DNA of 64,000 nt, taken from positions 1-64,000 of the forward strand of contig NZ_FMTS01000006.1 in the NCBI RefSeq assembly GCF_900100255.1, read 5' to 3'. The position numbers and the translations under genes are program-made. Positions 1 to 64,000 of this stretch are shown piece by piece (the stretch's first letter is position 1; every line of letters starts with the position of its first letter). This DNA comes from Asticcacaulis taihuensis. Its GTDB lineage: Bacteria > Pseudomonadota > Alphaproteobacteria > Caulobacterales > Caulobacteraceae. The notes under the pieces were generated by a model. That model was not told the DNA's origin. It searched no databases and was given only the letters and a program-made list of their open reading frames with translations.

Positions 1-1
1 C

Positions 2-73
2 GCCAGGAAACTACTGACACAGATCAACGCCATGATCAGAGATAACAGGCCGTGGACTGAACAAAAAACTTGA
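2..73 (+). CDS. IS110-family-like transposase, C-terminal fragment (cut by window edge)
   Basis: The frame beginning at base 2 runs open for 23 codons to TGA at 71-73 and encodes a basic tail containing RKLLTQINAMIRDNRPW. This resembles the C-terminal end of IS110-family (DEDD) transposases, which typically finish with a '(M)RKLL..NAM.RD..PW' segment (family knowledge, recalled, not searched). The bases just after the stop would be the 3' non-coding part of the element. Only the tail is visible, so it cannot be said whether the copy is intact. Confidence 0.55.
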   Translation, partial: ARKLLTQINAMIRDNRPWTEQKT

Positions 74-118
74 CTAATAACACAGTCGCTCCCCAGTAAA
101 GGTATAAGAAGGCGAGCT

Positions 119-187
119 TTATACCTCCCCGGCTATGCCGGGGAGGGGGACCGACGCGCTCTTGCGCGTTGGTGGTGGGGTTTCTTT
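119..187 (+). repeat. Dispersed palindromic repeat, family 1
   Basis: This copy consists of a CCTCCCCGG/CCGGGGAGG hairpin followed by GGGACCG, a short variable hairpin, and the tail GGTGGTGGGGTTTCTT. Near-identical layouts occur at 3798-3865, 16464-16530 (inverted) and 16551-16615. It lies between the IS110-like tail and dnaJ. Confidence 0.75.
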
Positions 188-250
188 GCTAAAATAAAAT
201 CCCGCCGGAGAGGCTCCGGCAGGATTTCAAACTCAGATAACTTGTGGGTG

Positions 251-267
251 CAGGGTCCGCGACCCTG
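251..267. repeat. Family 3 palindrome at the dnaJ 3' end
   Basis: A CAGGGTC stem, CGC loop and GACCCTG stem lie 5 bases beyond the dnaJ stop codon. The same GGGTC-NNN-GACCC core recurs after several other genes in the window (26696, 37758, 54219, 58171). It could stabilise the 3' end of the dnaJ message; no U-run follows, so it is not a classical terminator. Confidence 0.7.
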
Positions 268-271
268 CCCC

Positions 272-1450
272 TTATTGCGCCGCTGCGCCGGTGATATCGT
301 CCCAGAAGCGCCTGGCCTTGTGCATGAAGCCCTGTGACTGCGCATAGGTCTGTTCCTCGGAAATCTGGGCGAATTCCTTCATCAATTCCTTCTGGCGGGC
401 GGTCAGGTGTTTCGGCGTCTCGATGAAAAGTTCGACAATCAGGTCGCCCTTCTTCTTGGAATTGAGCACCGGCATCCCGCGTTCCCTGATCTTGACCTTG
501 TGGCCGGTCTGGGCGCCTTCGGGGATTTCGATCTGGAGCTTGCACTGGCCGTCACAGCCTTCACCACCCATCAGGCAGGGCACGTCCAGCTCGCCGCCGA
601 GAATAGCCGTCGTCATCGGCACCGGTATCGAACAGTGCAGGTCGGCGCCATCGCGCTCAAAGATATCGTGTTCGGCCACAGTCAGGAAAATATAGAGGTC
701 ACCCTTCGGCCCGCCGCGCGTGCCCGCCTGGCCCTCGCCCTTCAGCAGGATGCGCGCGCCATCATCGACGCCGGCCGGGATGCGGACCTTCAAGTCCTTG
801 TTCTGGCGCACCTGGCCGTGGCCGCGGCATTCGGTGCAGGGATCCTTGATCGTCTGGCCCTGGCCGTTACAGGTCGGGCAGGTGCGCTCCACGGCAAAGA
901 AACCGTTCGAAGCGCGTACGCGGCCCTGACCGCCGCAGGTTGAGCAGGTGACCGGCTTGGTGCCAGCCTTGGCGCCGGAGCCATGACAGACCTCGCAGGT
1001 CATGGTCGTCGGGATGGTGATCTCGACCTCGGCGCCCTTATAGGCTTGTTCCAGCGTGATTTCGTAATCGGCGCGCACATCCGGGCCGCGCTGCGCACCC
1101 TGAGGCCCGCGGCGCTGCTGCTGACCAAAGATATCGCCGAACATTTCCGAGAAGATGTCCTCGACGTTCGAGAAGCCTGCGCCACCGAAGCCGCCGCCGC
1201 CAAAACCACCACCGGCGCTCTGGCCATTCACACCGGCATGACCGTAGCGATCATAGGCCGCGCGCTTCTGCGCATCCGAAAGGACGCTGTACGCTTCGTT
1301 GACTTCCTTGAAGCGCGCTTCGGCTCCATCGTCACCGTGATTGCGGTCCGGATGGTGCTCCATGGCCTTCTTGCGGAAGGCCGATTTGAGGACCACCTCA
1401 TCGACCGTGCGCTCAACGCCCAGCACTTCGTAATAACAACGCTTGCTCAT
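272..1450 (-). CDS. dnaJ: Molecular chaperone DnaJ (Hsp40)
   Basis: This is the co-chaperone that delivers unfolded clients to DnaK and stimulates its ATPase; cytoplasmic. The 392-residue protein has a J domain with the HPD motif at residues 33-35, a Gly/Phe-rich linker, and four CxxCxGxG zinc motifs (CEVCHGSG, CSTCGGQG, CPTCNGQG, CTECRGHG), followed by the C-terminal client-binding domains. The ATG at 1450 gives the standard MSKRCYYEVLGV start; an ATG at 1483 would add 11 unrelated residues. It lies downstream of dnaK on the same strand, 181 bases away, as in many bacteria. An odd Cys-rich stretch (CLMGGEGCDGQC) sits in the first C-terminal domain. Confidence 0.97.
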   Translation of the reverse strand: MSKRCYYEVLGVERTVDEVVLKSAFRKKAMEHHPDRNHGDDGAEARFKEVNEAYSVLSDAQKRAAYDRYGHAGVNGQSAGGGFGGGGFGGAGFSNVEDIFSEMFGDIFGQQQRRGPQGAQRGPDVRADYEITLEQAYKGAEVEITIPTTMTCEVCHGSGAKAGTKPVTCSTCGGQGRVRASNGFFAVERTCPTCNGQGQTIKDPCTECRGHGQVRQNKDLKVRIPAGVDDGARILLKGEGQAGTRGGPKGDLYIFLTVAEHDIFERDGADLHCSIPVPMTTAILGGELDVPCLMGGEGCDGQCKLQIEIPEGAQTGHKVKIRERGMPVLNSKKKGDLIVELFIETPKHLTARQKELMKEFAQISEEQTYAQSQGFMHKARRFWDDITGAAAQ

Positions 1451-1540
1451 ACTGCTTGCCCCGATATCAGCCACATCGTCCACGCATCGCGCGGGCGAAC
1501 GGCTTCATCTGTCCAGTTTGTTTGGGAAATTAGAAGGAAA

Positions 1541-1567
1541 GGCGGCAAGGAGTCAAACCTTGCCGCC
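1541..1567 (-). terminator. Hairpin between dnaK and dnaJ
   Basis: A perfect 10-bp stem (GGCGGCAAGG / CCTTGCCGCC) with a 7-base loop lies between the dnaK stop and the dnaJ start. Read on the minus strand it is followed by TTTCCTTCTAATTT, a loose T-rich run. It may act as a partial terminator or processing site that lowers dnaJ relative to dnaK (inference). Confidence 0.55.
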
Positions 1568-1631
1568 CCGTCCGTGCGGGATGCGGCCGCGATACCCGTA
1601 TCAAGGTCAGCCGTCGCATCCATGTGAGGTC

Positions 1632-3536
1632 TTAGCCTCGCTTTTGGTCGTCGCCGTCGACTTCCTCGAAATCGGCATCGACCACATTGTCATCGGCGGC
1701 AGCCGAAGGCTCTTCGCCACCTTCGCCGGCCTGTTGCGCGGCGTACATGGCTTCACCGAGCTTCATCGAGGCGGTCATCAGGGCCTGATGCTTGGCCTTG
1801 ATGTCTTCCACATCTTCACCGTCCTTGGCCGTTTTCAGGTCAGCAATGGCGGTCTCCACGGCGGTCTTGTCTTCCGCTGAGACCTTGTCGCCAAAGTCCT
1901 TCACGGCCTTTTCGGTCGAGTGGATCAGGGCGTCGGCCTGGTTGCGGGCTTCGATGAGGGCCTTGCGCTTCTCATCCTCGGCCTTGTTGGCTTCGGCGTT
2001 CTTGATCATTTCCTCGATGTCGGCATCGGAGAGACCGCCATTGGCCTGGATGCGGATCGAGTGCTCCTTGTTGGTCGCCTTGTCCTTGGCGTGGACATTG
2101 ACGATGCCGTTGGCGTCGATATCGAAGGTGACTTCGATCTGCGGCACGCCGCGCGGCGCCGGCGGAATGCCGACCAGGTCGAACTGACCCAGCAGCTTGT
2201 TATCGGCGGCCATCGGGCGCTCGCCCTGGAAGCAGCGGATCGTCACGGCCGACTGGTTGTCGTCGGCGGTCGAGAAGGTCTGCGACTTCTTGGTCGGGAT
2301 CGTGGTGTTGCGTTCGATCAGCGGGGTGAACACACCACCCAGGGTCTCGATGCCGAGCGTCAGCGGGGTCACGTCCAGCAGCAGCACGTCCTTGACATCG
2401 CCTTGCAGAACGCCGGCCTGGATGGCGGCGCCCAGCGCCACGACTTCATCCGGGTTGACGCCCTTGTGCGGTTCGCGGCCGAAGATGTTCTTCACGGCTT
2501 CGACGACCTTCGGCATACGGGTCATGCCGCCGACGAGAACGACTTCATCGATATCCGACGCCTTCAGGCCGGCGTCCTTCAGCGCCTGCTGGCAGGGGCC
2601 AACGGTCTTCTGGATCAGGTCTTCAACCAGGCTTTCCAGCTTGGCGCGGGTCAGCTTCAGGTTCAGGTGCAGCGGGCCGGACGCGTTCATCGAGATGAAA
2701 GGCAGGTTCAGGTCGTATTGCGCAACCGTCGACAGTTCCTTCTTGGCCTTTTCCGCTTCTTCCTTGAGGCGTTGCAGGGCCAGCTTGTCGGAACGCAGGT
2801 CGACGCCGTTTTCCTTCTTGAACTCGTCGGCCAGGTAATCCACGACACGCATGTCGAAGTCTTCACCACCCAGGAAGGTGTCGCCGTTGGTCGACTTCAC
2901 TTCAAACACGCCGTCACCGATTTCGAGCACCGAGACGTCGAACGTACCACCACCGAGGTCGTAAACGGCGATCTTCTTGCCGTCGTTCTTGTCCAGACCG
3001 TAGGCCAGGGCGGCCGCGGTCGGCTCGTTGATGATGCGCAGCACTTCCAGACCGGCGATCTTACCGGCGTCCTTGGTGGCCTGACGCTGGGCGTCGTTGA
3101 AATAGGCCGGAACCGTGATGACGGCCTGGGTGACGGTTTCGCCCAGATAGGCTTCGGCGTCTTCCTTCAGCTTGGTCAGGATAAAGGCAGAGATCTGTTG
3201 CGGCGAATAGTCCTTGCCGTGGGCCTTGACCCAGGCGTCGCCGTTGGGGCCCTTGGAGATTTCGTAAGGGACCATGCCCTTGTCCTTCTGGACCATCGGG
3301 TCGGAATAGTTGCGGCCGATCAGGCGCTTGATGGCGAAGAAGGTGTTGGACGGGTTGGTGACGGCCTGACGCTTGGCGGGCTGGCCGATCAGACGCTCCG
3401 AGTCGTCGACAATGGCGACGACGGACGGCGTGGTGCGCACGCCTTCGGCGTTTTCGATCACCTTGGGATTCTTGCCGTCCATGACGGCGACGCAGGAATT
3501 GGTCGTGCCGAGGTCGATACCGATAATTTTAGCCAT
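1632..3536 (-). CDS. dnaK: Molecular chaperone DnaK (Hsp70)
   Basis: This is the ATP-dependent Hsp70 chaperone that works with DnaJ and GrpE in protein folding and in the control of the heat-shock sigma factor. The 634-residue protein starts [15 protein letters not shown] (phosphate-1 loop), has the second phosphate motif in [12 protein letters not shown], the adenosine motif [11 protein letters not shown], the interdomain linker in [13 protein letters not shown], then the substrate-binding domain and an acidic C-terminal tail. The ATG at 3536 matches the family start; an in-frame ATG 9 bases upstream would add MKS. A heat-shock-type promoter candidate lies at 3614-3642. GrpE and HrcA are encoded about 10 kb away, not next to it. 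Confidence 0.98.
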
Positions 3537-3613
3537 GGATTTCAATCTGCTCCGTTGAGGCGAATGGGTTTTGGCGGCCTTATGAAAGAGAAGCGCCGCG
3601 ATTGTCCATCCCC

Positions 3614-3642
3614 GTTAAGATGAATTAAGGGATTTTTTCAAG
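3614..3642 (-). promoter_or_regulatory. Putative sigma-32-type promoter of dnaK
   Basis: On the minus strand the sequence reads CTTGAA (3642-3637), a 17-base spacer, then CTTAAC (3619-3614), about 80 bases upstream of the dnaK ATG. Alphaproteobacterial heat-shock promoters have a CTTGAAA-like -35 and a C-rich CCTTATnT/CCCCATnT-like -10 (established pattern). The -35 match is good and the -10 only fair. Confidence 0.45.
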
Positions 3643-3740
3643 CCCCTTCCAAAGAAGGACACCTGAAAGCTGTAGCCGATATGGGAGATTGAAACGCCCC
3701 TGCAAGGGTATGGGGCCAAATGCCCCTAAAATTTTTGCGG

Positions 3741-3761
3741 TAAGGGTGCGAGGCACCCTTA
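3741..3761. repeat. Perfect hairpin in the dnaK upstream gap
   Basis: TAAGGGTGC, loop GAG, GCACCCTTA form a 9-bp stem with a 3-base loop. The gap 3537-4009 holds no gene: it contains the dnaK promoter candidate, this hairpin (preceded by a related TATGGGGCC...GCCCCT arm pair) and a family 1 repeat at 3798-3865. Confidence 0.6.
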
Positions 3762-3797
3762 ACCCGGCATCGCTACAGCGCGTGTGGCAACCTTCTC

Positions 3798-3865
3798 CTT
3801 ATACCTCCCCATCTCCGATGGGGAGGGGGACCGTCCGGCGCAGCCGGAGGGTGGTGGGGTTTCTT
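3798..3865 (+). repeat. Dispersed palindromic repeat, family 1
   Basis: This copy has the shared CTTATACCTCCCC start, a CCCATCTCCGATGGGG hairpin, GGGACCG, a variable CCGGCGCAGCCGG hairpin and the GGTGGTGGGGTTTCTTAC tail (leading G shared with the hairpin). The constant tail and variable hairpin loops match the copies at 119, 16464 (inverted) and 16551. Confidence 0.75.
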
Positions 3866-4009
3866 ACTTGATGCAGTTTCTGAGCTTTAGCTAGGTTACA
3901 CTTAATGCTGAATATCGCCCCGGAGCGAGGCCCTTCTCGCCCGCGATTGGAATAAAATTCCGACGTCATATAACAAACGACTGCGGTATCGGCGCGGTTC
4001 GAGATTAAA

Positions 4010-4900
4010 ATGTTTGATGACAATTTAAAGTCGAGAAGCTACCGTCAGTTTATGGAACGGGGCGAACAATTTATTCGGTTAACTTTGGACTGTGACGATC
4101 CGATTGAACTGCGAGATTTCGTATGTTCATTTACGGCATTAGGCGCTGAGTACGACCGATTTATGAAAGAGAAGCATCCAGAGATATCTGGAGACTCATC
4201 TCTCTACGTTAAGCAAGTTCGCGCAGGTTCCGTGATAGCCGACCTGATACCGTGGATGCTTGACCCTTCTCACATGTTAATTGCTAGTGTGGGAGCCGTG
4301 GTTGCCGTCGGTGGCATAGTTTCGGCAATAAACTCTATGGATGAGTTTCTTGAGCGCCTGAACAATCGCATATCTCCATATTTAAAAAAACGTGGCAGGG
4401 CCCCAGACGCGACAAAATCAGAGCTGACCCACTACGAGCATTTACTTGCCATTCCCGCAAATAATAGCGGGGCAAGCGTAAAAGTCGCCTCAATGGAGAG
4501 AATAACCGATAGCGAGACTATTCGTGTCTCTATCGAGTACGACACCACACAAGCCAGAGAAATCCAGCAGCGGCTGGTGGAGCATAAGGCGGAATTGGCT
4601 CATTTGAGCCGAGCCGATCATGAGCGCGTTTTGATGCAATTTACAGAAACAAATACAACGCAGGTGAAAACCGGAAAACCAACTGGTCACAAGGTTAGGA
4701 TCGGGAAAATCAGCCAAGATCCAAGGAAGGTTTTTTACGCCACCGATTTAGTAAAAGCTAAAATTGAGCATGAGATTAAGGAAGCGGAAGATAATATCTA
4801 CAAGAAAGTATTCGATGTAGATGTGAACGTTGAAAATCTAAATGGTCGCCCTTACGCCTATCGCATCACGGCCATACATGGCGTTGAAAACGAAGATTAA
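4010..4900 (+). CDS. Unknown protein with one membrane segment, low-G+C gene
   Basis: I do not recognise this 296-residue protein. Residues 1-85 look helical and charged and include SLYVKQVRAGSVIADLI; residues about 87-108 (HMLIASVGAVVAVGGIVSAI) form a hydrophobic, glycine-rich membrane-like segment; the rest is soluble, mixed alpha/beta, with a charged coiled segment near 245-265 and a hydrophilic C-terminus. Base composition is clearly more A+T-rich than its neighbours and codon use is different, suggesting recent acquisition. The ribosome site is weak (CGAG before ATTAAAATG). It is flanked by repeats and its 3' end overlaps a broken DUF6471-like gene on the other strand. Function unknown. 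Confidence 0.7.
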   Translation: MFDDNLKSRSYRQFMERGEQFIRLTLDCDDPIELRDFVCSFTALGAEYDRFMKEKHPEISGDSSLYVKQVRAGSVIADLIPWMLDPSHMLIASVGAVVAVGGIVSAINSMDEFLERLNNRISPYLKKRGRAPDATKSELTHYEHLLAIPANNSGASVKVASMERITDSETIRVSIEYDTTQAREIQQRLVEHKAELAHLSRADHERVLMQFTETNTTQVKTGKPTGHKVRIGKISQDPRKVFYATDLVKAKIEHEIKEAEDNIYKKVFDVDVNVENLNGRPYAYRITAIHGVENED

Positions 4901-4992
4901 TCCCGCGAGTTTACCTCTTTTTCGTCAATACTGATTGCAGCGAGCTTTTCTACAAACTGCGCGTAAGTGACATCCTTGCGCGTCAATTTAGT
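4897..4992 (-). pseudogene. DUF6471-like gene remnant
   Basis: Reading minus from about 4992 to the TAA at 4897-4899 gives KLTRKDVTYAQFVEKLAAIS followed by IDEKEVNSRD. This resembles the central part of small DUF6471 proteins (pattern 'L.R..VTYA.L.ERLAA.GI.E.E.N..NKI.RG', recalled from the family). The expected C-terminal half is missing, and upstream the frame runs into a family 2 repeat rather than a normal N-terminus. It therefore looks broken at both ends. Its composition is similar to the neighbouring low-G+C gene, so both may be remains of one acquired segment. Confidence 0.45.
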
Positions 4993-5175
4993 TACTCTCC
5001 TCCCCTGTAGCGCAGCGTACGGGGGAGGTGGCAGCGCGAGGCTCGAAGAGCCGGTGTCGCTGACGGAGGGGGCCAACAGCGATGTCAGAAACGCCCCCTC
5101 CGTCGCGGACTTTCGCCGCGCCATCTTCCTCACAACGAAGTTGCCGCTGCGCTACGCTTGCAAGGGAGGAGAGTG
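4993..5175. repeat. Inverted pair of family 2 repeats
   Basis: Two copies face each other. The left one (about 4993-5072) starts ACTCTCCTCCCCTG and ends GACGGAGGGGGC; the right one (about 5091-5175) is its inverse. Other copies are at 5739-5795 and 18133-18193. Together with the DUF6471-like remnant this fills the 317-base gap between the genes at 4010 and 5218. Confidence 0.7.
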
Positions 5176-5217
5176 TGATCTTATCCCCGCTGCCAAAAAC
5201 CGCGCCATCATTCCCTG

Positions 5218-5736
5218 ATGGAGACCTCTGACGACATCGCCGCCGACCTCTCGCCGCTCGAACATCGGCGGGCAGCGCTGCGCGCTTTGTCCGACGAGAT
5301 CATGGAAACCATCAAGACCCTGCCCAAGCCGCAATCCTGGCTGGAGGGCGACCGCGCCATGCGCTGCCTCGGCACCGCCGATCGCGTCACGGTCCAGTTG
5401 TTCACCAAGGTCAAGGCACACGCGCCGCGCCCGGTAACGCCTGCTCGCGCGCCCGTACCCGTCCACGCCTCCGAACCGGAAGCGCCCTTCGTCTATCGTT
5501 ACGACGATGACGGCGTTGAGGACACTGCGGAAACCGATGATGGCGCCGTGCTCGATGCCGCGCTTGACGATATGGAAGCCCTGCTCGACGCCCTGGATCG
5601 CGGCGAGACCCCGGCGCCGGCCAAACCGCCCGCGAAACCCACACCGACCAGCCGCGACACGCCCTATCACAATCTGGCCCAGACCTTCGCCCATGGCCGC
5701 GACCTGCTCACGCAACTGGCCACCGCCCCTCCATAA
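5218..5736 (+). CDS. Hypothetical acidic, Pro/Ala-rich protein
   Basis: A 172-residue protein I do not recognise. The N-terminal 65 residues are predicted helical (LEHRRAALRALSDEIMETIK, then a segment around WLEGDRAMRCLGTADRVTVQLF), followed by a proline-rich linker, an acidic helix (AVLDAALDDMEALLDALDRG) and a second proline-rich linker before a short helix. No signal peptide or membrane segment is seen. Codon use is typical of the genome, unlike the gene at 4010. The N-terminal part recalls small helical proteins that sit near regulators in Caulobacterales, but this is only an impression. The ATG at 5218 follows directly on a family 2 repeat; an upstream in-frame GTG at 5173 is followed at once by a stop. 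Confidence 0.65.
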   Translation: METSDDIAADLSPLEHRRAALRALSDEIMETIKTLPKPQSWLEGDRAMRCLGTADRVTVQLFTKVKAHAPRPVTPARAPVPVHASEPEAPFVYRYDDDGVEDTAETDDGAVLDAALDDMEALLDALDRGETPAPAKPPAKPTPTSRDTPYHNLAQTFAHGRDLLTQLATAPP

Positions 5737-5738
5737 AA

Positions 5739-5795
5739 AAATCCTCCCCTCTTGGAGGGGAGGTGGCGCGGCGTAAGTCCGCGACGGAGGGGTAA
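5739..5795 (+). repeat. Family 2 dispersed repeat
   Basis: An AAATCCTCCCCTCTT/GGAGGGGAGG hairpin is followed by TGGCGCGGC, a short arm pair, and GCGACGGAGGGG. It starts 2 bases after the stop codon of the gene at 5218. The same order of elements is found at 4993-5175 and 18133-18193. Confidence 0.7.
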
Positions 5796-5962
5796 TAACC
5801 GGCCCGCCTTTACTTGTGACCGCCGATATGATTCAATATGACCAGTACCCCGCGTACAGTATTGTGTGTTCATAACCGGCGGTGACAAGCACCCGGATTA
5901 TTGACGACAGACAGTTTGCCGCCAGCTTTCGGTGTGCGCCGCCTCTACAGAGGTGAAACATC

Positions 5963-6325
5963 ATGAAAAGTGCAAATGTTGAGTTACTGAAGAGTCTCTA
6001 TGCGGCCTTCGGACGGGGCGACATGCCCACGGTCCTGGCCGGCATGTCGCCGAAAATCGTGTGGAATGAGGCGGAGCATAATCCCTATGCCGACCGTAAT
6101 CCCTACATCGGGCCGGATGCCGTTCTGAAAGGCGTTTTTACCCGTCTGAACAATGACTGGGACAATTACCACCTGGATATAGAATCCGTTCTTGATGCCG
6201 GCGACCGGCTGGTGGCGCTCGGCCGGTATTCGGCGCGGTTCAAGGCCACGGCCTTCCAGCAATATACCGACACAATGGCCTTCGCCACGGCCATGAACCT
6301 TAAGCCCGCCCACCAGCCGGCTTAA
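5963..6325 (+). CDS. NTF2-like (SnoaL-type) protein with an apparent internal deletion
   Basis: A 120-residue protein of the nuclear transport factor 2-like superfamily: the start (LLKSLYAAFGRGDMPTVLAGMSPKI), the WNEAEHNPYADRNPYIG segment and VLDAGDRLVALGRYSARFKAT follow the usual helix-sheet order. Full-length relatives then have a strand pair of roughly 20-25 residues (a 'G+.hd..fvHvW.++dGKI' stretch) before FQQYTDT. Here ARFKAT joins directly to AFQQYTDTMAFATAM, so two core strands are probably missing, in frame. Such proteins are small-molecule-binding or isomerase-like; with this gap the protein may be inactive. The gene stands alone; a good ATG follows AGAGGTGAAACATC. Confidence 0.7.
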   Translation: MKSANVELLKSLYAAFGRGDMPTVLAGMSPKIVWNEAEHNPYADRNPYIGPDAVLKGVFTRLNNDWDNYHLDIESVLDAGDRLVALGRYSARFKATAFQQYTDTMAFATAMNLKPAHQPA

Positions 6326-6349
6326 GCGAACGCAACAGAGGAGAGGCTG

Positions 6350-6553
6350 TTACGGGTCTTTCGACTGCACGCTCAGATGCTCGACCGTCAGCGTCTCCAC
6401 CGACAGCTTCTCGATACGCGCTTCCAGAATGCGCAGCCGCCCGATCGCCACCGCTCCCACGGCAATGGCGCCGATGGCGAACGCCCCAAGCGCAACCGCA
6501 CCGACCGCCACTGCGCCCGCTGTCACATTGCCTCGCCTTGTCAGATGCGTCAC
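6350..6553 (-). CDS. Small glycine/alanine-repeat hydrophobic protein
   Basis: A 67-residue protein with repeating xGAxAxG units (AVGAVALGAFAIGAIAVGAV) at residues about 15-35, then an amphipathic tail (RILEARIEKLSVETLTVEHL). The repeat resembles short parallel-beta or glycine-zipper stretches found in small proteins encoded beside VOC-family genes; function unknown. Translation starts with GTG at 6553, and GTGA overlaps the stop of the upstream VOC gene, so the two are probably translationally coupled. Confidence 0.7.
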   Translation of the reverse strand: MTHLTRRGNVTAGAVAVGAVALGAFAIGAIAVGAVAIGRLRILEARIEKLSVETLTVEHLSVQSKDP

Positions 6554-7293
6554 GGACGCGAGCCCAGCATACCGAACATGGCGCCTTGCGGATCACTGGC
6601 CGTCACCGCCCACATGCCGCCGGGCACCTCCATCGGCGGCACCAGAATCGCACCGCCGCCGGAGGTCACGCGCCCCACCGCGGCATCGATATCACCGACA
6701 TTGAAATAGAACAGCCAGGCCTGCTGCGGCAGCGGATTATTCATCATGCCGCCGGTCTGGACACCGCCCGACGTGAACACCTGATAGGTGCCAGCGGGCC
6801 CCATATCCATGGCCACGTCCTTCACCCAGCCGAAACGGCCGGCGTAGAAATCGAACGCCTTTTCCCAGTCCTTGCCGTGATATTCGTTCCAGCCGCAATG
6901 GCCCATGTCCGAGCTGAAAGCCTGGCTCTCGCCTTCGCCGGTCGGGGCCATGACATAGATCGCCGCGCCCTGCGGGTCAGCCACCATGGCCATGCGGCCG
7001 ACTCCGGGCAGATCATTGGCGGGCCACAAAACCTTGCCGCCGGCAGTCTCAAAAGCGGTGACCTGCGCATCGACATCGGCCACATTGACATAGCCGAACC
7101 AGGCCGGGGGCATACCGGCATCCGGGGCCTTCATCATGCCGCCCACGCCTTCGCCATCAGCGGTGATCCGGCGGTAATCCATGCCGGGGGTTTCGCTGGC
7201 CAGCACCTTCCAGCCGACGACATCGCTGTAAAAGCCGATCGCGGCGTCGAGATCCTGGGTAATCAGTTCGTACCAGATAAAACGGCTGTCCAT
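6550..7293 (-). CDS. VOC-family (glyoxalase/bleomycin-resistance-like) protein, two domains
   Basis: A 247-residue protein with two tandem vicinal-oxygen-chelate modules. The first begins FIWYELITQDLDAAIGFY and includes PPAWFGYVNVADVD; the second begins NEYHGKDWEKAFDFYAGRFG and ends GGMWAVTASDPQGAMFGM. Members bind a metal and act on small molecules, but the substrate is not predictable here. I chose the ATG at 7293 because GGAGG lies 5 bases upstream of it; the ATG at 7305 overlaps that ribosome site. It is followed by the coupled small gene at 6553. Confidence 0.85.
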   Translation of the reverse strand: MDSRFIWYELITQDLDAAIGFYSDVVGWKVLASETPGMDYRRITADGEGVGGMMKAPDAGMPPAWFGYVNVADVDAQVTAFETAGGKVLWPANDLPGVGRMAMVADPQGAAIYVMAPTGEGESQAFSSDMGHCGWNEYHGKDWEKAFDFYAGRFGWVKDVAMDMGPAGTYQVFTSGGVQTGGMMNNPLPQQAWLFYFNVGDIDAAVGRVTSGGGAILVPPMEVPGGMWAVTASDPQGAMFGMLGSRP

Positions 7294-7357
7294 GGCATCC
7301 TCCACGTCTTGACCGCTGCATCATGAACCCGCGCCGGCCAGAAAGAGTCAGCAGGTG

Positions 7358-7696
7358 TTAAAGCCGTGTCCACACCTGCGACTTGCAGAAAACCTTGAGC
7401 ACGCAGCCCTGGAGCTTGAGATTATTGCCGGTCACCGCCGCAGAGCCATCATAGGTCTTGTCGTCCTTCGGATCAGTAATCTGGCCGTTATAAAGCCCGC
7501 CATTACCTTTCAGGTGGCCGATTTCCTTGCCGGCGTAAGGGCCGTTGATGAGCTTGATGCAGAACCCTTCAGCGCAGGGCGCGATATGGGCGGTATCGCC
7601 CTTCATCGTTTTCCAGTCGCCTTCGATCGGCTCCGCGGCGATGGCCGAACCGGTCCACATCGCCAGAACGCCCACCAGTAAAATTTTACGAATCAC
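7358..7696 (-). CDS. Exported DUF2147-family protein
   Basis: A 112-residue protein with a clear signal peptide (IRKILLVGVLAMWTGSAIAA, cleavage before EPIEGDW). The mature part has the DUF2147 pattern: G-W near the start, ...HIAPCAEGFCIKLI..., then DPKDDKTYDG and a C-terminal LKLQGCVLKVFCKSQVWTR. DUF2147 proteins are small periplasmic beta-rich proteins of unknown role. The GTG at 7696 is preceded by GGAGAACAGCC and yields the signal peptide at the very N-terminus; a longer frame from 7750 would add 18 residues before it. It is divergent from the fadL-like gene. Confidence 0.8.
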   Translation of the reverse strand: MIRKILLVGVLAMWTGSAIAAEPIEGDWKTMKGDTAHIAPCAEGFCIKLINGPYAGKEIGHLKGNGGLYNGQITDPKDDKTYDGSAAVTGNNLKLQGCVLKVFCKSQVWTRL

Positions 7697-7767
7697 GGCT
7701 GTTCTCCACTTTGTTTCCTGTCGCCTACTTGCGTTAAGGCAGGTCGGCATGGCCAGTTTCTGCCCGC

Positions 7768-7867
7768 TTGACGTGAACGTAACCTCCTCCTGACGAGAAT
7801 GTCAAATTTATTACACTCTCGAAAAAGTTGACACGGACGTCAACAAATCTCTTGACGTGAACGTAAG
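7768..7867. promoter_or_regulatory. Cluster of three 16-bp operator-like sites upstream of the FadL-like gene
   Basis: TTGACGTGAACGTAAC (7768-7783), TTGACACGGACGTCAA (7828-7843) and TTGACGTGAACGTAAG (7852-7867) share the pattern TTGACRYGRACGTMAN. The middle copy is a palindrome in its outer arms. ACGTnnACGT-type palindromes are used by MerR-family regulators of acyl-CoA and branched-chain amino acid catabolism (LiuR-like) in proteobacteria, which would suit a fatty-acid porin; this assignment is inference. Each site also contains TTGAC, a possible -35. The cluster lies between the divergent DUF2147 and FadL-like genes. Confidence 0.5.
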
Positions 7868-7939
7868 CGTAATGTGTAGCTAGGGGCAACGGCGTCTGAG
7901 AAGCGCCAGCCGAGTACAGTTTTACAGGAGCAAACGCAC

Positions 7940-9244
7940 GTGACTGCTTTTCCGATCAAGGCCCTTATCGCCGCCTCCACGCTCGCCCTGATGGCGGGCG
8001 CTACCACCGCCGCCCATGCTGGCGGCTTCTATCTGCAAGACCTTTCGGCCAAGCAGGCCGGCAATGCCTATTCCGGCGCCGTCAGCGCCCAGGGCGCCGA
8101 CGCCCTGTGGTGGAACCCGGCCGCCATTGCCGGCTCGACCACGAAGGAGCTATCCTTCGGCGCCGCCTATATCGCCCCCAAGGGCAATGTCGATGATGCC
8201 GGCACGATCATCGTCCGTCCGGGCCAGGCCCCAGCCTCGGTCGGCGGCAACCCCTCGGCCAAGAACCCGATCTCGAACGGCGTCCTGCCCAATGGCTCCT
8301 TCTCCATGCCGCTCAATGACCGCGTCGCCATCGGGGTTACGGTCACCGCGCCCTTCTCGTTTGAGACCAATTACGACGCCGATAGCTGGGCACGCTATGA
8401 TGCCGATAAGACCCGCCTGACCACGGTCGATATCCAACCGGTCGTCGCCTTCACGGTCAATGACTGGCTGAGCCTCGGCGTCGGCCTCAATGCCGAATAC
8501 ACCAAGGCGACGCTGAACAACGCCCTGCCGAACCTCTCGCCCCTACTGCCGGATGGCGCCCAGACGCTGGAAGGCGACGGCTGGAATTACGGCTATACGA
8601 TCGGCGCTCAGGCGCATCATGACAAGGTCACGGTCGGCCTGAGCTACAAGTCAGCCATCAAGCACGAACTAAGCGGTGACCTGACGATTTCCGGCCTGCT
8701 CGGCCCGATTGCCGGCTCCAACGGTACGGTCAGCAATCTCAAGGCTGATTTCAGCACACCGTCGCAAACCATGCTGGGCGTGACCCTGCAGGCCACTGAC
8801 AAGCTGGCCCTGCACGCCCAGGTGATCAGCTTCGGCTGGAGCGAATTTGACTACATCACCATCACCGGCTCGGTGAACCAGGCCATTCCGGAAGACTACC
8901 GCGACACGGTCAGCCTAGCGATCGGCGGCGATTATGTGCTCAATGACAAGTGGACGGTCCGCGCCGGCATCCAGTCCGACCAGACCCCCACCCGTGACGG
9001 CCACCGCGACGCCCGCGTGCCGGACGCCGACCGCATCGATTACGCCGTGGGCACCAGCTATCAGGTGACGCCGAGCTTCGCCATCGATGCCGCCTTCACC
9101 TATGTCGCCTTCGACAAGAGTGCGCTCAGCACCACCACCGCCGCCTATGCCGGCACCGCCGTCCAGACCCCGATCATCGTCAAGGGCACCCTGAACGACG
9201 CCAGCGCCAGCGTCTTCTCGATCGGCGGCCACTTCACCTTCTAA
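7940..9244 (+). CDS. FadL/OmpP1-family outer-membrane transport protein
   Basis: A 434-residue outer-membrane beta-barrel of the FadL/OmpP1/TodX family, which lets long-chain fatty acids or other hydrophobic compounds cross the outer membrane. It has a signal peptide ending AHA, then GGFYLQDLSAKQAGNAYSG and ADALWWNPAAIAG, the hallmark N-terminal hatch of the family, followed by alternating strands and a C-terminal aromatic residue (IGGHFTF). The GTG start at 7940 follows AGGAG at good distance. Three operator-like sites lie just upstream and a terminator just downstream, so it is probably a single-gene unit. Confidence 0.9.
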   Translation: MTAFPIKALIAASTLALMAGATTAAHAGGFYLQDLSAKQAGNAYSGAVSAQGADALWWNPAAIAGSTTKELSFGAAYIAPKGNVDDAGTIIVRPGQAPASVGGNPSAKNPISNGVLPNGSFSMPLNDRVAIGVTVTAPFSFETNYDADSWARYDADKTRLTTVDIQPVVAFTVNDWLSLGVGLNAEYTKATLNNALPNLSPLLPDGAQTLEGDGWNYGYTIGAQAHHDKVTVGLSYKSAIKHELSGDLTISGLLGPIAGSNGTVSNLKADFSTPSQTMLGVTLQATDKLALHAQVISFGWSEFDYITITGSVNQAIPEDYRDTVSLAIGGDYVLNDKWTVRAGIQSDQTPTRDGHRDARVPDADRIDYAVGTSYQVTPSFAIDAAFTYVAFDKSALSTTTAAYAGTAVQTPIIVKGTLNDASASVFSIGGHFTF

Positions 9245-9270
9245 GCCGTCTCGGACTGCACATAAGTCTA

Positions 9271-9297
9271 AGGGAGCGTCGCGTGGCGCTCCCTTTT
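9271..9297 (+). terminator. Rho-independent terminator after the FadL-like gene
   Basis: GGGAGCG, an 8-base loop and CGCTCCC are followed by TTTT. It ends directly before the stop codon of the convergent gene at 9298. Confidence 0.8.
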
Positions 9298-10350
9298 CTA
9301 TTCCCCGCAGCCGTTATAGATACTGGCGCTCAATGCGCCGATAGCGGTCTGGGCATCCACCGCCGCCACCTCCGGCGCCAGCCTGTAGGCACGAATGTAA
9401 TAACCGGTCAGCACCTTCACCGCCACGGCGCCCGCCGCCGCGCGGGCAGGCGGCAGGTCTTCACTTAAGCTGTCCTTCCAGATATCGTCACGGTGCAGCC
9501 GCACAACGGTCAGCATTTTCTGGGAATCACGGAAAACCGAAAAGCGGATCGTGCCGTCGCAGTCACCGACATCCTGCCAGGCGTGGTCGGCGAAGGTTTC
9601 CAGTTCCGGCACCGGCGGCAGCATAGCGTCGCAATCGGAATCCGGCACCATGCTGTCCAGCATCCCGCCGTAATAGGCGCCGAGCGCCTCGATCAGGCCC
9701 GGCCGGCGCAGCAGCGCATCGCACGGCATGGGCATGATATCCCCCGCCGCCATATCGGCGACCACGAAATAGGCACTGAACCCCTTGTCGGAAGCCACGA
9801 CCTCTTCCGGCGTCATGGATTTTACGTTTTCGTCGTCAGACTGTTCTTGAGCGTTTTCCACCAGCGCCCCCACCACCTGCCGGCGTCTGGCGTCATCGCG
9901 GATCGTGACATATTGGTAGAGCGCGACATAGAGCAGCGCCAGTTTCGGATATTCGCGCTTCAGGATCGCCAACGAGTCATCCGGGTCACGAAAAAGCGTC
10001 GCCACGGCCAGTTCACCCAGCCGCGCCCGGTAGGCGCTGCTCAGGCATGTGTCGGAAGGGCCATAGCGCGTATCGGCACAGTCACGGTTCCGGTTCGCCA
10101 GCCAGGCTTTCTGCAGCGCAGCCTGTCCGGAAGGGCCTGTATTGAACAGGTCGATTTTCGACCGCGCATAAAGCCTGGCCAGGTCACGGTCCTGTTGCGA
10201 CAGCCCCTTATCCTTGCAGATGATTGCTTCCAGTGCGGAGGGATGGGCGCAACTGAAGCTCGGCCCCGTCTCGGCGGCTTTCGCCTGTCCGAAACCGGCA
10301 ACCAGAAACAGAATAGATAAGATAAATACCCCTGGAACCCAAATCCGCAT
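9298..10350 (-). CDS. Exported protein with LprI-like (DUF1311) N-terminal domain
   Basis: A 350-residue protein with a signal peptide (VFILSILFLVAGFGQAKA) and then CAHPSALEAIICKDKGLSQQDRDLARLYARS..., the cysteine and 'L..LD..L...Y' pattern of LprI/DUF1311 domains, ending near RNRDCADTRYGPSDTCLSSAYRARLGEL. Such domains inhibit lysozyme in Mycobacterium LprI, but many members are uncharacterised. The remaining 230 residues (about 120-350) are of unknown fold, with paired cysteines (CDALL, DSDCDAM, VGDCDG, NGCGE) suggesting periplasmic disulphides. It is convergent with the FadL-like gene. Confidence 0.75.
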   Translation of the reverse strand: MRIWVPGVFILSILFLVAGFGQAKAAETGPSFSCAHPSALEAIICKDKGLSQQDRDLARLYARSKIDLFNTGPSGQAALQKAWLANRNRDCADTRYGPSDTCLSSAYRARLGELAVATLFRDPDDSLAILKREYPKLALLYVALYQYVTIRDDARRRQVVGALVENAQEQSDDENVKSMTPEEVVASDKGFSAYFVVADMAAGDIMPMPCDALLRRPGLIEALGAYYGGMLDSMVPDSDCDAMLPPVPELETFADHAWQDVGDCDGTIRFSVFRDSQKMLTVVRLHRDDIWKDSLSEDLPPARAAAGAVAVKVLTGYYIRAYRLAPEVAAVDAQTAIGALSASIYNGCGE

Positions 10351-10414
10351 ATCATCCCCCTCTGCCGAGTCACAGGGAAACGCGAAAAGGGGAGCGCGGT
10401 CAAGATATCGCGTC

Positions 10415-10753
10415 TCAGTCCTTCATCCGGCCCCAGGATTCATCGTAATCGGCCTTTTCGCCGATATCCTCCGCTTTTGCATTGATCAGGCGCGCCGTTT
10501 TTCTGAAGTCGGTCTCGGCTTCTTTGCGCAGGCCCGCCGCCTTGTCGCCGAAGCGCTTTTCCCAGGCCGGCGCATAGGTCAGGGTGATCAGATACCCGGC
10601 CCGGCGATAAAGTTCAGTCAGCCGCTCACGGTCATGCGCGTGTTTGATATCATCGCGGATTTCACCGAATATCTTGTCGATATCAGTCTTGTTCTCGACA
10701 TGACCATATTTCACGTCATTATCGTCTTTTGGTTTTTCAGCGGTCTTGACCAT
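10415..10753 (-). CDS. Hypothetical small charged helical protein
   Basis: A 112-residue hydrophilic protein without signal peptide or membrane segment. The N-terminal 20 residues are Lys/Asp-rich and probably disordered; residues 25-100 look like an amphipathic helical bundle (IFGEIRDDIKHAHDRERLTELYRRAGYLITLTYAPAWEKRF in part). No family recognised. The ATG at 10753 follows GGAGG at good distance. It lies between the LprI-domain gene and the M28 peptidase gene, all on the minus strand but separated by 60-75 bases. Confidence 0.7.
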   Translation of the reverse strand: MVKTAEKPKDDNDVKYGHVENKTDIDKIFGEIRDDIKHAHDRERLTELYRRAGYLITLTYAPAWEKRFGDKAAGLRKEAETDFRKTARLINAKAEDIGEKADYDESWGRMKD

Positions 10754-10828
10754 GATGGCCTCCTGATCCTCTCCCCTCCCGGCGGAGTCTCCGCGCCGGA
10801 AGGTAAGAAAGCAATCAGGAACCTGTGC

Positions 10829-12199
10829 CTATTGAGGCTTGCCGCCCGGCTTCCATTCCGGCCTGAAATCACTGTTCACCAGGTATTTCACCGGCACGAT
10901 CAGCGACTGGATCGCCTGGGTCATGAAGGGCAGGTCGAGATGGGCGATGTCATCGGTCTTGTCGTGATAGGTCGGCGTCACCGCCCAGCCAGAAATGGTG
11001 TGGGCGACAATGCCCTTCAGCGCCAGAGAGTAGTTATCCGAGCGCTCGAAGAAATGCTGGTCCGGATAGGGATCGGAGGTCACTTTCGCGCCCTTGGCTT
11101 TCAGGGTCTCGCCCAGGTTTGAGCGCTCGAAACCAGTCATCATCAGTTCGCCCTTCGCCATTTTCGGATCCTGCGCCCCGATCATCTCGAATTCGAGATT
11201 GGCGACAATTTTTTCGAGCGGAACGGGTGGATGTTCGCCAAAATATGTCGAGCCCAGCCCGCCGATTTCTTCCGCGCCATAGGCGACAAACAGGATGCCG
11301 CGCCTGGGCTTTTTCCCGGCGGCCAGAGCATGGGCCACTTCCAGCACCGCCACAGTGCCCGAGGCATCGTCATTGGCGCCGTGCATGATGGTCCCGTCCG
11401 GTTGCACACCCAGGTGATCGAGGTGCGCCGTCACCAGGATCAGGCCCGCCGATGGGTCGCTGCCTTCGAGATAGCCGATGGCATTGGTGGTGAGGCTCCG
11501 TTCCAGCGTGGCGCCGCCGAGATCAAGCGTAACCGCCTGACCATTGGCGGCGGTCACCTGAGCGAAAGCCGCATCGGACAGGGCGATCAGGTCCGGACGC
11601 GCGCCGCCCATGCCATTCTGGCCGCTGTCCAGTTGCGGCGCGGTGCCGGTCTGGCCGCCAAAACGTTTCAGCAGGGCGCGGCTGTCATCGCTTTCGCGCA
11701 CGATCAACAGCTTCACGCCCTTGCTACGGGCGGCGCGCCACCAGCCAGAAAGCGGCGTCTTACCCGAATTGCTGATCAGCAGGATATCCCCGGCGGGCAG
11801 ATTGGCAATATCATCGGCAGGCACCACGGCCAGGTTGCCGGATACCGGCTTGCCACTGGAATAAAGTAAAGTCAGGCCATCATCTTCACTAACCCTGGCG
11901 GCGCCGGCATTCAGCACCGCATGGCCCGTCAGCCTCGGCGTCACCACCCCAGCGGTTTGCAGATAGCCATCCATGCCCGGTGCCGGCATCAACCCATAGC
12001 TCTGGAACTGCGCCGCCACATAGGCCGCCGCGATGGCTTCGTCAGGCGAGGCGCTCTTGCGGCCGCGCAGGGCATCCGAGGCCAGAAAGGCTTCATGCGC
12101 TGCCACCCATTCCGGTTTTACCGTCCAGGGCCTAGCCACCGCCGCGGAAGAGACAAAGACCAGCAGACTGGCGGCGACGGCAAGACGATGTTTCAACAT
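10829..12199 (-). CDS. M28-family zinc metallopeptidase, exported
   Basis: A 456-residue exopeptidase of the M28 (aminopeptidase S/Y-like) family, probably periplasmic: signal peptide LAVAASLLVFVSSAAVA, a protease-associated insert in the first half, then the metal ligands in HLDHLG, GANDDASGTV, the catalytic pair in AYGAEEIGG, EFEMIG, and a late His in TPTYHDKTDD. These residues bind two zinc ions in the family. I chose ATG 12199 because it puts the signal peptide first; a frame from 12223 would add eight residues. It is divergent from rnk. Confidence 0.88.
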   Translation of the reverse strand: MLKHRLAVAASLLVFVSSAAVARPWTVKPEWVAAHEAFLASDALRGRKSASPDEAIAAAYVAAQFQSYGLMPAPGMDGYLQTAGVVTPRLTGHAVLNAGAARVSEDDGLTLLYSSGKPVSGNLAVVPADDIANLPAGDILLISNSGKTPLSGWWRAARSKGVKLLIVRESDDSRALLKRFGGQTGTAPQLDSGQNGMGGARPDLIALSDAAFAQVTAANGQAVTLDLGGATLERSLTTNAIGYLEGSDPSAGLILVTAHLDHLGVQPDGTIMHGANDDASGTVAVLEVAHALAAGKKPRRGILFVAYGAEEIGGLGSTYFGEHPPVPLEKIVANLEFEMIGAQDPKMAKGELMMTGFERSNLGETLKAKGAKVTSDPYPDQHFFERSDNYSLALKGIVAHTISGWAVTPTYHDKTDDIAHLDLPFMTQAIQSLIVPVKYLVNSDFRPEWKPGGKPQ

Positions 12200-12266
12200 G
12201 GAGGCCCCTTCAAATGAGACCACCAGTGTTAGTTACAGCCGCAAGCATCGTCAAGCCGCGCCAAGC

Positions 12267-12413
12267 TTGACTTTCCGGTCCACGGACCTACCTTAGGCTT
12301 ATGATTATCCGCGCCCGGCTCACGCTTGTTCGTTCACTCAAAGGGAATCCTGTCACAGGGTCCTAGCCCGAGGCTCGGCCCTGCGCCCTCCGAGCTTCGG
12401 GGGCGCCCTTTTA
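12267..12413 (+). ncRNA. Candidate small RNA or leader ending in a strong terminator
   Basis: The 325-base gap 12200-12524 has no gene. On the plus strand it shows a TTGACT (12267-12272) with a possible TACCTT -10 at 12289, a first stem-loop at about 12356-12383 (CAGGGTC with GGCCCTG), and a terminator hairpin at 12383-12406 (GCGCCC-T-CCGA / TCGG-GGGCGC) followed by CCTTTTAT. This arrangement could be a small RNA of about 110 bases or an attenuated leader of rnk. It does not match SRP RNA, tmRNA or RNase P RNA signatures I know. Confidence 0.35.
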
Positions 12414-12524
12414 TGCAGATGACCGGAGCTTAATCCGCCTGGCCATCTTCACCGGCACACACATCCTGAATGTTCCTTTCGCCCGTGGTGAAATCCGCCT
12501 CCGGGCGCTCTTGTGTATGAAATC

Positions 12525-12935
12525 ATGTCCCAGACCCATATCCAATCACCCAGGCATATCCGCCTGCCCGCTATCCTGATCGGCGAAGACGATCTCGACG
12601 CCCTGCACCGGCTGGCCGATCAGGCGCGCGGCCATCTGGCCGCCGCTGCCGAACAGTTGCTGACCGAACTGGAACGCGCCCGTATCGTGACTCAGGACAA
12701 ACTGCCGCCGGAAACGGTGCGGATGGGCTCCCATGTCACCTTCACCACGGAAGACGGCCTGAGCCGAACAGCCGAACTGGTCTTCCCGGACCGGGCTGAT
12801 ATTGCCGCTGACCGTATCTCGATCCTGACGCCGGTCGGCGCCGCCTTGATCGGCGTTTCCGTCGGCCAGACCATTGACTGGCAATCGCCCGATGGCCGAC
12901 GCCGCAGCCTGACCGTAACCGCCGTTAGTGGCTGA
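12525..12935 (+). CDS. rnk: Rnk-like nucleoside diphosphate kinase regulator (GreA/GreB-type C-terminus)
   Basis: A 136-residue protein with the Rnk layout: a short N-terminal helical region (GEDDLDALHRLADQARGHLAAAAEQLLTELERA), then a GreA/GreB C-terminal domain (VRMGSHVTFTTEDGLSRTAELVFPDRADIAADRISILTPVGAALIGVSVGQTIDW in part). Rnk binds RNA polymerase in the secondary channel and affects nucleoside diphosphate kinase levels; the coiled coil is too short for transcript cleavage. ATG 12525 is preferred; an in-frame GTG at 12513 is possible. It stands alone downstream of a terminator-ended element. Confidence 0.85.
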   Translation: MSQTHIQSPRHIRLPAILIGEDDLDALHRLADQARGHLAAAAEQLLTELERARIVTQDKLPPETVRMGSHVTFTTEDGLSRTAELVFPDRADIAADRISILTPVGAALIGVSVGQTIDWQSPDGRRRSLTVTAVSG

Positions 12936-13076
12936 AAGCCTATGGTTAAGCCGGTTTTAAGCTACCAGATATAGCGGTGAACAAACAGGTAACCTGACGA
13001 TGTCAGTGATTCGTCGCTGATTCGTTTCCGTGCCGTTCGGCATTCGCCCTGAAACCTGTTTACTTTTGACATGGCG

Positions 13077-13111
13077 CAAAAAAACCCCCGCCGGAAACCG
13101 GCGGGGGTTTA
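13077..13111 (-). terminator. Rho-independent terminator of the hrcA-grpE operon
   Basis: A perfect 13-bp stem (AAACCCCCGCCGG / CCGGCGGGGGTTT) with an AAA loop; on the minus strand it is followed by a run of seven T. It lies 20 bases beyond the grpE stop. Confidence 0.9.
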
Positions 13112-13131
13112 ATGTCCATACGGACTGTAAC

Positions 13132-13737
13132 CTACTCAGCCTGGGTATCGACCTTATGCTCGCCTTCCGCGGCGCCGCTGTCATAGCCATTCTTCACCGG
13201 CGCCGCCGCCGACTTGGCGGCCACCGCCACCATGGCCGGACGGATCACGCGACCGAACAGCTCGTAACCGGCCTGCATCACCATGATGACACCGCCACCC
13301 TCGACCTCGGTCGAGGGCTGTTCCATCACCGCCTGGTGCAGGTTGGGATCAAACTTCTCGCCCTTCAGCGGGTTAATCTTTTTAACGCCGTTCTTCTCAA
13401 ATGCGCCGGCCAGTTCCTTTTCAGTCATGTCGATGCCGGCCACGAAGTTCTTGAAGGCCGGATCGGCGATATCGGCCGGCACGGAACCGAGCGCGCGTTG
13501 CAGCACGTCGGCGACATTCAGCAGGCTGGTGGCGAATTTCTGGATGCCGTAGGCGCGCGCGTCATTGCCTTCGCGTTCGGCGCGGCGCTTGATGTTCTCG
13601 ACCTCGGCGGCGTAACGCAGGGCCTGTTCCTTCAGGGCGGCGTTCTCGGCGGTCAGCTTTTCCAGCTCGGCATTGAGCAGCGCCGTCGCGTCCTGCTCCA
13701 GTTCGTTACCGTCTTCGTTCTCGATTTCATCACTCAT
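13132..13737 (-). CDS. grpE: Nucleotide exchange factor GrpE
   Basis: GrpE releases ADP from DnaK and acts as a thermosensor in the DnaK cycle. The 201-residue protein has an acidic N-terminus, a long coiled-coil helix (LNAELEKLTAENAALKEQAL, continuing into ENIKRRAERE), and the C-terminal beta domain with FDPNLHQAVM, GGGVIMVMQAGYELFGRVIRPAMVAV, typical of the family. It follows hrcA by 34 bases on the same strand; the two form an operon ended by the terminator at 13077-13111. Confidence 0.97.
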   Translation of the reverse strand: MSDEIENEDGNELEQDATALLNAELEKLTAENAALKEQALRYAAEVENIKRRAEREGNDARAYGIQKFATSLLNVADVLQRALGSVPADIADPAFKNFVAGIDMTEKELAGAFEKNGVKKINPLKGEKFDPNLHQAVMEQPSTEVEGGGVIMVMQAGYELFGRVIRPAMVAVAAKSAAAPVKNGYDSGAAEGEHKVDTQAE

Positions 13738-13771
13738 AATTCAGTCCTCATAATCTCTTTTTGGTCGCCCC

Positions 13772-14863
13772 TTACTCAAGCAGGCGGCCCAGAATCCGGG
13801 CGGTGTAGTCCACAAGTGGGATGATGCGCGCATAATTCAACCGGGCGGGCCCGATCACGCCGATCGCACCCATCACCTTCGCCGCGCCCTTTTGCGGGGA
13901 CACCATATAGGGCGCTGCAATAACAGCCGAACCCGATAAAGAAAACAGTTTCGATTCCGATCCGATGAAAATTCGCACCCCTTGCGCGTCTTTCACGTCA
14001 TCCAGCAGGTCGATCAGCTCTTCCTTCTGCTCCAGATCCTCGAAGAGCGACCGCACCCGCTCCAGGTCTTCCAGGCTCTGGGTCGCTTCCAGCAGATTGG
14101 CGCGGCCGCGCACGATCAGGGCGCGCTTTTCCTTGTCCCCGCCCGACCAGACGGCCAGACCTTCCTCGATCAGCCGCGCGGCGGCCTCGTCCAGCCGCTG
14201 GCGTTCGGCCTCCAGTTCGGCCTTGAGTTCCACGCGCGCTTCGGAAAGCGTGCGGCCCTTGAGGTGGCTGTTGAGATAGTTCGATGCCTCGGCCAGCACC
14301 GAAGGCGTCATGCCGGGCGCCAGAGGCATCAGGCGGTTTTCCACCCGGCCGTCATCAAAGACCAGCACGGTCAGGGCCTGTTCGGCGGAAAGGGCGATAA
14401 ATTCGACGTGTTTGACCCCGGCCTCGAAGGAGGGCGTCATCACGACGCCCGCGCCGCCGGCGAGGCCCGAAAGCATCTGGCTGGCCTCGCGCAGCGCTTG
14501 GTCAAAGGTCTGACCGCGACCGGTCAGCCGGGCCTCGATATCGCGTTTGGCCACTTCGCCGATATCGCCGATCTCCAGCAGGCCGTCGACAAACAGCCGC
14601 AGGCCCTGATGGGTCGGCATCCGGCCGGAGGAGGTATGCGGTGCGGAGAGCAGACCCAGATGCGCCAGGTCCTGCATGGTGTTGCGGATCGAGGCCGGCG
14701 ACAGGTGGACGCCGCCTTTGGAGACGGTGCGCGACCCGACCGGCTCGCCGGTTTCCAGATAGGTCTCGACCACATGGCGGAAGATATCACGGGCGCGCTG
14801 ATCCAGTTCGCTTAAGGACGCGCTGGAATTCATCAGGCCGGTCATGTGCGGGGAGTGTTTCAC
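13772..14863 (-). CDS. hrcA: Heat-inducible transcription repressor HrcA
   Basis: HrcA represses chaperonin genes by binding CIRCE elements and needs GroEL for activity. The 363-residue protein has an N-terminal winged helix ([43 protein letters not shown] in part), a GAF-like domain, and the conserved C-terminal [27 protein letters not shown]. The frame opens with GTG at 14863 (GAGGG almost touching it); ATGs at 14845 and 14833 are alternative starts and the exact one is undecided. No CIRCE sequence is visible upstream, so this operon is probably controlled by another route, as reported for hrcA-grpE in Caulobacter (sigma-32). Confidence 0.95.
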
Positions 14864-14967
14864 CCCCTCAGTTTAGCAAAGCCTGAGCCCCCGCGCCAAG
14901 CCTTATTAACCGCCACAATTGTGCCATAAATGAAGCCAAATCTGGCAGGCGAAAGAAGGAGTCTGTC

Positions 14968-15321
14968 ATGCGCCCGGTATGTTTCGCCTGCATCATGATA
15001 CTAGGTCAGGCCGCCACCACGGCGGCGTTGGCCGAGAACTACACCTACGCACCGCCGGCCTCACCGGCCGTGACCGAAGCCCTGCAAACGCCGGCAAAGA
15101 CGTCCGCCGCCTATGCCGATCTTAAAAAACAAGGCAATCTGGCGGCCGTCGATACCACGCCCGGCCTGATCCGCCCGGCCACGCGCATTGCCGAATGGAC
15201 CTCGCATGACGACGACCATCGCGGCTTCGCCTGCGCCGATAAAAAGTGCAAGACGGTCACGCCGGTCTATAATACCCGCACGCCGCTGGAGCAGGAACAA
15301 AACCGCTACGGTTCGGAATGA
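14968..15321 (+). CDS. Small exported protein with C-terminal CAxxxCKxxxPV motif
   Basis: A 117-residue protein with a signal peptide (VCFACIMILGQAATTAALA, cleavage before ENYTYAP). The mature protein is small and hydrophilic and contains CADKKCKTVTPV near its C-terminus. The adjoining gene (15318) has the matching [12 protein letters not shown]. Function unknown. GGAG precedes the ATG at good distance, and the stop overlaps the next start as ATGA, so the two are coupled. Confidence 0.75.
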   Translation: MRPVCFACIMILGQAATTAALAENYTYAPPASPAVTEALQTPAKTSAAYADLKKQGNLAAVDTTPGLIRPATRIAEWTSHDDDHRGFACADKKCKTVTPVYNTRTPLEQEQNRYGSE

Positions 15322-15614
15322 TGAAACACATCCTTGTTGTCGTCGGGCTTCTGGCCGCGGCGGGTCTTGCCGCCTGCGTTGATATAAATGCGCTGCCTTC
15401 GCCATCGCCTCACGGAGACCTCGGCAGGACCGATGCTCCGCAGAATGGTCGCGGCAACGATCCAATGGCGCAAACTATGCCCGCCAAAAAGGTGATACCG
15501 CCTGGCCAGACCTCCGGCGTCTATAAGGGACAGCCCTATGTTTGTGCCACCTCATCATGCAAGGTGGCCATACCTGTTCCTTACCCGCCACCACCTAGCG
15601 AAAAGAAAAAATAG
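15318..15614 (+). CDS. Small lipoprotein with C-terminal CAxxxCKxxxPV motif
   Basis: A 98-residue protein with a lipoprotein signal ([16 protein letters not shown], lipobox LAAC at residue 20), a Pro/Gly/Asn-rich middle, then [20 protein letters not shown]. The C-terminal motif aligns without gaps to that of the preceding protein (C-A-x3-C-K-x3-P-V), so the pair look like diverged paralogues or parts of one envelope function. Role unknown. An alternative start codon ATG lies 3 bases later. Confidence 0.72.
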
Positions 15615-15700
15615 AGTCTCGCTACTTTTATTACGGTATCGGCGTTCCCATAGCGGTCGCTTTCCTGTACGGGCAGGGCATTATCCTCATGAGGCCCCGC

Positions 15701-16456
15701 ATGTCGCACTTTGACGCCCTTTCCGCGCTGAAAACCATCCGCCCATCCAACCGCAAGCCCGACCAGATGCGCGCCGTGACTCTGGAAACCGGCGTGACGC
15801 GCTATGCCGAGGGTTCGTGCCTCGTCACCTTTGGCCACACGAAGGTACTGGTCACGGCCTCGCTGGAACAGGGCGTGCCGGGCTTCCTGAAAGGCAAGGG
15901 CCAGGGCTGGGTGACGGCCGAATACGGTATGTTGCCGCGCTCGACCCACACCCGTTCGCGCCGCGAAGCCGCCGCCGGCAAGCAATCGGGCCGCACCCAG
16001 GAAATCCAGCGCCTGATCGGCCGCTCCATGCGCGCCATCATCGACCTCAAGGCCCTTGGCGAACGCCAGATCACACTGGATTGCGACGTACTCCAGGCCG
16101 ATGGCGGCACCCGTACCGCCTCTATCACCGGCGCCTGGGTGGCGCTGGCCATGGCCTGCAACAAGCTGGTGGCCGACAAGGTGCTGGAAAAATCGCCGAT
16201 CCTCGATCAGGTGGCCGCCATTTCGTGCGGTATCTTTGAAAACACCCCGGTGCTCGATCTCGATTATGATGAGGATTCCAACGCCGAAACCGACGCCAAT
16301 TTCGTCATCACCGGCAATCTGGAAGCGGTCGAAATCCAGGCCACGGGTGAAAAGCGCGGCTTCTCACGCGACGAGTTCAACGCGCTGTATGATCTTGGTA
16401 TCAAGGGTGCGAAAGAGCTTTTCGAGCTCCAGAACGCGGCCTTGGCGGCAAAATAA
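15701..16456 (+). CDS. rph: Ribonuclease PH
   Basis: A phosphorolytic 3'-5' exoribonuclease that trims tRNA 3' ends. The 251-residue protein has [57 protein letters not shown], the phosphate-binding [14 protein letters not shown] and the D-x-D region [20 protein letters not shown], all as expected. The ATG at 15701 is preceded by GAGG at 7 bases; an ATG at 15689 overlaps that site. It is a single gene followed by family 1 repeats. Confidence 0.95.
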
Positions 16457-16463
16457 GTTTAGC

Positions 16464-16530
16464 AAGAAACCCCGCCACCATTTCGCTGCGCTCATGGTCC
16501 CCCTCCCCGGCATAGCCGGGGGAGGTACAG
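16464..16530 (-). repeat. Dispersed palindromic repeat, family 1 (inverted copy)
   Basis: The inverse of the family 1 pattern: AAGAAACCCCGCCACCAT, a short variable hairpin, GGTCCCCCTCCCCGG and the paired GCCGGGGGAGGT. It faces the copy at 16551-16615, so the two form a long inverted pair right after rph. Confidence 0.75.
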
Positions 16531-16550
16531 GAATAGAGGGGCCTTGTCCT

Positions 16551-16615
16551 TCTTATACCTCCCCGACTTGTCGGGGAGGGGGACCGCGCCGAAGGCGTGG
16601 TGGTGGGGGTTCTTA
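16551..16615 (+). repeat. Dispersed palindromic repeat, family 1
   Basis: CTTATACCTCCCCGACTTG / TCGGGGAGG hairpin, GGGACCG, variable CGCCGAAGGCG hairpin and the tail TGGTGGTGGGGGTTCTTAC. It abuts the stop codon of the HTH gene at 16617. Confidence 0.75.
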
Positions 16616-16616
16616 C

Positions 16617-16829
16617 TTACTCAGAGTCTTCCGCCGCATATTCGATCAGGTCACCGGGTTGGCAGCCCAGCGCCCGGCACAGGCAATCCAGTGTCCGAAG
16701 ACGCAGGGCCAGCGCCTGTTGATCACGCAGGATTTCGAGATCGCGCACACTGAGGCCCGTGCGGTCGGACAATTCGACGATAGACAGTCGTTTGCGGGCC
16801 AGGACTTCCGCCAGTTTAAGTTTAATCAT
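16617..16829 (-). CDS. Small Cro/C1-type HTH regulator
   Basis: A 70-residue protein made of one Xre-type helix-turn-helix: IKLKLAEVLARKRLSIVELSDRTGLSVRDLEILRDQQ followed by LRTLDCLCRALGCQPGDLIEYA. This is the YozG-like type usually encoded next to a DUF2975 membrane protein, as here (gene at 16885 upstream). AGGAG precedes the ATG at 16829; a longer open frame upstream is not supported. It probably controls the pair's own expression (inference). Confidence 0.88.
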   Translation of the reverse strand: MIKLKLAEVLARKRLSIVELSDRTGLSVRDLEILRDQQALALRLRTLDCLCRALGCQPGDLIEYAAEDSE

Positions 16830-16884
16830 CCAAAGCTCCTTAGGAAAAGTGGCTTCCACTTTTCCGTAAAAAGGGGCGTCTTGC

Positions 16885-17406
16885 TCATATGGTGCGGTCC
16901 ACTTCCTGGCGCAGGCGGGCACCTTCCTTGAAGACCTCCGCCAACACGAAAACCACCAGAACGGCAAACCAGGTCGTCACCGCGCGCAGGCCGTAGATCG
17001 GTTCAAAATGCAGGTGAAACACCCCCGAGGCCACACCGCGCGCCAGATAACCGAAAACCTCCAGCGCCCCAAGGCCAAAGCCGATCCAGCGCAGGCGGAT
17101 AGTGTTGTCCGGATGGAAAACATCCCCTTCGGACAGGGTGCGGAAAATCTGCCGCGTCCAGTGGGTGATCAGCAGGTAGCCGGCCAGCGAGGCACCGAAC
17201 GCCATCAGCATGAAGGCCATCGACCCGGCTGACAAGCTGGCATCGACATTGAAGCGCCGCACCGCTTCCGCGGCCAGATTGGGCACACTGAGCAGGCAGA
17301 CCGACAGCGCCACCACCACGGCGATCAGGCTGTAGAGGCCGTAATAGACGACATCGAGCGCCGTCTTCAGCAGGCTGGAAATGGAGCGCGGCCCCAGGAA
17401 ACGCAT
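16885..17406 (-). CDS. DUF2975 membrane protein
   Basis: A 173-residue membrane protein with four predicted segments: about 19-40 (YYGLYSLIAVVVALSVCLLS), 60-80 (GSMAFMLMAFGASLAGYLLI), 108-130 (IGFGLGALEVFGYLARGV) and 140-160 (TTWFAVLVVFVLAEVF). The segment GDVFHPDNTIRLRWIG after the second helix is typical of DUF2975, and the family is commonly paired with a small Xre regulator, which follows 55 bases downstream. The partner arrangement suggests a membrane-sensor/regulator module, function unknown. Confidence 0.85.
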   Translation of the reverse strand: MRFLGPRSISSLLKTALDVVYYGLYSLIAVVVALSVCLLSVPNLAAEAVRRFNVDASLSAGSMAFMLMAFGASLAGYLLITHWTRQIFRTLSEGDVFHPDNTIRLRWIGFGLGALEVFGYLARGVASGVFHLHFEPIYGLRAVTTWFAVLVVFVLAEVFKEGARLRQEVDRTI

Positions 17407-17509
17407 GTTTTAGTCCTCGAATTTCCCTTAGTGTTCCATAAGTTCCACATAAAACACAAGTGACCTATTTGTAAGGATGGGTTAGACAGCGTGAAACGAG
17501 AGAACCAAT

Positions 17510-18121
17510 ATGCCCCTGCACCTGATCCCCGACCAGAAGCTGATCGCCGCCACGCATAATCCTGGCAAGGCTGTGGAAATTTCCGCCATGCTGGAAGGTC
17601 GCTATAAGGTCATCACCGCCGGTTCGCTGGGCTTGCCAGAACCACCGGAAACCGAGGTCAGCTTTATCGGCAACGCCATCCTGAAGGCCCGCCATGCCGC
17701 TATGAGCGCCGGTATGGTGGCCCTGGCCGACGATTCTGGCCTCAGCATAGAGGCGCTGGATGGCGACCCCGGCATCTATAGCGCCCGCTGGGCCGGACCT
17801 TACAAGGATTTCGACCGCGCCATGGAGGTGATCGAGCACAAGATGCGCATCGCCCGCGAAACTGAAAGTAAGACCAGCCTGAATGCCTGGTTCACCTGCG
17901 CCCTGGCCGTGGCCTGGCCGGAGGGTCACGCGGCGGTTTTTGAAGGCCGCGTCGATGGCGAGATCGTCTTCCCGAAACGCGGCGACAAGGGCTTTGGCTA
18001 CGATCCAATCTTCCGGCCGAATGGCTATGACGTCACCTTCGCCGAAATGGACCCCGAAACAAAAGACAAGATCAGCCATCGCCATCTCGCCTTCGAGCAG
18101 CTACGGGCGGCACTGTTTTGA
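17510..18121 (+). CDS. rdgB: Non-canonical purine NTP pyrophosphatase (RdgB/HAM1)
   Basis: This enzyme hydrolyses dITP, ITP and XTP to monophosphates, keeping damaged purines out of nucleic acids. The 203-residue protein has LIAATHNPGKAVEI (phosphate-binding start), FIGNAILKARHA, the catalytic LADDSGLSIEALDGDPGIYSARWAG and GFGYDPIF, then KDKISHRHLAFEQL near the end, all family hallmarks. Its TGA overlaps the TTG start proposed for hemW (TTGA), so the two are coupled. First gene of the run rdgB-hemW-rsmI-yraN-gshB. Confidence 0.96.
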   Translation: MPLHLIPDQKLIAATHNPGKAVEISAMLEGRYKVITAGSLGLPEPPETEVSFIGNAILKARHAAMSAGMVALADDSGLSIEALDGDPGIYSARWAGPYKDFDRAMEVIEHKMRIARETESKTSLNAWFTCALAVAWPEGHAAVFEGRVDGEIVFPKRGDKGFGYDPIFRPNGYDVTFAEMDPETKDKISHRHLAFEQLRAALF

Positions 18122-19302
18122 TTGGCGATAACTTCTCCTCCCCTGCAATAGCGGGGGAGGTGGCGCGCCCAGTCGCGCTGGAGGGGGCAAAACCCCTCTC
18201 CCTCTATATCCACTGGCCTTACTGTTCACGCATCTGCCCCTATTGCGATTTCAACGTCACGCGAGATCGCGGCCAGGCCTCGCAGCGCGCGCTTTTCGAC
18301 GCCATCATGGCCGATATGCGACGGCAGGCGGAAGGCCTGGGCAACCGCCAACTGGCCAGTGTCTTCTTCGGTGGCGGCACGCCTTCGTTACTGCCGCCGG
18401 ACTGGGTGGCCGAACTGATCGCGCAGGCAGGCGACCTTTTTCCCTATACGGACGATATCGAAATCACGCTGGAAGCCAACCCGACCGACGCCGAGATTTC
18501 ACGCTACGAAGGCTTCCGCGCCGCCGGCATCAATCGTCTGTCCCTTGGCGTCCAATCCCTGGATGACGCGGCGCTGAAATTCCTTGGCCGCAACCATTCC
18601 GCCGCCGAAGCCATCCGCGGTATCGAGACGGCGCAAACCGTTTTTGGTCGTGTTTCGCTCGACCTGATCTATGCCCTGCCGAACCAGACGCTCGATGCCT
18701 GGGAGACCGAACTGCGTGCCGCCGCTGCACTCGGTATCGAACATATCTCTCCATACCAACTGACCATCGAACAGACCACGCCGTTCGGTCGCGCCGTTAA
18801 ACGCAAGCTATGGTCGCCACCCGAAGAAGAACTGGCCGAAAGCTTCTATTTCCGAACGCTCGATGTTCTGGGATCGCTCGGTTTCGAAGCCTATGAGGTC
18901 TCCAACCATGCCCGCGGTAAGGCGGCACGTTCGGCGCACAATGTGCTGATCTGGGAAGGCGTTGACTATATGGGCATCGGCCCCGGCGCTCATGGCCGCC
19001 TGACGCGGAATGGCGCCCGTACGGCTACGGTCGCCGAAAAGGATCTCAAAACCTACACGGCCGCTGCCGATCCTATCGAGGCTATACCTTTAACGCCTTC
19101 CGAAGCCGAGGAAGAAGCCCTGATGCTGGGCCTGCGTCTCACTGAAGGCGTGGCGCTGAATCGCCTGCCCAATCTGCCTATCATCGAGAAAGCCACGCCC
19201 CTCATCGAGCAGGGCTTTATGGAGCTGACTGCGGATCGCCTGCGCGCCACCGAAAAGGGCCGTGTGGTGCTGGACCGGCTGCTGTTTGAACTGCTAGGCT
19301 GA
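18118..19302 (+). CDS. hemW: Radical SAM heme chaperone HemW (HemN-like)
   Basis: A radical SAM protein thought to insert heme into respiratory enzymes; often misnamed coproporphyrinogen oxidase. The 394-residue protein has the cluster motif CSRICPYCDFN (Cx3Cx2C), GGGTPSLLP, the GxGxQS-like LGVQSLDDAAL, and the C-terminal HemN-like region. The frame is open from TTG 18118 (overlapping rdgB), but residues about 6-24 are encoded by a family 2 repeat, so the N-terminal extension before LYIHWPYC is not conserved coding sequence. No ATG exists between the repeat and the core; GTG 18160 is an alternative start. Confidence 0.93.
   Translation: MIGDNFSSPAIAGEVARPVALEGAKPLSLYIHWPYCSRICPYCDFNVTRDRGQASQRALFDAIMADMRRQAEGLGNRQLASVFFGGGTPSLLPPDWVAELIAQAGDLFPYTDDIEITLEANPTDAEISRYEGFRAAGINRLSLGVQSLDDAALKFLGRNHSAAEAIRGIETAQTVFGRVSLDLIYALPNQTLDAWETELRAAAALGIEHISPYQLTIEQTTPFGRAVKRKLWSPPEEELAESFYFRTLDVLGSLGFEAYEVSNHARGKAARSAHNVLIWEGVDYMGIGPGAHGRLTRNGARTATVAEKDLKTYTAAADPIEAIPLTPSEAEEEALMLGLRLTEGVALNRLPNLPIIEKATPLIEQGFMELTADRLRATEKGRVVLDRLLFELLG
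18133..18193 (+). repeat. Family 2 repeat inside the hemW 5' coding region
   Basis: ACTTCTCCTCCCCTGCAATA/GCGGGGGAGG is followed by TGGCGCGCC, GTCGCGC and TGGAGGGGGC, the same order as at 4993-5175 and 5739-5795. It is read through in frame by hemW. Confidence 0.75.
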
Positions 19303-19306
19303 TCTT

Positions 19307-20173
19307 ATGGAATCTCTTTTCGCTCCGCCGCCGCGCGCCGTCTCCCCCGGCCTCTATATCGTCGCCACGCCGATCGGCAATCTGCGCGACATTACTCTGC
19401 GCGCGCTCGATATCCTGCGCGCCGCCGATGTGGTGCTGGCCGAGGATACCCGCGTCGCCGGCAAGCTGCTGGCCGCCTATGACCTCAAGAAGAAACTGCT
19501 GCGCTATGACGATCATGCCGGCGAAAAAATTCTGCCGGAAATTCTCGACCGGCTGGCGCAGGGCCAGATCATCGCCCAGGTCTCGGATGCCGGCACGCCG
19601 CTGATCAACGATCCCGGTTTCCGGCTGGTCAGCGAGGCGCAGAAGGCCGGCGCCAAGGTTCATCCCATACCCGGCGCCTCGGCAGTACTGGCGGCGCTTT
19701 GCCTTTCCGGCCTGCCGACCGACCGCTTCCTGTTCGCCGGTTTTCTGCCCAATAAATCCGCAGCCCGGAAAACCTTCCTCAGCGAATTTGCCGCCCAACC
19801 GGCGACCCTCGTCATGTTCGAGACCGGCCCACGACTGCACGACTCCCTGACCGATATCCTGAGCGTGCTCGGCGACCGTGAAGCCTGTGTCTGCCGTGAG
19901 CTGACCAAGCTGTACGAAACCGCTCATCGCGGCACGCTTTCCGAACTGGTCGCCGATCCGGCCTTGCAGGAGCCTAAGGGAGAGATCGTTCTTGTGATTG
20001 CGCCGCCGGCCGAGGCCGCCCCGTCGGCCGAAAATCTCGAAGAGGCGCTGAAACTGGCTCTGGAAAGCTACGCCCCCGCCGATGCCGCCAAACAGCTTTC
20101 CGCCATGTTCGGATTACCGCGCAAAATGATCTATCAGAAGGCGCTCGAAATGCAGGGCAAGGCGCGTGGATAA
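19307..20173 (+). CDS. rsmI: 16S rRNA (cytidine-2'-O)-methyltransferase RsmI
   Basis: RsmI methylates the 2'-OH of C1402 of 16S rRNA using SAM. The 288-residue protein has LYIVATPIGNLRDITLRALDIL, the AEDTR motif, YDDHAGEKI, ISDAGTP-like VSDAGTPLINDPGFRLV, PGASAVLAAL and FLFAGFLP, the tetrapyrrole-methylase fold signature. Starts 5 bases after hemW and overlaps yraN by 8 bases; clearly one operon. Confidence 0.96.
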   Translation: MESLFAPPPRAVSPGLYIVATPIGNLRDITLRALDILRAADVVLAEDTRVAGKLLAAYDLKKKLLRYDDHAGEKILPEILDRLAQGQIIAQVSDAGTPLINDPGFRLVSEAQKAGAKVHPIPGASAVLAALCLSGLPTDRFLFAGFLPNKSAARKTFLSEFAAQPATLVMFETGPRLHDSLTDILSVLGDREACVCRELTKLYETAHRGTLSELVADPALQEPKGEIVLVIAPPAEAAPSAENLEEALKLALESYAPADAAKQLSAMFGLPRKMIYQKALEMQGKARG

Positions 20174-20543
20174 GGCGCTTCGGGGAGCGAAAGCACACAA
20201 ACGCGGCCATCTGGCCGAATATGTTGCCCTCATCCACCTGATGCTGAAAGGCTACCGCATCCTCGGCTTTCGCCTCAAAATGCCGCAGGGCGAAATCGAT
20301 ATCCTGGCCCAGAAGGGCACGCGCCTGCATCTGGTCGAGGTCAAGCAGCGCCGCAGCCACGAAGAGGCTTTCGAGACCGTCTCCACTATCCAGCAGGAAC
20401 GCCTGTGGCAGGCCGGACTGGCGCTTCTGGAAAAGAAGCCGCGGCTGCGCAAGCTCGACCTGGTCATCGACCTCTACACGATCGCACCGGGTCAATGGCC
20501 GCGCCATCAGATCAACGCTTTTGAAAAGATTGAGCGCTTCTGA
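20166..20543 (+). CDS. yraN: YraN/UPF0102-family nuclease-like protein
   Basis: A 125-residue protein of the YraN (UPF0102) family, which has a Holliday-junction-resolvase/endonuclease fold: GHLAEYVALIHLMLKGYRILGFRLKMPQGEIDILAQKG, then LHLVEVKQRR, containing the conserved E, D and E-x-K residues of PD-(D/E)xK-like enzymes. Exact cellular role is unclear. Starts with GTG at 20166 inside the end of rsmI, the usual neighbour of this family. Confidence 0.92.
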   Translation: MDKALRGAKAHKRGHLAEYVALIHLMLKGYRILGFRLKMPQGEIDILAQKGTRLHLVEVKQRRSHEEAFETVSTIQQERLWQAGLALLEKKPRLRKLDLVIDLYTIAPGQWPRHQINAFEKIERF

Positions 20544-20600
20544 ACTTGCCATACGCGCTTCCGCGTCTCATATGACGGACAGCATAAAGGAACACCGCTT

Positions 20601-21554
20601 ATGAGCCTGCGCGTCGCCGTCCAGATGGACCCCATCGAAAACATCAATATCGGTGGCGACACCACGTTCCTGCTGATGATGGCAGCGCAGCGGCGCGGTC
20701 ATACCCTTTGGGTCTATCAACCCGAACATCTGAGCTACGAAGACGGCAAGCCCTTCGCCCGCGCACGCAAGGTCACCTTGCGGGAGGTCAAGGGCGATCA
20801 TGTCACGCTGGGTGACTATGAAAAGCTCGACCTGTCCGATGATCTCGATGTCATCCTGATGCGTCAGGACCCGCCCTTCGATATCGCCTACATCACCGCC
20901 ACCTATTTCTTAGAGGCCGTCCATCCGAAAACCCTGGTGGTCAATAACCCGACCAGCGTGCGCGATGCCCCGGAAAAACTGCTGGCGACACGTTTCCCCG
21001 GCCTACAGCCGCCGACCCTGATTTCCTCCGATCCGGTGGCCCTGCATGATTTCTTCGAGCGCCACGGCGACTGTATCCTCAAGCCCCTGCACGGTGCAGC
21101 AGGCAACGGCATCATCAAGCTCAAGGCCGGCGACCGCAATCTCGACGCCTTGATCGAACTCTTCGGCAATATGAGCCGTGAGCCGGTCATCCTGCAAAAA
21201 TTCATTCCGGCGGTCAGCGCCGGCGACAAGCGCATCATCCTGATCGATGGTGAAATCGTCGGTGGCATCAATCGTGTGCCGGAAAAAGGCGCCGTACGCT
21301 CCAACCTGCGCGTCGGCGGCACGGCCGTACCGCTGGTGCTCACAAATCGTGATCGGGAAATCTGCGAGATACTCAAGCCGGTGCTTAAGGAAAAAGGTCT
21401 TATGTTTGTGGGCATTGACGTGATCGGCGATTACCTGACCGAAATCAACGTCACCTCACCCACCGGCGCCGTGCAGCTAAAAGCTTTTGAAGGGGTTGAT
21501 GCCGGCGAAATTTTGTGGGATCGCATAGCCGAGACGCTCCAGAACCGTGCCTGA
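20601..21554 (+). CDS. gshB: Glutathione synthetase
   Basis: Catalyses ATP-dependent joining of gamma-glutamylcysteine and glycine, the last step of glutathione synthesis. The 317-residue ATP-grasp protein begins [24 protein letters not shown], contains [19 protein letters not shown], the ATP-binding [32 protein letters not shown], and the C-terminal [25 protein letters not shown] precedes the ATG. Follows yraN by 57 bases. Confidence 0.97.
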
Positions 21555-21757
21555 TAACGAGGCCGGTTTCCCGTCGGTAAATATTAAAATCAACCGCCCG
21601 ATTTCCCCCTCCGCAAGGCAGGGTTGAGAAAATGCGCATTTGTTCCATTTTTGTTCTTGCTTTGTATTTTTCAACGCACTAGACTGTGGATAATTCCAGT
21701 ATAGGCGTACCAGATTTTGGCCAGACCATTGGCAAGAGATTAAACGGGGGCAATCAC

Positions 21758-23317
21758 ATGCCGGCGCGGATCACCACCGTTGCGTTTGAAGGCGCCGAAG
21801 CGCGCCGGGTCGAGGCCGAGGTTGTCCTGACCAATGGGCACATCTCTTTTCATGTGGTCGGACTGGGCGACAAGGCTGTGGCCGAAAGCCGCGAACGGGT
21901 GCGTGGCGCCTTTGCCGGCATGGGTTTGAGCCTGCCGGGCAAGCGCATCGTTGCCGCGCTCTCGCCTGCCGACCTGCCCAAGGAAGGCTCGCATTTCGAC
22001 TTGCCAATCGCGCTCGCCCTGATGACCGTCATGGGCATTATTCCCGAAGACGCCCTGACCAACTATGTCTGCGTCGGCGAACTGATGCTCGATGGCCGCA
22101 TTGCCGCCATCAGCGGCGCCCTGCCCGCGGCCATCGCCGCCTCGGAGTTCGGCATGGGGCTGATCTGCCCGGCCGATAATGGCGCCGAAGCCGCCTGGGC
22201 GGGCGATGTCAATATTCTCGCGCCTGCCTCGCTGATTGCCCTGATCAATCATTTCAAGGGCCATGCCGTGCTCAGTCCGCCGGTGCCAGGCGAGGTGAAG
22301 GCATCCGCCAAACCGCTCGATCTCAATGAGGTCAAGGGCCAGGAAGTGCCCAAGCGCGCTCTGGAAATCGCCGCGGCGGGCGGTCATAATCTGCTGTTTG
22401 TCGGCCCGCCGGGATCGGGCAAGTCGATGCTGGCCCAGAGACTGCCGGGTATATTGCCGCCCCTGACCTCGCGCGAACTGCTGGAAACCTCTCAGGTCTG
22501 GTCTATGGCCGGGCTGATCGCCAAGGGCGAGCTTACCCGTGAACGGCCCTTCCGCGCCCCGCATCATTCGGCCTCGATGGCGGCCCTGACCGGCGGCGGG
22601 ATGCGCGCCAAGCCGGGCGAGGTCTCCCTGGCGCATAATGGCGTGCTGTTTCTTGATGAACTGCCGGAATTTTCGCCGCAGGCGCTGGATTCGCTGCGCC
22701 AACCGCTGGAAACCAATGAAATCATCGTGGCGCGCGCCAATCACCACGTCAAATACCCCGCGCGCGTGCAATTGGTGGCGGCTATGAATCCCTGCCGCTG
22801 CGGCTATGGCGGCGTCGGCAAGGGCGCCTGCGGCAAGGCCCCGCGCTGCATCAGGGATTACCAGGGCCGGGTGTCCGGACCGCTGATGGATCGCATCGAC
22901 CTGCAAATCGATGTTCCGCCGGTCACCGCCATGGACATGGCCCTGCCCGCGCCGGCTGAAGGCTCGAAGGAGGTCGCCGCCCGCGTATCAGCGGCGCGCG
23001 AGATCCAGCTCGACCGTGCCCGGCGGCTTGACCTGGCCACAGATAATGGCCTGAACGCCACCGCCTACGGTGCCGGTCTAGAACACATTTGCGCCCTTGA
23101 CGACAGCGCTAAGGCCCTGCTGACACAGGCCGCGCAGCAGACCGGATTAAGCGCCCGTGGGTGGACCCGCACCCTGCGCCTGGCGCGCACTATTGCCGAC
23201 CTCGAACAATCCGGCCCGGTACTTCGCCGCCACATCGCAGAAGCCCTGGTCTATCGCCGCACGGCCACCACCGATGACCAGGTTGAGGCGCGAATGCAGG
23301 GCCGCGTGGTATCTTAA
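21758..23317 (+). CDS. comM: ComM/YifB-type AAA+ ATPase (Mg-chelatase-like)
   Basis: A hexameric helicase of the ComM family, which promotes branch migration during natural transformation in other bacteria. The 519-residue protein (from ATG 21758, after CGGGGGCAATCAC) has an N-terminal Lon-like domain (GEAxxV...LSPADLPKEGSHFDLPIAL), the Walker A GPPGSGKS at residues 216-223, Walker B LFLDELPEF, the FRAPHHSAS segment and a Cys-rich CRCGYGGVGKGACGKAPRC zinc-like motif. An upstream GTG at 21686 would add 24 unsupported residues. No competence genes are nearby in the window. Confidence 0.94.
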   Translation: MPARITTVAFEGAEARRVEAEVVLTNGHISFHVVGLGDKAVAESRERVRGAFAGMGLSLPGKRIVAALSPADLPKEGSHFDLPIALALMTVMGIIPEDALTNYVCVGELMLDGRIAAISGALPAAIAASEFGMGLICPADNGAEAAWAGDVNILAPASLIALINHFKGHAVLSPPVPGEVKASAKPLDLNEVKGQEVPKRALEIAAAGGHNLLFVGPPGSGKSMLAQRLPGILPPLTSRELLETSQVWSMAGLIAKGELTRERPFRAPHHSASMAALTGGGMRAKPGEVSLAHNGVLFLDELPEFSPQALDSLRQPLETNEIIVARANHHVKYPARVQLVAAMNPCRCGYGGVGKGACGKAPRCIRDYQGRVSGPLMDRIDLQIDVPPVTAMDMALPAPAEGSKEVAARVSAAREIQLDRARRLDLATDNGLNATAYGAGLEHICALDDSAKALLTQAAQQTGLSARGWTRTLRLARTIADLEQSGPVLRRHIAEALVYRRTATTDDQVEARMQGRVVS

Positions 23318-23402
23318 TACTATGTGAATCCCGCATTGGAGCTAACTTAACCTTTTTGATCTAGGCTGGTCTCCTCAGTTAGGGACAGGCGGAAGAATCC
23401 CC

Positions 23403-24929
23403 ATGCAGATTTCAGTTACAGGCCACGATCAGGAAGAGCGGCTATCGCCTGAGGAGCGCCTGAAAGCGCGCGAAGATTTTTTCCGCCTTATGAGCCATGA
23501 AATCCGCACCCCGCTCAATGGCGTCATGGGCATGTTATCGCTTCTGACCCGTACGCCCCTGTCTCCTGACCAAGCGTCGTACGTCCAGACGGCGCGTGAA
23601 TCCGGCGATCACCTGCTCACCCTGGTCAATGATCTGCTCGACTATGCCCGTATCGATGCCGGCCGGATCGAACTGGAAACGACCGAGGTGCAACTGGAGC
23701 CGTTGCTGCAGAGCGTGGCTGAGCTTCTGTCACCGCGCGCCCACGCCAATCATATAGAGGTGGTGTGGTCGCTCGATCCGCGCCTTGACTATATCCATGC
23801 TGATGAAGGCCGCCTGCGCCAGATCCTGTTCAATCTGGCCGGCAATGCCATCAAATTCACCACAAAAGGCGGCGTGCTGATCCATGTCGGCCTGAGCGAT
23901 GTCGGCCTTGTCCGTTTCAGTGTCCGCGATACCGGCGCCGGTATTCCGGAAGAAGCCCGTGTGCGTATTTTCGAGGAATATGGGCAGGTAGAGCCCAGCC
24001 ACGCCACCCGTTATGGCGGCGCCGGACTGGGACTGGTGGTTGTCAAGAAACTCGTCGACGTTATGCAGGGCACGCTCACGCTCGAAAGCGAAGTCGGCCA
24101 CGGCTCGCGCTTTACCGTCGAATTTCGCGCGCCCTATGGCCTGCGCAACCGGCCGTCACAAAACCGCTATCCCCACGCCATCGCCTTTATCGGCGACAAT
24201 GACATCCTGGCCGAAGGCGCCGGGTCGCATCTGGCAGCGGGCGATTGCCGTCTGCGCATGGTGCCGCGCGCCGAAGACATTTTCGATCCACAGGCTATTA
24301 TCCTGGCCGATCGTGCCGCCTTTTCCGCGCCCGTACCTGCACCCTCCCCGCGCAGCCTGATTTTGCTGGCGCCGGAGCAGCGCGACGAAATCGATGCCTG
24401 GCGCGAAAAAGGCTGGTCCGGCTACCTCATCAAGCCCCTGCGTCGCTCCTCCCTGCTCGAACGTCTGGAGACGCTGCACGATCAGGAACAGAAGGTCGAA
24501 CCGAAACCGCAGAATGACGACGAGCGCATAGTCAGCGAATCCGCGCCGGACAAGTCCGTACTGCTGGTCGAGGATAATCCGGTCAATGCTCTGCTGGCGC
24601 AAATCCTGCTCCAGCGCGAAGGCTGCCGTGTCGAACGCGCTTCTTCCGGCGAGGAGGCCATAGATATTGTTAAGTCTCGCCAGTTCGATATCATCTTCAT
24701 GGATCTCGGCCTGCCGGGCATTGATGGCCTCGGTGCGGTGCGTGAAATCCGCGCCATGGGCATCCGCACACCAGTGATTGCCCTGACCGCCAATGCCTAT
24801 GAGGAAGACCGCCGCGCCAGCATTCATGCCGGCATGAACGACTTCCTGACCAAGCCGATCGAACTCGTAGCGCTCAAACACCGCCTTCAGACCTGGACCG
24901 GCGAGCACCCGGCGGCCAAAAGCGCTTAA
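23403..24929 (+). CDS. shkA: Hybrid histidine kinase, ShkA-like, with pseudo-receiver and receiver domains
   Basis: A 508-residue cytoplasmic kinase without sensor domain: HisKA with the H-box FRLMSHEIRTPLNG (His32), HATPase (N-box NLAGNAIKFT, G1 DTGAGIP, G2 GGAGLGL), a degenerate receiver at about 255-370 with no phosphorylatable Asp pocket but a C-terminal GYLIKPLRRSSLLERL segment, a linker with NDDERIV, and a true receiver (VEDNPVNALL, Asp434 in IIFMDLGLPG, FLTKPI). This is the architecture of Caulobacter ShkA, where c-di-GMP binds the pseudo-receiver, frees the kinase and starts the ShkA-ShpA-TacA relay that drives stalk genes. Orthology is inferred from order and length. It lies alone, 86 bases after comM. 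Confidence 0.75.
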   Translation: MQISVTGHDQEERLSPEERLKAREDFFRLMSHEIRTPLNGVMGMLSLLTRTPLSPDQASYVQTARESGDHLLTLVNDLLDYARIDAGRIELETTEVQLEPLLQSVAELLSPRAHANHIEVVWSLDPRLDYIHADEGRLRQILFNLAGNAIKFTTKGGVLIHVGLSDVGLVRFSVRDTGAGIPEEARVRIFEEYGQVEPSHATRYGGAGLGLVVVKKLVDVMQGTLTLESEVGHGSRFTVEFRAPYGLRNRPSQNRYPHAIAFIGDNDILAEGAGSHLAAGDCRLRMVPRAEDIFDPQAIILADRAAFSAPVPAPSPRSLILLAPEQRDEIDAWREKGWSGYLIKPLRRSSLLERLETLHDQEQKVEPKPQNDDERIVSESAPDKSVLLVEDNPVNALLAQILLQREGCRVERASSGEEAIDIVKSRQFDIIFMDLGLPGIDGLGAVREIRAMGIRTPVIALTANAYEEDRRASIHAGMNDFLTKPIELVALKHRLQTWTGEHPAAKSA

Positions 24930-25001
24930 GCTCTGCACATCTGACGCTTTGACAGGCCGGGCGAAGCCCCATACCTTCCCTTCAAACGGACGGAGCAAGG
25001 C

Positions 25002-26687
25002 ATGTCGGAAAAATCTGTAGCGGACGAAAGCGCTAAACTTAAGCGGAACCTTTGGCCCGCCTCAGTTATGCTGGCCCTCGGCTTTTCCTCCGGCCTGCCA
25101 TACCTGCTGATCTATGATACCGCCAGCGTCTGGCTGCGACAGGCGGGCGTTTCCCTGGCTGATATTGGCTATTTCTTCCTGTTCACCACCTTTAGCTATA
25201 CGCTGAAATTCCTTTGGGCACCGGTGATCGACCGGCTTAACCTGCCCTTCCTGACCCGCCATCTCGGTCATCGCCGTGGCTGGTTGCTGCTGATCCAGGG
25301 CTTACTGGTGATCGGGCTGCTGGGCATATCGCTTAGCCATCCGGAACGCGGCATTGTGGGCATGGTCATCATCGCCTCCCTGACCGGCTTTATCGCCGCG
25401 ACGCAGGACATCGTCATGGATGCCTGGCGTATCGAGGCGGTCGAGGAGAAACTGCAAGGGCTGATGGCTTCCTGTTATCAATGGGGTTATCGCATCTCGA
25501 TGATCCTGTCCGGTGTATTGCCTCTCGTTTTGTCCAAGCCGTTGGGCTGGAACATGGCCTATGCCGTGATGGCGGCCTTCATGGCGGTGGGGATCGCCGC
25601 CGTGTTGCTGGCGCCGCGCGAAAAGGCGCACACCATCCGTCCTATTCATATGGAAGGCCTGACAGCGCAGCCATGGCGTGAAGCGGCGGAATGGGCCACG
25701 CGCGGCATTCTGATTGTGCTGGCTGCCATTCTCATGGGGTGTGGCCTGACCGGCAATGTCGATGTACTCGATTTTCTGCTGGGGCTGGTCGGTCTCAGCG
25801 ATCAGGCGCAACAGGCCCTGAAAGTTATATGGACCGCCAAGGCCACGGGCGTTTTCCTGCAAATCCCGGCCTTCCTGATCGGCTTCGGTCTGCTTGCGGC
25901 GTGCTGCCTGCCCTTGCCCTGGGCCACCCGGCCCGGCGCCTATTTCAAGGGCGCTTTCGTCGCACCCGTAGCCGATTTCTTCCAGCGCTATGAAAACTGG
26001 GCGGCGTTTATCCTGGCCCTGATCCTGGTCTATCGCGTCAGCGAATTCGTACTCAACATCATGAATCCCTTCTATGTCGACCTCGGCTTCGACGTCGACA
26101 CCATCGCCGGAATGCGCAAGGTCTGGGGCGTGATCATGTCGATGATCGGTCTGGGCTTCGCCAGTTGGATCATCGCGCAGTTCGGACTGATGCGATCGCT
26201 GATCATCGGTGCCCTCGTCGGCCCCCTGAGCCACGCCGGCTTCATGTGGCTGGCTTGCGCGGGTCACGATGTCCGGGTATTCGCCATAGCCATGGCCATG
26301 GATAACATCTCGGCCGGTATTTCGGGCACAGTGCTGATCGCCTACATGTCCTCCCTGACCTCGGCCTCATTCACAGCATCGCAATATGCCCTTTTCTCCA
26401 GCCTGTATTCGATACTCGGCAAGCTGGTTGCCTCGCAGTCGGGGCGTATTGTCGAGGCATCGGCCAAAGCAGCGGACCAGGGGGGTATCGCATCCTTGTT
26501 TACCGGCCTGATGACACATCTTCATGCCGATTCCTATGTCACACCCGCCGCCAAGCTGGGGGTGACACCCGCGGCTCTGGGCGCGGGCTATTTCACCTTC
26601 TTCGCCTATACCATTGTGATCGGATTTGTCGCTATCGCCATGTCATTCTGGCTGTATTTCCGCCGGAGGACCGACACCGTCGTGTAA
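25002..26687 (+). CDS. ampG: AmpG-like MFS permease
   Basis: A 561-residue inner-membrane transporter with about 14 hydrophobic segments. The N-terminus has the AmpG pattern (MLALGFSSGLPYLLI, VSLADIGYFFLFTTFSYTLKFLWAPVIDR, RRGWLLLIQ, and QDIVMDAWRIE). AmpG imports anhydromuropeptides for cell-wall recycling; the central region (about 215-320) carries an extra loop and two more segments. The substrate is inferred from family. Ends shortly before a terminator at 26735-26766. Confidence 0.88.
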   Translation: MSEKSVADESAKLKRNLWPASVMLALGFSSGLPYLLIYDTASVWLRQAGVSLADIGYFFLFTTFSYTLKFLWAPVIDRLNLPFLTRHLGHRRGWLLLIQGLLVIGLLGISLSHPERGIVGMVIIASLTGFIAATQDIVMDAWRIEAVEEKLQGLMASCYQWGYRISMILSGVLPLVLSKPLGWNMAYAVMAAFMAVGIAAVLLAPREKAHTIRPIHMEGLTAQPWREAAEWATRGILIVLAAILMGCGLTGNVDVLDFLLGLVGLSDQAQQALKVIWTAKATGVFLQIPAFLIGFGLLAACCLPLPWATRPGAYFKGAFVAPVADFFQRYENWAAFILALILVYRVSEFVLNIMNPFYVDLGFDVDTIAGMRKVWGVIMSMIGLGFASWIIAQFGLMRSLIIGALVGPLSHAGFMWLACAGHDVRVFAIAMAMDNISAGISGTVLIAYMSSLTSASFTASQYALFSSLYSILGKLVASQSGRIVEASAKAADQGGIASLFTGLMTHLHADSYVTPAAKLGVTPAALGAGYFTFFAYTIVIGFVAIAMSFWLYFRRRTDTVV

Positions 26688-26695
26688 TGGGGTCG

Positions 26696-26712
26696 AGGGG
26701 TCCGCGACCCCT
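26696..26712. repeat. Family 3 palindrome after the ampG-like gene
   Basis: AGGGGTC, CGC loop, GACCCCT, starting 9 bases after the stop codon and preceded by TAATGGGGTCG as in the other copies. It precedes a regular terminator. Confidence 0.7.
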
Positions 26713-26734
26713 CACCTCACCCTGAGAAACAAAA

Positions 26735-26766
26735 GGAGCGGCTCCCAAAAGGGGCCGCTCTTTTTG
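26735..26766 (+). terminator. Rho-independent terminator of the ampG-like gene
   Basis: GAGCGGC-T-CCC, AAAA loop, GGG-GCCGCTC stem followed by TTTTT. Confidence 0.85.
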
Positions 26767-26778
26767 TTTATTAAGAAA

Positions 26779-26816
26779 AGACGAAGGGGCCCCAAACAAC
26801 GTTTCTAGGCCCCTTC
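26779..26816 (-). terminator. Terminator of maeB
   Basis: GAAGGGGCC and GGCCCCTTC form a 9-bp stem with a 16-base loop; on the minus strand the stem is followed by GTCTTTTCTTAAT. It lies 20 bases beyond the maeB stop, back to back with the convergent ampG-like terminator. Confidence 0.7.
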
Positions 26817-26835
26817 ATCCCGAAACCCGACAGTG

Positions 26836-29118
26836 TCACCCCTTCGCCGATGCCCGGATATCATAGGCGGCAAACGTCGCCATGGTCAGGATCTTCGATA
26901 CAGAATCCGACAACTGGCAGATCTGCACCGGCTTGGAGAGACCCAGCAGCAGCGGACCCACCACCGTGGCCCCGCCCAGGGCTTCAATCATCTTGGTCGA
27001 GATCGAGGCCGACTGAATGGCCGGCATGATCAGCACATTGGCCGGCGCGGTCAGACGCTGGAAGGGATAGTTGGCCCACATGGCCGGCTCCAACGCCACG
27101 TCGGGCGGCATCTCACCTTCAAACTCAAAGTCCACACCACGTTCTTCCAGCAGGCGCACGGCTTCCTTGACGCGATCCGAACGCTCGCCGGTCGGATTGC
27201 CGAAGGTTGAATAGCTCATGAAGGCCACGCGCGGGGTGTGGCCCATGCTGCGTACCGCCATGGCGGCTTCGATGGCGATATCGCCCAGCTCTTCCGGCGA
27301 TGGCATTTCGGCGACCGTGGTATCGGCCACGAAGATGGTCCGGCCCTTGGCCAGCACGATCGAGAGACCCATGATGCGACCGCCCGGCGCCGGATCGACC
27401 ACGCGCAGCACGTCATCCAATGACTTGTCGAACGAGCGCGTCACGCCGGTGACCATGCCATCGGCATGGCCGGAAATGACCATGGCAGCGGCAAACGAAT
27501 TGCGGTCCAGGTTGATCAGGCGATCGACGTCGCGCTTGAGGTAGCCTTCTCGCTGGAGGCGCGAATAAAGCAACTGTGAATAGGCGGCATTGCGGTGGCT
27601 CAGGCGGGCATTGACGATCTCGATACCCTCTTCTTTCGGATCGATACCGGCAGCGCGCATGTTCTCCTCGACCAGGTTTTCACGGCCGCACAGGATCGGC
27701 GTGCCGAGCCCTTGCAGCTTGAAGGCGTGGGCGGCGCGGATGACCGAAATATCCTCGCCCTCGGCGAAGACAATGCGTTTGGAGGGCCTCGAACGGACCG
27801 CCGAGGTGATCGATTGCAGGAAGCCGGCCGACGGATCGAGGCGCTGTTCCAGCGTCTTGCGGTAGGCGTCCATATCGGTGATCGGCTTGCGGGCCACGCC
27901 GGTATCCATGGCGGCCTGGGCCACGAAGGGCGGAATGTACCAGATCAGGCGCGGATCGAACGGCGACGGAATGATATAGTCCTTGCCGAATTTCAGATGA
28001 CGGCCCTGATAGGCGGCGGCCACTTCATCAGGCACATCTTCGCGGGCGAGCTGCGCCAAGGCATGGGCCGCGGCCAGCTTCATCTCGTGGTTTACCCGGC
28101 GGGCGCGGACATCGAGCGCGCCGCGGAAGATATAGGGGAAGCCCAGGACGTTATTGACCTGGTTCGGGTAATCCGAGCGGCCGGTAGCGACGATGGCGTC
28201 GGAACGCACGCTGGCCACCTCTTCCGGCGTGATTTCCGGGTCCGGATTGGCCATGGCGAAGATGATCGGCTTGTCGGCCATGGTGGCGACCATGTCCGGC
28301 GTCAGCACGCCCTTGGCGGACAGGCCCAGGAAAACGTCGGCACCGACCATTGCCTCGGCAAGCGTCCGCTTCGAGGTCTTGGTGGCGTGCGGCGCCTTCC
28401 ACTGGTCCATGTCGATGGTGCGGCCTTCATAGACGACGCCGTGGATATCGACCACCGTGGTGTTCTCATGTTTTACGCCCAGCGACTTGATCAGAGAGAG
28501 CGACGACAGACCGGCGGCGCCGGCGCCGCAGAGCACGACCTTGACATCCTCGATCTTCTTGCCAGTGATTTCGAGCGCATTGATCAGGCCGGCGGAGGCG
28601 ATGATGGCCGTACCGTGCTGGTCATCGTGGAAGACGGGGATATCCGCCAGATCCTGCAGGGCCGCCTCGATGATGAAGCACTCCGGCGATTTGATATCTT
28701 CCAGGTTGACGCCGCCAAAGGCGCCCGTGATGTTCTTCACCACCGTAATGAATTCGTTCGGTTCCTGGGTCGCCACCTCGATATCGAACGAGTCGATATC
28801 GGCGAAGCGCTTGAAGAGAACCGACTTGCCTTCCATGACCGGCTTGGAGGCCAGCGCACCGAGATTGCCGAGACCGAGGATGGCCGTGCCATTTGAAATG
28901 ACCGCCACCATATTGCCCTTGGCCGTATAGTCATAGGCCGCTTCGGGGTTCTCGGCGATGCGCAGCACCGGCACCGCCACGCCCGGCGAATAGGCCAGGG
29001 CCAGGTCGCGCTGGGTGGCCATCGGCTTGGTCGCCATCAGCGCGATCTTGCCCGGCTGGGGATGCTGGTGAAGGTGCAGCGCTTCGTCGTCGCTGAAGGT
29101 CTGTTTTTCGGTGGTCAT
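26836..29118 (-). CDS. maeB: NADP-dependent malic enzyme (MaeB-type, with PTA-like domain)
   Basis: Converts malate to pyruvate and CO2, making NADPH. The 760-residue protein has the malic-enzyme part ([41 protein letters not shown], the HDDQHGTAI metal motif, NAD-fold [22 protein letters not shown]) and a C-terminal phosphotransacetylase-like domain (from about residue 435, [17 protein letters not shown]... ) that is regulatory in MaeB-type enzymes. Start ATG 29118 gives [18 protein letters not shown], the usual family start. Single gene with its own terminator; transcribed away from mutS. Confidence 0.96.
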
Positions 29119-29381
29119 GACTTTAGGGAAACTCTGACAGGGTGTGTGGCGATTTATATTATAATTTAAGGACTTGCGTCCCTAACGGAATAGAACAAGA
29201 GCGGCGGCGAATAAAGGGTCTACACGGTCGCAGGGGTACTTTTCTTTATTGTCTGACAAATGAATTTGCAAGTTGTTGTTTTTAAAGCGCGGTTTGAAGG
29301 GGTTTTACACATAAGAGAGCTCAAGCGCCGGCACTCCAAGACATGGGCTCCTCGCCTAAGCTCGGGCGTGTGTCGCACTTG

Positions 29382-29400
29382 CCAACAGCCAAGCTGTTGG
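29382..29400. other. Perfect hairpin in the maeB-mutS gap
   Basis: CCAACAGC, CAA loop, GCTGTTGG. The 350-base gap 29119-29468 between divergent maeB and mutS contains no credible gene; it is A+T-richer than the flanks and also carries a pair of GTTAAC palindromes at 29445-29460, right before mutS. No T-run follows the hairpin, so it is not a clear terminator; it may lie in the mutS leader. Confidence 0.55.
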
Positions 29401-29468
29401 AGAAGTTTTACACACTTTCCTTTGCGAAATCCCTTCTCTTCGCTGTTAACAATGGTTAACTTCGCGGC

Positions 29469-32183
29469 ATGAACGCCCCGCAAACCCTCACGCCTGATGC
29501 CACCGTCCCGAATGTGGAGGGTGCCACGCCGGTCATGGCGCAATATATCCAGCTCAAGGCGCAGTATCCGGATGCCCTCCTGCTGATGCGCATGGGCGAT
29601 TTCTACGAAATCTTTTTCGAGGATGCGGTCATCGCCTCGGCAGCCCTTTCACTGGCCCTGACCAAGCGCGGGCAGTTCCAGGGCAAGGATATTCCGCTGG
29701 CTGGCGTGCCCGCCCATGCCGCCGATGCCTATATCGCCAAGCTGATCCGGCTCGGCCACCGCGTCGCCGTCTGCGATCAGTTGGAAGACCCGGCCGAAGC
29801 GAAAAAGCGCGGCTCGAAAGCCATCGTCAAGCGCGGTATAACACGCGTTGTAACGCCGGGCACACTGACTGAGGATACGCTTCTGGAGGAGCGCGGCGCC
29901 AACCGGCTGGTCGCGCTGTCATCGCGCGGCGGTGTGCTGGCCCTGGCGGCGGTGGAGCTTTCGACCGGTGATGTCGAGGTGCTGGAGGTTGCGCCCGAAC
30001 AACTGGGCGTTCAGTTGTCCGCCCTGCGGCCTTCGGAAAGCCTGGTGGCTGACCGCCTGATCCAGGACGAGGCCATTTACCCCCTGCTCAAAATGTACGG
30101 CGGGGTCATCCAGCCGCAGCCGGCCTCGCTATGCGATCCGACGAGCGGTGAAGCGCGCCTGCTCAAGCTCTACGGTGTCTCCACGCTAGATGGTTTCGGT
30201 GCGTTCAGCCCGGCCGAGGTTTCGGCGCTGGGCTTGCTGGCCGCTTATATCGACCTGACCCAGGCTGGCAAGATTCCGACCCTGAAACCGCCGGCACGGG
30301 TGATTTCCAACAACTATCTCGCCATCGACGCTGCCACGCGCAACAGCCTTGAGATCGACCGCACCCAACAGGGCAAGCGCGAAGGCAGCCTGATTTCGGC
30401 GCTAGACATGACGGTGACCTCAGGCGGCTGCCGCCTGTTGCTGAACCGTCTCGCGCGCCCGCTGTATAATCCGGCCGATATCAATGCGCGGCTGGACACG
30501 ATCGAGTGGCTGCTGCCGCGCCGGACATTGCGCGAGACCCTGCGCCACCTGATGCGCTCGCTGTCCGATCAGGCGCGGGCCCTGTCGCGGCTGTCTCTGG
30601 GCCGGGGAAGCGCGCGCGACCTGTGCGTCATTACCCAGGCGCTGACCATCAGCGAAGCCCTAGCCAGCCAGCTAAACGACGCCCGCCATCAGGAACATGA
30701 CGACCTGGCTGGCGATCCCCCCGCCATTCCGCAGGAAATCGACGGCATCATCTCGGCCCTGGTGCCTTCCCTGCCGCTCAGCCAGTTGCGCGACAAACTG
30801 GCGCGCGCCGTTGTCGAAGAGCCGCCGCTCAAACTGTCCGACGGCGGCTTCATCCGTCCCGGCTTCAATGCCGACCTGGACGAGGCGCGGGCCCTGCGCG
30901 ATGACAGCCGCCAGATCATTCTGGCGCTGGAGCAAAGACTGGCCGCTGAAACCGGCATCGCCATCCGCATCAAGTTCAACAATGTGCTGGGCTATTTCAT
31001 CGAGCTTTCCGCCAAGCTGGCCGAACAGCTTCAGGCGCAGGACACGGAAAGGCAGTTCATCCACCGCCAGTCTCTGGCTAATCAGGTGCGCTTCGTCACC
31101 ACCGAACTGATCGAACTCGATGGCCGCATCCAGCGCGCCGCGCAGCAGGGCCAGGCACTGGAACTGGACATTTTCGAACAGTTGCGCGAAGAGGTGCGTC
31201 TCGCCGCCGCTGAAATCCAGGGCGGCCATGACGCCATCTGCGCGCTCGATGTCGCGGTCGCCAATGCCTGCTGGGCGGAAGACTGGGATGCGGTCCGGCC
31301 GGTGGTCGATGACAGCCTGAGACTCGAAATCTCGCGCGGCCGCCATCCGGTTGTGGCAGCGGCATTGAAAAGCCAGGGCAAGCCCTTCACGCCCAATGAT
31401 GTCGATCTCGACGCGTCTGGCGCCCATGCCGCGCGATTGTCGCTCGTCACCGGTCCGAACATGGCCGGTAAATCGACCTATCTGAGACAAAACGCGCTTT
31501 TAATCATCATGGCTCAGGCCGGCCTGTTCGTGCCGGCCAAATCCATGCATCTGGGCGTGGTCGACAAGCTGTTCTCGCGCGTCGGCGCCGGCGATGACCT
31601 GGCGCAGGGCCGCTCTACCTTCATGATGGAAATGGTCGAGACTGCCGCCATCCTGACCCAGGCCAGCGAGCGCTCCTTCATCATCCTCGATGAAATCGGC
31701 CGCGGCACCGCCACCTATGACGGCCTGGCCATCGCCTGGGCCTCGGCGGAAAACCTGCACGAGGTCATCAAGGCACGCACCCTCTTCGCCACCCATTATC
31801 ACGAGCTTTCCAGGCTCGAAGAGCGAATGAAGCACCTTAACAACCTGTCACTGACCGCCCATGAGCACAATGGCGAGCTGATCTTCCTGCACGAGGCGCG
31901 CAAAGGCTCGGCCGACCGCTCCTACGGGGTACAGGTGGCGCGTCTGGCCGGTATGCCGCCGGCCGTGGTTTCGCGCGCCCGCGATATCCTAACCCGCCTG
32001 GAAGAAGAAAATCAGACCCAACTCAAGCTCGACGATTTACCGCTGTTTTCCGCAAGTCGCACACCGGAACCGGCGTCTTTCGCGCCCTCGAAGGTGGAAA
32101 CCATGCTCAGGAGCGTAAATCCGGATGATTTAAGCCCCAAGGAAGCTCTGGAACTCATATATAATTTACACAAACTGCTGTAA
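29469..32183 (+). CDS. mutS: DNA mismatch repair protein MutS
   Basis: Recognises mismatches and starts repair as an ATP-driven clamp. The 904-residue protein has the mismatch-binding domain with MRMGDFYEIFFEDA (the FxE motif), connector and lever domains, the clamp, and the ATPase with TGPNMAGKST at residues 661-670, FMMEMVE, LDEIGRGTATYDGLAIAWA and FATHYHEL. Divergent from maeB and followed 27 bases later by glnD. Length is normal. Confidence 0.98.
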   Translation: MNAPQTLTPDATVPNVEGATPVMAQYIQLKAQYPDALLLMRMGDFYEIFFEDAVIASAALSLALTKRGQFQGKDIPLAGVPAHAADAYIAKLIRLGHRVAVCDQLEDPAEAKKRGSKAIVKRGITRVVTPGTLTEDTLLEERGANRLVALSSRGGVLALAAVELSTGDVEVLEVAPEQLGVQLSALRPSESLVADRLIQDEAIYPLLKMYGGVIQPQPASLCDPTSGEARLLKLYGVSTLDGFGAFSPAEVSALGLLAAYIDLTQAGKIPTLKPPARVISNNYLAIDAATRNSLEIDRTQQGKREGSLISALDMTVTSGGCRLLLNRLARPLYNPADINARLDTIEWLLPRRTLRETLRHLMRSLSDQARALSRLSLGRGSARDLCVITQALTISEALASQLNDARHQEHDDLAGDPPAIPQEIDGIISALVPSLPLSQLRDKLARAVVEEPPLKLSDGGFIRPGFNADLDEARALRDDSRQIILALEQRLAAETGIAIRIKFNNVLGYFIELSAKLAEQLQAQDTERQFIHRQSLANQVRFVTTELIELDGRIQRAAQQGQALELDIFEQLREEVRLAAAEIQGGHDAICALDVAVANACWAEDWDAVRPVVDDSLRLEISRGRHPVVAAALKSQGKPFTPNDVDLDASGAHAARLSLVTGPNMAGKSTYLRQNALLIIMAQAGLFVPAKSMHLGVVDKLFSRVGAGDDLAQGRSTFMMEMVETAAILTQASERSFIILDEIGRGTATYDGLAIAWASAENLHEVIKARTLFATHYHELSRLEERMKHLNNLSLTAHEHNGELIFLHEARKGSADRSYGVQVARLAGMPPAVVSRARDILTRLEEENQTQLKLDDLPLFSASRTPEPASFAPSKVETMLRSVNPDDLSPKEALELIYNLHKLL

Positions 32184-32210
32184 GCCGGAGGCAAGCCGAG
32201 TTTTGTTCAT

Positions 32211-35033
32211 ATGAGTGACTCCTCCCCCATGCTCACCCAGACACACCCGGCGGCGCCCGCATACCGTATCGACGGGACTGATCTGCGTAGACGCCTGACC
32301 GAAGCCTATGAGGATTCGTCAGGTGACACGCTCGATTTGCGACGCCGCGCCGTTACCATTCTGAAAGACGCGCTCGACAAGGGCCGCGCCAGCCTGCTTG
32401 AGCGCGTGGACGATCAGAAGGGCGGATATGCCACCGCCCGCGCCCTGGCCGGGGTGACCGACGAAGTGGTCTCGGCCCTGTGGGACTTCACCCTCACCCA
32501 TGTCTACCGTGCCCGCAACCCGACCGAAGGCGAGCGCCTGGCCCTCTTGGCCGTCGGCGGTTACGGCCGTGGTGAACTGGCGCCCTATTCCGATCTCGAC
32601 CTGTTGTTCCTGCGTGCCTGGAAGGAAACCTCGCACTCGGAATCGGTCATTGAATTCATCCTCTATACCCTGTGGGACTTAGGGCTGAAGGTCGGCCATT
32701 CGTCGCGCACGGTCGATGAGACGCTCAAATATGTCAGGAGCGATCACACCATCATGACGGCGGTGCTGGAGCATCGCCTGATCGCCGGCGATGCCGAACT
32801 GGCCCAGAACCTCGAAGACCGGCTCACGCACGACGGCCTGAAATCGCACGCCTTCGACTTCGTCGCCTCCAAGCTGGAAGAACGTGACCAGCGCCATGTC
32901 AAGACCGGCACCACGCGTTTTGTGGTCGAGCCCAATGTCAAGGAGGGCAAGGGCGGCCTGCGCGACCTGCACACCCTCTACTGGATCGCCAAATTCCTGG
33001 CCGGTGGCGCGGGGAAGGATGCCGAGGTGCTTGACCTGATCCTGACCGACAAGGAACGCCGCATCTTCATGCGTGCCTTTGATTTCCTGTGGAAGGTCCG
33101 CATCATCATGCACACCGCCGCCGGACGCGGCGAGGAGCGCCTGACCTTCGACCTCCAGCCGGAAGTGGCCCGCCGCATGGGCTTTATCGACCGCGAAGGC
33201 GAACCCAATGTCGAGCGCTTCATGCGCCGCTATTTCGTGGTCGCCAAGGAGGTGGGCGCGCTGACCCGCACCTTCTGCACCAAGCTGGAAACCCAGCAGG
33301 CCAAGCCGCTGGCCCGGCTGTCGAGCCTGATTCAGTCCGGCATCATGAACCTGACGCGGGCCGATCACCCTGGCTTCATCGTCACCAATGGCCGCCTGAG
33401 CGTCAATTCGCCGGATATCTTCCAGAAATCGCCGGTGGCCATGTTCATGCTGTTCAAGATGGCAGATCGGCTGGAACTGGACCTGCATCCCGATGCCTTC
33501 ACCGCCATCGCCCGCAATCTTGACCTGGTGACGCCCAGCTTGCGGCGCAATCCGGAAGCGGCGCGGCTGTTCCTTGACCTGCTGGTGCGCGGCAAGGATC
33601 CGTACAAGACGCTGTCCATGATGTCGGAAACCGGCCTGCTCGGTCGCTATATCCCCGAATTCGGCCGCATCGTCGCCCAGACGCAGTTCAACATGTATCA
33701 CGCCTATACGGTCGATGAGCACACCCTGCGCGCCATCGATATCATCCACGGCATAGATACCGGCGCCTACAAGGAAGACCATCCGCTGTCGAGCGTGATC
33801 ATGCCGCAGGTCACCGACAAGGAATCGCTCTATCTCGCCATGCTGCTGCACGACACCGGCAAGGGCAATGAACTGGGCCAGGAAGTGGGCGGCGAGATCG
33901 CCGCGCGCAAGGCGTGCGAACGGCTGGGCATCGAGGACTGGAAGATCGATCAGGTGGCCTGGCTGGTACGCCACCACCTCGTCCTCTCCGACTATGCGCA
34001 GAAACGCGACGTCTCCGATCCGGAAACCGTGGCCGCCTTCGCCCATATCGTCGAAACGCCGGAACGCCTGCGCCTGTTGCTGATCCTGACCGTGGCCGAT
34101 ATCCGCGCCGTCGGGCCGGGCGTCTGGAACGCCTGGAAGGGCCAGTTGATGCGCGACCTGTTCGACGCCACCGAAAGCGCCTTCCGCGGCGGGCGTGGCC
34201 CGGATGCTGTGGCCAGTGTGCGCGAAGACCTGCAGCAACGCGCCCATGCCCGCCGGATACAATTGAGCGAAAACGACGCCGACATGGCCGCCTGGCTGGA
34301 AACCATGGACGAAAGCTACCTGTTCTCTTTCAGTCCTGAAGATATCAAGAACCACGCAGTACTGGTGCGCAAAGCCAATGGCGCGCCGGCCGTCGCCCTG
34401 CGCATCGATACGGTGCGTAACGCGACCGCCTTCTCGATCTCGGCGGAGGACCGCACCGGGCTCTTTGCCGATCTGGCGCGCTGCTTCGCCAATCTCGGCG
34501 GAAACGTGGTCGGCGCACAGGTCTTTACCTCCGCCACCGGTCAGGCGCTCGATGTGTTTTATGTGCAGGATTCGACCGGCAAGCCCTTCGCCCATGACGA
34601 CCTGCCGCGTCAGAAACATGCCCAGACCGCCCTGGAGGCCGCCGCGAATGGCCGCCTGCCGGAAGCCCTGACCTGGAAATCGCCCTTCGCGGCGCGCACC
34701 GCCGCCTTCGCCATCGCCCCCACCGTGGTTTTTGACGATGACAGCAATGCCAATGTCACCATTATCGAGGTCTCCGGTCGCGACCGTCCCGGCCTGCTGG
34801 CGGATATCGTCGAGGTCATGGCGAAACAACATGTCGATATCGCCTCGGCGCATATCGATTGTTATGGCGAACGCGCGGTCGACGCCTTCTATGTGGCGGA
34901 CCACTATCGCAAGGCGCAACTGGCCGGCGGCCTGAAACAGACCCTGAAAAAGCAATTGCTGGCGGTGCTTGACAAGCCGGCCCAGCCGCCCAAGCGCAAC
35001 CTGGCACGCGCGAAAGCCAGCCTGGCGCGTTAA
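32211..35033 (+). CDS. glnD: Bifunctional uridylyltransferase/uridylyl-removing enzyme GlnD
   Basis: The main nitrogen sensor: modifies PII proteins according to glutamine. The 940-residue protein has the nucleotidyltransferase motif GGYGRGELAPYSDLDLLFL near residue 116, the long PII-uridylyltransferase helical part with VEPNVKEGKGGLRDLHTL, an HD domain with LLHDTGKG near residue 545 and RHHLVLSDYAQKRD, and two C-terminal ACT domains (ISAEDRTGLFADLARCFANL and VSGRDRPGLLADIVEVMAKQ). The position between mutS and murJ is common in alphaproteobacteria. Confidence 0.97.
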   Translation: MSDSSPMLTQTHPAAPAYRIDGTDLRRRLTEAYEDSSGDTLDLRRRAVTILKDALDKGRASLLERVDDQKGGYATARALAGVTDEVVSALWDFTLTHVYRARNPTEGERLALLAVGGYGRGELAPYSDLDLLFLRAWKETSHSESVIEFILYTLWDLGLKVGHSSRTVDETLKYVRSDHTIMTAVLEHRLIAGDAELAQNLEDRLTHDGLKSHAFDFVASKLEERDQRHVKTGTTRFVVEPNVKEGKGGLRDLHTLYWIAKFLAGGAGKDAEVLDLILTDKERRIFMRAFDFLWKVRIIMHTAAGRGEERLTFDLQPEVARRMGFIDREGEPNVERFMRRYFVVAKEVGALTRTFCTKLETQQAKPLARLSSLIQSGIMNLTRADHPGFIVTNGRLSVNSPDIFQKSPVAMFMLFKMADRLELDLHPDAFTAIARNLDLVTPSLRRNPEAARLFLDLLVRGKDPYKTLSMMSETGLLGRYIPEFGRIVAQTQFNMYHAYTVDEHTLRAIDIIHGIDTGAYKEDHPLSSVIMPQVTDKESLYLAMLLHDTGKGNELGQEVGGEIAARKACERLGIEDWKIDQVAWLVRHHLVLSDYAQKRDVSDPETVAAFAHIVETPERLRLLLILTVADIRAVGPGVWNAWKGQLMRDLFDATESAFRGGRGPDAVASVREDLQQRAHARRIQLSENDADMAAWLETMDESYLFSFSPEDIKNHAVLVRKANGAPAVALRIDTVRNATAFSISAEDRTGLFADLARCFANLGGNVVGAQVFTSATGQALDVFYVQDSTGKPFAHDDLPRQKHAQTALEAAANGRLPEALTWKSPFAARTAAFAIAPTVVFDDDSNANVTIIEVSGRDRPGLLADIVEVMAKQHVDIASAHIDCYGERAVDAFYVADHYRKAQLAGGLKQTLKKQLLAVLDKPAQPPKRNLARAKASLAR

Positions 35034-35095
35034 CCCATAACTGCTTGCAGGAAATCCACAGCCAGCCTAAAGCGAAAGACACACCCTAGCAGAGC

Positions 35096-36748
35096 ATGTC
35101 CGTGTCTGACGCCGAAACGCCCGCACCACCCGCCAAAAAGCCTTCCGGGCTTCTGCGCAATTCGCTGATCAACAGCAGTTTCACTCTGATCTCGCGTCTA
35201 GCCGGGTTCGCCCGTGACCTGGTGCTGGCGGCCTATCTCGGCGCCTCGGGCAATATCATGGCCGATGCCTATAACACCGCCCAGGCGTTTCCGAACCTGT
35301 TCCGCCGCATCTTCGCCGAGGGCGCGTTTTCCGCCGCCTTCGTGCCGTCCTATTCGGCGTCCCTGGAACGTGACGGGAAAGAAGCGGCCGATAAAATGGC
35401 GCATGACGCCATGGCGACGCTCACCTTCATCACCGTCGCCTTCTGCCTGTTGTGCCAGTTCACCATGCCGTGGCTGATGATGGTCATTAAGCCAGGCTTC
35501 CTGGCCGACCCCGCCAAGTACAAGCTGGCCGTTCTGTTCACCCAGATCACCATGCCCTACCTGCCGTGCATGGCGATCGTGGCGCACCTCTCCGGCGTGC
35601 TCAATGCGCGCGGGCGCTTCCTGATGTCGGCCGGGGTGCCGATCCTGCTCAATGCCGTGACCTTGATTTCCATACTGCCGCAACATACGGTCTATGCCTC
35701 GGCGCTATGGGGCTCCATCGGCACCCTGATTGCCGGCATCCTGCAGGCCGCCATGCTGCTGTGGGGCGCGCGGAGGTCCGGCGCTCATGTCAATCTGGCG
35801 ATCATCCCGGTCTTCTCGAAGGACATTAACAGGCTGCTCCTGCTGGCCGTGCCCGGCGCTCTGGCGGCGGCGGCCACTCAGGTCAATATCTTCATTTCCG
35901 GCATCTTTTCCTCATCGATCCACGGCGCCACCTCGTGGCTGGCCATGGCCGACCGCTTCTATCAGTTACCGATCGGGCTTGTGGGCGTCGCCATCGGCAC
36001 GGCCCTGCTGCCGGCCCTTTCCCGCGCCGTCCATGCCGAGGATCACGAAGCGGCGCAAGTCCAGATGGATCAGGCGGTCGTGTTTTCCATGGCTTTCGCC
36101 CTGCCCGCCGCCGCCGCCCTGATGGCCATGCCCTTCTTCCTGATGGATGGTCTCTACACGCGTGACGCTTTCCACCTGGATGACGCCCACCAGGTCGCCC
36201 GCTGCCTGTTCCACTATGGCTGGGGTGTCCCGGCCTTCGTCCTGACCCGTATCCTCAACCCCGCCTTTTTCGCCCGCAAGGACACCTTCGGGCCAATGAG
36301 GTTCGCCATCATCTCGGTCATTGTGAATCTGAGTGTCGGCCTGACCATGTTCAAGCTGATCGGCCCGGCCGGTCTGGCCATCGGCACTTCCGCCGCTGCC
36401 TGGGTCAATGTGGCGCTGATGGTCTTTACCCTGGCCAAACGCAAGACCTGGATCATTACCCCCAAAGCCTTCCGTACCCTGCTGCTGTTGCTGCTCTGCG
36501 GGCTCGGCATGGCGGCCTTTTGCGGATTCAGTTCGTTCGAACGTCCATTGATACAGGGCTGGATAGGCTCGGTGGTCCCCTATGTGCGCGGCATTCCGCT
36601 GCTGCCTGTGATCTTTAGTCACACCAAGGAAATCGCCGTTCTGGGGGTTTGTTTCGCCGGACTGTTCCTTTATATCGGGCTGCTGTTTATAACCGGCGCG
36701 ATCAAGCCGCACGAACTGAAAGCGGTGCTGCGGCGCCGCCCTGCATAA
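35096..36748 (+). CDS. murJ: Lipid II flippase MurJ
   Basis: Flips lipid II to the periplasm for peptidoglycan synthesis. The 550-residue MOP-superfamily protein has about 14 membrane segments, the N-terminal SLINSSFTLISRLAGFARDL followed by DAYNTAQAFPNLFRRIFAEGAFSAAFVPSYS (in part), and PAFFARKDTFGPMR in the second half. Lies in the run glnD-murJ-trpS, with 62- and 10-base gaps. Confidence 0.96.
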   Translation: MSVSDAETPAPPAKKPSGLLRNSLINSSFTLISRLAGFARDLVLAAYLGASGNIMADAYNTAQAFPNLFRRIFAEGAFSAAFVPSYSASLERDGKEAADKMAHDAMATLTFITVAFCLLCQFTMPWLMMVIKPGFLADPAKYKLAVLFTQITMPYLPCMAIVAHLSGVLNARGRFLMSAGVPILLNAVTLISILPQHTVYASALWGSIGTLIAGILQAAMLLWGARRSGAHVNLAIIPVFSKDINRLLLLAVPGALAAAATQVNIFISGIFSSSIHGATSWLAMADRFYQLPIGLVGVAIGTALLPALSRAVHAEDHEAAQVQMDQAVVFSMAFALPAAAALMAMPFFLMDGLYTRDAFHLDDAHQVARCLFHYGWGVPAFVLTRILNPAFFARKDTFGPMRFAIISVIVNLSVGLTMFKLIGPAGLAIGTSAAAWVNVALMVFTLAKRKTWIITPKAFRTLLLLLLCGLGMAAFCGFSSFERPLIQGWIGSVVPYVRGIPLLPVIFSHTKEIAVLGVCFAGLFLYIGLLFITGAIKPHELKAVLRRRPA

Positions 36749-36758
36749 AGACTAGAAA

Positions 36759-37769
36759 ATGACCAAGAAGCGCATCCTTTCCGGCATCCAGGCCTCCGGC
36801 TCACTTCACCTCGGCAATTACTTAGGCGCGCTGAAGAAGTTCGCCGACATGCAATCCGATGACGCCGAGCGCTTCTTCTTCATCGCCGACCTGCACGCCA
36901 TCACCGTCTGGCAGGAACCGCAGAAGCTGCTGGACCAGACGCGCGAGATCGCCGCCTGCTACCTGGCCGCCGGCGTCGATATCGAAAAATCGACCATCTT
37001 CCCGCAATCGGCCGTCACCGGGCATGTCGAGCTGGCATGGATCTTCAACTGCGTCGCCCGCCTCGGCTGGCTCGACCGCATGACCCAGTTCAAGGACAAG
37101 GCCGGCAAGGACAAGGAACGCGCCAGTGTGGGCCTCTACACCTATCCGGTGCTCCAGGCCGCCGATATTCTGCTCTACAAGGCCACCCATGTACCGGTAG
37201 GCGAGGACCAACGCCAGCACCTCGAACTGACGCGCGACGTGGCCAAGAAATTCAATCACGATTTCGAGGTCGATTACTTCCCCGTGCCGGAAACCCTGTA
37301 CCAGGGCCCCGGCGCGCGCATCATGTCCCTGCGTGATGGCATGGCCAAGATGTCGAAGTCAGACCCTTCCGATAATTCGCGCATCAACCTGACCGATGAC
37401 GCTGATACCATCGCCTCCAAGATCAAGAAGGCCAAGTCCGATGCCGATGTCCTGCCGGAAGCGGCGGAAGGTCTGGAAAACCGGCCGGAAGCCAAAAACC
37501 TGGTCGGCATCTATGCGGCCCTGGCCGGTACTTCCGTGGCTGATGTGCTCAACGATTTCGGCGGCAAGGGCTTCGGCGCCTTCAAGCCGGCCCTGGCCGA
37601 GGTCGTGGTCGAAAAGATGGCGCCGATCTCGCAGCGCCTTCGCGGACTGCTGGCCGATCCGGCGGAGATCGATCGCGTGCTGAAAATCGGTGCCGACCGC
37701 GCCAATGAGGTGGCTGCGCCGGTCGTGAAAGACGTGAAAAAGATTGTAGGCTTATGGGCAGGGTCATAA
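36759..37769 (+). CDS. trpS: Tryptophanyl-tRNA synthetase
   Basis: Class I aminoacyl-tRNA synthetase charging tRNA-Trp. The 336-residue protein has the HIGH-type motif [11 protein letters not shown] at residues 11-21, [30 protein letters not shown] and the KMSKS motif in [10 protein letters not shown] near residue 195. The stop codon TAA is the loop of a perfect 9-bp hairpin (37758-37778). Confidence 0.97.
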
Positions 37770-37778
37770 TGACCCTGC
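37758..37778. repeat. Family 3-like palindrome around the trpS stop codon
   Basis: GCAGGGTCA, TAA loop, TGACCCTGC. It is preceded by CTTATGG and followed by ACCC, like the other family 3 copies, but the 5' arm encodes the last trpS codons (AGS). Confidence 0.7.
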
Positions 37779-37800
37779 ACCCTTAAGTTTGGAGGTCGCT

Positions 37801-38349
37801 ATGCGTACTTTACTCGTTCTGGGCCTGGTCTGCCTGACCCTGCCATTCACTTTGTCCGCCTGCGAAAAGGTGGAGCAACGCACTACCACTATATCGAGCT
37901 CAAGCGATGCCAGCGGCGTGGTCACCCAGTCCAGTCTCAGCATGACTAATTACGCCATGCGCGCGGCCCTGGGTAATAATCCCAATACCGCCGCCTATGT
38001 CACCATCACCAACAAAGGCAATACCGACGACCGCCTGATCTCGGCGGCCTGCGAGTGCGCTACCACCACGACCCTGCACACCATGAAGATGAACGGCTCG
38101 ACCATGGAAATGGCCGAGGCCAAGGATGGCTTCGTCATCCGCTCCGGCGATACCTTGGTCTTCGCACCCGGCGGCAATCACATCATGCTGGAAAACCTGA
38201 CCCATCGCCCGGTCGAAGGCGAAACGGTCAATGTCACCCTGGTGTTTGAAAAGGCCGGACCCGTCACCCTGCCCATGCTGGTCTCCAATACGCCCTTGGC
38301 CAAGGCCGGCACGTCTGGTGGCATGGACCATGGCGATATGAAGATGTAA
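37801..38349 (+). CDS. PCuAC-family periplasmic copper-binding lipoprotein
   Basis: A 182-residue lipoprotein with signal LVLGLVCLTLPFTLSAC (lipobox LSAC). The mature part has the PCuAC (DUF461) fold markers: NPNTAAYVTITNKGNTDDRLISAAC, TLHTMKMNGSTMEM (H-x-M type copper ligands) and FAPGGNHIMLENL. Family members carry Cu(I) to cytochrome oxidase; a late HGDMKM may also bind metal. GGAGG lies just before the ATG at 37801. It is convergent with yggS, whose stop codon starts on the base after its own. Confidence 0.87.
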   Translation: MRTLLVLGLVCLTLPFTLSACEKVEQRTTTISSSSDASGVVTQSSLSMTNYAMRAALGNNPNTAAYVTITNKGNTDDRLISAACECATTTTLHTMKMNGSTMEMAEAKDGFVIRSGDTLVFAPGGNHIMLENLTHRPVEGETVNVTLVFEKAGPVTLPMLVSNTPLAKAGTSGGMDHGDMKM

Positions 38350-39018
38350 TCAACGGCTGCCAAACAAAGCGGAACCAACGCGGATTTCGGTTGATCCAAA
38401 GGCAATCGCTGTTTCGAAATCGTCGCTCATCCCCATGCTGAGGTGGCTGATACCATTGCGATCGGCGATCTTTTTCAGAAGGGCGAAGTAAGGCCCGCGC
38501 GGCCCCTCGACCGGCGGAATACACATCAGTCCTTCGATTTTCAGGCCATAGCCTTTGCAGGTGGCCAGAAACGCATCCGCCTCCGCTGGCAGAACGCCCG
38601 ATTTCTGCGCTTCCTCGCCGATATTGACCTGGACATATAGCACTGGCGCCTTGCCCTGCTTCTGGATTTCGTCGGCAATGGCGCGGGCGATCTTGTCGCG
38701 GTCAATGCTTTCGATCACGTCGAAAAACGCCACGGCTTCCGCCGCCTTGTTGCTTTGCAAAGGCCCGATCAAGCGCAGTTCGAGGTCCGGATATTGCGCG
38801 CGCTTATCGCTCCAGCGCTCCATCGCCTCCTGCACCCGGTTTTCGCCGAAACGCCGCTGCCCGGCCGCAAGTACCGGCGCGATCGCTGACCACGGCTGAT
38901 TTTTGGAAACCGCCGTCAGATAAGCCGCGTCCGGTGCGCGGCCCGCCGCCTTTAAAGCCTTGTGCATCTGAGCCATGAGCCTAGAATAGGCGCCAGATTG
39001 GACATCCGCTGATGACAT
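38350..39018 (-). CDS. yggS: YggS-family pyridoxal phosphate homeostasis protein
   Basis: Binds PLP and helps keep PLP and amino acid pools balanced; no known catalytic activity. The 222-residue TIM-barrel protein has LTAVSKNQPWSAI with the PLP lysine, FGENRVQEAMERW, ELRLIGPLQSNKA, FDVIESIDRDKIA, VLYVQVNIGEEAQKSGV, IEGLMCIPP and LSMGMSDDFETAIAFGSTEIRVGSALFG. The ATG at 39018 keeps the usual first helix; it overlaps head-to-head with the start of thiE by seven bases. Confidence 0.94.
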   Translation of the reverse strand: MSSADVQSGAYSRLMAQMHKALKAAGRAPDAAYLTAVSKNQPWSAIAPVLAAGQRRFGENRVQEAMERWSDKRAQYPDLELRLIGPLQSNKAAEAVAFFDVIESIDRDKIARAIADEIQKQGKAPVLYVQVNIGEEAQKSGVLPAEADAFLATCKGYGLKIEGLMCIPPVEGPRGPYFALLKKIADRNGISHLSMGMSDDFETAIAFGSTEIRVGSALFGSR

Positions 39019-39644
39019 ACAAGACCCGCTTTCAATATCTGCTCGACAAGGCACGGGATATAGCGCAAGCGCAGTCACCCCAAAACCCCAAATTGCCGCC
39101 CTTGTTCTTCTTCACTGATCCGAAGCGTACGCCGCATCCGGAAGATATCGCCATTCACATGCCCGCGGGCTGCGGAATCGTCTATCGCCATTTCGGCGAA
39201 GGCCACGCCAGCCAGCGCGCCCGATTGCTGCGCAAAATTGCCCGTGACAACGGTCTGACCCTGCTGATCGGCGAGGACGACACCCTGGCGCTGGAGATCG
39301 AAGCCGATGGCGTTCATCTGCGTCAGGCGAGCATTGATCGCGCGGCCGGTCTCCATGCCGCGCGACCGAGCCTGATCCTGACTGCCGCCTGCCATGATGC
39401 CGAGACCCTGCGCGCCCTGGATACGGATAGCGGCCTGTCGGCAATATTCATATCTCCCGTCTTTGCCAGCCACAGCCCGTCGGCTCAGGGCGTCGTGCCC
39501 TTGGGTGTAAATGGGGCACGCGAAATGACGGAGCTGTCAAGCCTGCCGGTATATGGTCTGGGAGGGATTGGATGCGACAATATCCTGTCGCTGAAAGGCA
39601 GCGGCCTTGCCGGCATCGGCGCGGTGGACGCTTTTAAACTTTAG
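39012..39644 (+). CDS. thiE: Thiamine phosphate synthase-like (ThiE/TenI)
   Basis: A 210-residue TIM-barrel protein of the ThiE/TenI family. It contains FFFTDPKRTPHPEDIA, GIVYRHFGEGHASQRARLLRKIARDNGLTLLIGEDD, ADGVHLRQASI, AIFISPVFASHSPSAQG and VYGLGGIGCDNI. ThiE joins the thiazole and pyrimidine parts of thiamine; TenI relatives aromatise the thiazole. The sequence does not decide which, and no other thi gene is nearby. Starts head-to-head with yggS. Confidence 0.8.
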   Translation: MTYKTRFQYLLDKARDIAQAQSPQNPKLPPLFFFTDPKRTPHPEDIAIHMPAGCGIVYRHFGEGHASQRARLLRKIARDNGLTLLIGEDDTLALEIEADGVHLRQASIDRAAGLHAARPSLILTAACHDAETLRALDTDSGLSAIFISPVFASHSPSAQGVVPLGVNGAREMTELSSLPVYGLGGIGCDNILSLKGSGLAGIGAVDAFKL

Positions 39645-39656
39645 AACTTACCGGAT

Positions 39657-40106
39657 TTAGAATTTAAACGTCGTTTCCAGGCGGACACGCGGCTGCTTCT
39701 TGTCGCCCTGAGCCGCGCTGCGGGCGGGCTCCGGCTTCATCGGATCGGACTTTTCACCGAAACCGAGCGTGCCACCGACGCGCAGAGACGGCGTCAGGCG
39801 ATAAAAGGCGCCGGCATCGATATCGCTGGAGCGCGGTGCGCTCGACTCAGGCTGGTTGACATCGAACTTGACGCCCCATTTGCCATCAAGGTTGAACTGG
39901 TAGACCTTAGATTGCGGCTTGGAAAAGCCGGTCGTATCATCGCTGATGAAGCTTTCGCCCACCGGTTGGACCAGCGGCGTCAGGCCGGCGATATTTTCGA
40001 CGGTCGACTGCGGACGCACGGTCTTGGTCTGCGCCATGGCAAAAGTGCTGCTTCCGGCCAAAGCCAGAACCATCACCGATACAGCCATGAATGCGACAGA
40101 TTTCAT
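39657..40106 (-). CDS. ntrZ: NtrZ-like periplasmic regulatory protein
   Basis: A 149-residue exported protein: signal peptide to AMA, a flexible segment, then KWGVKFDVNQPE, DIDAGAFYRLTPSLRVGGTLGFGE and a terminal PRVRLETTFKF. This pattern matches NtrZ of Caulobacter, a periplasmic protein that restrains the NtrY kinase (family knowledge). No ntrY/ntrX genes are in the window. It lies convergent to thiE, 12 bases apart. Confidence 0.75.
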   Translation of the reverse strand: MKSVAFMAVSVMVLALAGSSTFAMAQTKTVRPQSTVENIAGLTPLVQPVGESFISDDTTGFSKPQSKVYQFNLDGKWGVKFDVNQPESSAPRSSDIDAGAFYRLTPSLRVGGTLGFGEKSDPMKPEPARSAAQGDKKQPRVRLETTFKF

Positions 40107-40692
40107 TTTCTTTTCTACAGCCCGAAACCCGGATCATTTCGGGAGCGCCCCTTGAAAGGGTTGTCTTCCTGAACAGCCACCGGATACCAGTTTATTGTTT
40201 TACACAGCTATTTTGACAAAGCTGTGACCTGATTGAGATATGACGAATTGTCTGACCGGTCAATTTGATATCACGCGAAAAGAGCCGCCTGGCGAGATTC
40301 ACCTGACAGATGTGTTGAATCCGCCACGGATAGTAAACGCGGAATAAACAATATTGGATGGCGATCAGTAACTTATCGGCATCTCAAGCGTGCGACCGCA
40401 CGCCGCCTCTGACGCGACGATGCCGTGCCGCGTAGGCCTGCGCGGCCTCTAAACGCAAAATGATGTTGCAGCCCTGACGCAAAAGAGCCGGGAAGCTTTT
40501 TCGCTTTGCCCCACATCCGCCCTTATTTGCTGTAGAGTTAACAAACTTGTGATGCTACCCCTTGTCATACCCTAGGGCCTCCATGCTATAGAGGGCCGGG
40601 TCGCCGGGCCAATACCGGCAATTGGGGCCAATAAATCCAGGAATTCCGGCTGCTTAGCCGCGCGAATTCAAATCATGCGGAGTGATCAGTCT
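40107..40692. other. Long gene-free region between ntrZ-like and DUF3576 genes
   Basis: No convincing gene on either strand in 586 bases. It contains a perfect inverted repeat CACAGCT-N10-AGCTGTG at 40203-40226, a promoter-like TTGACA (40213-40218) with AGATAT 17 bases later (plus strand), a GCGTGCG/CGCACGC hairpin near 40388-40403 and a GCCGCG...CGCGGC pair near 40427-40445. An untranslated RNA is possible but unsupported by a terminator. Confidence 0.4.
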
Positions 40693-41226
40693 ATGACGAT
40701 TATGCGGAAATCGGCCCCGAAGCGTTTCGGCCTGGCTCTCGCTGCTTTGGGCCTATGCCTGTCCTTCAGCGCCTGTGCCAGCCTGGGCACCAAGGGCGGT
40801 ACGGCTTCCGCCAATACCACCGCGCCGACGGAAGAAAGCAAGATCGATCTCGGTCACCTGTTTGGTGGCGGCAAGAAGGAATCCGCCAATACGGAACAGG
40901 CAGGCATCGGCGTCAACGCCTATCTGTGGCGCGCCTCGCTCGACACTATTTCCTTCATGCCCCTGACCTCGGCCGATCCGTGGGGCGGCGTGATCATCAC
41001 CGACTGGTACGCCAATCCGCAAACCCCGGACGAGCATTTCAAGGTCACCATCTTTATCCTGGATTCGCGCCTGCGCGCCGATGCGCTGAACGTCTCGATC
41101 CAGAAGGAAGTCCGCGCCGGCGATCGCTGGGTGCCTGCCGACGTATCGCAGCAGACCCAGCTCGACATCGAAAACGCCATCCTGACCCGCGCCCGCGAAC
41201 TGCGCCTGTCGAACGTCAAGAACTAG
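40693..41226 (+). CDS. DUF3576 lipoprotein
   Basis: A 177-residue lipoprotein with signal FGLALAALGLCLSFSAC (lipobox FSAC) and the DUF3576 pattern GIGVNAYLWRASLDTISFMPLTSADPWGGVIITDWY, FKVTIFILDSRLRADALNVSI, IENAILTRARELR. The family is confined mainly to alphaproteobacteria and its role is not established; some neighbours (leuS, lptE, holA here) recur next to it, hinting at envelope work. GGAG lies 10 bases before ATG 40693; in-frame ATGs at 40675 and 40702 are alternatives. Confidence 0.88.
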   Translation: MTIMRKSAPKRFGLALAALGLCLSFSACASLGTKGGTASANTTAPTEESKIDLGHLFGGGKKESANTEQAGIGVNAYLWRASLDTISFMPLTSADPWGGVIITDWYANPQTPDEHFKVTIFILDSRLRADALNVSIQKEVRAGDRWVPADVSQQTQLDIENAILTRARELRLSNVKN

Positions 41227-41246
41227 GCACCGGTCTTTCCGTTTAA

Positions 41247-41283
41247 AAAAGCCGTTGTGGTCAATGCCGCAACGGCTTTTTTT
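41247..41283 (+). terminator. Rho-independent terminator after the DUF3576 gene
   Basis: AAGCCGTTG, a 12-base loop, CAACGGCTT and a run of seven T. Confidence 0.88.
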
Positions 41284-41351
41284 ATGGTCTTGACTGGCAA
41301 CGCGCCTTATAAGCAGCCATCTCTATTTACGCACAATCCGCACAAAGATTT

Positions 41352-43907
41352 ATGGCCCGTTATAATCCCAAAGAGACCGAACCCCGCCAGTTGCAGCGCT
41401 GGGACGACGCCAATGTGTTCCTGACTCGACAGGACGCCGATAAACCCAAATACTATGTGCTGGAGATGTTCCCCTATCCCTCCGGTCGCATCCATATGGG
41501 CCATGTGCGCAACTATGCCATGGGCGACCTGGTGGCGCGCTTCAAGCGGGCGCGCGGCTTCAATGTGCTCCACCCGATGGGCTGGGACGCCTTTGGGATG
41601 CCGGCGGAAAACGCTGCCATGGAACGCAAGATCCACCCCCGCGGCTGGACCTACGACAATATCGCCAATATGCGTGGCGAACTGAAGCGTCTGGGCCTTT
41701 CCATCGACTGGTCGCGCGAATTCGCCACCTGTGATCCGGCCTATTACGGCCAGCAGCAGAAATGGTTCAATACCCTGCTGAAGAACGACCTCGTTTACCG
41801 CCGCGAAAGCCAGGTCAACTGGGACCCGGTGGACATGACTGTTCTGGCCAATGAGCAGGTGATCGACGGTAAGGGCTGGCGCTCCGGTGCCGTGGTCGAA
41901 AAAAAGAAGCTGACCCAGTGGTTCATGCGCATCACCCGCTTCGCTGACGACCTGATCGAGGGCCTGACCGAGCTGGAGCGCTGGCCGGAAAAGGTGCGGC
42001 TGATGCAGTCCAACTGGATCGGCAAGTCGCGCGGCCTGAAGATGACCTTCCCGTTCGCTGACAAGGATGGGGGCGTTGAAGTCTACACCACGCGCCCGGA
42101 TACGCTGTTTGGCGCGTCATTCATTGCTATTGCCGCCGATCATCCGCTGGCCCAGGAAGCGGCCGCCGCCAATCCGGAACTGGCCGCTTTCATCAAGTCG
42201 ATTGCCAAGGGCGGCACCACCCAGGCCGAAATCGACACGGGCGAAAAGCTGGGTTTCAATACCGGTATCAAGGTCAAGCATCCCTTCAAGCCGGGCGACA
42301 CGCTCGATGTCTGGGTCGCTAATTTCGTGCTGATGGATTACGGCACCGGCGCCATCTTCGGCTGTCCGGCCCACGACCAGCGCGACCTCGATTTCGCCCG
42401 CAAATACGACCTGTCCGTTACCGAAGTCGTCCTGCCGCAGGGCGCCAATCCGGAAGACTTCAAGGTCGGTTTTGAGGCCTATACCGGCCCGGGCCACATC
42501 TTCAATTCCGCCTTCCTGGACGGTCTCGATATCGAAGCCGCCAAGGACGCGGCCATCGAAAAGATCGAGCAGATGGGCCTTGGCGAAGGCGCGACCGTCT
42601 TCCGTCTGCGTGACTGGGGCGTTTCACGCCAGCGCTACTGGGGCTGTCCGATCCCGGTCATCCATTGCGATGATTGCGGCGTCGTACCGGTGCCGGACGA
42701 GCAATTGCCGGTAGTCCTGCCGGAAGACGTCACCTTCGATATCCCCGGCAATCCGCTGGAACGTCACCCGACATGGAAGCACACCAAGTGCCCGCACTGC
42801 GGCAAGGACGCCACCCGCGAAACCGACACGCTCGACACCTTCGTTGATTCCTCATGGTACTTCGCGCGCTTCACCGATCCGAAGTCGCCAACCCCGATCA
42901 ACAAGCAGGCGGCCGATTACTGGCTGCCGGTCGATCAATATATCGGCGGCATCGAGCACGCCGTGCTCCACCTGCTTTATGCCCGCTTTATCACCCGCGC
43001 ACTGAATCATTGCGGCTATCTGGAAGTGAAGGAGCCTTTTGCCGGCCTCTTCACGCAGGGGATGCTGACGCACGAAACCTACAAGACTGCCGCCGGCCAC
43101 TGGGTTGAACCGGCCGATGTCGAGGTCAGCACCGAGGGTGGCGTCCGCAAGGCCGTGCAGGTCTCCACAGGCGAAGCGCTCTCTATCGGCGATATCGAAA
43201 AGATGTCGAAATCGAAGAAGAACACCGTGGCGCCGGAAGATATTTTCGACACCTATGGTGTTGATTCGGCACGCCTTTTTGTTCTGTCTGACTCACCGCC
43301 CGAGCGCGATGTTCAGTGGTCGACCTCAGGCGTTGAAGGGTCTTGGCGCTTTACCCACCGTGTCTGGGATCAGTTCGACAGCCTGCCGGAAGGCGAGATT
43401 GCCTGCACGGATGAAGCCGCCGCCGCTGACCTTCTGAAGGCCGCGCACAAGGCGGTCAAGTTCGTCACCGAGGGCTTTGAGAGCTTCCGCTTCAACGCCG
43501 CCATCGCCAGGCTCTATGAATTCGTCACCATCGTCCGCAATGCCGATATCGCAAAGACCGGCTCAAAGGCCCGCCGCGAAGCCCTGACCCTGCTGGCCGG
43601 GTTGATCGCGCCGGTGACCCCGCACCTGGCTGAGGAATGCTGGACGCGCCTGGGCCATGACGGCCTGATCGCCAATGCCGCCTGGCCGAAATTCGATCCG
43701 GCCCTGGCGCAGGACGACGCCTACCTCATGCCGGTGCAGGTCAATGGCAAGAAGCGCGGCGAGATTTCGATCCCTGTCGGCGCCTCCGAGGAACAGATCC
43801 GCGAGATGGCCCTTGCGGACGAAGGGGTTAAGCGTCATCTTGACGGTGTATCCATCCGCAAGATCATCATCGTGCCGAACCGGATTCTCAACTTCGTGGT
43901 GGGATAA
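41352..43907 (+). CDS. leuS: Leucyl-tRNA synthetase
   Basis: Class I synthetase charging tRNA-Leu, with editing domain. The 851-residue protein has [20 protein letters not shown] (HIGH), the editing-domain region with [15 protein letters not shown] and [37 protein letters not shown], and KMSKSKKNT near residue 617. A zinc-like CDDCG and CPHCG pair is present. First gene of leuS-lptE-holA. Confidence 0.98.
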
Positions 43908-43911
43908 ACGA

Positions 43912-44505
43912 ATGCGTAAAGTTCTTGGAGTCCTTGCCGTCCTTGCCTTGCTGGGGGTGTCCGCTGCCGGCCTGACAGGCTGCGGGTTTGCGCCGCTTTA
44001 CGCCAAGACCGGCCTGACCGCCAGCCTCTCACAGGTGGCGATCGAGGTGCCACAGACCCGTACCGGCTATTTCCTGGAACAGGACCTGCGCAATGGCCTG
44101 GGCGGTGATGAATCCGCACCCAAGTCCTTTCTGCTGACCATCGGCATGAAGGAAAGGCATTACGGCGTGGGTTACAAGGTAGATGACACTTCGACCCGGT
44201 CCGAAATCACCTCGTCTGTTGTCTATACCCTCAAGGACATGTCGACCGGCAAGGTACTGTATACAAACCGGTTTAGCGAAACCGTCACCTATGATACATC
44301 GAGATCGCCCTTTACCGGCGTGATATCGCAGCAGAATGCCCAGCAGCGCATCGCCACGGCAATATCCCAGCAGATCCAGCATGATCTCGCCCTGTATTTC
44401 CACAGAGATATGCTGCCGGCGGTCGCACCGGCTGACGCCGCCGCGGCCGATGCCGCCGTCTCGGCCATGTCGTCCGACACGGAAACCTCAGCCGCCAGCC
44501 AATGA
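43912..44505 (+). CDS. lptE: LPS-assembly lipoprotein LptE-like
   Basis: A 197-residue lipoprotein (signal VLAVLALLGVSAAGLTGC, lipobox LTGC) starting its mature part with GFAPLYA, typical of LptE in alphaproteobacteria. LptE forms the outer-membrane translocon with LptD and is required for LPS placement. The remaining sequence is beta-alpha-beta (SLSQVAIEVPQTRTGYFLEQDLRNGL, RYSETVTYDTS-like strands) as in the family. The gene sits between leuS and holA, its standard neighbours; it overlaps holA by ATGA. Confidence 0.88.
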   Translation: MRKVLGVLAVLALLGVSAAGLTGCGFAPLYAKTGLTASLSQVAIEVPQTRTGYFLEQDLRNGLGGDESAPKSFLLTIGMKERHYGVGYKVDDTSTRSEITSSVVYTLKDMSTGKVLYTNRFSETVTYDTSRSPFTGVISQQNAQQRIATAISQQIQHDLALYFHRDMLPAVAPADAAAADAAVSAMSSDTETSAASQ

Positions 44506-45554
44506 AATTAAGCAAGCGCGCTGAGATAGACACTTTTTTCAGCAAGCCGCCAGCCCATGTGGTTGGCGCCCTGATCTATGGCAAGGATCGCAGCCAGGTC
44601 ATTGAACGCTGCACGGTGCTGGCGAAAAAAATCGTTCCGGATATCACCGATCCATTCAATGTTTCGCTGCTGACCGATACTGATGTCGAGGGCGATGGCG
44701 GCCTGCTGGAAGGCGAACTTCAATCCCTGTCGCTGATGGGCGGCAAGCGCCTGATCCGGCTTAAGTTCTTCTCTGAAAAGGCCGTACTGGACAAGGCTGT
44801 GGCGGCCACTCTGAAAGCCCATGCCGCCGGCGAATACAACAAGGACGCCTTTATCGTCATCGAGGCCGGCGGTCTGGGTGCCGATTCCGCCCTGCGCCGG
44901 CTGGCCGATGCCGACAAGAACCTGGTCAGCATTGCCTGCTACGAAGACGAGACCGGCGATGTGGTCCGCATGGCCCGCGAAGCCCTTGCTGCAGACGGCG
45001 TTTCGCTCAGCAACGCTGCCATGGATATCTTCGCTCAGCGCCTGCCCAAGGAACGCGGCATCGCCCGGCAGGAAATCGAACGGCTGATCCTGTTTATCGG
45101 CCCCGGTTCGCACAAGACACTGAACGAGGTCGAGCTTCAGGAGTTTCTCGGCGTCGAGCCGGAAGCCTCGCTTTTCAAGGCAGCCTCCGATGCCTTCGGT
45201 GGCCGCATGAAGCAGGCCCAGGCCGGTTTGCGCCGCGCTTTCGCCGAAGGTGAAGGCGGGGCGGACGCCATGCGCGCACTTAGCCTGCAATATAACAAGC
45301 TGAAATTGCTCAAAAGTTATCTCGAAAAGGGTCTCGGAACCAAGGAAGCCACGCGCAATGCCGGCGTCTTCTGGAAGGATGAGGACGATATGCTGCGCCA
45401 GGCGCGGACCTGGAATTTTCCGGCTCTCGACGCCCTGGCGCGTGATCTGATCGATGCCGACAAGCAATGCAAATCAACCGGTATGCCGGACCTTCTGATC
45501 GCCGAACGGCTCTATCTGCAAATAGCCGGACGGGCCGCCAGGGCGGGCACCTGA
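44502..45554 (+). CDS. holA: DNA polymerase III subunit delta
   Basis: Clamp-loader subunit that opens the beta sliding clamp. The 350-residue protein has the AAA+-like fold with GALIYGKDRSQVIERC, LMGGKRLIRLKF, FIVIEAGGLGADSALRRLAD, LPKERGIARQEIERLILF and SLQYNKLKLLKSYLEKG. Overlaps lptE (ATGA) and the next gene (TGATG), so it belongs to the operon leuS-lptE-holA-HD protein. Confidence 0.93.
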   Translation: MKLSKRAEIDTFFSKPPAHVVGALIYGKDRSQVIERCTVLAKKIVPDITDPFNVSLLTDTDVEGDGGLLEGELQSLSLMGGKRLIRLKFFSEKAVLDKAVAATLKAHAAGEYNKDAFIVIEAGGLGADSALRRLADADKNLVSIACYEDETGDVVRMAREALAADGVSLSNAAMDIFAQRLPKERGIARQEIERLILFIGPGSHKTLNEVELQEFLGVEPEASLFKAASDAFGGRMKQAQAGLRRAFAEGEGGADAMRALSLQYNKLKLLKSYLEKGLGTKEATRNAGVFWKDEDDMLRQARTWNFPALDALARDLIDADKQCKSTGMPDLLIAERLYLQIAGRAARAGT

Positions 45555-46198
45555 TGCCGGCCGCCGATGCCTTCGCGGCCGAATGGCACGTTCTGGCGCA
45601 GGCGCTTAACTTGTCGGCAGCGCTATCGGAATCACTTCTGGCCGAATTGCAGGCCGGATATGGCCATCCCGCACGGCATTACCACAATAAAAAACATATC
45701 ATCGCCATGTTGAATGGCGCCGCCGGTCTTGAGTTCAACGATCCGGACATGGCTCGCCTGGCTATTGTCTTTCATGATGTCATCTATGACCCAACGCGCA
45801 GCGACAATGAACACCGCAGCGCCGATTTGCTGAAAGACAGACTGGCGAGCCAGATCACACCCGATCGCCTGATTAAGGCCGCCGGTATCATCGCGGCCAC
45901 CGCCGGTCATCAGCCAAGCGATGATCACGATACCAACCTGGTGCTTGATCTCGACATGGCCATACTGGGCCAGCCCTGGCCGGTTTATCTAAGCTACGCT
46001 CAGGGCGTGATGGCTGAATACATGCCCCATATTGGAGACGCGGCCTGGCGGCAGGGGCGGAGCAGCCTGTTTATCGACCCTACCCTCGCCCGCGAGGATA
46101 TCTTCATAACCGAACACTTCAAGCCTCTGGAAATACAGGCACGGGAAAATCTTCGGCACGAAAAAGCCTGGCTTTCAGGCAACGCGCCCTCGGCCTGA
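45554..46198 (+). CDS. HD-type predicted metal-dependent phosphohydrolase
   Basis: A 214-residue protein starting MPAADAFAAEWHVLAQAL. It has HYHNKKHIIAML, a FHDVIYDPTRSDNEHRSADL motif (HD-like with later Glu-His ligands), ATAGHQPSDDHDTNLVLDLDMAILG, as in a family of predicted HD-domain phosphohydrolases (sometimes annotated as NMDA receptor-like by error). Substrate unknown. Its ATG overlaps the holA stop; DUF4031 follows 2 bases later. Confidence 0.82.
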   Translation: MPAADAFAAEWHVLAQALNLSAALSESLLAELQAGYGHPARHYHNKKHIIAMLNGAAGLEFNDPDMARLAIVFHDVIYDPTRSDNEHRSADLLKDRLASQITPDRLIKAAGIIAATAGHQPSDDHDTNLVLDLDMAILGQPWPVYLSYAQGVMAEYMPHIGDAAWRQGRSSLFIDPTLAREDIFITEHFKPLEIQARENLRHEKAWLSGNAPSA

Positions 46199-46200
46199 CC

Positions 46201-46527
46201 ATGACCGTTTATATCGATGACATGTATCGCTACACCATCGGCCGGTTCCGCGGCATGAAGATGTCGCACATGATCGCCGACGAGGAAGAGGAACTCCATC
46301 TTATGGCCGTGCGCCTGGGACTGCGCCGCGCCTGGCACCAGGGGGATCATTATGATGTGCCGCTCGATGCGCGCTTTATTGCCATCAGTCTGGGCGTGAT
46401 CGAAATCACCTACCGCCAGGCCTCGGCCATGCGCCGCCGGCGGGTAGTGGAAGGTGTATGCGGCGATCCGGATGAGGCTGTCGCCTGGCTGAGGGGCTGG
46501 TTTGCCGTGCGAAATATGGGCCTCTGA
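46201..46527 (+). CDS. DUF4031 protein
   Basis: A 108-residue protein beginning MTVYIDDMYRYTIGRF, with MSHMIADEEEELHLMAVRLGLRRAWHQGDHYDVPLDARFIAISLGVIEITYRQ, in agreement with DUF4031 (small, alpha/beta, often in phages and proteobacteria). Function unknown. Immediately follows the HD gene and converges on parB. Confidence 0.85.
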   Translation: MTVYIDDMYRYTIGRFRGMKMSHMIADEEEELHLMAVRLGLRRAWHQGDHYDVPLDARFIAISLGVIEITYRQASAMRRRRVVEGVCGDPDEAVAWLRGWFAVRNMGL

Positions 46528-46602
46528 GACGCACCAGAACGTCCCGGAGTACGACTTTCGATTCCAAATTCGTGTGAGGGGCTGTTCTTAAAAAATAATA
46601 AA

Positions 46603-47499
46603 TTATTTCATAAGCTTACGACACAGTTCGTCGAGCTGTTCGAGGCTTGCATAGCTCAAACGCAGCTCGCCCTTGCCGCCACGGTCATCCAGACGGACAT
46701 TCAGGCCCAGCGCCTCCTGCAAATCCTGTTCGAGTGACAGGGTGTCGGCATTCTGCTGCGGCCGCGCCTTGGGCGACGGCGCCGCCTTCGGTCCGGCCTG
46801 CTCCTCGCGCACCAGGGCTTCGGTCTGGCGCACAGACAGCCCCTTGGCAATAACCTCTTCCGCTAGGGCGTCGGCATTTTCGGAGGTGATCAGCGCGCGG
46901 GCATGACCGGCCGACAGGCGGCCGTGCAACACATGATCCTGAACACCTTCAGGCAGCGCCAGCAGGCGGAGCGTATTGGCGATATGTGGGCGCGACTTGC
47001 CGACCACTTGCGCCAGTGCATCTTGGGTACGGCCGAAGCGATCCTGCAAGACCTTATAGCCGCGTGCTTCTTCGATCGGGTTCAGATCGGCGCGCTGGAC
47101 GTTTTCGATAATACCGATTTCCAGCACGTCGAGGTCATCCAGTTCACGGATGATCACCGGCACCGTATGCAGCCCGGCTTTTTGCGCCGCACGCCAGCGG
47201 CGTTCGCCGGCCACAATCTGGTAATGCCCGGCCTGACCGGGCGCCGGACGCACCAGGATCGGCTGGAGAATGCCCTTCTCACGGATCGAGGCCGCCAGTT
47301 CGTCAATATCGGATTCGACAAAGGTGCGGCGCGGCTGGTCCGGATTGCGCACCAGAAGTTCGATCGGCTGTTCTAAGCCCCTCATCGGCTCAGTGCCCCG
47401 CGCCTCCGCCGCTTCCGCACCCGTCTTCGGGCTATTGGTGTCCTGATCACCGAGCAGTGCGGACAAACCGCGGCCCAAACCTCTATTCTTTTCAGACAT
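46603..47499 (-). CDS. parB: Chromosome partitioning protein ParB
   Basis: A CTP-dependent clamp that loads at parS and spreads to organise the origin region. The 298-residue protein has an N-terminal ParA-binding tip (GLGRGLSALLGD), the C-box GERRWRAAQ, the catalytic ENVQRADLNPIEEARGYKVL region, the HTH (TQDALAQVVGKSRPHIANTLRLL) and a C-terminal dimer domain. It is downstream of parA by 27 bases, in the same operon as rsmG and mnmG; three exact parS sites lie within 6 kb upstream. Confidence 0.98.
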   Translation of the reverse strand: MSEKNRGLGRGLSALLGDQDTNSPKTGAEAAEARGTEPMRGLEQPIELLVRNPDQPRRTFVESDIDELAASIREKGILQPILVRPAPGQAGHYQIVAGERRWRAAQKAGLHTVPVIIRELDDLDVLEIGIIENVQRADLNPIEEARGYKVLQDRFGRTQDALAQVVGKSRPHIANTLRLLALPEGVQDHVLHGRLSAGHARALITSENADALAEEVIAKGLSVRQTEALVREEQAGPKAAPSPKARPQQNADTLSLEQDLQEALGLNVRLDDRGGKGELRLSYASLEQLDELCRKLMK

Positions 47500-47526
47500 T
47501 TATCTATTCTTCTTTTTGTCGGATAC

Positions 47527-48345
47527 TTAAGCCGGAATCTTTTCCGCCTGCTTGCGGCGCTTGCGTTCCCGCGCCACCAGTTCCTTGGCGAGCTTGATAT
47601 AGGCCTGGCTGCCGGAGCATTTCATATCGTAGATCAGGGCCGGCTTGCCGAAGGACGGCGCCTCGGACACCCGCACATTGCGTGGTATCACCGTATCATA
47701 GACCAGTTCACCAAAGTGCGACCGCACGTCGCGTTCAACATGTCCGGACAGGGCATTGCGCTTGTCGAACATGGTCAGGACAATACCTTGCAGGCTCAGC
47801 CTGGGGTTCAGACTACCGCGCACCAGGTCAATGGTGCGCATCAACTGGCTCAAACCCTCAAGCGCGAAAAACTCGCATTGCAGCGGCACCAGCACGGCAT
47901 CGGCGGCACTCATCGAATTGACCGTCAGCAGGTTCAGCGATGGCGGGCAATCAATCAGGATATAGTCATAGGGCGGCTTTTCCTGATCCAGGCCATCGAG
48001 GGCATCCCGCAAACGATAGGAGCGACGCTCGGCCTGGCCCAGTTCGATCTCCACGCCTGACAGATCCGGGTCAGATGGCAACAGCCAAAGCCCCGGCACC
48101 GCTGTACTAACAGCCGTATCACCAATCGGCCGACGATCGACAATCACATCATAAAGCGAATTTTCGCGCTGCTTTTTCGGCACGCCCAAGCCTGTTGACG
48201 CGTTGCCTTGAGGATCCAGATCGATCAGCAGCACTCGCTGGCCGATAGCCGCCAGGGCCGTACCCAGATTGATCGCCGTTGTGGTCTTGCCCACGCCGCC
48301 TTTTTGGTTGGCTATGGCCAGCACGCGAACTTTTTTATCGGACAC
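47527..48345 (-). CDS. parA: Chromosome partitioning ATPase ParA
   Basis: A deviant Walker A ATPase (KGGVGKT at residues 15-21 of this start) that moves ParB-parS complexes to the pole. The 272-residue protein contains VLLIDLDPQGNASTGLG, ILIDCPPSLNLLTVN, LVPLQCEFFALEGLSQL and RNVRVSEAPSFGKP. The GTG at 48345 has GGAG 8 bases upstream; an ATG at 48363 would add six residues. It overlaps the end of rsmG. Confidence 0.96.
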   Translation of the reverse strand: MSDKKVRVLAIANQKGGVGKTTTAINLGTALAAIGQRVLLIDLDPQGNASTGLGVPKKQRENSLYDVIVDRRPIGDTAVSTAVPGLWLLPSDPDLSGVEIELGQAERRSYRLRDALDGLDQEKPPYDYILIDCPPSLNLLTVNSMSAADAVLVPLQCEFFALEGLSQLMRTIDLVRGSLNPRLSLQGIVLTMFDKRNALSGHVERDVRSHFGELVYDTVIPRNVRVSEAPSFGKPALIYDMKCSGSQAYIKLAKELVARERKRRKQAEKIPA

Positions 48346-48970
48346 GACGCAATCTCCGGACATGGATGACGCGACCGCGTGGATCGCTAAGGGACTCGTA
48401 TTGTTCTACGTCAAAGCCCCATACTTTTCCAGCGTCCACCAATTCACTTTCCACGTTTTCCCCTTTTAAAAACCATGCATCAGCGCCTTTGTGGATAAAG
48501 CCTTCAGCAAAGCCCAGCAGCTTGTTCATCGGGGCGACGGCCCGCGCTGTGACAACATCCACTTTCAGCTTCACGTTCTCGGCGCGGTCATTGATCACCG
48601 TGGCGGGCAGGGACAAATCATCTACGACGGTCTGGAGGAAACGGCAGCGCTTGGTCAGGGATTCCACCAGATAAACGTGCGGAGGAAGCCCCTCGGAATG
48701 CTTGAGCAGGATGGCGAGGATAATGCCCGGAAAACCGGCCCCCGCGCCGAGATCAGCCCAGGTACGGGCGTCCGGGCGGCGGTCGAGCAGTTGCGCACTA
48801 TCAAGCACATGGCGCGACCAGTAGTCCGGCAAGGTCGCGGGGCCGACAAGGTTCATGACCTCGTTCTGCGCCGCCAGAATGTTGTTGAATGTTTGCAGCT
48901 CGGCAATGGCCTCGTGTTTCACGTGAAACACCAGCTTGGCGGACATCTCGTCCGGAGTCATATGGGTCAT
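48335..48970 (-). CDS. rsmG: 16S rRNA (guanine-527-N7)-methyltransferase RsmG (GidB)
   Basis: Methylates G527 of 16S rRNA; loss gives low-level streptomycin resistance in many bacteria. The 211-residue protein has [29 protein letters not shown], the SAM motif [30 protein letters not shown] and [13 protein letters not shown]. The sequence [10 protein letters not shown] at residues 12-21 is encoded by an exact parS site (48915-48930). Its ATG overlaps the mnmG stop (ATGA). Confidence 0.95.
48915..48930. promoter_or_regulatory. parS site 1, inside rsmG
   Basis: TGTTTCACGTGAAACA, an exact 16-bp palindrome matching the bacterial parS consensus that ParB binds. Confidence 0.95.
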
Positions 48971-50838
48971 GCTGACAGCTTGGCCTGATTGCGAACGTAG
49001 AACAGAAGTGTCGTCAGCGCCCCTTGTGTCATGCCTTCGATCCGCCCCGCCTGCCCCAGGGTCTGCGGACGAATGCGGTTAAGTTTCTCGCGCGCTTCGT
49101 TCGACAGACCGAGGATCGACATATAGTCGATATCGTCCGGCAGGCTCAGATTTTCATCCTTACGGAAGCTCTCAATCTCCGCCTTCTGGCGCGGCATGTA
49201 ACCCGCATAAAGCGCGTCGATCTCAACCTGCTCATAGAGTGCATCCGGCCATTGGGCAATTTCAGGCCACAGGGTTTCCAGGCGTTCCCGATTGCAGGAA
49301 TCGTAGGCCATCAATTGCGTGACGTTACGCCGTTGACCATCGCCATTGACCTGAATGCCCTGCGCCAGCGCTTCCCTGGGCGTGGCAATCAGTTCGGCGG
49401 CACGGGTACGAATGGCTTGCAACGCAGCCTTCTTTTCCAGCCAGGCGGTTTTGCGCTTTTCGCCCACAACACCGATAGCGAGACCACGATCGCTCAGACG
49501 TTGGTCGGCATTGTCGGCACGCAGGGACAGGCGGAACTCCGCCCGCGAGGTGAACATACGATAGGGCTCGGTCACGCCACGCGTCACCAGATCGTCGATC
49601 ATCACACCTATATAGGCTTCGTCCCGGCCGAGTATGGTTGGCGCATAGCCCCCTGCCCGCGCCGCTGCATTGATCCCGGCCATCAGTCCTTGAGCCCCGG
49701 CCTCTTCATAACCGGTCGTGCCATTGATCTGACCGGCCAGGAAAAGACCCGGCAACGACTTCAGTTCGAGCGTGGGATGCAGTTCGCGGGGATCAACATA
49801 ATCATATTCGATGGCATAGGCGTAGCATTTGATCACCACATCTTCGAGGCCGACGATGGTGCGGATAAAGGCGTCTTGTGTTTCTTCCGAAACACTGGTC
49901 GAGATGCCGTTCGGATAGACCGTGTCGTCGTCATAACCTTCCGGTTCCAGGAAGATTTGGTGCGAGGTCTTGTCGGCGAACTTGACCACCTTGTCCTCGA
50001 TCGACGGGCAATAGCGCGGCCCGCGACCGGATAGATGGCCACCATAGACCGCCGATTCCATCAGGCGATCGGCGATGATCTGGTGGGTTTTTTCGTTGGT
50101 ATAGGTGATACCGCAGGCGATCTGGTCGCGTTCGATAGCAGGCGTCAGCGTGGAGAACGGCTGAATGGGATCGTCACCCAACTGCTGTTCCAAGCGATCC
50201 CAGTGAATGGTCTTGCCATCGAGACGTGCCGGTGTGCCGGTCTTCAGACGGCCCATGTCGAGTTTCAGATCGTAGAGACGCTGGCCCAGGCCATTGGCCG
50301 GGGCATCGCCCCAACGGCCGGCCGCCATCCGCTTTTCGCCGATATGTATGACGCCACGCAGGAAGGTGCCGGTGGTCAACACCACCGCCTTCGCCAGATA
50401 AGATTGTCCAGCGGCGTCAATCACGCCAGTCACCACGCCGCTTTCCAGAATAAGATCTTCAACCCCCGTTTCGATAATGGTCAGGTTTGGTGTCTGGAAC
50501 AGCTCCGCCTGGACGGCTTCACGATAGAGTTTTCGGTCGATCTGGGCACGCGGACCCCGGACAGCCGGCCCCTTGGACTTGTTCAGCACCTTGAACTGCA
50601 TCCCGCCGATATCGGCCATTCGTCCCATGATTCCATCGAGCGCATCGATCTCGCGCACCAGATGCCCCTTGCCCAGACCACCAATGGCGGGATTGCACGA
50701 CATCTCGCCGAGCGTCTCCCTTCGGTGAGTCAGCAGAAGTGTTTTGGCGCCCATGCGCGCGGAAGCGGTCGCGGCTTCGCAGCCGGCATGACCGCCGCCA
50801 ACAACAATAACGTCCCACAAGGTTTTGGGTTCAGACAT
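48967..50838 (-). CDS. mnmG: tRNA uridine 5-carboxymethylaminomethyl modification enzyme MnmG (GidA)
   Basis: With MnmE it installs the 5-carboxymethylaminomethyl group on wobble uridines. The 623-residue flavoprotein starts [19 protein letters not shown] (FAD site), has [35 protein letters not shown]-like [34 protein letters not shown], and ends in the family helical tail. Downstream of mnmE by 57 bases, upstream of rsmG with ATGA overlap. Confidence 0.97.
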
Positions 50839-50895
50839 ACGCTAACTTTCAAAAGGAGACGCGGCCTATAGCAGATAAGGCCAAGCGGGTCGATT

Positions 50896-52233
50896 CTATT
50901 TGCCTATGCAGAAGCTTGAAAAAATGACATCCAGCACACCCTCGACATCATAGCGGCCGAACAACTGCTCGAAGCTATTGGTGGCCGAACGGACATTTTC
51001 TGCGGCCAGTTCGGGGACAGCCAGGTTAGACCGCGATGCCATGGTCAGTTGATCACGGGCTTCCGTCAATCGCTCGATATGGCGCAGACGCGTCGCTGCT
51101 GGGAAGGTCTGGGCCGAAAGCTGTTCGCCCACAATCTGTTCAATCGTAGTGACCAGTTCTGTCACCCCTTCGCCCAGAGCCACACTGACGGCGAAGACCG
51201 ATGTTTCACGTGAAACACGCAAAGCGGCCACGGCCTCCCGTTCGGGCGTGTACGCTTCGTCAATCTTATTGAAGACCATGAGATCAGCGTCGCGGAAATC
51301 TTCCGGCAAAGCTGGAGCGGTCGAGTCGATCACCCAGATACGCAGGTCAGCTTCATCGGCCTTGGCCCTGGCCCGACGGATTCCCTCGGCTTCGACCACC
51401 TCTTCAGTCTCCCGCAGACCCGCCGTATCATAAAGCAGAACGGAATACGGTCCGATACGCAGTTGGGCTTCGATGATGTCACGCGTCGTGCCGGCTATGG
51501 GTGTGACGATCGCCGCCTCGGCCTTTAGCAGGGCATTGAACAGGCTGGACTTGCCAGCGTTCGGTTCACCCAGAATAACAATACGATACCCCTCGCGGAT
51601 TTGCCGGCCGCGACGGGAATCAGCGATGGCGGTCGTCAGCCTGGCTTCCAAAGTGCGGATTCGACCAAGAATGGAGTCTGTCAGCTCCACCGGCAGATCT
51701 TCGTCCGGGAAGTCGATATAGACTTCCAGCCGTGCCAGAATATCGATCAGGTCGGAGCGCCAGGTTTCATATTGCTGCCTGAGCCCCCCACCCAACTGGG
51801 TCAGCGCCTGGAGCCTTTGCGCATCGGATTCCGCGTCGACCAGATCAGCAATGGCCTCGGCCTGGGTGAGGTCCAGCTTGCCATGCGCCAGCGCGCGGCG
51901 GGAAAATTCACCCGGCGCCGCCAGTTGCAGGCCCAGTTCGGTCAGGATGAGATACAGACGATCGAGAATCGCTTTCGAGCCATGGACATGCAACTCGACG
52001 CAATCTTCACCGGTGAAACTATGTGGCGCCTTGAACCAGAGGACAACGGCCTCATCGATCACCTCACCCTGCCAGGTGAGCGGCGTATAGGTCGCCATAC
52101 GCGGCGTCAGAGTCTTGACCGTAAATTGTTGAACGGCCCATAGCGCCTTGTCACCGGAGAGGCGGATGATCGACACCCCTGCCCGGCCCTGCGCGGATGC
52201 CAGAGCGAAAATCGTGTGTTTCACGTGAAACAC
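50896..52233 (-). CDS. mnmE: tRNA modification GTPase MnmE
   Basis: Works with MnmG on wobble-uridine modification and binds formyl-THF through its N-terminal domain. The 445-residue protein has TIFALASAQGRAGVSIIRLSG, the GTPase motifs GEPNAGKSSL near residue 222, GTTRDIIEA, DTAGLRE and NKID, and the terminal FCIGK (catalytic Cys). The first codons ATG TTT CAC GTG AAA CAC contain a parS site (52217-52232), and a second parS lies at 51202-51217. Confidence 0.97.
   Translation of the reverse strand: MFHVKHTIFALASAQGRAGVSIIRLSGDKALWAVQQFTVKTLTPRMATYTPLTWQGEVIDEAVVLWFKAPHSFTGEDCVELHVHGSKAILDRLYLILTELGLQLAAPGEFSRRALAHGKLDLTQAEAIADLVDAESDAQRLQALTQLGGGLRQQYETWRSDLIDILARLEVYIDFPDEDLPVELTDSILGRIRTLEARLTTAIADSRRGRQIREGYRIVILGEPNAGKSSLFNALLKAEAAIVTPIAGTTRDIIEAQLRIGPYSVLLYDTAGLRETEEVVEAEGIRRARAKADEADLRIWVIDSTAPALPEDFRDADLMVFNKIDEAYTPEREAVAALRVSRETSVFAVSVALGEGVTELVTTIEQIVGEQLSAQTFPAATRLRHIERLTEARDQLTMASRSNLAVPELAAENVRSATNSFEQLFGRYDVEGVLDVIFSSFCIGK
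51202..51217. promoter_or_regulatory. parS site 2, inside mnmE
   Basis: TGTTTCACGTGAAACA, exact parS consensus, read by mnmE in a different frame (RVSRETS) from that used in rsmG. Confidence 0.95.
52217..52232. promoter_or_regulatory. parS site 3, over the mnmE start codon
   Basis: TGTTTCACGTGAAACA, exact parS consensus. It covers bases 2 to 17 of the mnmE coding sequence. Confidence 0.95.
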
Positions 52234-52243
52234 TTCCTTAATA

Positions 52244-52498
52244 CTATTTACCAGTGCCGAAAGGTTTGAGGCTCGCCTGGGCCGCCGATTGCATCAGCTT
52301 GAAGAACTGGTCCTGAGCGGTGACGCCCAGGCTCGACCAGTTTTTCAACATCTCTTCCGGCTGCATGGAGTGAATGTTCTGCGCCAGGCGTTCCTGCATG
52401 GCGTTCATCATGTAGTCGTTCAGCGGCTGGACATCGGGCAGGCCGAGAAAACTGCGGGCCTCTTCCGGCGTGCATTCGACATTGACCGTGACCTTCAT
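52244..52498 (-). CDS. DUF6489 protein
   Basis: An 84-residue cytoplasmic protein: KVTVNVECTPEEARSFLGLPDVQPLNDYMMNAMQERL, then a short helix and LKNWSSLGVTAQDQFFKLMQSAAQ. The CTPEEARSFLGLPDV start is typical of DUF6489, a small alphaproteobacterial family of unknown function. It lies between rho and mnmE, on the same strand, 10 bases before mnmE. Confidence 0.8.
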   Translation of the reverse strand: MKVTVNVECTPEEARSFLGLPDVQPLNDYMMNAMQERLAQNIHSMQPEEMLKNWSSLGVTAQDQFFKLMQSAAQASLKPFGTGK

Positions 52499-52587
52499 GA
52501 TGATCTCCAGAACGGAATATAAAACGAATCAACCCGATATGATCCTCTCATACCGGGTTGACAAGAGCTAGTGGCCGATCGGCCCTA

Positions 52588-53979
52588 TCAAGTATTCATG
52601 CTTTGGAAGAATTCGGCGTTGTTCTTCGTCTGGCGCAGTTTGTCACTGAGGAACTCGATCGCATCCTGTGCGCCCATCGGATTGAGGATACGGCGCAGGA
52701 CATAGGTCTTTTGCAGGTTGACCTTGTCGGTGAGCAGTTCTTCCTTACGCGTGCCGGACTTGAGAATATCCATGGCCGGGAAGACACGCTTATCGGCCAC
52801 CTTGCGGTCGAGCACGATTTCCGAGTTACCTGTACCCTTGAACTCTTCAAAGATGACTTCGTCCATGCGCGAGCCGGTATCGATCAGGGCCGTGGCGATG
52901 ATGGTCAGCGAGCCGCCCTCTTCGATATTACGAGCGGCGCCGAAGAAGCGCTTAGGACGCTGCAGGGCGTTGGCGTCAACACCACCGGTCAGTACCTTGC
53001 CCGATGACGGCACGACCGTGTTGTAGGCGCGACCCAGACGCGTGATCGAGTCAAGCAGGATAACAACATCGCGCTTATGCTCGACCAGACGCTTAGCCTT
53101 TTCGATAACCATTTCGGCGACCTGAACGTGACGCGTGGCCGGCTCGTCGAAGGTCGAGGAAATGACTTCACCGCGGACAGTGCGCTGCATGTCGGTCACT
53201 TCTTCCGGACGTTCATCGATCAGCAGGACGATCAGGTAGCAATCCGGGTGATTGGCGGCGACGGACTTGGCGATATTTTGCAGCATGACAGTCTTACCGA
53301 CGCGCGGCGGGGCGACGATCAGGCAGCGCTGACCCTTGCCGAGCGGCGCCACGATATCGATGATGCGGCCTGAACGATCCTTGAGCGTCGGGTCTTCGAT
53401 CTCCATCCACAGACGCTGGTCGGGATAGAGCGGCGTCAGGTTGTCGAAATGGACCTTGTGCCGGATATTTTCCGGGTCTTCAAAATTGATCGTCTGGATC
53501 TTGAGTAGGGCGAAATAGCGCTCGCCTTCACGCGGCGAACGGATCGGCCCTTCGACGGTGTCACCGGTGCGCAGACCATGACGGCGGATTTGCTGCGGCG
53601 AGACATAGATGTCGTCCGGGCCTGGCAGATAGTTGGCTTCGGGCGAGCGCAGGAAGCCGAAACCATCCTGAAGCACTTCCATAACGCCGGAACCTGTAAT
53701 TTCGACGCCTTCTTCAGCCAGCGCCTTGAGTACGGCGAAGAGCATATCCTGCTTGCGCATGTTGGAGGCATTTTCGACCCCCAGGGATTCGGCGAAGGTC
53801 AGCAGGTCGGTCGATGATTTATCTTTCAGGGTCTGAAGTGACATCTTCTGACCGGCCATGGAGCCTTCGACTTCTTCTTCCTCGCCCTCGTCTGTTTCGA
53901 GGTCGGCGTCGAGTGTGTCGTCGGTCAGGTTGTCTTCGGCCTGAATTTCGTTTTCGGGGATTTCGGTATCGTCGGTCAT
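52588..53979 (-). CDS. rho: Transcription termination factor Rho
   Basis: The hexameric RNA helicase that ends transcription at Rho-dependent sites. The 463-residue protein has an acidic N-terminal segment, the RNA-binding cold-shock-like domain ([28 protein letters not shown]), Walker [26 protein letters not shown], the Q-loop region and the R-loop [15 protein letters not shown] 53979 follows GAAGAGAATACC; a frame from 54066 would add 29 basic, unfitting residues. Followed by a long inverted-repeat gap up to hemJ. Confidence 0.97.
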
Positions 53980-54207
53980 GGTATTCTCTTCGTCAGGAAC
54001 GGAATACGCGCAAGTTAAAAGCCAAGGCTTTTGCCTTGAACTATTGCGATGGTATCCCCAGCCCATTTTAGCTTAAACGCTTGAAAAGGCTTATAAATGT
54101 CAAATGAAGTGGCAGTTCCACAGAACGTGGCGCCATCAGGACGGCTGTTAAGTGCAGCTTAAGTCGGTTGCGATAACTACACCAACACGGCCCATCGTCA
54201 AGTTAAT

Positions 54208-54332
54208 CCTTATGGGGCGTGGGGTCCGCGACCCCACAAACCTTGTCTTATTCTTTCTATTTCCCTGCCCAAAGGGCCGGAAAATAGAAAGAATAGGGAA
54301 GACTTGGGGCCACAGGCCCCAAACCCCATAAG
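54208..54332. repeat. Composite inverted-repeat element between rho and hemJ
   Basis: Outer arms CTTATGGGG (about 54209-54217) and CCCCATAAG (about 54323-54331); inside them a family 3 palindrome (GTGGGGTC-CGC-GACCCCAC at 54219-54237), a second one in inverted direction (GGGGCC-ACA-GGCCCC near 54305-54319) and a central long hairpin (TATTCTTTCTATTT with AAATAGAAAGAATA). The rest of the 354-base gap 53980-54333 carries no gene. Confidence 0.7.
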
Positions 54333-54333
54333 C

Positions 54334-54789
54334 TTAATTTTGCCAGAACTGCAAGGTCACTGCCAGGACCATGATGATGGCCAGCACGAACGGAATTTCG
54401 TTGATCTTGCGCCAGAAGCTTTCCGTGCCCATCGGCTCACCCCGTTGGAGCTTCTTGAAACGCACTGCCAGGAAATGATGATAGCCAGTGATCCCTACAA
54501 TCCCCAGTTCCTTCACCACAAACCAAGGCTCCCAAAAGAACTTCCAGCCTTCCATAAAACGAACGTGGTAGACGATCAGACAGGTGCCGAACAGCCAGAC
54601 CGCGATCATGGCCGGGTTCATGATCAGGCGCAGTAGATTGCGCTCCATCACCTTGAAGACATCGGTCACGGCCGTCACTTCGGCGTTCTTGATATGGTAG
54701 ATGAACAGCCGCGGCAGATAGAGAAGCCCGGCCATCCAGGCAATTACCGCCAGGATATGCAAACCACGAAAGAGATCATACCAGTTCAC
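54334..54789 (-). CDS. hemJ: Protoporphyrinogen oxidase HemJ
   Basis: Oxidises protoporphyrinogen IX to protoporphyrin IX in the inner membrane, upstream of ferrochelatase. The 151-residue protein has four membrane segments, with NWYDLFRGLHILAVIAWMAGLLYLPRLFIYH, RLIMNPAMIAVWLFGTCLI and KFWFKKIN-like WFVVKELGIVGITGYHHFL, with the heme-binding His and Lys of the family. GTG 54789 forms a GTGA overlap with the hemH stop. It ends the hemE-hemH-hemJ operon. Confidence 0.93.
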   Translation of the reverse strand: MNWYDLFRGLHILAVIAWMAGLLYLPRLFIYHIKNAEVTAVTDVFKVMERNLLRLIMNPAMIAVWLFGTCLIVYHVRFMEGWKFFWEPWFVVKELGIVGITGYHHFLAVRFKKLQRGEPMGTESFWRKINEIPFVLAIIMVLAVTLQFWQN

Positions 54790-55811
54790 GCAGCACCTCT
54801 TTTCGGACAGAAACTGTGACACTTGCCGCAATTATGATCGCCTACCACACGGTCACCAGAACCAATGGCCTTCAGCACCTCATCATTCAGTGCCTTGATA
54901 TATGAGGCATTTACCCCCAGGGCCGGCAGGCGGATATAGTCCTTCACGCCCGATGCCGCCGCCAGATGGGCATATTCAATATCCAGTTCCACCAGGGTCT
55001 CGATATGCTCGGAGACAAAGGCAATCGGCACCAGGATGATCGATTTGCCATCGGCGCCCGCCTTCTGGATGCTGGCATCCGTCGAGGGCCCGATCCATTT
55101 CATCGGCCCGACCCGGCTCTGATAACAGATGCTGTGTTCGATCGGATTACCGAGCCCGGTCATGATTTTCGCCACGCAGGATTCAACCTGCGCCTGATAG
55201 GGATCGCCCCGCGCGATGATACTTTCCGGCAGGCCATGCGCGGAAAACAGCAGGCGATAATGTCCTGGCTGTTTCAATGTGCCGATCTTTTCCTGGATAG
55301 CATCGACATGCGCCTTGATGAAATGGGCATTGTCCGAATAGCAGCAGACCGAGGTCACCCTGGCCTTGCCGGCATAAACCTTCTGGAAAGCTTGAAAAGA
55401 GGACAGGGTCGTAGTCGAGGAAAACTGCGGATAGAGCGGCAGCAGCACAATCTCATCCGGTCCCCAGGCGTCGATTTCCCGCACTGTGTCTTCGATGAAG
55501 GGATGCCAGTAGCGCATACCGATAAACACCTTGGCTTCAATACCCTTGGTATTGGCGGCGATATAGGCTTCCAGCGCCTGAGCTTGCGCCTCCGTTTCCT
55601 TCAGGATCGGTGAACCGCCACCCATATGAGCGTAATTCTTTTTGGCTGAGGGTGCGCGCCGGCTGGAAATCAGGGAGGCCACGCCCTGCCTGACACCGAA
55701 AGGCAGGTTGATGATATTCTTGTCGGCGAAGAGATTATAAAGAAAACCCTGCACGTCTTCGGGGTTTTTCGGTCCACCCAGATTGAACAACAATACCGCT
55801 ATGCGCTTCAT
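54786..55811 (-). CDS. hemH: Ferrochelatase
   Basis: Inserts Fe(II) into protoporphyrin IX, the last step of heme synthesis. The 341-residue protein has VLLFNLGGPKNPEDVQGFLYNLF, MRYWHPFIEDTV, VLLPLYPQFSSTT, LLFSAHGLPESII, YQSRVGPMKWIGPSTD and FVSEHIETLVELD. The C-terminal CGKCHSFC suggests a [2Fe-2S] cluster as reported for Caulobacter ferrochelatase. Overlaps hemE (ATGA) and hemJ (GTGA). Confidence 0.97.
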   Translation of the reverse strand: MKRIAVLLFNLGGPKNPEDVQGFLYNLFADKNIINLPFGVRQGVASLISSRRAPSAKKNYAHMGGGSPILKETEAQAQALEAYIAANTKGIEAKVFIGMRYWHPFIEDTVREIDAWGPDEIVLLPLYPQFSSTTTLSSFQAFQKVYAGKARVTSVCCYSDNAHFIKAHVDAIQEKIGTLKQPGHYRLLFSAHGLPESIIARGDPYQAQVESCVAKIMTGLGNPIEHSICYQSRVGPMKWIGPSTDASIQKAGADGKSIILVPIAFVSEHIETLVELDIEYAHLAAASGVKDYIRLPALGVNASYIKALNDEVLKAIGSGDRVVGDHNCGKCHSFCPKRGAA

Positions 55812-56848
55812 TCGCCTCTGATCCGCTTGAGCGCCTGCTCGACATGAGCCATGGGCGTATCCGGGAAGATGCCGTGGCCCAGATTGAAGATCAAGGGCCC
55901 CTGCCCCCAGCTTTCGAGAATAAGATCGATCGCCCGGTCCAGTGCCTTGCCGCCGGAACGTAATACCACTGGATCGAGCGCGCCCTGGATCGGCACCTTT
56001 TTCTGTAATTCGACGCCCAGCTTCATCGGCGTGGCCGTGCCGAGCCCCATGCCCTGCACCGGCACCTGATCGGCATAATCATGACAGCGGGCTTCGGCGC
56101 CGCGCGGGAAACCGATGATCGGCAGGGTGACACCCAGTTCCCTCACCCGCCGGATCAGGCGAATTTGCGGCTGGATGATCAGGCTGTCGAAATAGGGATC
56201 AGGGAACCCTTCCGCCCAGCTTTCAAATATTTTCAGCACCTGCGCACCATTATCGGCCTGCATCTTCAGATACTGCGCCGACGCCTCGATCACGATATCC
56301 GTCAGATCGAGCACTTTCTGATAATCGTCATAAACGAAGGCCCTGATGAGACTGCGATCGTGAGCCTTCTTGCCGTTCAGCATATAGGTCATCACCGTCC
56401 ACGGCCCGCCGCAGAAACCGATCAGTGTTGTCTCCGCTGTTAGCTCCGCTTTCACACGCGCGACCGTCTCACCGACATTTTTCAGTGCTTCTCCCGCCAA
56501 GCCGGCTTTTTTCCGCATGGCGTCCAGCGCCGGCAGTTCGCCCAGCACCGGCCCTTCACCCACCGCGAAAGTCAGATCCTGACCCAGAGCCAGGGGAATC
56601 ATCAGAATATCTGAAAAGAGAATGGCGGCGTCGAAACCATAGCGTCTGATCGGCTGCAAGGTGGCTTCGGCCGCCTTCTCCGGTGTCAAGCAGAAATCCA
56701 CGAACCCCTTGGTCGTCGCTCGCAACTCCCGGTATTCCGGCAGATAGCGCCCTGCCTGACGCATGAACCATACCGGAGGCACCTTAAGCGTTTGGCCGTT
56801 GAGAACCGCCAAAACCGATGAATGTATGGGTGCCTGAGCGAGAGCCAT
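55808..56848 (-). CDS. hemE: Uroporphyrinogen decarboxylase
   Basis: Decarboxylates uroporphyrinogen III to coproporphyrinogen III. The 346-residue protein has PPVWFMRQAGRYLPEYRELR, the DAAILFSDILMIPLALGQDL segment, FCGGPWTVMTYML, FESWAEGFPDPYF, FPRGAEARCHDYADQ and NLGHGIFPDTP. It heads the heme operon and is transcribed away from the origin, as hemE is at Caulobacter Cori. Confidence 0.97.
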   Translation of the reverse strand: MALAQAPIHSSVLAVLNGQTLKVPPVWFMRQAGRYLPEYRELRATTKGFVDFCLTPEKAAEATLQPIRRYGFDAAILFSDILMIPLALGQDLTFAVGEGPVLGELPALDAMRKKAGLAGEALKNVGETVARVKAELTAETTLIGFCGGPWTVMTYMLNGKKAHDRSLIRAFVYDDYQKVLDLTDIVIEASAQYLKMQADNGAQVLKIFESWAEGFPDPYFDSLIIQPQIRLIRRVRELGVTLPIIGFPRGAEARCHDYADQVPVQGMGLGTATPMKLGVELQKKVPIQGALDPVVLRSGGKALDRAIDLILESWGQGPLIFNLGHGIFPDTPMAHVEQALKRIRGE

Positions 56849-56997
56849 GAGTCAACCTGTGTGAAACCGACCTTCCCTTAGCCCTAATCTAAATAAAAAG
56901 AAAAGAGTTTGTAGAAGGTTATAGGGCCGGGGACAGTGCGCAAAAGTGTCGCAGATTTCGCCGGATTCACGGGTTTTTCACATGCCATCCGGAATGG

Positions 56998-57013
56998 TTA
57001 ATCCTTCATTAAC
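56998..57013. promoter_or_regulatory. CtrA box in oriC, copy 1
   Basis: TTAATCCTTCATTAAC fits the CtrA consensus TTAA-N7-TTAAC exactly. Confidence 0.8.
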
Positions 57014-57018
57014 AGCCC

Positions 57019-57027
57019 TGTGAATGA
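57019..57027 (-). promoter_or_regulatory. DnaA-box-like site
   Basis: Minus strand TCATTCACA differs from the TTATNCACA consensus at one base. Confidence 0.45.
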
Positions 57028-57057
57028 CTTGGATAATTAACCAAATATTAGTATTGC

Positions 57058-57072
57058 TTAAAAAATTCTTAA
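57058..57072. promoter_or_regulatory. CtrA box-like site in oriC, copy 2
   Basis: TTAAAAAATTCTTAA has the TTAA-N7-TTAA spacing but lacks the final C; a weaker TTAA-N7-TTAG site lies at 57037-57051. Confidence 0.6.
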
Positions 57073-57099
57073 TACGATGAAGCGAGTTTGTGTGAATGG

Positions 57100-57115
57100 T
57101 TAATGAAGAATTAAC
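57100..57115. promoter_or_regulatory. CtrA box in oriC, copy 3
   Basis: TTAATGAAGAATTAAC fits TTAA-N7-TTAAC exactly and closely repeats the box at 56998 together with three upstream bases. Confidence 0.8.
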
Positions 57116-57124
57116 TTACGCACA
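57116..57124 (+). promoter_or_regulatory. DnaA-box-like site next to CtrA box 3
   Basis: TTACGCACA differs from TTATNCACA at one base and directly abuts the CtrA box, so CtrA and DnaA could compete here (inference). Confidence 0.5.
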
Positions 57125-57271
57125 GAGAGCCATAAGAATTTCATACAGAACGGGCGGGAGTCGATAAGCATCGGGTAAATACACGGGTTTTGCACGCTTT
57201 CCCCCGCCCTTGCGGCCCTTTGCGAATTATCGGATGATTGTCCACGACTGACTCCGACTTATACAGTCGCC

Positions 57272-57280
57272 TTATCCCCA
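57272..57280 (+). promoter_or_regulatory. DnaA-box-like site near ppsR
   Basis: TTATCCCCA differs from TTATCCACA at one base. Confidence 0.5.
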
Positions 57281-57314
57281 GTTCGGCACACAGATTTAAT
57301 TTTACAGGCTTTCC

Positions 57315-58166
57315 ATGTCCTCCCCCTCAGCCAAGATCGGCAGCTATTTCCACGTTCACCTGGTGTCGGATTCCACCGGCGAAACCCTCAATGCTCTGGC
57401 CAAGGCGGCGGCGGCGCGTTTTGAAGGCATCCTGCCGATCGAGCATATCTATGTGCTGATCCGCTCGGAAAAGCAGTTGGAGCGTGCCCTTGTGGAAATC
57501 GAGAGTTTTCCGGGGATCGTGCTGCATACCATGGTCGATATGGAATTGCGGACTGCCCTGGAGGCGCGGTGCCGCGAACTGGATATGCCGGCGATCGGCG
57601 TGCTTGATCCGCTGGTGGTGGCCTTCTCGCGGCATCTCGGCGCGGCGGTTTCCAAGCGGGTCGGCGCCCAGCATAATCTCGACAATGAATATTTCGAGCG
57701 CATAGAGGCGCTGAACTATGCCATTGCCCATGATGATGGCGCGGCGGCCGACCGGGTGAAAAATGCCGATGTAGTGCTGGTGGGGGTAAGCCGCACATCT
57801 AAGACGCCGACCTGCATCTATCTGGCGCACCGCGGCATCAAGGCGGCCAATATTCCGCTGGTGCCCGGCCGGGGTCTGCCGGAGGAACTGGACGATATGA
57901 ATATCCCGCTGGTGGTGGGCCTGATCGCTTCGCCGGAACGGTTGATCTCGATCCGCAAGAACCGCCTGCTGACCCTGAATGACGACCGGCCCTCTTCTTA
58001 TACCGATACCGAAGCCGTGCGGCAGGAGATTATCGCCGCGCGCCGGCTGTTCGAACGCAAAGGTTGGCCGGTGATCGATGTGACGCGGCGCTCGATCGAA
58101 GAAACCTCGGCGACGATTATCAGTTTGCTGAATGAGAAGCGAACGGGGAGGCTTGGAGGGATTTGA
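57315..58166 (+). CDS. ppsR: Pyruvate, water dikinase/phosphate dikinase regulatory protein (DUF299)
   Basis: A bifunctional kinase and pyrophosphorylase that switches PEP synthase or pyruvate phosphate dikinase off and on. The 283-residue protein has YFHVHLVSDSTGETL, the P-loop-like VGVSRTSKTPTCIYLA, GIKAANIPLVPG and IEETSATII. It is the gene bordering the origin in Caulobacter. ATG 57315 preceded by only weak ribosome-site sequence; upstream in-frame codons to 57238 in another frame are not supported. Confidence 0.95.
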   Translation: MSSPSAKIGSYFHVHLVSDSTGETLNALAKAAAARFEGILPIEHIYVLIRSEKQLERALVEIESFPGIVLHTMVDMELRTALEARCRELDMPAIGVLDPLVVAFSRHLGAAVSKRVGAQHNLDNEYFERIEALNYAIAHDDGAAADRVKNADVVLVGVSRTSKTPTCIYLAHRGIKAANIPLVPGRGLPEELDDMNIPLVVGLIASPERLISIRKNRLLTLNDDRPSSYTDTEAVRQEIIAARRLFERKGWPVIDVTRRSIEETSATIISLLNEKRTGRLGGI

Positions 58167-58170
58167 AGAT

Positions 58171-58189
58171 GTGGGGTCGCGGACCCCAC
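58171..58189. repeat. Family 3 palindrome after ppsR
   Basis: GTGGGGTC, GCG loop, GACCCCAC, 4 bases after the ppsR stop; in inverted orientation it reads TTACGGGGTGTGGGGTC. Confidence 0.7.
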
Positions 58190-58220
58190 ACCCCGTAACG
58201 CGATAGGTGGATAATTACAT

Positions 58221-58266
58221 AATACTAAAAAAGTCGGGGCTTAAGTGCCCCGGCTTTTTTAGTATT
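58221..58266. terminator. Bidirectional terminator between ppsR and maf
   Basis: A 20-bp inverted repeat (AATACTAAAAAAGTCGGGGC with GCCCCGGCTTTTTTAGTATT; one G-T pair) with a 6-base loop and T-runs on both strands. Confidence 0.88.
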
Positions 58267-58294
58267 AGCGACTAAACACCGTCGTGTTATGGGG

Positions 58295-58316
58295 TGCAGG
58301 GGCCCCCGCCCCTGCA
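58295..58316. repeat. Family 3-like palindrome before maf
   Basis: TGCAGGGGC and GCCCCTGCA with a 4-base loop, preceded by GTTATGGGG as in the other copies. Confidence 0.65.
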
Positions 58317-58331
58317 ACTTCAAAGACCTTC

Positions 58332-58925
58332 ATGACCCAGCTTATCCTCGCCTCCGCCTCCGCTTCTCGTTCCGCGCTCCTCACCGGCGCCGGTCTGTCG
58401 CACACCAAAATTCCGGCCCATCTCGACGAAGACGCCATAAAGGACGAATGCCTGGCGCGTGGCCACAGCCCCAAATCTGTGGCGCTGAAACTGGCCGAGG
58501 CCAAGGCCCTGCATGTGTCCGGCCGAAATGCCGGCCTTGTCCTCGGCGGCGATCAGGTGCTGCAACTCGAAAACGACCTGATCAGCAAGTCACATGATCT
58601 CGATGAAGCCCGCGCCCTGCTCAGGCGCATGAGCGGCAAGGTCCACTATCTTCACGCCGGTATGGCCCTGGCGGAAAATGGCCAGATCGTCTGGTCGAAT
58701 GTCGAAACTGCCGAAATGACCGTGCGTCCGTTGACCGATGAATTTATCGATACCTACCTGGCGCAGACCGGCGACAAGATCCTTTCCAGCGTCGGCTGCT
58801 ATCAGCTCGAAAGCGAAGGCGTACATCTGTTCGAAGCCATCCGCGGCGATTACTTCACCGTGCTGGGTCTCCCGCTCCTCCCGCTTCTGGCGCAACTGCG
58901 CAACCTAAAGGTGATTGCAGCATGA
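58332..58925 (+). CDS. maf: Maf-family nucleotide pyrophosphatase
   Basis: Hydrolyses non-canonical or modified NTPs; Maf proteins have been linked to division control. The 197-residue protein has LILASASASRSALL, PAHLDEDAIK, VLGGDQVL, SGKVHYLHAGMAL and SSVGCYQLESEGVHLFEAIRGDYFTVLGLPLLPL, the Maf pattern. First gene of maf-aroE-coaE-dnaQ, overlapping aroE by ATGA. An earlier in-frame ATG at 58284 lies within the preceding palindrome and is unlikely. Confidence 0.94.
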   Translation: MTQLILASASASRSALLTGAGLSHTKIPAHLDEDAIKDECLARGHSPKSVALKLAEAKALHVSGRNAGLVLGGDQVLQLENDLISKSHDLDEARALLRRMSGKVHYLHAGMALAENGQIVWSNVETAEMTVRPLTDEFIDTYLAQTGDKILSSVGCYQLESEGVHLFEAIRGDYFTVLGLPLLPLLAQLRNLKVIAA

Positions 58926-59770
58926 AAAATACCCTGCCTACAGGTGCGGCCATGGTGGCTGGTGTGGTCGGCCAGCCGATCCATCATTCCTTAAGCCCGT
59001 TTCTGCATACCGCCTGGCTGCGCGATCTCGGCCTGAATGGTGTTTATGCGCCTTTCAGCCCGAAAGATGAACATGGTTTCGATCGCCTGATCCTCTCCTG
59101 CCGCTCCAATGGCATCAAGGGCCTGAACGTTACCGCCCCTTTCAAGGCACAGGCCCTTTCCCTGGCCGATACGATTTCCGATACGGCTAAAAAAGCCGGC
59201 TCAGCCAATCTGCTGACCTTTGATGATGACGGTTATATCCATGCCGATTCCACTGATGGTCATGGCCTGCTGCGCGCCTTTGAACTTCAGGCGCCGGAGT
59301 GCGATCTGACCTCGGCGCCGGTAGCGATCATGGGCGCCGGCGGGGCCTCTCGCGCCGTGGTCGCGGCCTTGCTCGATAAGGGCTGCCCGGAAGTGCGTAT
59401 CATCAATCGCACCCTGGCCCGCGCCGAGGAATTGGTCTTCGCTTTCCAGACCGGTGTAACGGCTTTTGACCTGACCCAGGTGGCCCGCGCCTTTGAGGGC
59501 GCCATCGCCGTGATCAATGCGGCATCCGGCGGTCCGCATCCGTTGTTTGAAGGCTTGAGTGAAAACGCCGCCGTCATGGATATGACCTACCGGCCGCTGA
59601 AAACCGCCTGGTTGCAGGCGGCGGAAGCGAACGGCCTCAAAACCGTCGATGGCCTCAACATGCTGATCGAACAGGCGCGCCCCAGCTTCAATGCGTTTTA
59701 TGGCGTCGCGCCACGCGCCGACTTCGATATCCGCCGTCTGGCCTTGGACTTCCTGGGTGAAACGGCATGA
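58922..59770 (+). CDS. aroE: Shikimate dehydrogenase
   Basis: Reduces 3-dehydroshikimate with NADPH in aromatic amino acid synthesis. The 282-residue protein has [43 protein letters not shown], the Rossmann motif [15 protein letters not shown] and [11 protein letters not shown], and [17 protein letters not shown] overlaps on both sides (maf, coaE). Confidence 0.95.
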
Positions 59771-60366
59771 TCACGCTCGGCCTGACCGGTTCCATCGGCA
59801 TGGGTAAATCGACCATCGCGGCCATGTTCGCCGACGAAGGCGTGCCGGTATGGGATGCCGATCTGGCCGTCCACAGGCTCTATGCTGAATCCGAACCGCT
59901 GAAAACGAAGCTGGTTGAAGCCTTTGGCGATATCCTGACCGATGGCGTGGTCGACCGGGTGAAACTGTCGGCCGCCCTGAAAGGCGAGGCGGCCAGTTTT
60001 GAAAAGCTGGACGCCATTGTCCATCCGGCCACCGTGGCGGACCGAAACCACTTTCTGGCCGAACACGCTGACGCGCCCCTGGTCGTCGCTGATATTCCCC
60101 TGCTCTACGAAACCGGAGCAGAGGCCTCTCTTGACAAGGTTGTGGTGGTCAGTGCGCCGGCCGATGTCCAGGCGGCGCGCGTGCTGGCGCGCGCCGGCAT
60201 GACCGAGGCCAAGTTCGAGGCTATTTTGGCGCGCCAGATGCCGGACGCGGAAAAACGCGCACGGGCGGATTTTATCATCGACACCTCGAAAAGCCTGGAC
60301 GACTGCCGCGATGCCGTGCGGTTGTTGATTGAAAAACTGACCTCTTTACAAGATACCCCGGCTTAA
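59767..60366 (+). CDS. coaE: Dephospho-CoA kinase
   Basis: Last step of coenzyme A synthesis. The 199-residue P-loop kinase has [41 protein letters not shown]-like [31 protein letters not shown] and RADFIIDTS. Overlaps aroE by ATGA; dnaQ follows after 14 bases. Confidence 0.96.
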
Positions 60367-60380
60367 GCCACACACAGATC

Positions 60381-61079
60381 ATGGCCCTAGAAATCGTACT
60401 CGACACGGAAACCACCGGCATTGACCACCGCAAGGGTCACCGACTGATCGAAGTCGGCTGCATCGAGATCGAAGACCTGCTGCCCACCGGCCGGACCTAT
60501 CACCGCTATATCGACCCGGAACGGGAAATCGAGGCGGATGCCATTCGTGTTCACGGCATCACCAATGAAATGGTGCGTGGCAAGCCCAAAATGGCCGAGA
60601 TCTGCGACGAACTGCTGGAGTTCATCGGTGATCGCAAGATCATAGCGCACAATGCGTCGTTTGACCGCGGCTTTATAAATATGGAGCTGGAGCGGCACAG
60701 CCGCCCCTTCCCGCCGGACCACCAGTGGATCGATACACTGGAAATGGCCCGCCTGAAATTTCCGGGCGCGGCCAATTCGCTGGATGCCCTTTGTCGGCGC
60801 TTCAATATTTCCCTGGCCGAGCGCGATTTGCACGGCGCCATGATCGATGCCCGCCTGCTCGCCAGTGTCTATCTCGAATTGCTGGGCGGCAAGGAACGCG
60901 GGCTCGATCTTGAAATGGCCGGCGCACGGGCCAGTGCCGCGGCCACGGCTAACCACACCGGCTATGCACCGCGTCCGCGTCCGCTGGCTTCACGCGTAAC
61001 GGCTGCAGAAGCCGAGGCGCATGAGGCGTTTGTCAAAAAATACCTGAAAGATAAGGCGCTCTGGCCAACCAATGTTTAA
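60381..61079 (+). CDS. dnaQ: DNA polymerase III epsilon subunit (3'-5' proofreading exonuclease)
   Basis: The proofreading subunit of the replicase. The 232-residue protein has the DEDDh residues Asp8 and Glu10 in EIVLDTETTGID, IAHNASFDRGFINME, and HGAMIDARLLASVY, followed by a C-terminal tail that binds the alpha subunit. Its stop overlaps that of the convergent receiver gene. Close to oriC, as are holA and parAB. Confidence 0.95.
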   Translation: MALEIVLDTETTGIDHRKGHRLIEVGCIEIEDLLPTGRTYHRYIDPEREIEADAIRVHGITNEMVRGKPKMAEICDELLEFIGDRKIIAHNASFDRGFINMELERHSRPFPPDHQWIDTLEMARLKFPGAANSLDALCRRFNISLAERDLHGAMIDARLLASVYLELLGGKERGLDLEMAGARASAAATANHTGYAPRPRPLASRVTAAEAEAHEAFVKKYLKDKALWPTNV

Positions 61080-61468
61080 GCGGCCTTGCGTCCGGAGCGC
61101 AGCAGCCACAACATATCTTCGAGCACATGCGGATCGACCGGCTTGACCAGGTGCAGGTCGAAACCGGCGGTGGCGGTTTTTCGGCGCATCTGTTCATCCC
61201 CCCAGCCGGTCTGGGCGATAATCTTGACATGCTTCAGGTCCGGCATGGCGCGCAGGGCTTCGCAGACCTGAAGGCCGTCCATGCCGGGCATACCGATATC
61301 CAGCAGGATGACATCGGGTCGGAAGTCCGCCGCCAGTTTCAGGGCGGTCCTGCCATCGTGACAGCTTTTGACCGTGTCGCCGAAGAGTTCGACCGTCCAG
61401 TGCAGGGTATCGGCGGATGCCTGGTTATCATCAACGACCAGAACACGCAGGGTAGAATTCTCAGACAT
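61076..61468 (-). CDS. Single-domain response regulator
   Basis: A 130-residue receiver without output domain: acidic pair in VLVVDDNQASADTL, phosphorylation site Asp57 (DVILLDIGMPGMDG), Thr87 (IIAQTGWG), Lys109 (HLVKPVDP). Resembles the C-terminal receivers of hybrid kinases. It could be a phosphorelay carrier; no cognate kinase is adjacent. Convergent with dnaQ (stops overlap). Confidence 0.9.
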   Translation of the reverse strand: MSENSTLRVLVVDDNQASADTLHWTVELFGDTVKSCHDGRTALKLAADFRPDVILLDIGMPGMDGLQVCEALRAMPDLKHVKIIAQTGWGDEQMRRKTATAGFDLHLVKPVDPHVLEDMLWLLRSGRKAA

Positions 61469-61560
61469 GGGTAAGGACAGGCTTCAACTGGCGGATCTAC
61501 GCGGGGCGTCCCTTTACCGCGCATGATATAAAAAATCGCTGTGGCTTTACCGCGGACGCA

Positions 61561-61592
61561 AAAAAGCCCGGCGTTACCACCGGGCTTCTTTA
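61561..61592 (-). terminator. Terminator downstream of secB
   Basis: AAGCCCGG and CCGGGCTT with an 8-base loop; TTTTTT follows on the minus strand. Confidence 0.75.
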
Positions 61593-61668
61593 ATATTTCC
61601 AAACGTTTCAGCATTTGGCAAGCGCAAGGCGCGCCCGAGCCTTTGTGAGGTATCTCTTATGCAAAGTG

Positions 61669-61692
61669 GCTTGATCGCCTAAGCGATCAAGC
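61669..61692. other. Perfect 10-bp hairpin over the secB stop codon
   Basis: GCTTGATCGC, CTAA loop, GCGATCAAGC. The secB stop (61687-61689) lies in one arm. No T-run; the actual terminator lies about 75 bases further. Confidence 0.65.
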
Positions 61693-62175
61693 TTGCCCAA
61701 CCGTCTGCTGCGACTGGATATTGCCCTTTTGCTGGAGATACAGCGCGCCGAAATCGATCGGATCGAGGAAGAAGGGCGGGGTGAAGCCGCCGTCGGCCGT
61801 GGCATCGGCGATGATGCGGCGGGCGAACGGGAAGAGATAGCGCGGGCATTCGACGAGCAGGGTGGGCTCGATCATCTGTTCGGGAATATTGCCGAGCTGG
61901 AACAGGCCGCCATAGACCAGTTCGATGGCGAACATCGGGCCTTCGGGCGTCGAGGCTTTCACGGTCAGCTTGATATCGACTTCAAACATGCCATCCGGAC
62001 GACCCTTCGCGCTCATTTCAACGCCGAGATCGACTTCCGGCCGCGAATCCATGCGCAGGGAATTGGGCGCGCGGGGGTTCTCGAACGAGAAATCGCGGAT
62101 GAATTGCGCCAGAACCTGCATTTGCGGGGCGGGCGGTTGTTCGGGGGTGCGCTCGGGCGTGAAGGCGTCAGACAT
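61687..62175 (-). CDS. secB: Protein-export chaperone SecB
   Basis: Tetrameric chaperone keeping preproteins export-competent and passing them to SecA. The 162-residue protein has [99 protein letters not shown] (in part), matching SecB. ATG 62175 is chosen; a longer frame to 62271 is unsupported. Divergent from the Tim44-like gene, a common alphaproteobacterial neighbour. Confidence 0.95.
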
Positions 62176-62395
62176 AAAAACAGGCTCCGGTAATCGAATG
62201 TGTCGGGGTGGAAAACGGCCGCACCCGACATGTGTGGAAATGCGACTATCAGATAAGAAAATTTTAAGCAATCAAACGAAGAGTTCCGTTTCCTTAAACT
62301 TATCCTATATAGTTACCATCCGGGCGCCCGAAAGGCGCCCATATGTGGCTGCCGGCCCGAAAAAGCCAGATTCGAAAACAGAAGAGACGTTTCCC

Positions 62396-63067
62396 GTGAA
62401 CACCCAAGTGATAGCCCTCGTTGTTTTTGCCGTGCTGGCTGTGGTGATCCTGTTGCAGCTTTATAATGTGCTGGGTCGCAAGACGGGTTTCCGTCCGGAA
62501 GAAAAGCCTGCGGGCCCGAAGGGTGAGGAGCTGGATGCCGCCGTGCGCGCCGAGCGCGTACCGGAGGGGATGCGGATGCCTAATCTCGAAACCCTGAAGA
62601 CGCGCGACGTCAATTTCAACGAGATCAACTTTCTGGAAAAGGCACGCGAAACCTATGAGCAGGTGGTGATTGCCTTCCATAAGGGCGAACTCGATCCAAT
62701 CAGGGAACGGCTGTCGGAACGCGTATTGACCAGTTTCCGTGATGCCATTGGCCTGCGCACCGGCGCGCCAAAGGATACGGTCAGTTTCGTCGATACGCCC
62801 AAGGCCGATCTCGACCTGATCGATTTCAAGGAAGACCTGGCGCAGATCCGTGTCCGCTTCCTGTCCGAACTGGCCTATGAAGAGGTGGTTGTACCGGATG
62901 AGGCCACGGATGCCGCCGTGCCGGTCACGACACCGGATAAAAAATCAGAGCCGGCCAAGCCGCACCGTACCTATAAGCGCACCGCCGAATACTGGACCTT
63001 CCAGAAGGTTATGAAAAACCCTGCCAATCCCTGGCTGCTCACCAAGGTAGAGGCGGCCAAGGCGTGA
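62396..63067 (+). CDS. Tim44/TimA-family inner-membrane protein
   Basis: A 223-residue protein with one N-terminal membrane segment (VIALVVFAVLAVVILLQLYNVL) followed by a charged linker and a Tim44-like C-terminal domain (FLEKARETYEQVVIAFHKGELDPIRERLSERVLTSFRDAI, RVRFLSELAYEEVV, RTAEYWTFQKVMKNPANPWLLTKVE). Relatives in Caulobacter are linked to membrane protein complexes. GTG 62396 follows AAGAGACGTTTCCC. The stop overlaps the mltA start (GTGA). Confidence 0.88.
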   Translation: MNTQVIALVVFAVLAVVILLQLYNVLGRKTGFRPEEKPAGPKGEELDAAVRAERVPEGMRMPNLETLKTRDVNFNEINFLEKARETYEQVVIAFHKGELDPIRERLSERVLTSFRDAIGLRTGAPKDTVSFVDTPKADLDLIDFKEDLAQIRVRFLSELAYEEVVVPDEATDAAVPVTTPDKKSEPAKPHRTYKRTAEYWTFQKVMKNPANPWLLTKVEAAKA

Positions 63068-64000
63068 GGCTGAGGTCAGGTTTTGCACTTGGCCTGCTGG
63101 CCTTGCTGGTGGCTGCCTGCGCCGAAAGGCCGGTCACGCCGCCGGTGGTGACACCGCCGAAGACGCCCGAAACGCCGCCGGTCTACCTGCCGACGCCCGT
63201 GCCGGAAGGTGCGCGCCTGTCCGACCTGCCCGGCTGGGAAAACACAGATCCGTTTATCGCCATCGAGGCCCTGCGTGCCACCTGCCAGTATAAAAAGGGC
63301 CGCCAGTACGCTCCTGTTTGCGCCGACATGGCCCGGCAGGATTTCGAGACGCCGCAGCAGATCATGGCTTTCCTCAACGTGCATTTCCGCGTCGAAAAGG
63401 TTGAAGGACAAGGTTTACTGACCGGCTATTTCGTGCCGGATTATGACGCACAACTGACGCGGGACGCGGAGTTTTCGCAGCCTGTGCGCACAAAACCCGC
63501 CGATCTGGTCTATGTGCCGGGGTCGCAGATGACGCCGGCTTCCTCGGCGCCCAAGGTAGCGGCGCGCCGGCTGGGCGATCTCTACGTCCCCTACTTCACC
63601 CGCGCCGAAATCGAGCAACTGCCCGCAACCGCGCAATACTACATGCGGCCGGAAGATTATTTCTTCATGCAGCTTCAGGGGTCGGGCTTCCTTGATCTGC
63701 CCGATGGCAAACGTGTTTATGCCGCCTATGCCGCCGATAATGGCTGGCCATTTGTCGGTATCGCCAAGACTTTGACTGAGCGCGGAATCCTCGACAAGAC
63801 GCAGACCTCCGGTGACAATATCCACGCCTGGCTGGCGGCGCATCGCGGGCCGGAAGCCACCGAGATCATGAACGCCAATCCGCGCTACGGCTTCTTTGCC
63901 ATCCAGCCGGACCAGACCGAACCGGTCGGCGCGTCGGGCCTGGCGCTGCCTTCGGGATCGGCCATCGCCATTGACCCGACGCAGAATGACATGGGCGACC
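63064..64000 (+). CDS. mltA: Membrane-bound lytic murein transglycosylase A (partial, cut by window end)
   Basis: Cleaves the beta-1,4 bond in peptidoglycan, making anhydromuropeptides. About 312 residues are visible: lipoprotein signal GFALGLLALLVAAC (lipobox VAAC), a proline-rich linker, then the MltA fold with LTGYFVPDYDAQL, FFMQLQGSGFLDLPDGKRVYAAYAADNGWPFVGIAKTL and NPRYGFFAI. The start of the catalytic C-terminal region (SGSAIAIDPTQ) is reached before the window ends. GTG start overlapping the Tim44-like stop. Fits with the AmpG-like permease encoded elsewhere in the window. Confidence 0.93.
   Translation, partial: MRLRSGFALGLLALLVAACAERPVTPPVVTPPKTPETPPVYLPTPVPEGARLSDLPGWENTDPFIAIEALRATCQYKKGRQYAPVCADMARQDFETPQQIMAFLNVHFRVEKVEGQGLLTGYFVPDYDAQLTRDAEFSQPVRTKPADLVYVPGSQMTPASSAPKVAARRLGDLYVPYFTRAEIEQLPATAQYYMRPEDYFFMQLQGSGFLDLPDGKRVYAAYAADNGWPFVGIAKTLTERGILDKTQTSGDNIHAWLAAHRGPEATEIMNANPRYGFFAIQPDQTEPVGASGLALPSGSAIAIDPTQNDMGD

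Follow-up and report, generated by a model that had tools for sequence, protein, structure and literature searches.

The intergenic gap between hemE and ppsR in Asticcacaulis bears on an evolutionary question, namely how chromosome replication in the Caulobacterales was brought under the gating of a transcription factor. The mechanistic data in the papers cited here come mostly from Caulobacter crescentus, whose origin (Cori) adjoins hemE (PMC8959179) and is described as containing five CtrA sites, a pair of G-boxes that overlap these sites or lie close to them, and weak W-boxes (PMC4468827, PMC4285127, PMC8959179); the CtrA sites and the exclusion of DnaA at Cori are treated together in two of these sources (PMC4468827, PMC4285127). 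Cori further includes an IHF site that overlaps a CtrA box. No study of an Asticcacaulis origin was found in the open-access literature; its place may already be predicted by software, as Ori-Finder has been applied to alphaproteobacterial chromosomes including those of Caulobacterales (PMC9756655). The window considered here is a 64-kb stretch of DNA (64,000 nucleotides), and its hemE/ppsR gap is predicted to be an oriC gated by CtrA, in a variant of Cori common to the whole genus, with a probability of roughly 0.86. The whole genus displays the same locus and the same regulator with a different site geometry and one fixed pair of CtrA box and DnaA site; it is a natural variant for asking whether CtrA control requires DnaA to be sterically excluded from a single site or the melting region to be covered.

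The hemE/ppsR gap and its neighbours

The gap is a 466-bp region (56849..57314) with exact boundaries: the start codon of hemE (55808..56848, minus strand, Pfam URO-D) ends at 56848 and ppsR (plus strand, 57315..58166, Pfam Kinase-PPPase) runs from 57315, the two genes being divergent. One flank holds parB-parA, gidB, gidA/mnmG, mnmE, rho, and hemH, and the other maf, aroE, coaE, and a dnaQ-like gene; ten proteins were scanned with Pfam, and parB, gidB, and aroE were assigned by reading of their translations. The parB and parA genes occupy 46603..48363 on the minus strand, with parA matching AAA_31/CbiA and parB assigned from its translation only. We take the gene order around the gap to resemble the wider order in Caulobacter. 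The genome encodes a CtrA orthologue with 90% identity to a C. crescentus CtrA query, and also DnaA; a second match to the DnaA C-terminal domain falls in a 153-aa open frame (G000:C7:53982-54173).

The organism is placed in Asticcacaulis, as are 16 of the 18 PpsR loci returned by a scan of named genomes. A single ppsR match per genome is present in all 25 Asticcacaulis genomes, the window's own included, and the hemE/ppsR pair also flanks the orthologous gap in g22, a genus called Caulobacter-like because 7 of 10 of its gaps carry the G-box. Comparisons were made between 25 distinct Asticcacaulis gaps and 44 gaps from other genera of the family. The genus set derives from 42 loci with the gap, of which 17 were removed (16 duplicates and the outgroup L017), L018 having been removed earlier for want of a hemE match; the other-genus set derives from 48 loci, of which four were removed as the flank had no hemE match, L065 having been removed before for the same reason. 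The first-pass annotation described the gap as compact, which is not distinctive, as the 44 other-genus gaps span ~460-610 bp (approximate lengths, counted from the first aligned hemE residue).

CtrA boxes in the gap

Perfect TTAA-N7-TTAA boxes start at 56998, 57058, and 57100, with a one-mismatch box at 57037; the three boxes and fourth near-match of the first-pass annotation are therefore real features of the sequence, and chance accounts for them poorly, as dinucleotide shuffles of the gap average 0.036 boxes and none of 5000 reaches three. When the 180-bp AT-rich core alone is shuffled, one of 5000 reaches three boxes. The box word is not enriched genome-wide, since the 3.97-Mb genome contains 49 perfect boxes and the backwards-read control pattern also gives 49; the gap is the sole site of the genome with three boxes inside 120 bp, by inspection of the box list by eye. 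Over the 25 genus gaps there are 57 perfect boxes against 0.78 expected, with one to three in every gap. Tandem CtrA-box pairs number 24 in the 25 genus genomes, and 21 of these, from 16 genomes, lie within this gap (reversed control, 1); a tandem perfect-box pair is absent anywhere in six of the genomes and occurs only off the gap in three more.

The four boxes, a to d, all lie inside 117 bp. Box a (TTAATCCTTCATTAA, 56998..57012) is perfect here; at the aligned position 5 of the 25 genus gaps have a perfect box, and 15 have one in this area when small shifts are tolerated. The near-match box b (TTAACCAAATATTAG, 57037..57051) has one mismatch in 23 gaps and two in the other 2, and is perfect in none; it is perhaps a half-site, as its left TTAA alone is kept (23/25). 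Box c (TTAAAAAATTCTTAA, 57058..57072) is perfect in 16 gaps, with one mismatch in 8 and two in 1, and resembles the central box TTAACAAATTCTTAA of the g22 gap L088. Box d (TTAATGAAGAATTAA, 57100..57114) is perfect in all 25 distinct gaps. A genus-specific core, GGATAATTAACC (57031..57042, plus strand), in which a minus-strand TTATCC (a DnaA-box half) abuts TTAA, is exact in 21/25 genus gaps and present in all 25 with slight degeneracy, and is found in none of the 44 other-genus gaps.

The site geometry is unlike that of Cori, as the Asticcacaulis boxes are clustered centrally: a distance of 129-281 bases separates the hemE end from the start of each perfect box, and 189 bases or more lie between the end of the box and the ppsR end. 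All 25 gaps lack a perfect box close to either gene; in L016 a box with one mismatch lies close to hemE. Where g22 gaps do have perfect boxes, these are found close to hemE, centrally, or next to ppsR; no perfect box was found in 3 of 10 g22 gaps, nor in 13 of the 44 other-genus gaps overall.

It is improbable that this is an origin without CtrA gating, with boxes that are mere inherited relics and initiation timed by DnaA levels only. Across the genus boxes a, b, and c do vary, 13 of 44 other-genus gaps manage without any perfect box, and in Caulobacter a reduced affinity of the five Cori sites for CtrA is reported to have only a mild cell-cycle effect in the laboratory, the sites mattering under stress (PMC4468827); against this, box d is perfect in every distinct genus gap while the spacers vary, and perfect boxes far exceed the 0.78 expected. 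CtrA gating is thus the preferred reading, and given that the loss of affinity at Cori is mild in Caulobacter, gating may be subtle in Asticcacaulis too.

DnaA-like sites, G- and W-boxes, and GANTC

The several DnaA-box-like sites noted at first pass amount to eight matches to TTATCCACA with at most two mismatches, against 1.47 +/- 1.18 expected, a number reached by 1 of 1000 shuffles; the same pattern over the 25 genus gaps gives 168 against 37.1 expected. All eight are weak: none is perfect and one, TTATCCCCA (57272..57280, plus strand), which holds the W-box word TCCCCA, has a single mismatch, and a single-mismatch site or better is also found in 114 of 1000 shuffles. Of the others, TTTTTCACA (56974..56982, plus strand) recurs as an exact word in 19 of the 25 gaps and as TTT[T/G]CACA in 24; TCATTCACA and TTATCCAAG (57019..57036, minus strand) have two mismatches each, and TTATCGACT (57159..57167, minus strand) and TTGTCCACG (57238..57246, plus strand) are likewise weak. 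The arrangement is like that of an E. coli-type oriC in that DnaA-like sites adjoin an AT-rich region, and unlike it in having no strong DnaA box, the perfect TTATCCACA word being absent from all 25 genus gaps; CtrA control presumably stands in Asticcacaulis in place of the regulators of E. coli.

The G-box TGATCCACA is absent from this gap at up to one mismatch and its exact word from all 25 genus gaps, in which Asticcacaulis differs from Cori; it is present in 7/10 g22 gaps and also in G109. The W-box word TCCCCA occurs once in this gap, which 222 of 1000 shuffles match, and zero to three times in each genus gap, with at least one in 23/25.

The gap has four GANTC sites, against 1.51 in gap shuffles and 0.74 at the density of the window. 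The GANTC sites listed in the first-pass annotation are thus present in modest excess, and this evidence carries little weight as the genus gaps do not share their positions; GANTC clustering as an origin mark was rejected on that ground. In the window as a whole GANTC is strongly depleted (102 against 285 expected), which is expected of a CcrM-methylated genome.

The AT-rich core

By nearest-neighbour energies, the least stable 100-bp stretch of the entire 64-kb window is 57018..57117, which agrees with the A+T-rich core proposed earlier; the stretch contains boxes b, c, and d and is probably the unwinding element. In Asticcacaulis the least stable 60 bp lies at a mean position of 0.40 of the gap and overlaps a perfect box in 22/25 gaps, versus a mean of 0.18 in g22, with overlap in 6/11 gaps (G109 included); the sequences suggest that CtrA in Asticcacaulis sits on the melting region. 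The claim of a central melting region peculiar to Asticcacaulis loses force, as the melting minimum is also central in single gaps of g11, g13, and g14 and in several of g7, and the least stable stretch of the Asticcacaulis gaps L004 and L006 is near hemE. A second minimum of nearly the same weakness lies close to hemE in several Asticcacaulis gaps.

The box d/CACA pair

The DnaA-like site TTACGCACA (57116..57124, plus strand) is coupled to box d as TTAA-N6-CACA, with the CACA invariant in 25/25 gaps. The full pattern TTAA-N7-TTAA-N6-CACA is present at the gap in all 25 genus genomes, which contain four other sites, with one for the reversed control (positions matched by eye). Within box d and its CACA 12/12 motif columns are invariant versus 0/13 of the columns between, among 15 distinct 25-mers; gap-wide, 67/466 columns are invariant. 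As the rows are kin rather than 25 independent events, the stronger argument is how sharply motif columns differ from spacer columns. At the gap of other genera the N6 pair is found in 3/103 genomes (G085, G045, and G068), on the strand opposite ppsR, with one further site elsewhere; a spacing of six unique to Asticcacaulis was dropped for this reason.

The spacing of CtrA box to CACA is six in Asticcacaulis versus nine in the Caulobacter-type module, TTAA-N7-TTAA-N9-CACAG. The latter was found in 27/119 family genomes (reversed control, 3) and lies beside ppsR in 26 of them (positions matched by eye), all 26 being among the 103 other-genus genomes; none of 16 Asticcacaulis genomes has the module. 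Matches to a looser N9-like pattern in 3/25 genus gaps fall inside box a and were read as chance rather than as a module. In a midpoint-rooted PpsR tree of 74 rows, in which identical PpsR rows were merged to leave 23 from Asticcacaulis, N9 carriers are confined to a single 35-row subclade outside the Asticcacaulis clade, with support of only 92/49 for the other-genus branch and one long-branch row outside both. Loss of the N9 module in Asticcacaulis was dropped as an account, for the tree does not separate loss from never having had it. Judging by the PpsR tree, the Asticcacaulis coupling may have arisen separately from the ppsR-side module of box and G-box in the Caulobacter lineage.

Part of the sequence conservation between box d and ppsR could reflect a CcnA-like non-coding RNA in addition to an origin role, which is considered unlikely. 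The 182-nt CcnA of C. crescentus is reported to start 23 bp from an origin CtrA box and to end at another, with closer homologues described in Caulobacterales (PMC8959179), and box d could take the promoter role; however, RNAalifold finds no consensus fold in the 25 aligned downstream regions on either strand (energy 0, as also in shuffles), there is no Rfam match in the gap or window (Rfam may not hold CcnA), and there is no perfect box at the far end. An unstructured transcript from the ppsR side of box d is possible.

GC skew, parS, and origin assignment

GC skew of the 64-kb window alone has no clear minimum, and contig samples were used for this reason; the values for G021, G017, and most of G018 derive from such samples. 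In the single-contig genome G018 a contiguous 400-kb stretch reaches its cumulative GC-skew minimum no more than 2 kb from the gap (in the 2-kb bin that closes at 2,510,001, with ppsR at 2,510,035-2,510,877), and the samples flanking the gap pass from -0.049 to +0.039. Twenty 20-kb samples of G021 display a sign change at the gap from -0.039 to +0.037; in G017, the nearest relative, the sign change is weak (-0.041 to +0.003), and if its two contigs belong to a single circle, the terminus marked by the sign change on the second contig lies ~51% around it. Along the 269-kb contig that bears the window, skew shifts at the gap (57 kb), from between -0.037 and -0.059 on the left to near zero or mixed on the right, and the cumulative minimum is at 175 kb, 118 kb off; this contig alone would therefore not place the origin. 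The GC-skew check named at first pass thus succeeds in the single-contig relatives and fails in part on the contig of the window, where the minimum is considered to be shifted off the gap by right-arm skew that is locally negative or weak. Such skew close to the origin is seen at ~117-177 kb of G000 contig 16 and in a similar stretch of G017 near C1:1.5 Mb.

Three perfect copies of the parS-like word GTTTCACGTGAAAC (48916..48929, 51203..51216, and 52218..52231, all on the plus strand) lie 4.6-7.9 kb from the gap, and with up to two mismatches there are five sites against 1.39 expected; the C. crescentus parS is placed within 8 kb of the origin (PMC4468827). The skew sign change in G018, G021, and (weakly) G017, the nearby parS, the genus-wide conservation, and the CtrA orthologue argue that the gap is very probably the chromosome origin of Asticcacaulis species, as was first proposed from its CtrA and DnaA-like sites. 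It is hardly credible that the boxes are instead ordinary CtrA-controlled promoter elements of divergent hemE and ppsR with the origin elsewhere: a divergent promoter gap needs regulators, CtrA is reported to act at ~100 promoter regions in C. crescentus (PMC7200025), and the contig of the window has its cumulative skew minimum 118 kb off, but the sign changes in the three relatives, the 21/24 tandem box pairs in the gap, the clustering of AT-rich core, DnaA-like sites, and parS words around it, and the hemE-adjacent origin of C. crescentus (PMC8959179) all point to an origin here.

An origin belonging to a second replicon, as the two-contig G017 might imply, is disfavoured, as RepC (PF03428) matched 2/10 genomes tried, neither of them G017 nor G000, and the skew signs fit one circle; G017 as two circles is possible. 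Large second replicons are possible in Asticcacaulis, since the second-largest replicon of A. excentricus CB 48 is reported to be the richer in c-di-GMP genes (PMC9756655). The RepC-like initiators found among the 10 genus genomes searched are on contig 4 of each carrier (G006:C4:77006-77476 and G016:C4:5591-6106).

Proposed mechanism and comparison with known origins

Within the favoured reading of a CtrA-gated oriC, the binding of CtrA and DnaA, repression, the place of unwinding, and cell-cycle timing are predicted by analogy with Caulobacter. In swarmer (G1) cells phosphorylated CtrA would fill boxes a-d, on and beside the AT-rich unwinding region, and would keep DnaA off the adjoining weak sites, chiefly the site six bases from box d; bound CtrA may also hold the duplex closed. 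Once CtrA is removed, DnaA would assemble cooperatively on weak sites (TTACGCACA, TTTTTCACA, and those of TTATCC/TCCCCA type) and open the stretch near 57018-57117 for bidirectional replication, with the nearby parS and ParAB segregating the copies. An Asticcacaulis-specific form of CtrA-DnaA coupling, in which the central box lies six bases from a DnaA-like site, the other boxes cover the melting region, and CtrA itself blocks unwinding, is advanced tentatively, the odds being somewhat against it, in part because some other genera also melt centrally.

The Caulobacter Cori plan invoked in the first-pass annotation holds in part. The gap is like Cori in being adjacent to hemE, with CtrA boxes, weak DnaA sites, an AT-rich part, and nearby parS, and the hemE/ppsR pair is shared with g22; the plan does not extend to the G-box, to perfect boxes near hemE or ppsR, or to the CACA spacing. 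Hyphomonas neptunium, where ChIP-seq is reported to place CtrA binding beside the origin (PMC7200025), and some marine Caulobacter, whose use of CtrA at the origin is considered in a review to be probably of independent origin (PMC4468827), also have origin-located CtrA sites, which is the likeness to Asticcacaulis noted here.

CtrA boxes away from the probable origin

The off-origin tandem CtrA-box pairs of three genus genomes are at G007:C1:2221925, G015:C17:3749, and G019:C57:3105. In the window, the longest rho frame (minus strand, 52588-54066) is preceded at ~80 bp by a perfect CtrA box (54148-54162), whose position makes it a possible CtrA-controlled rho promoter.
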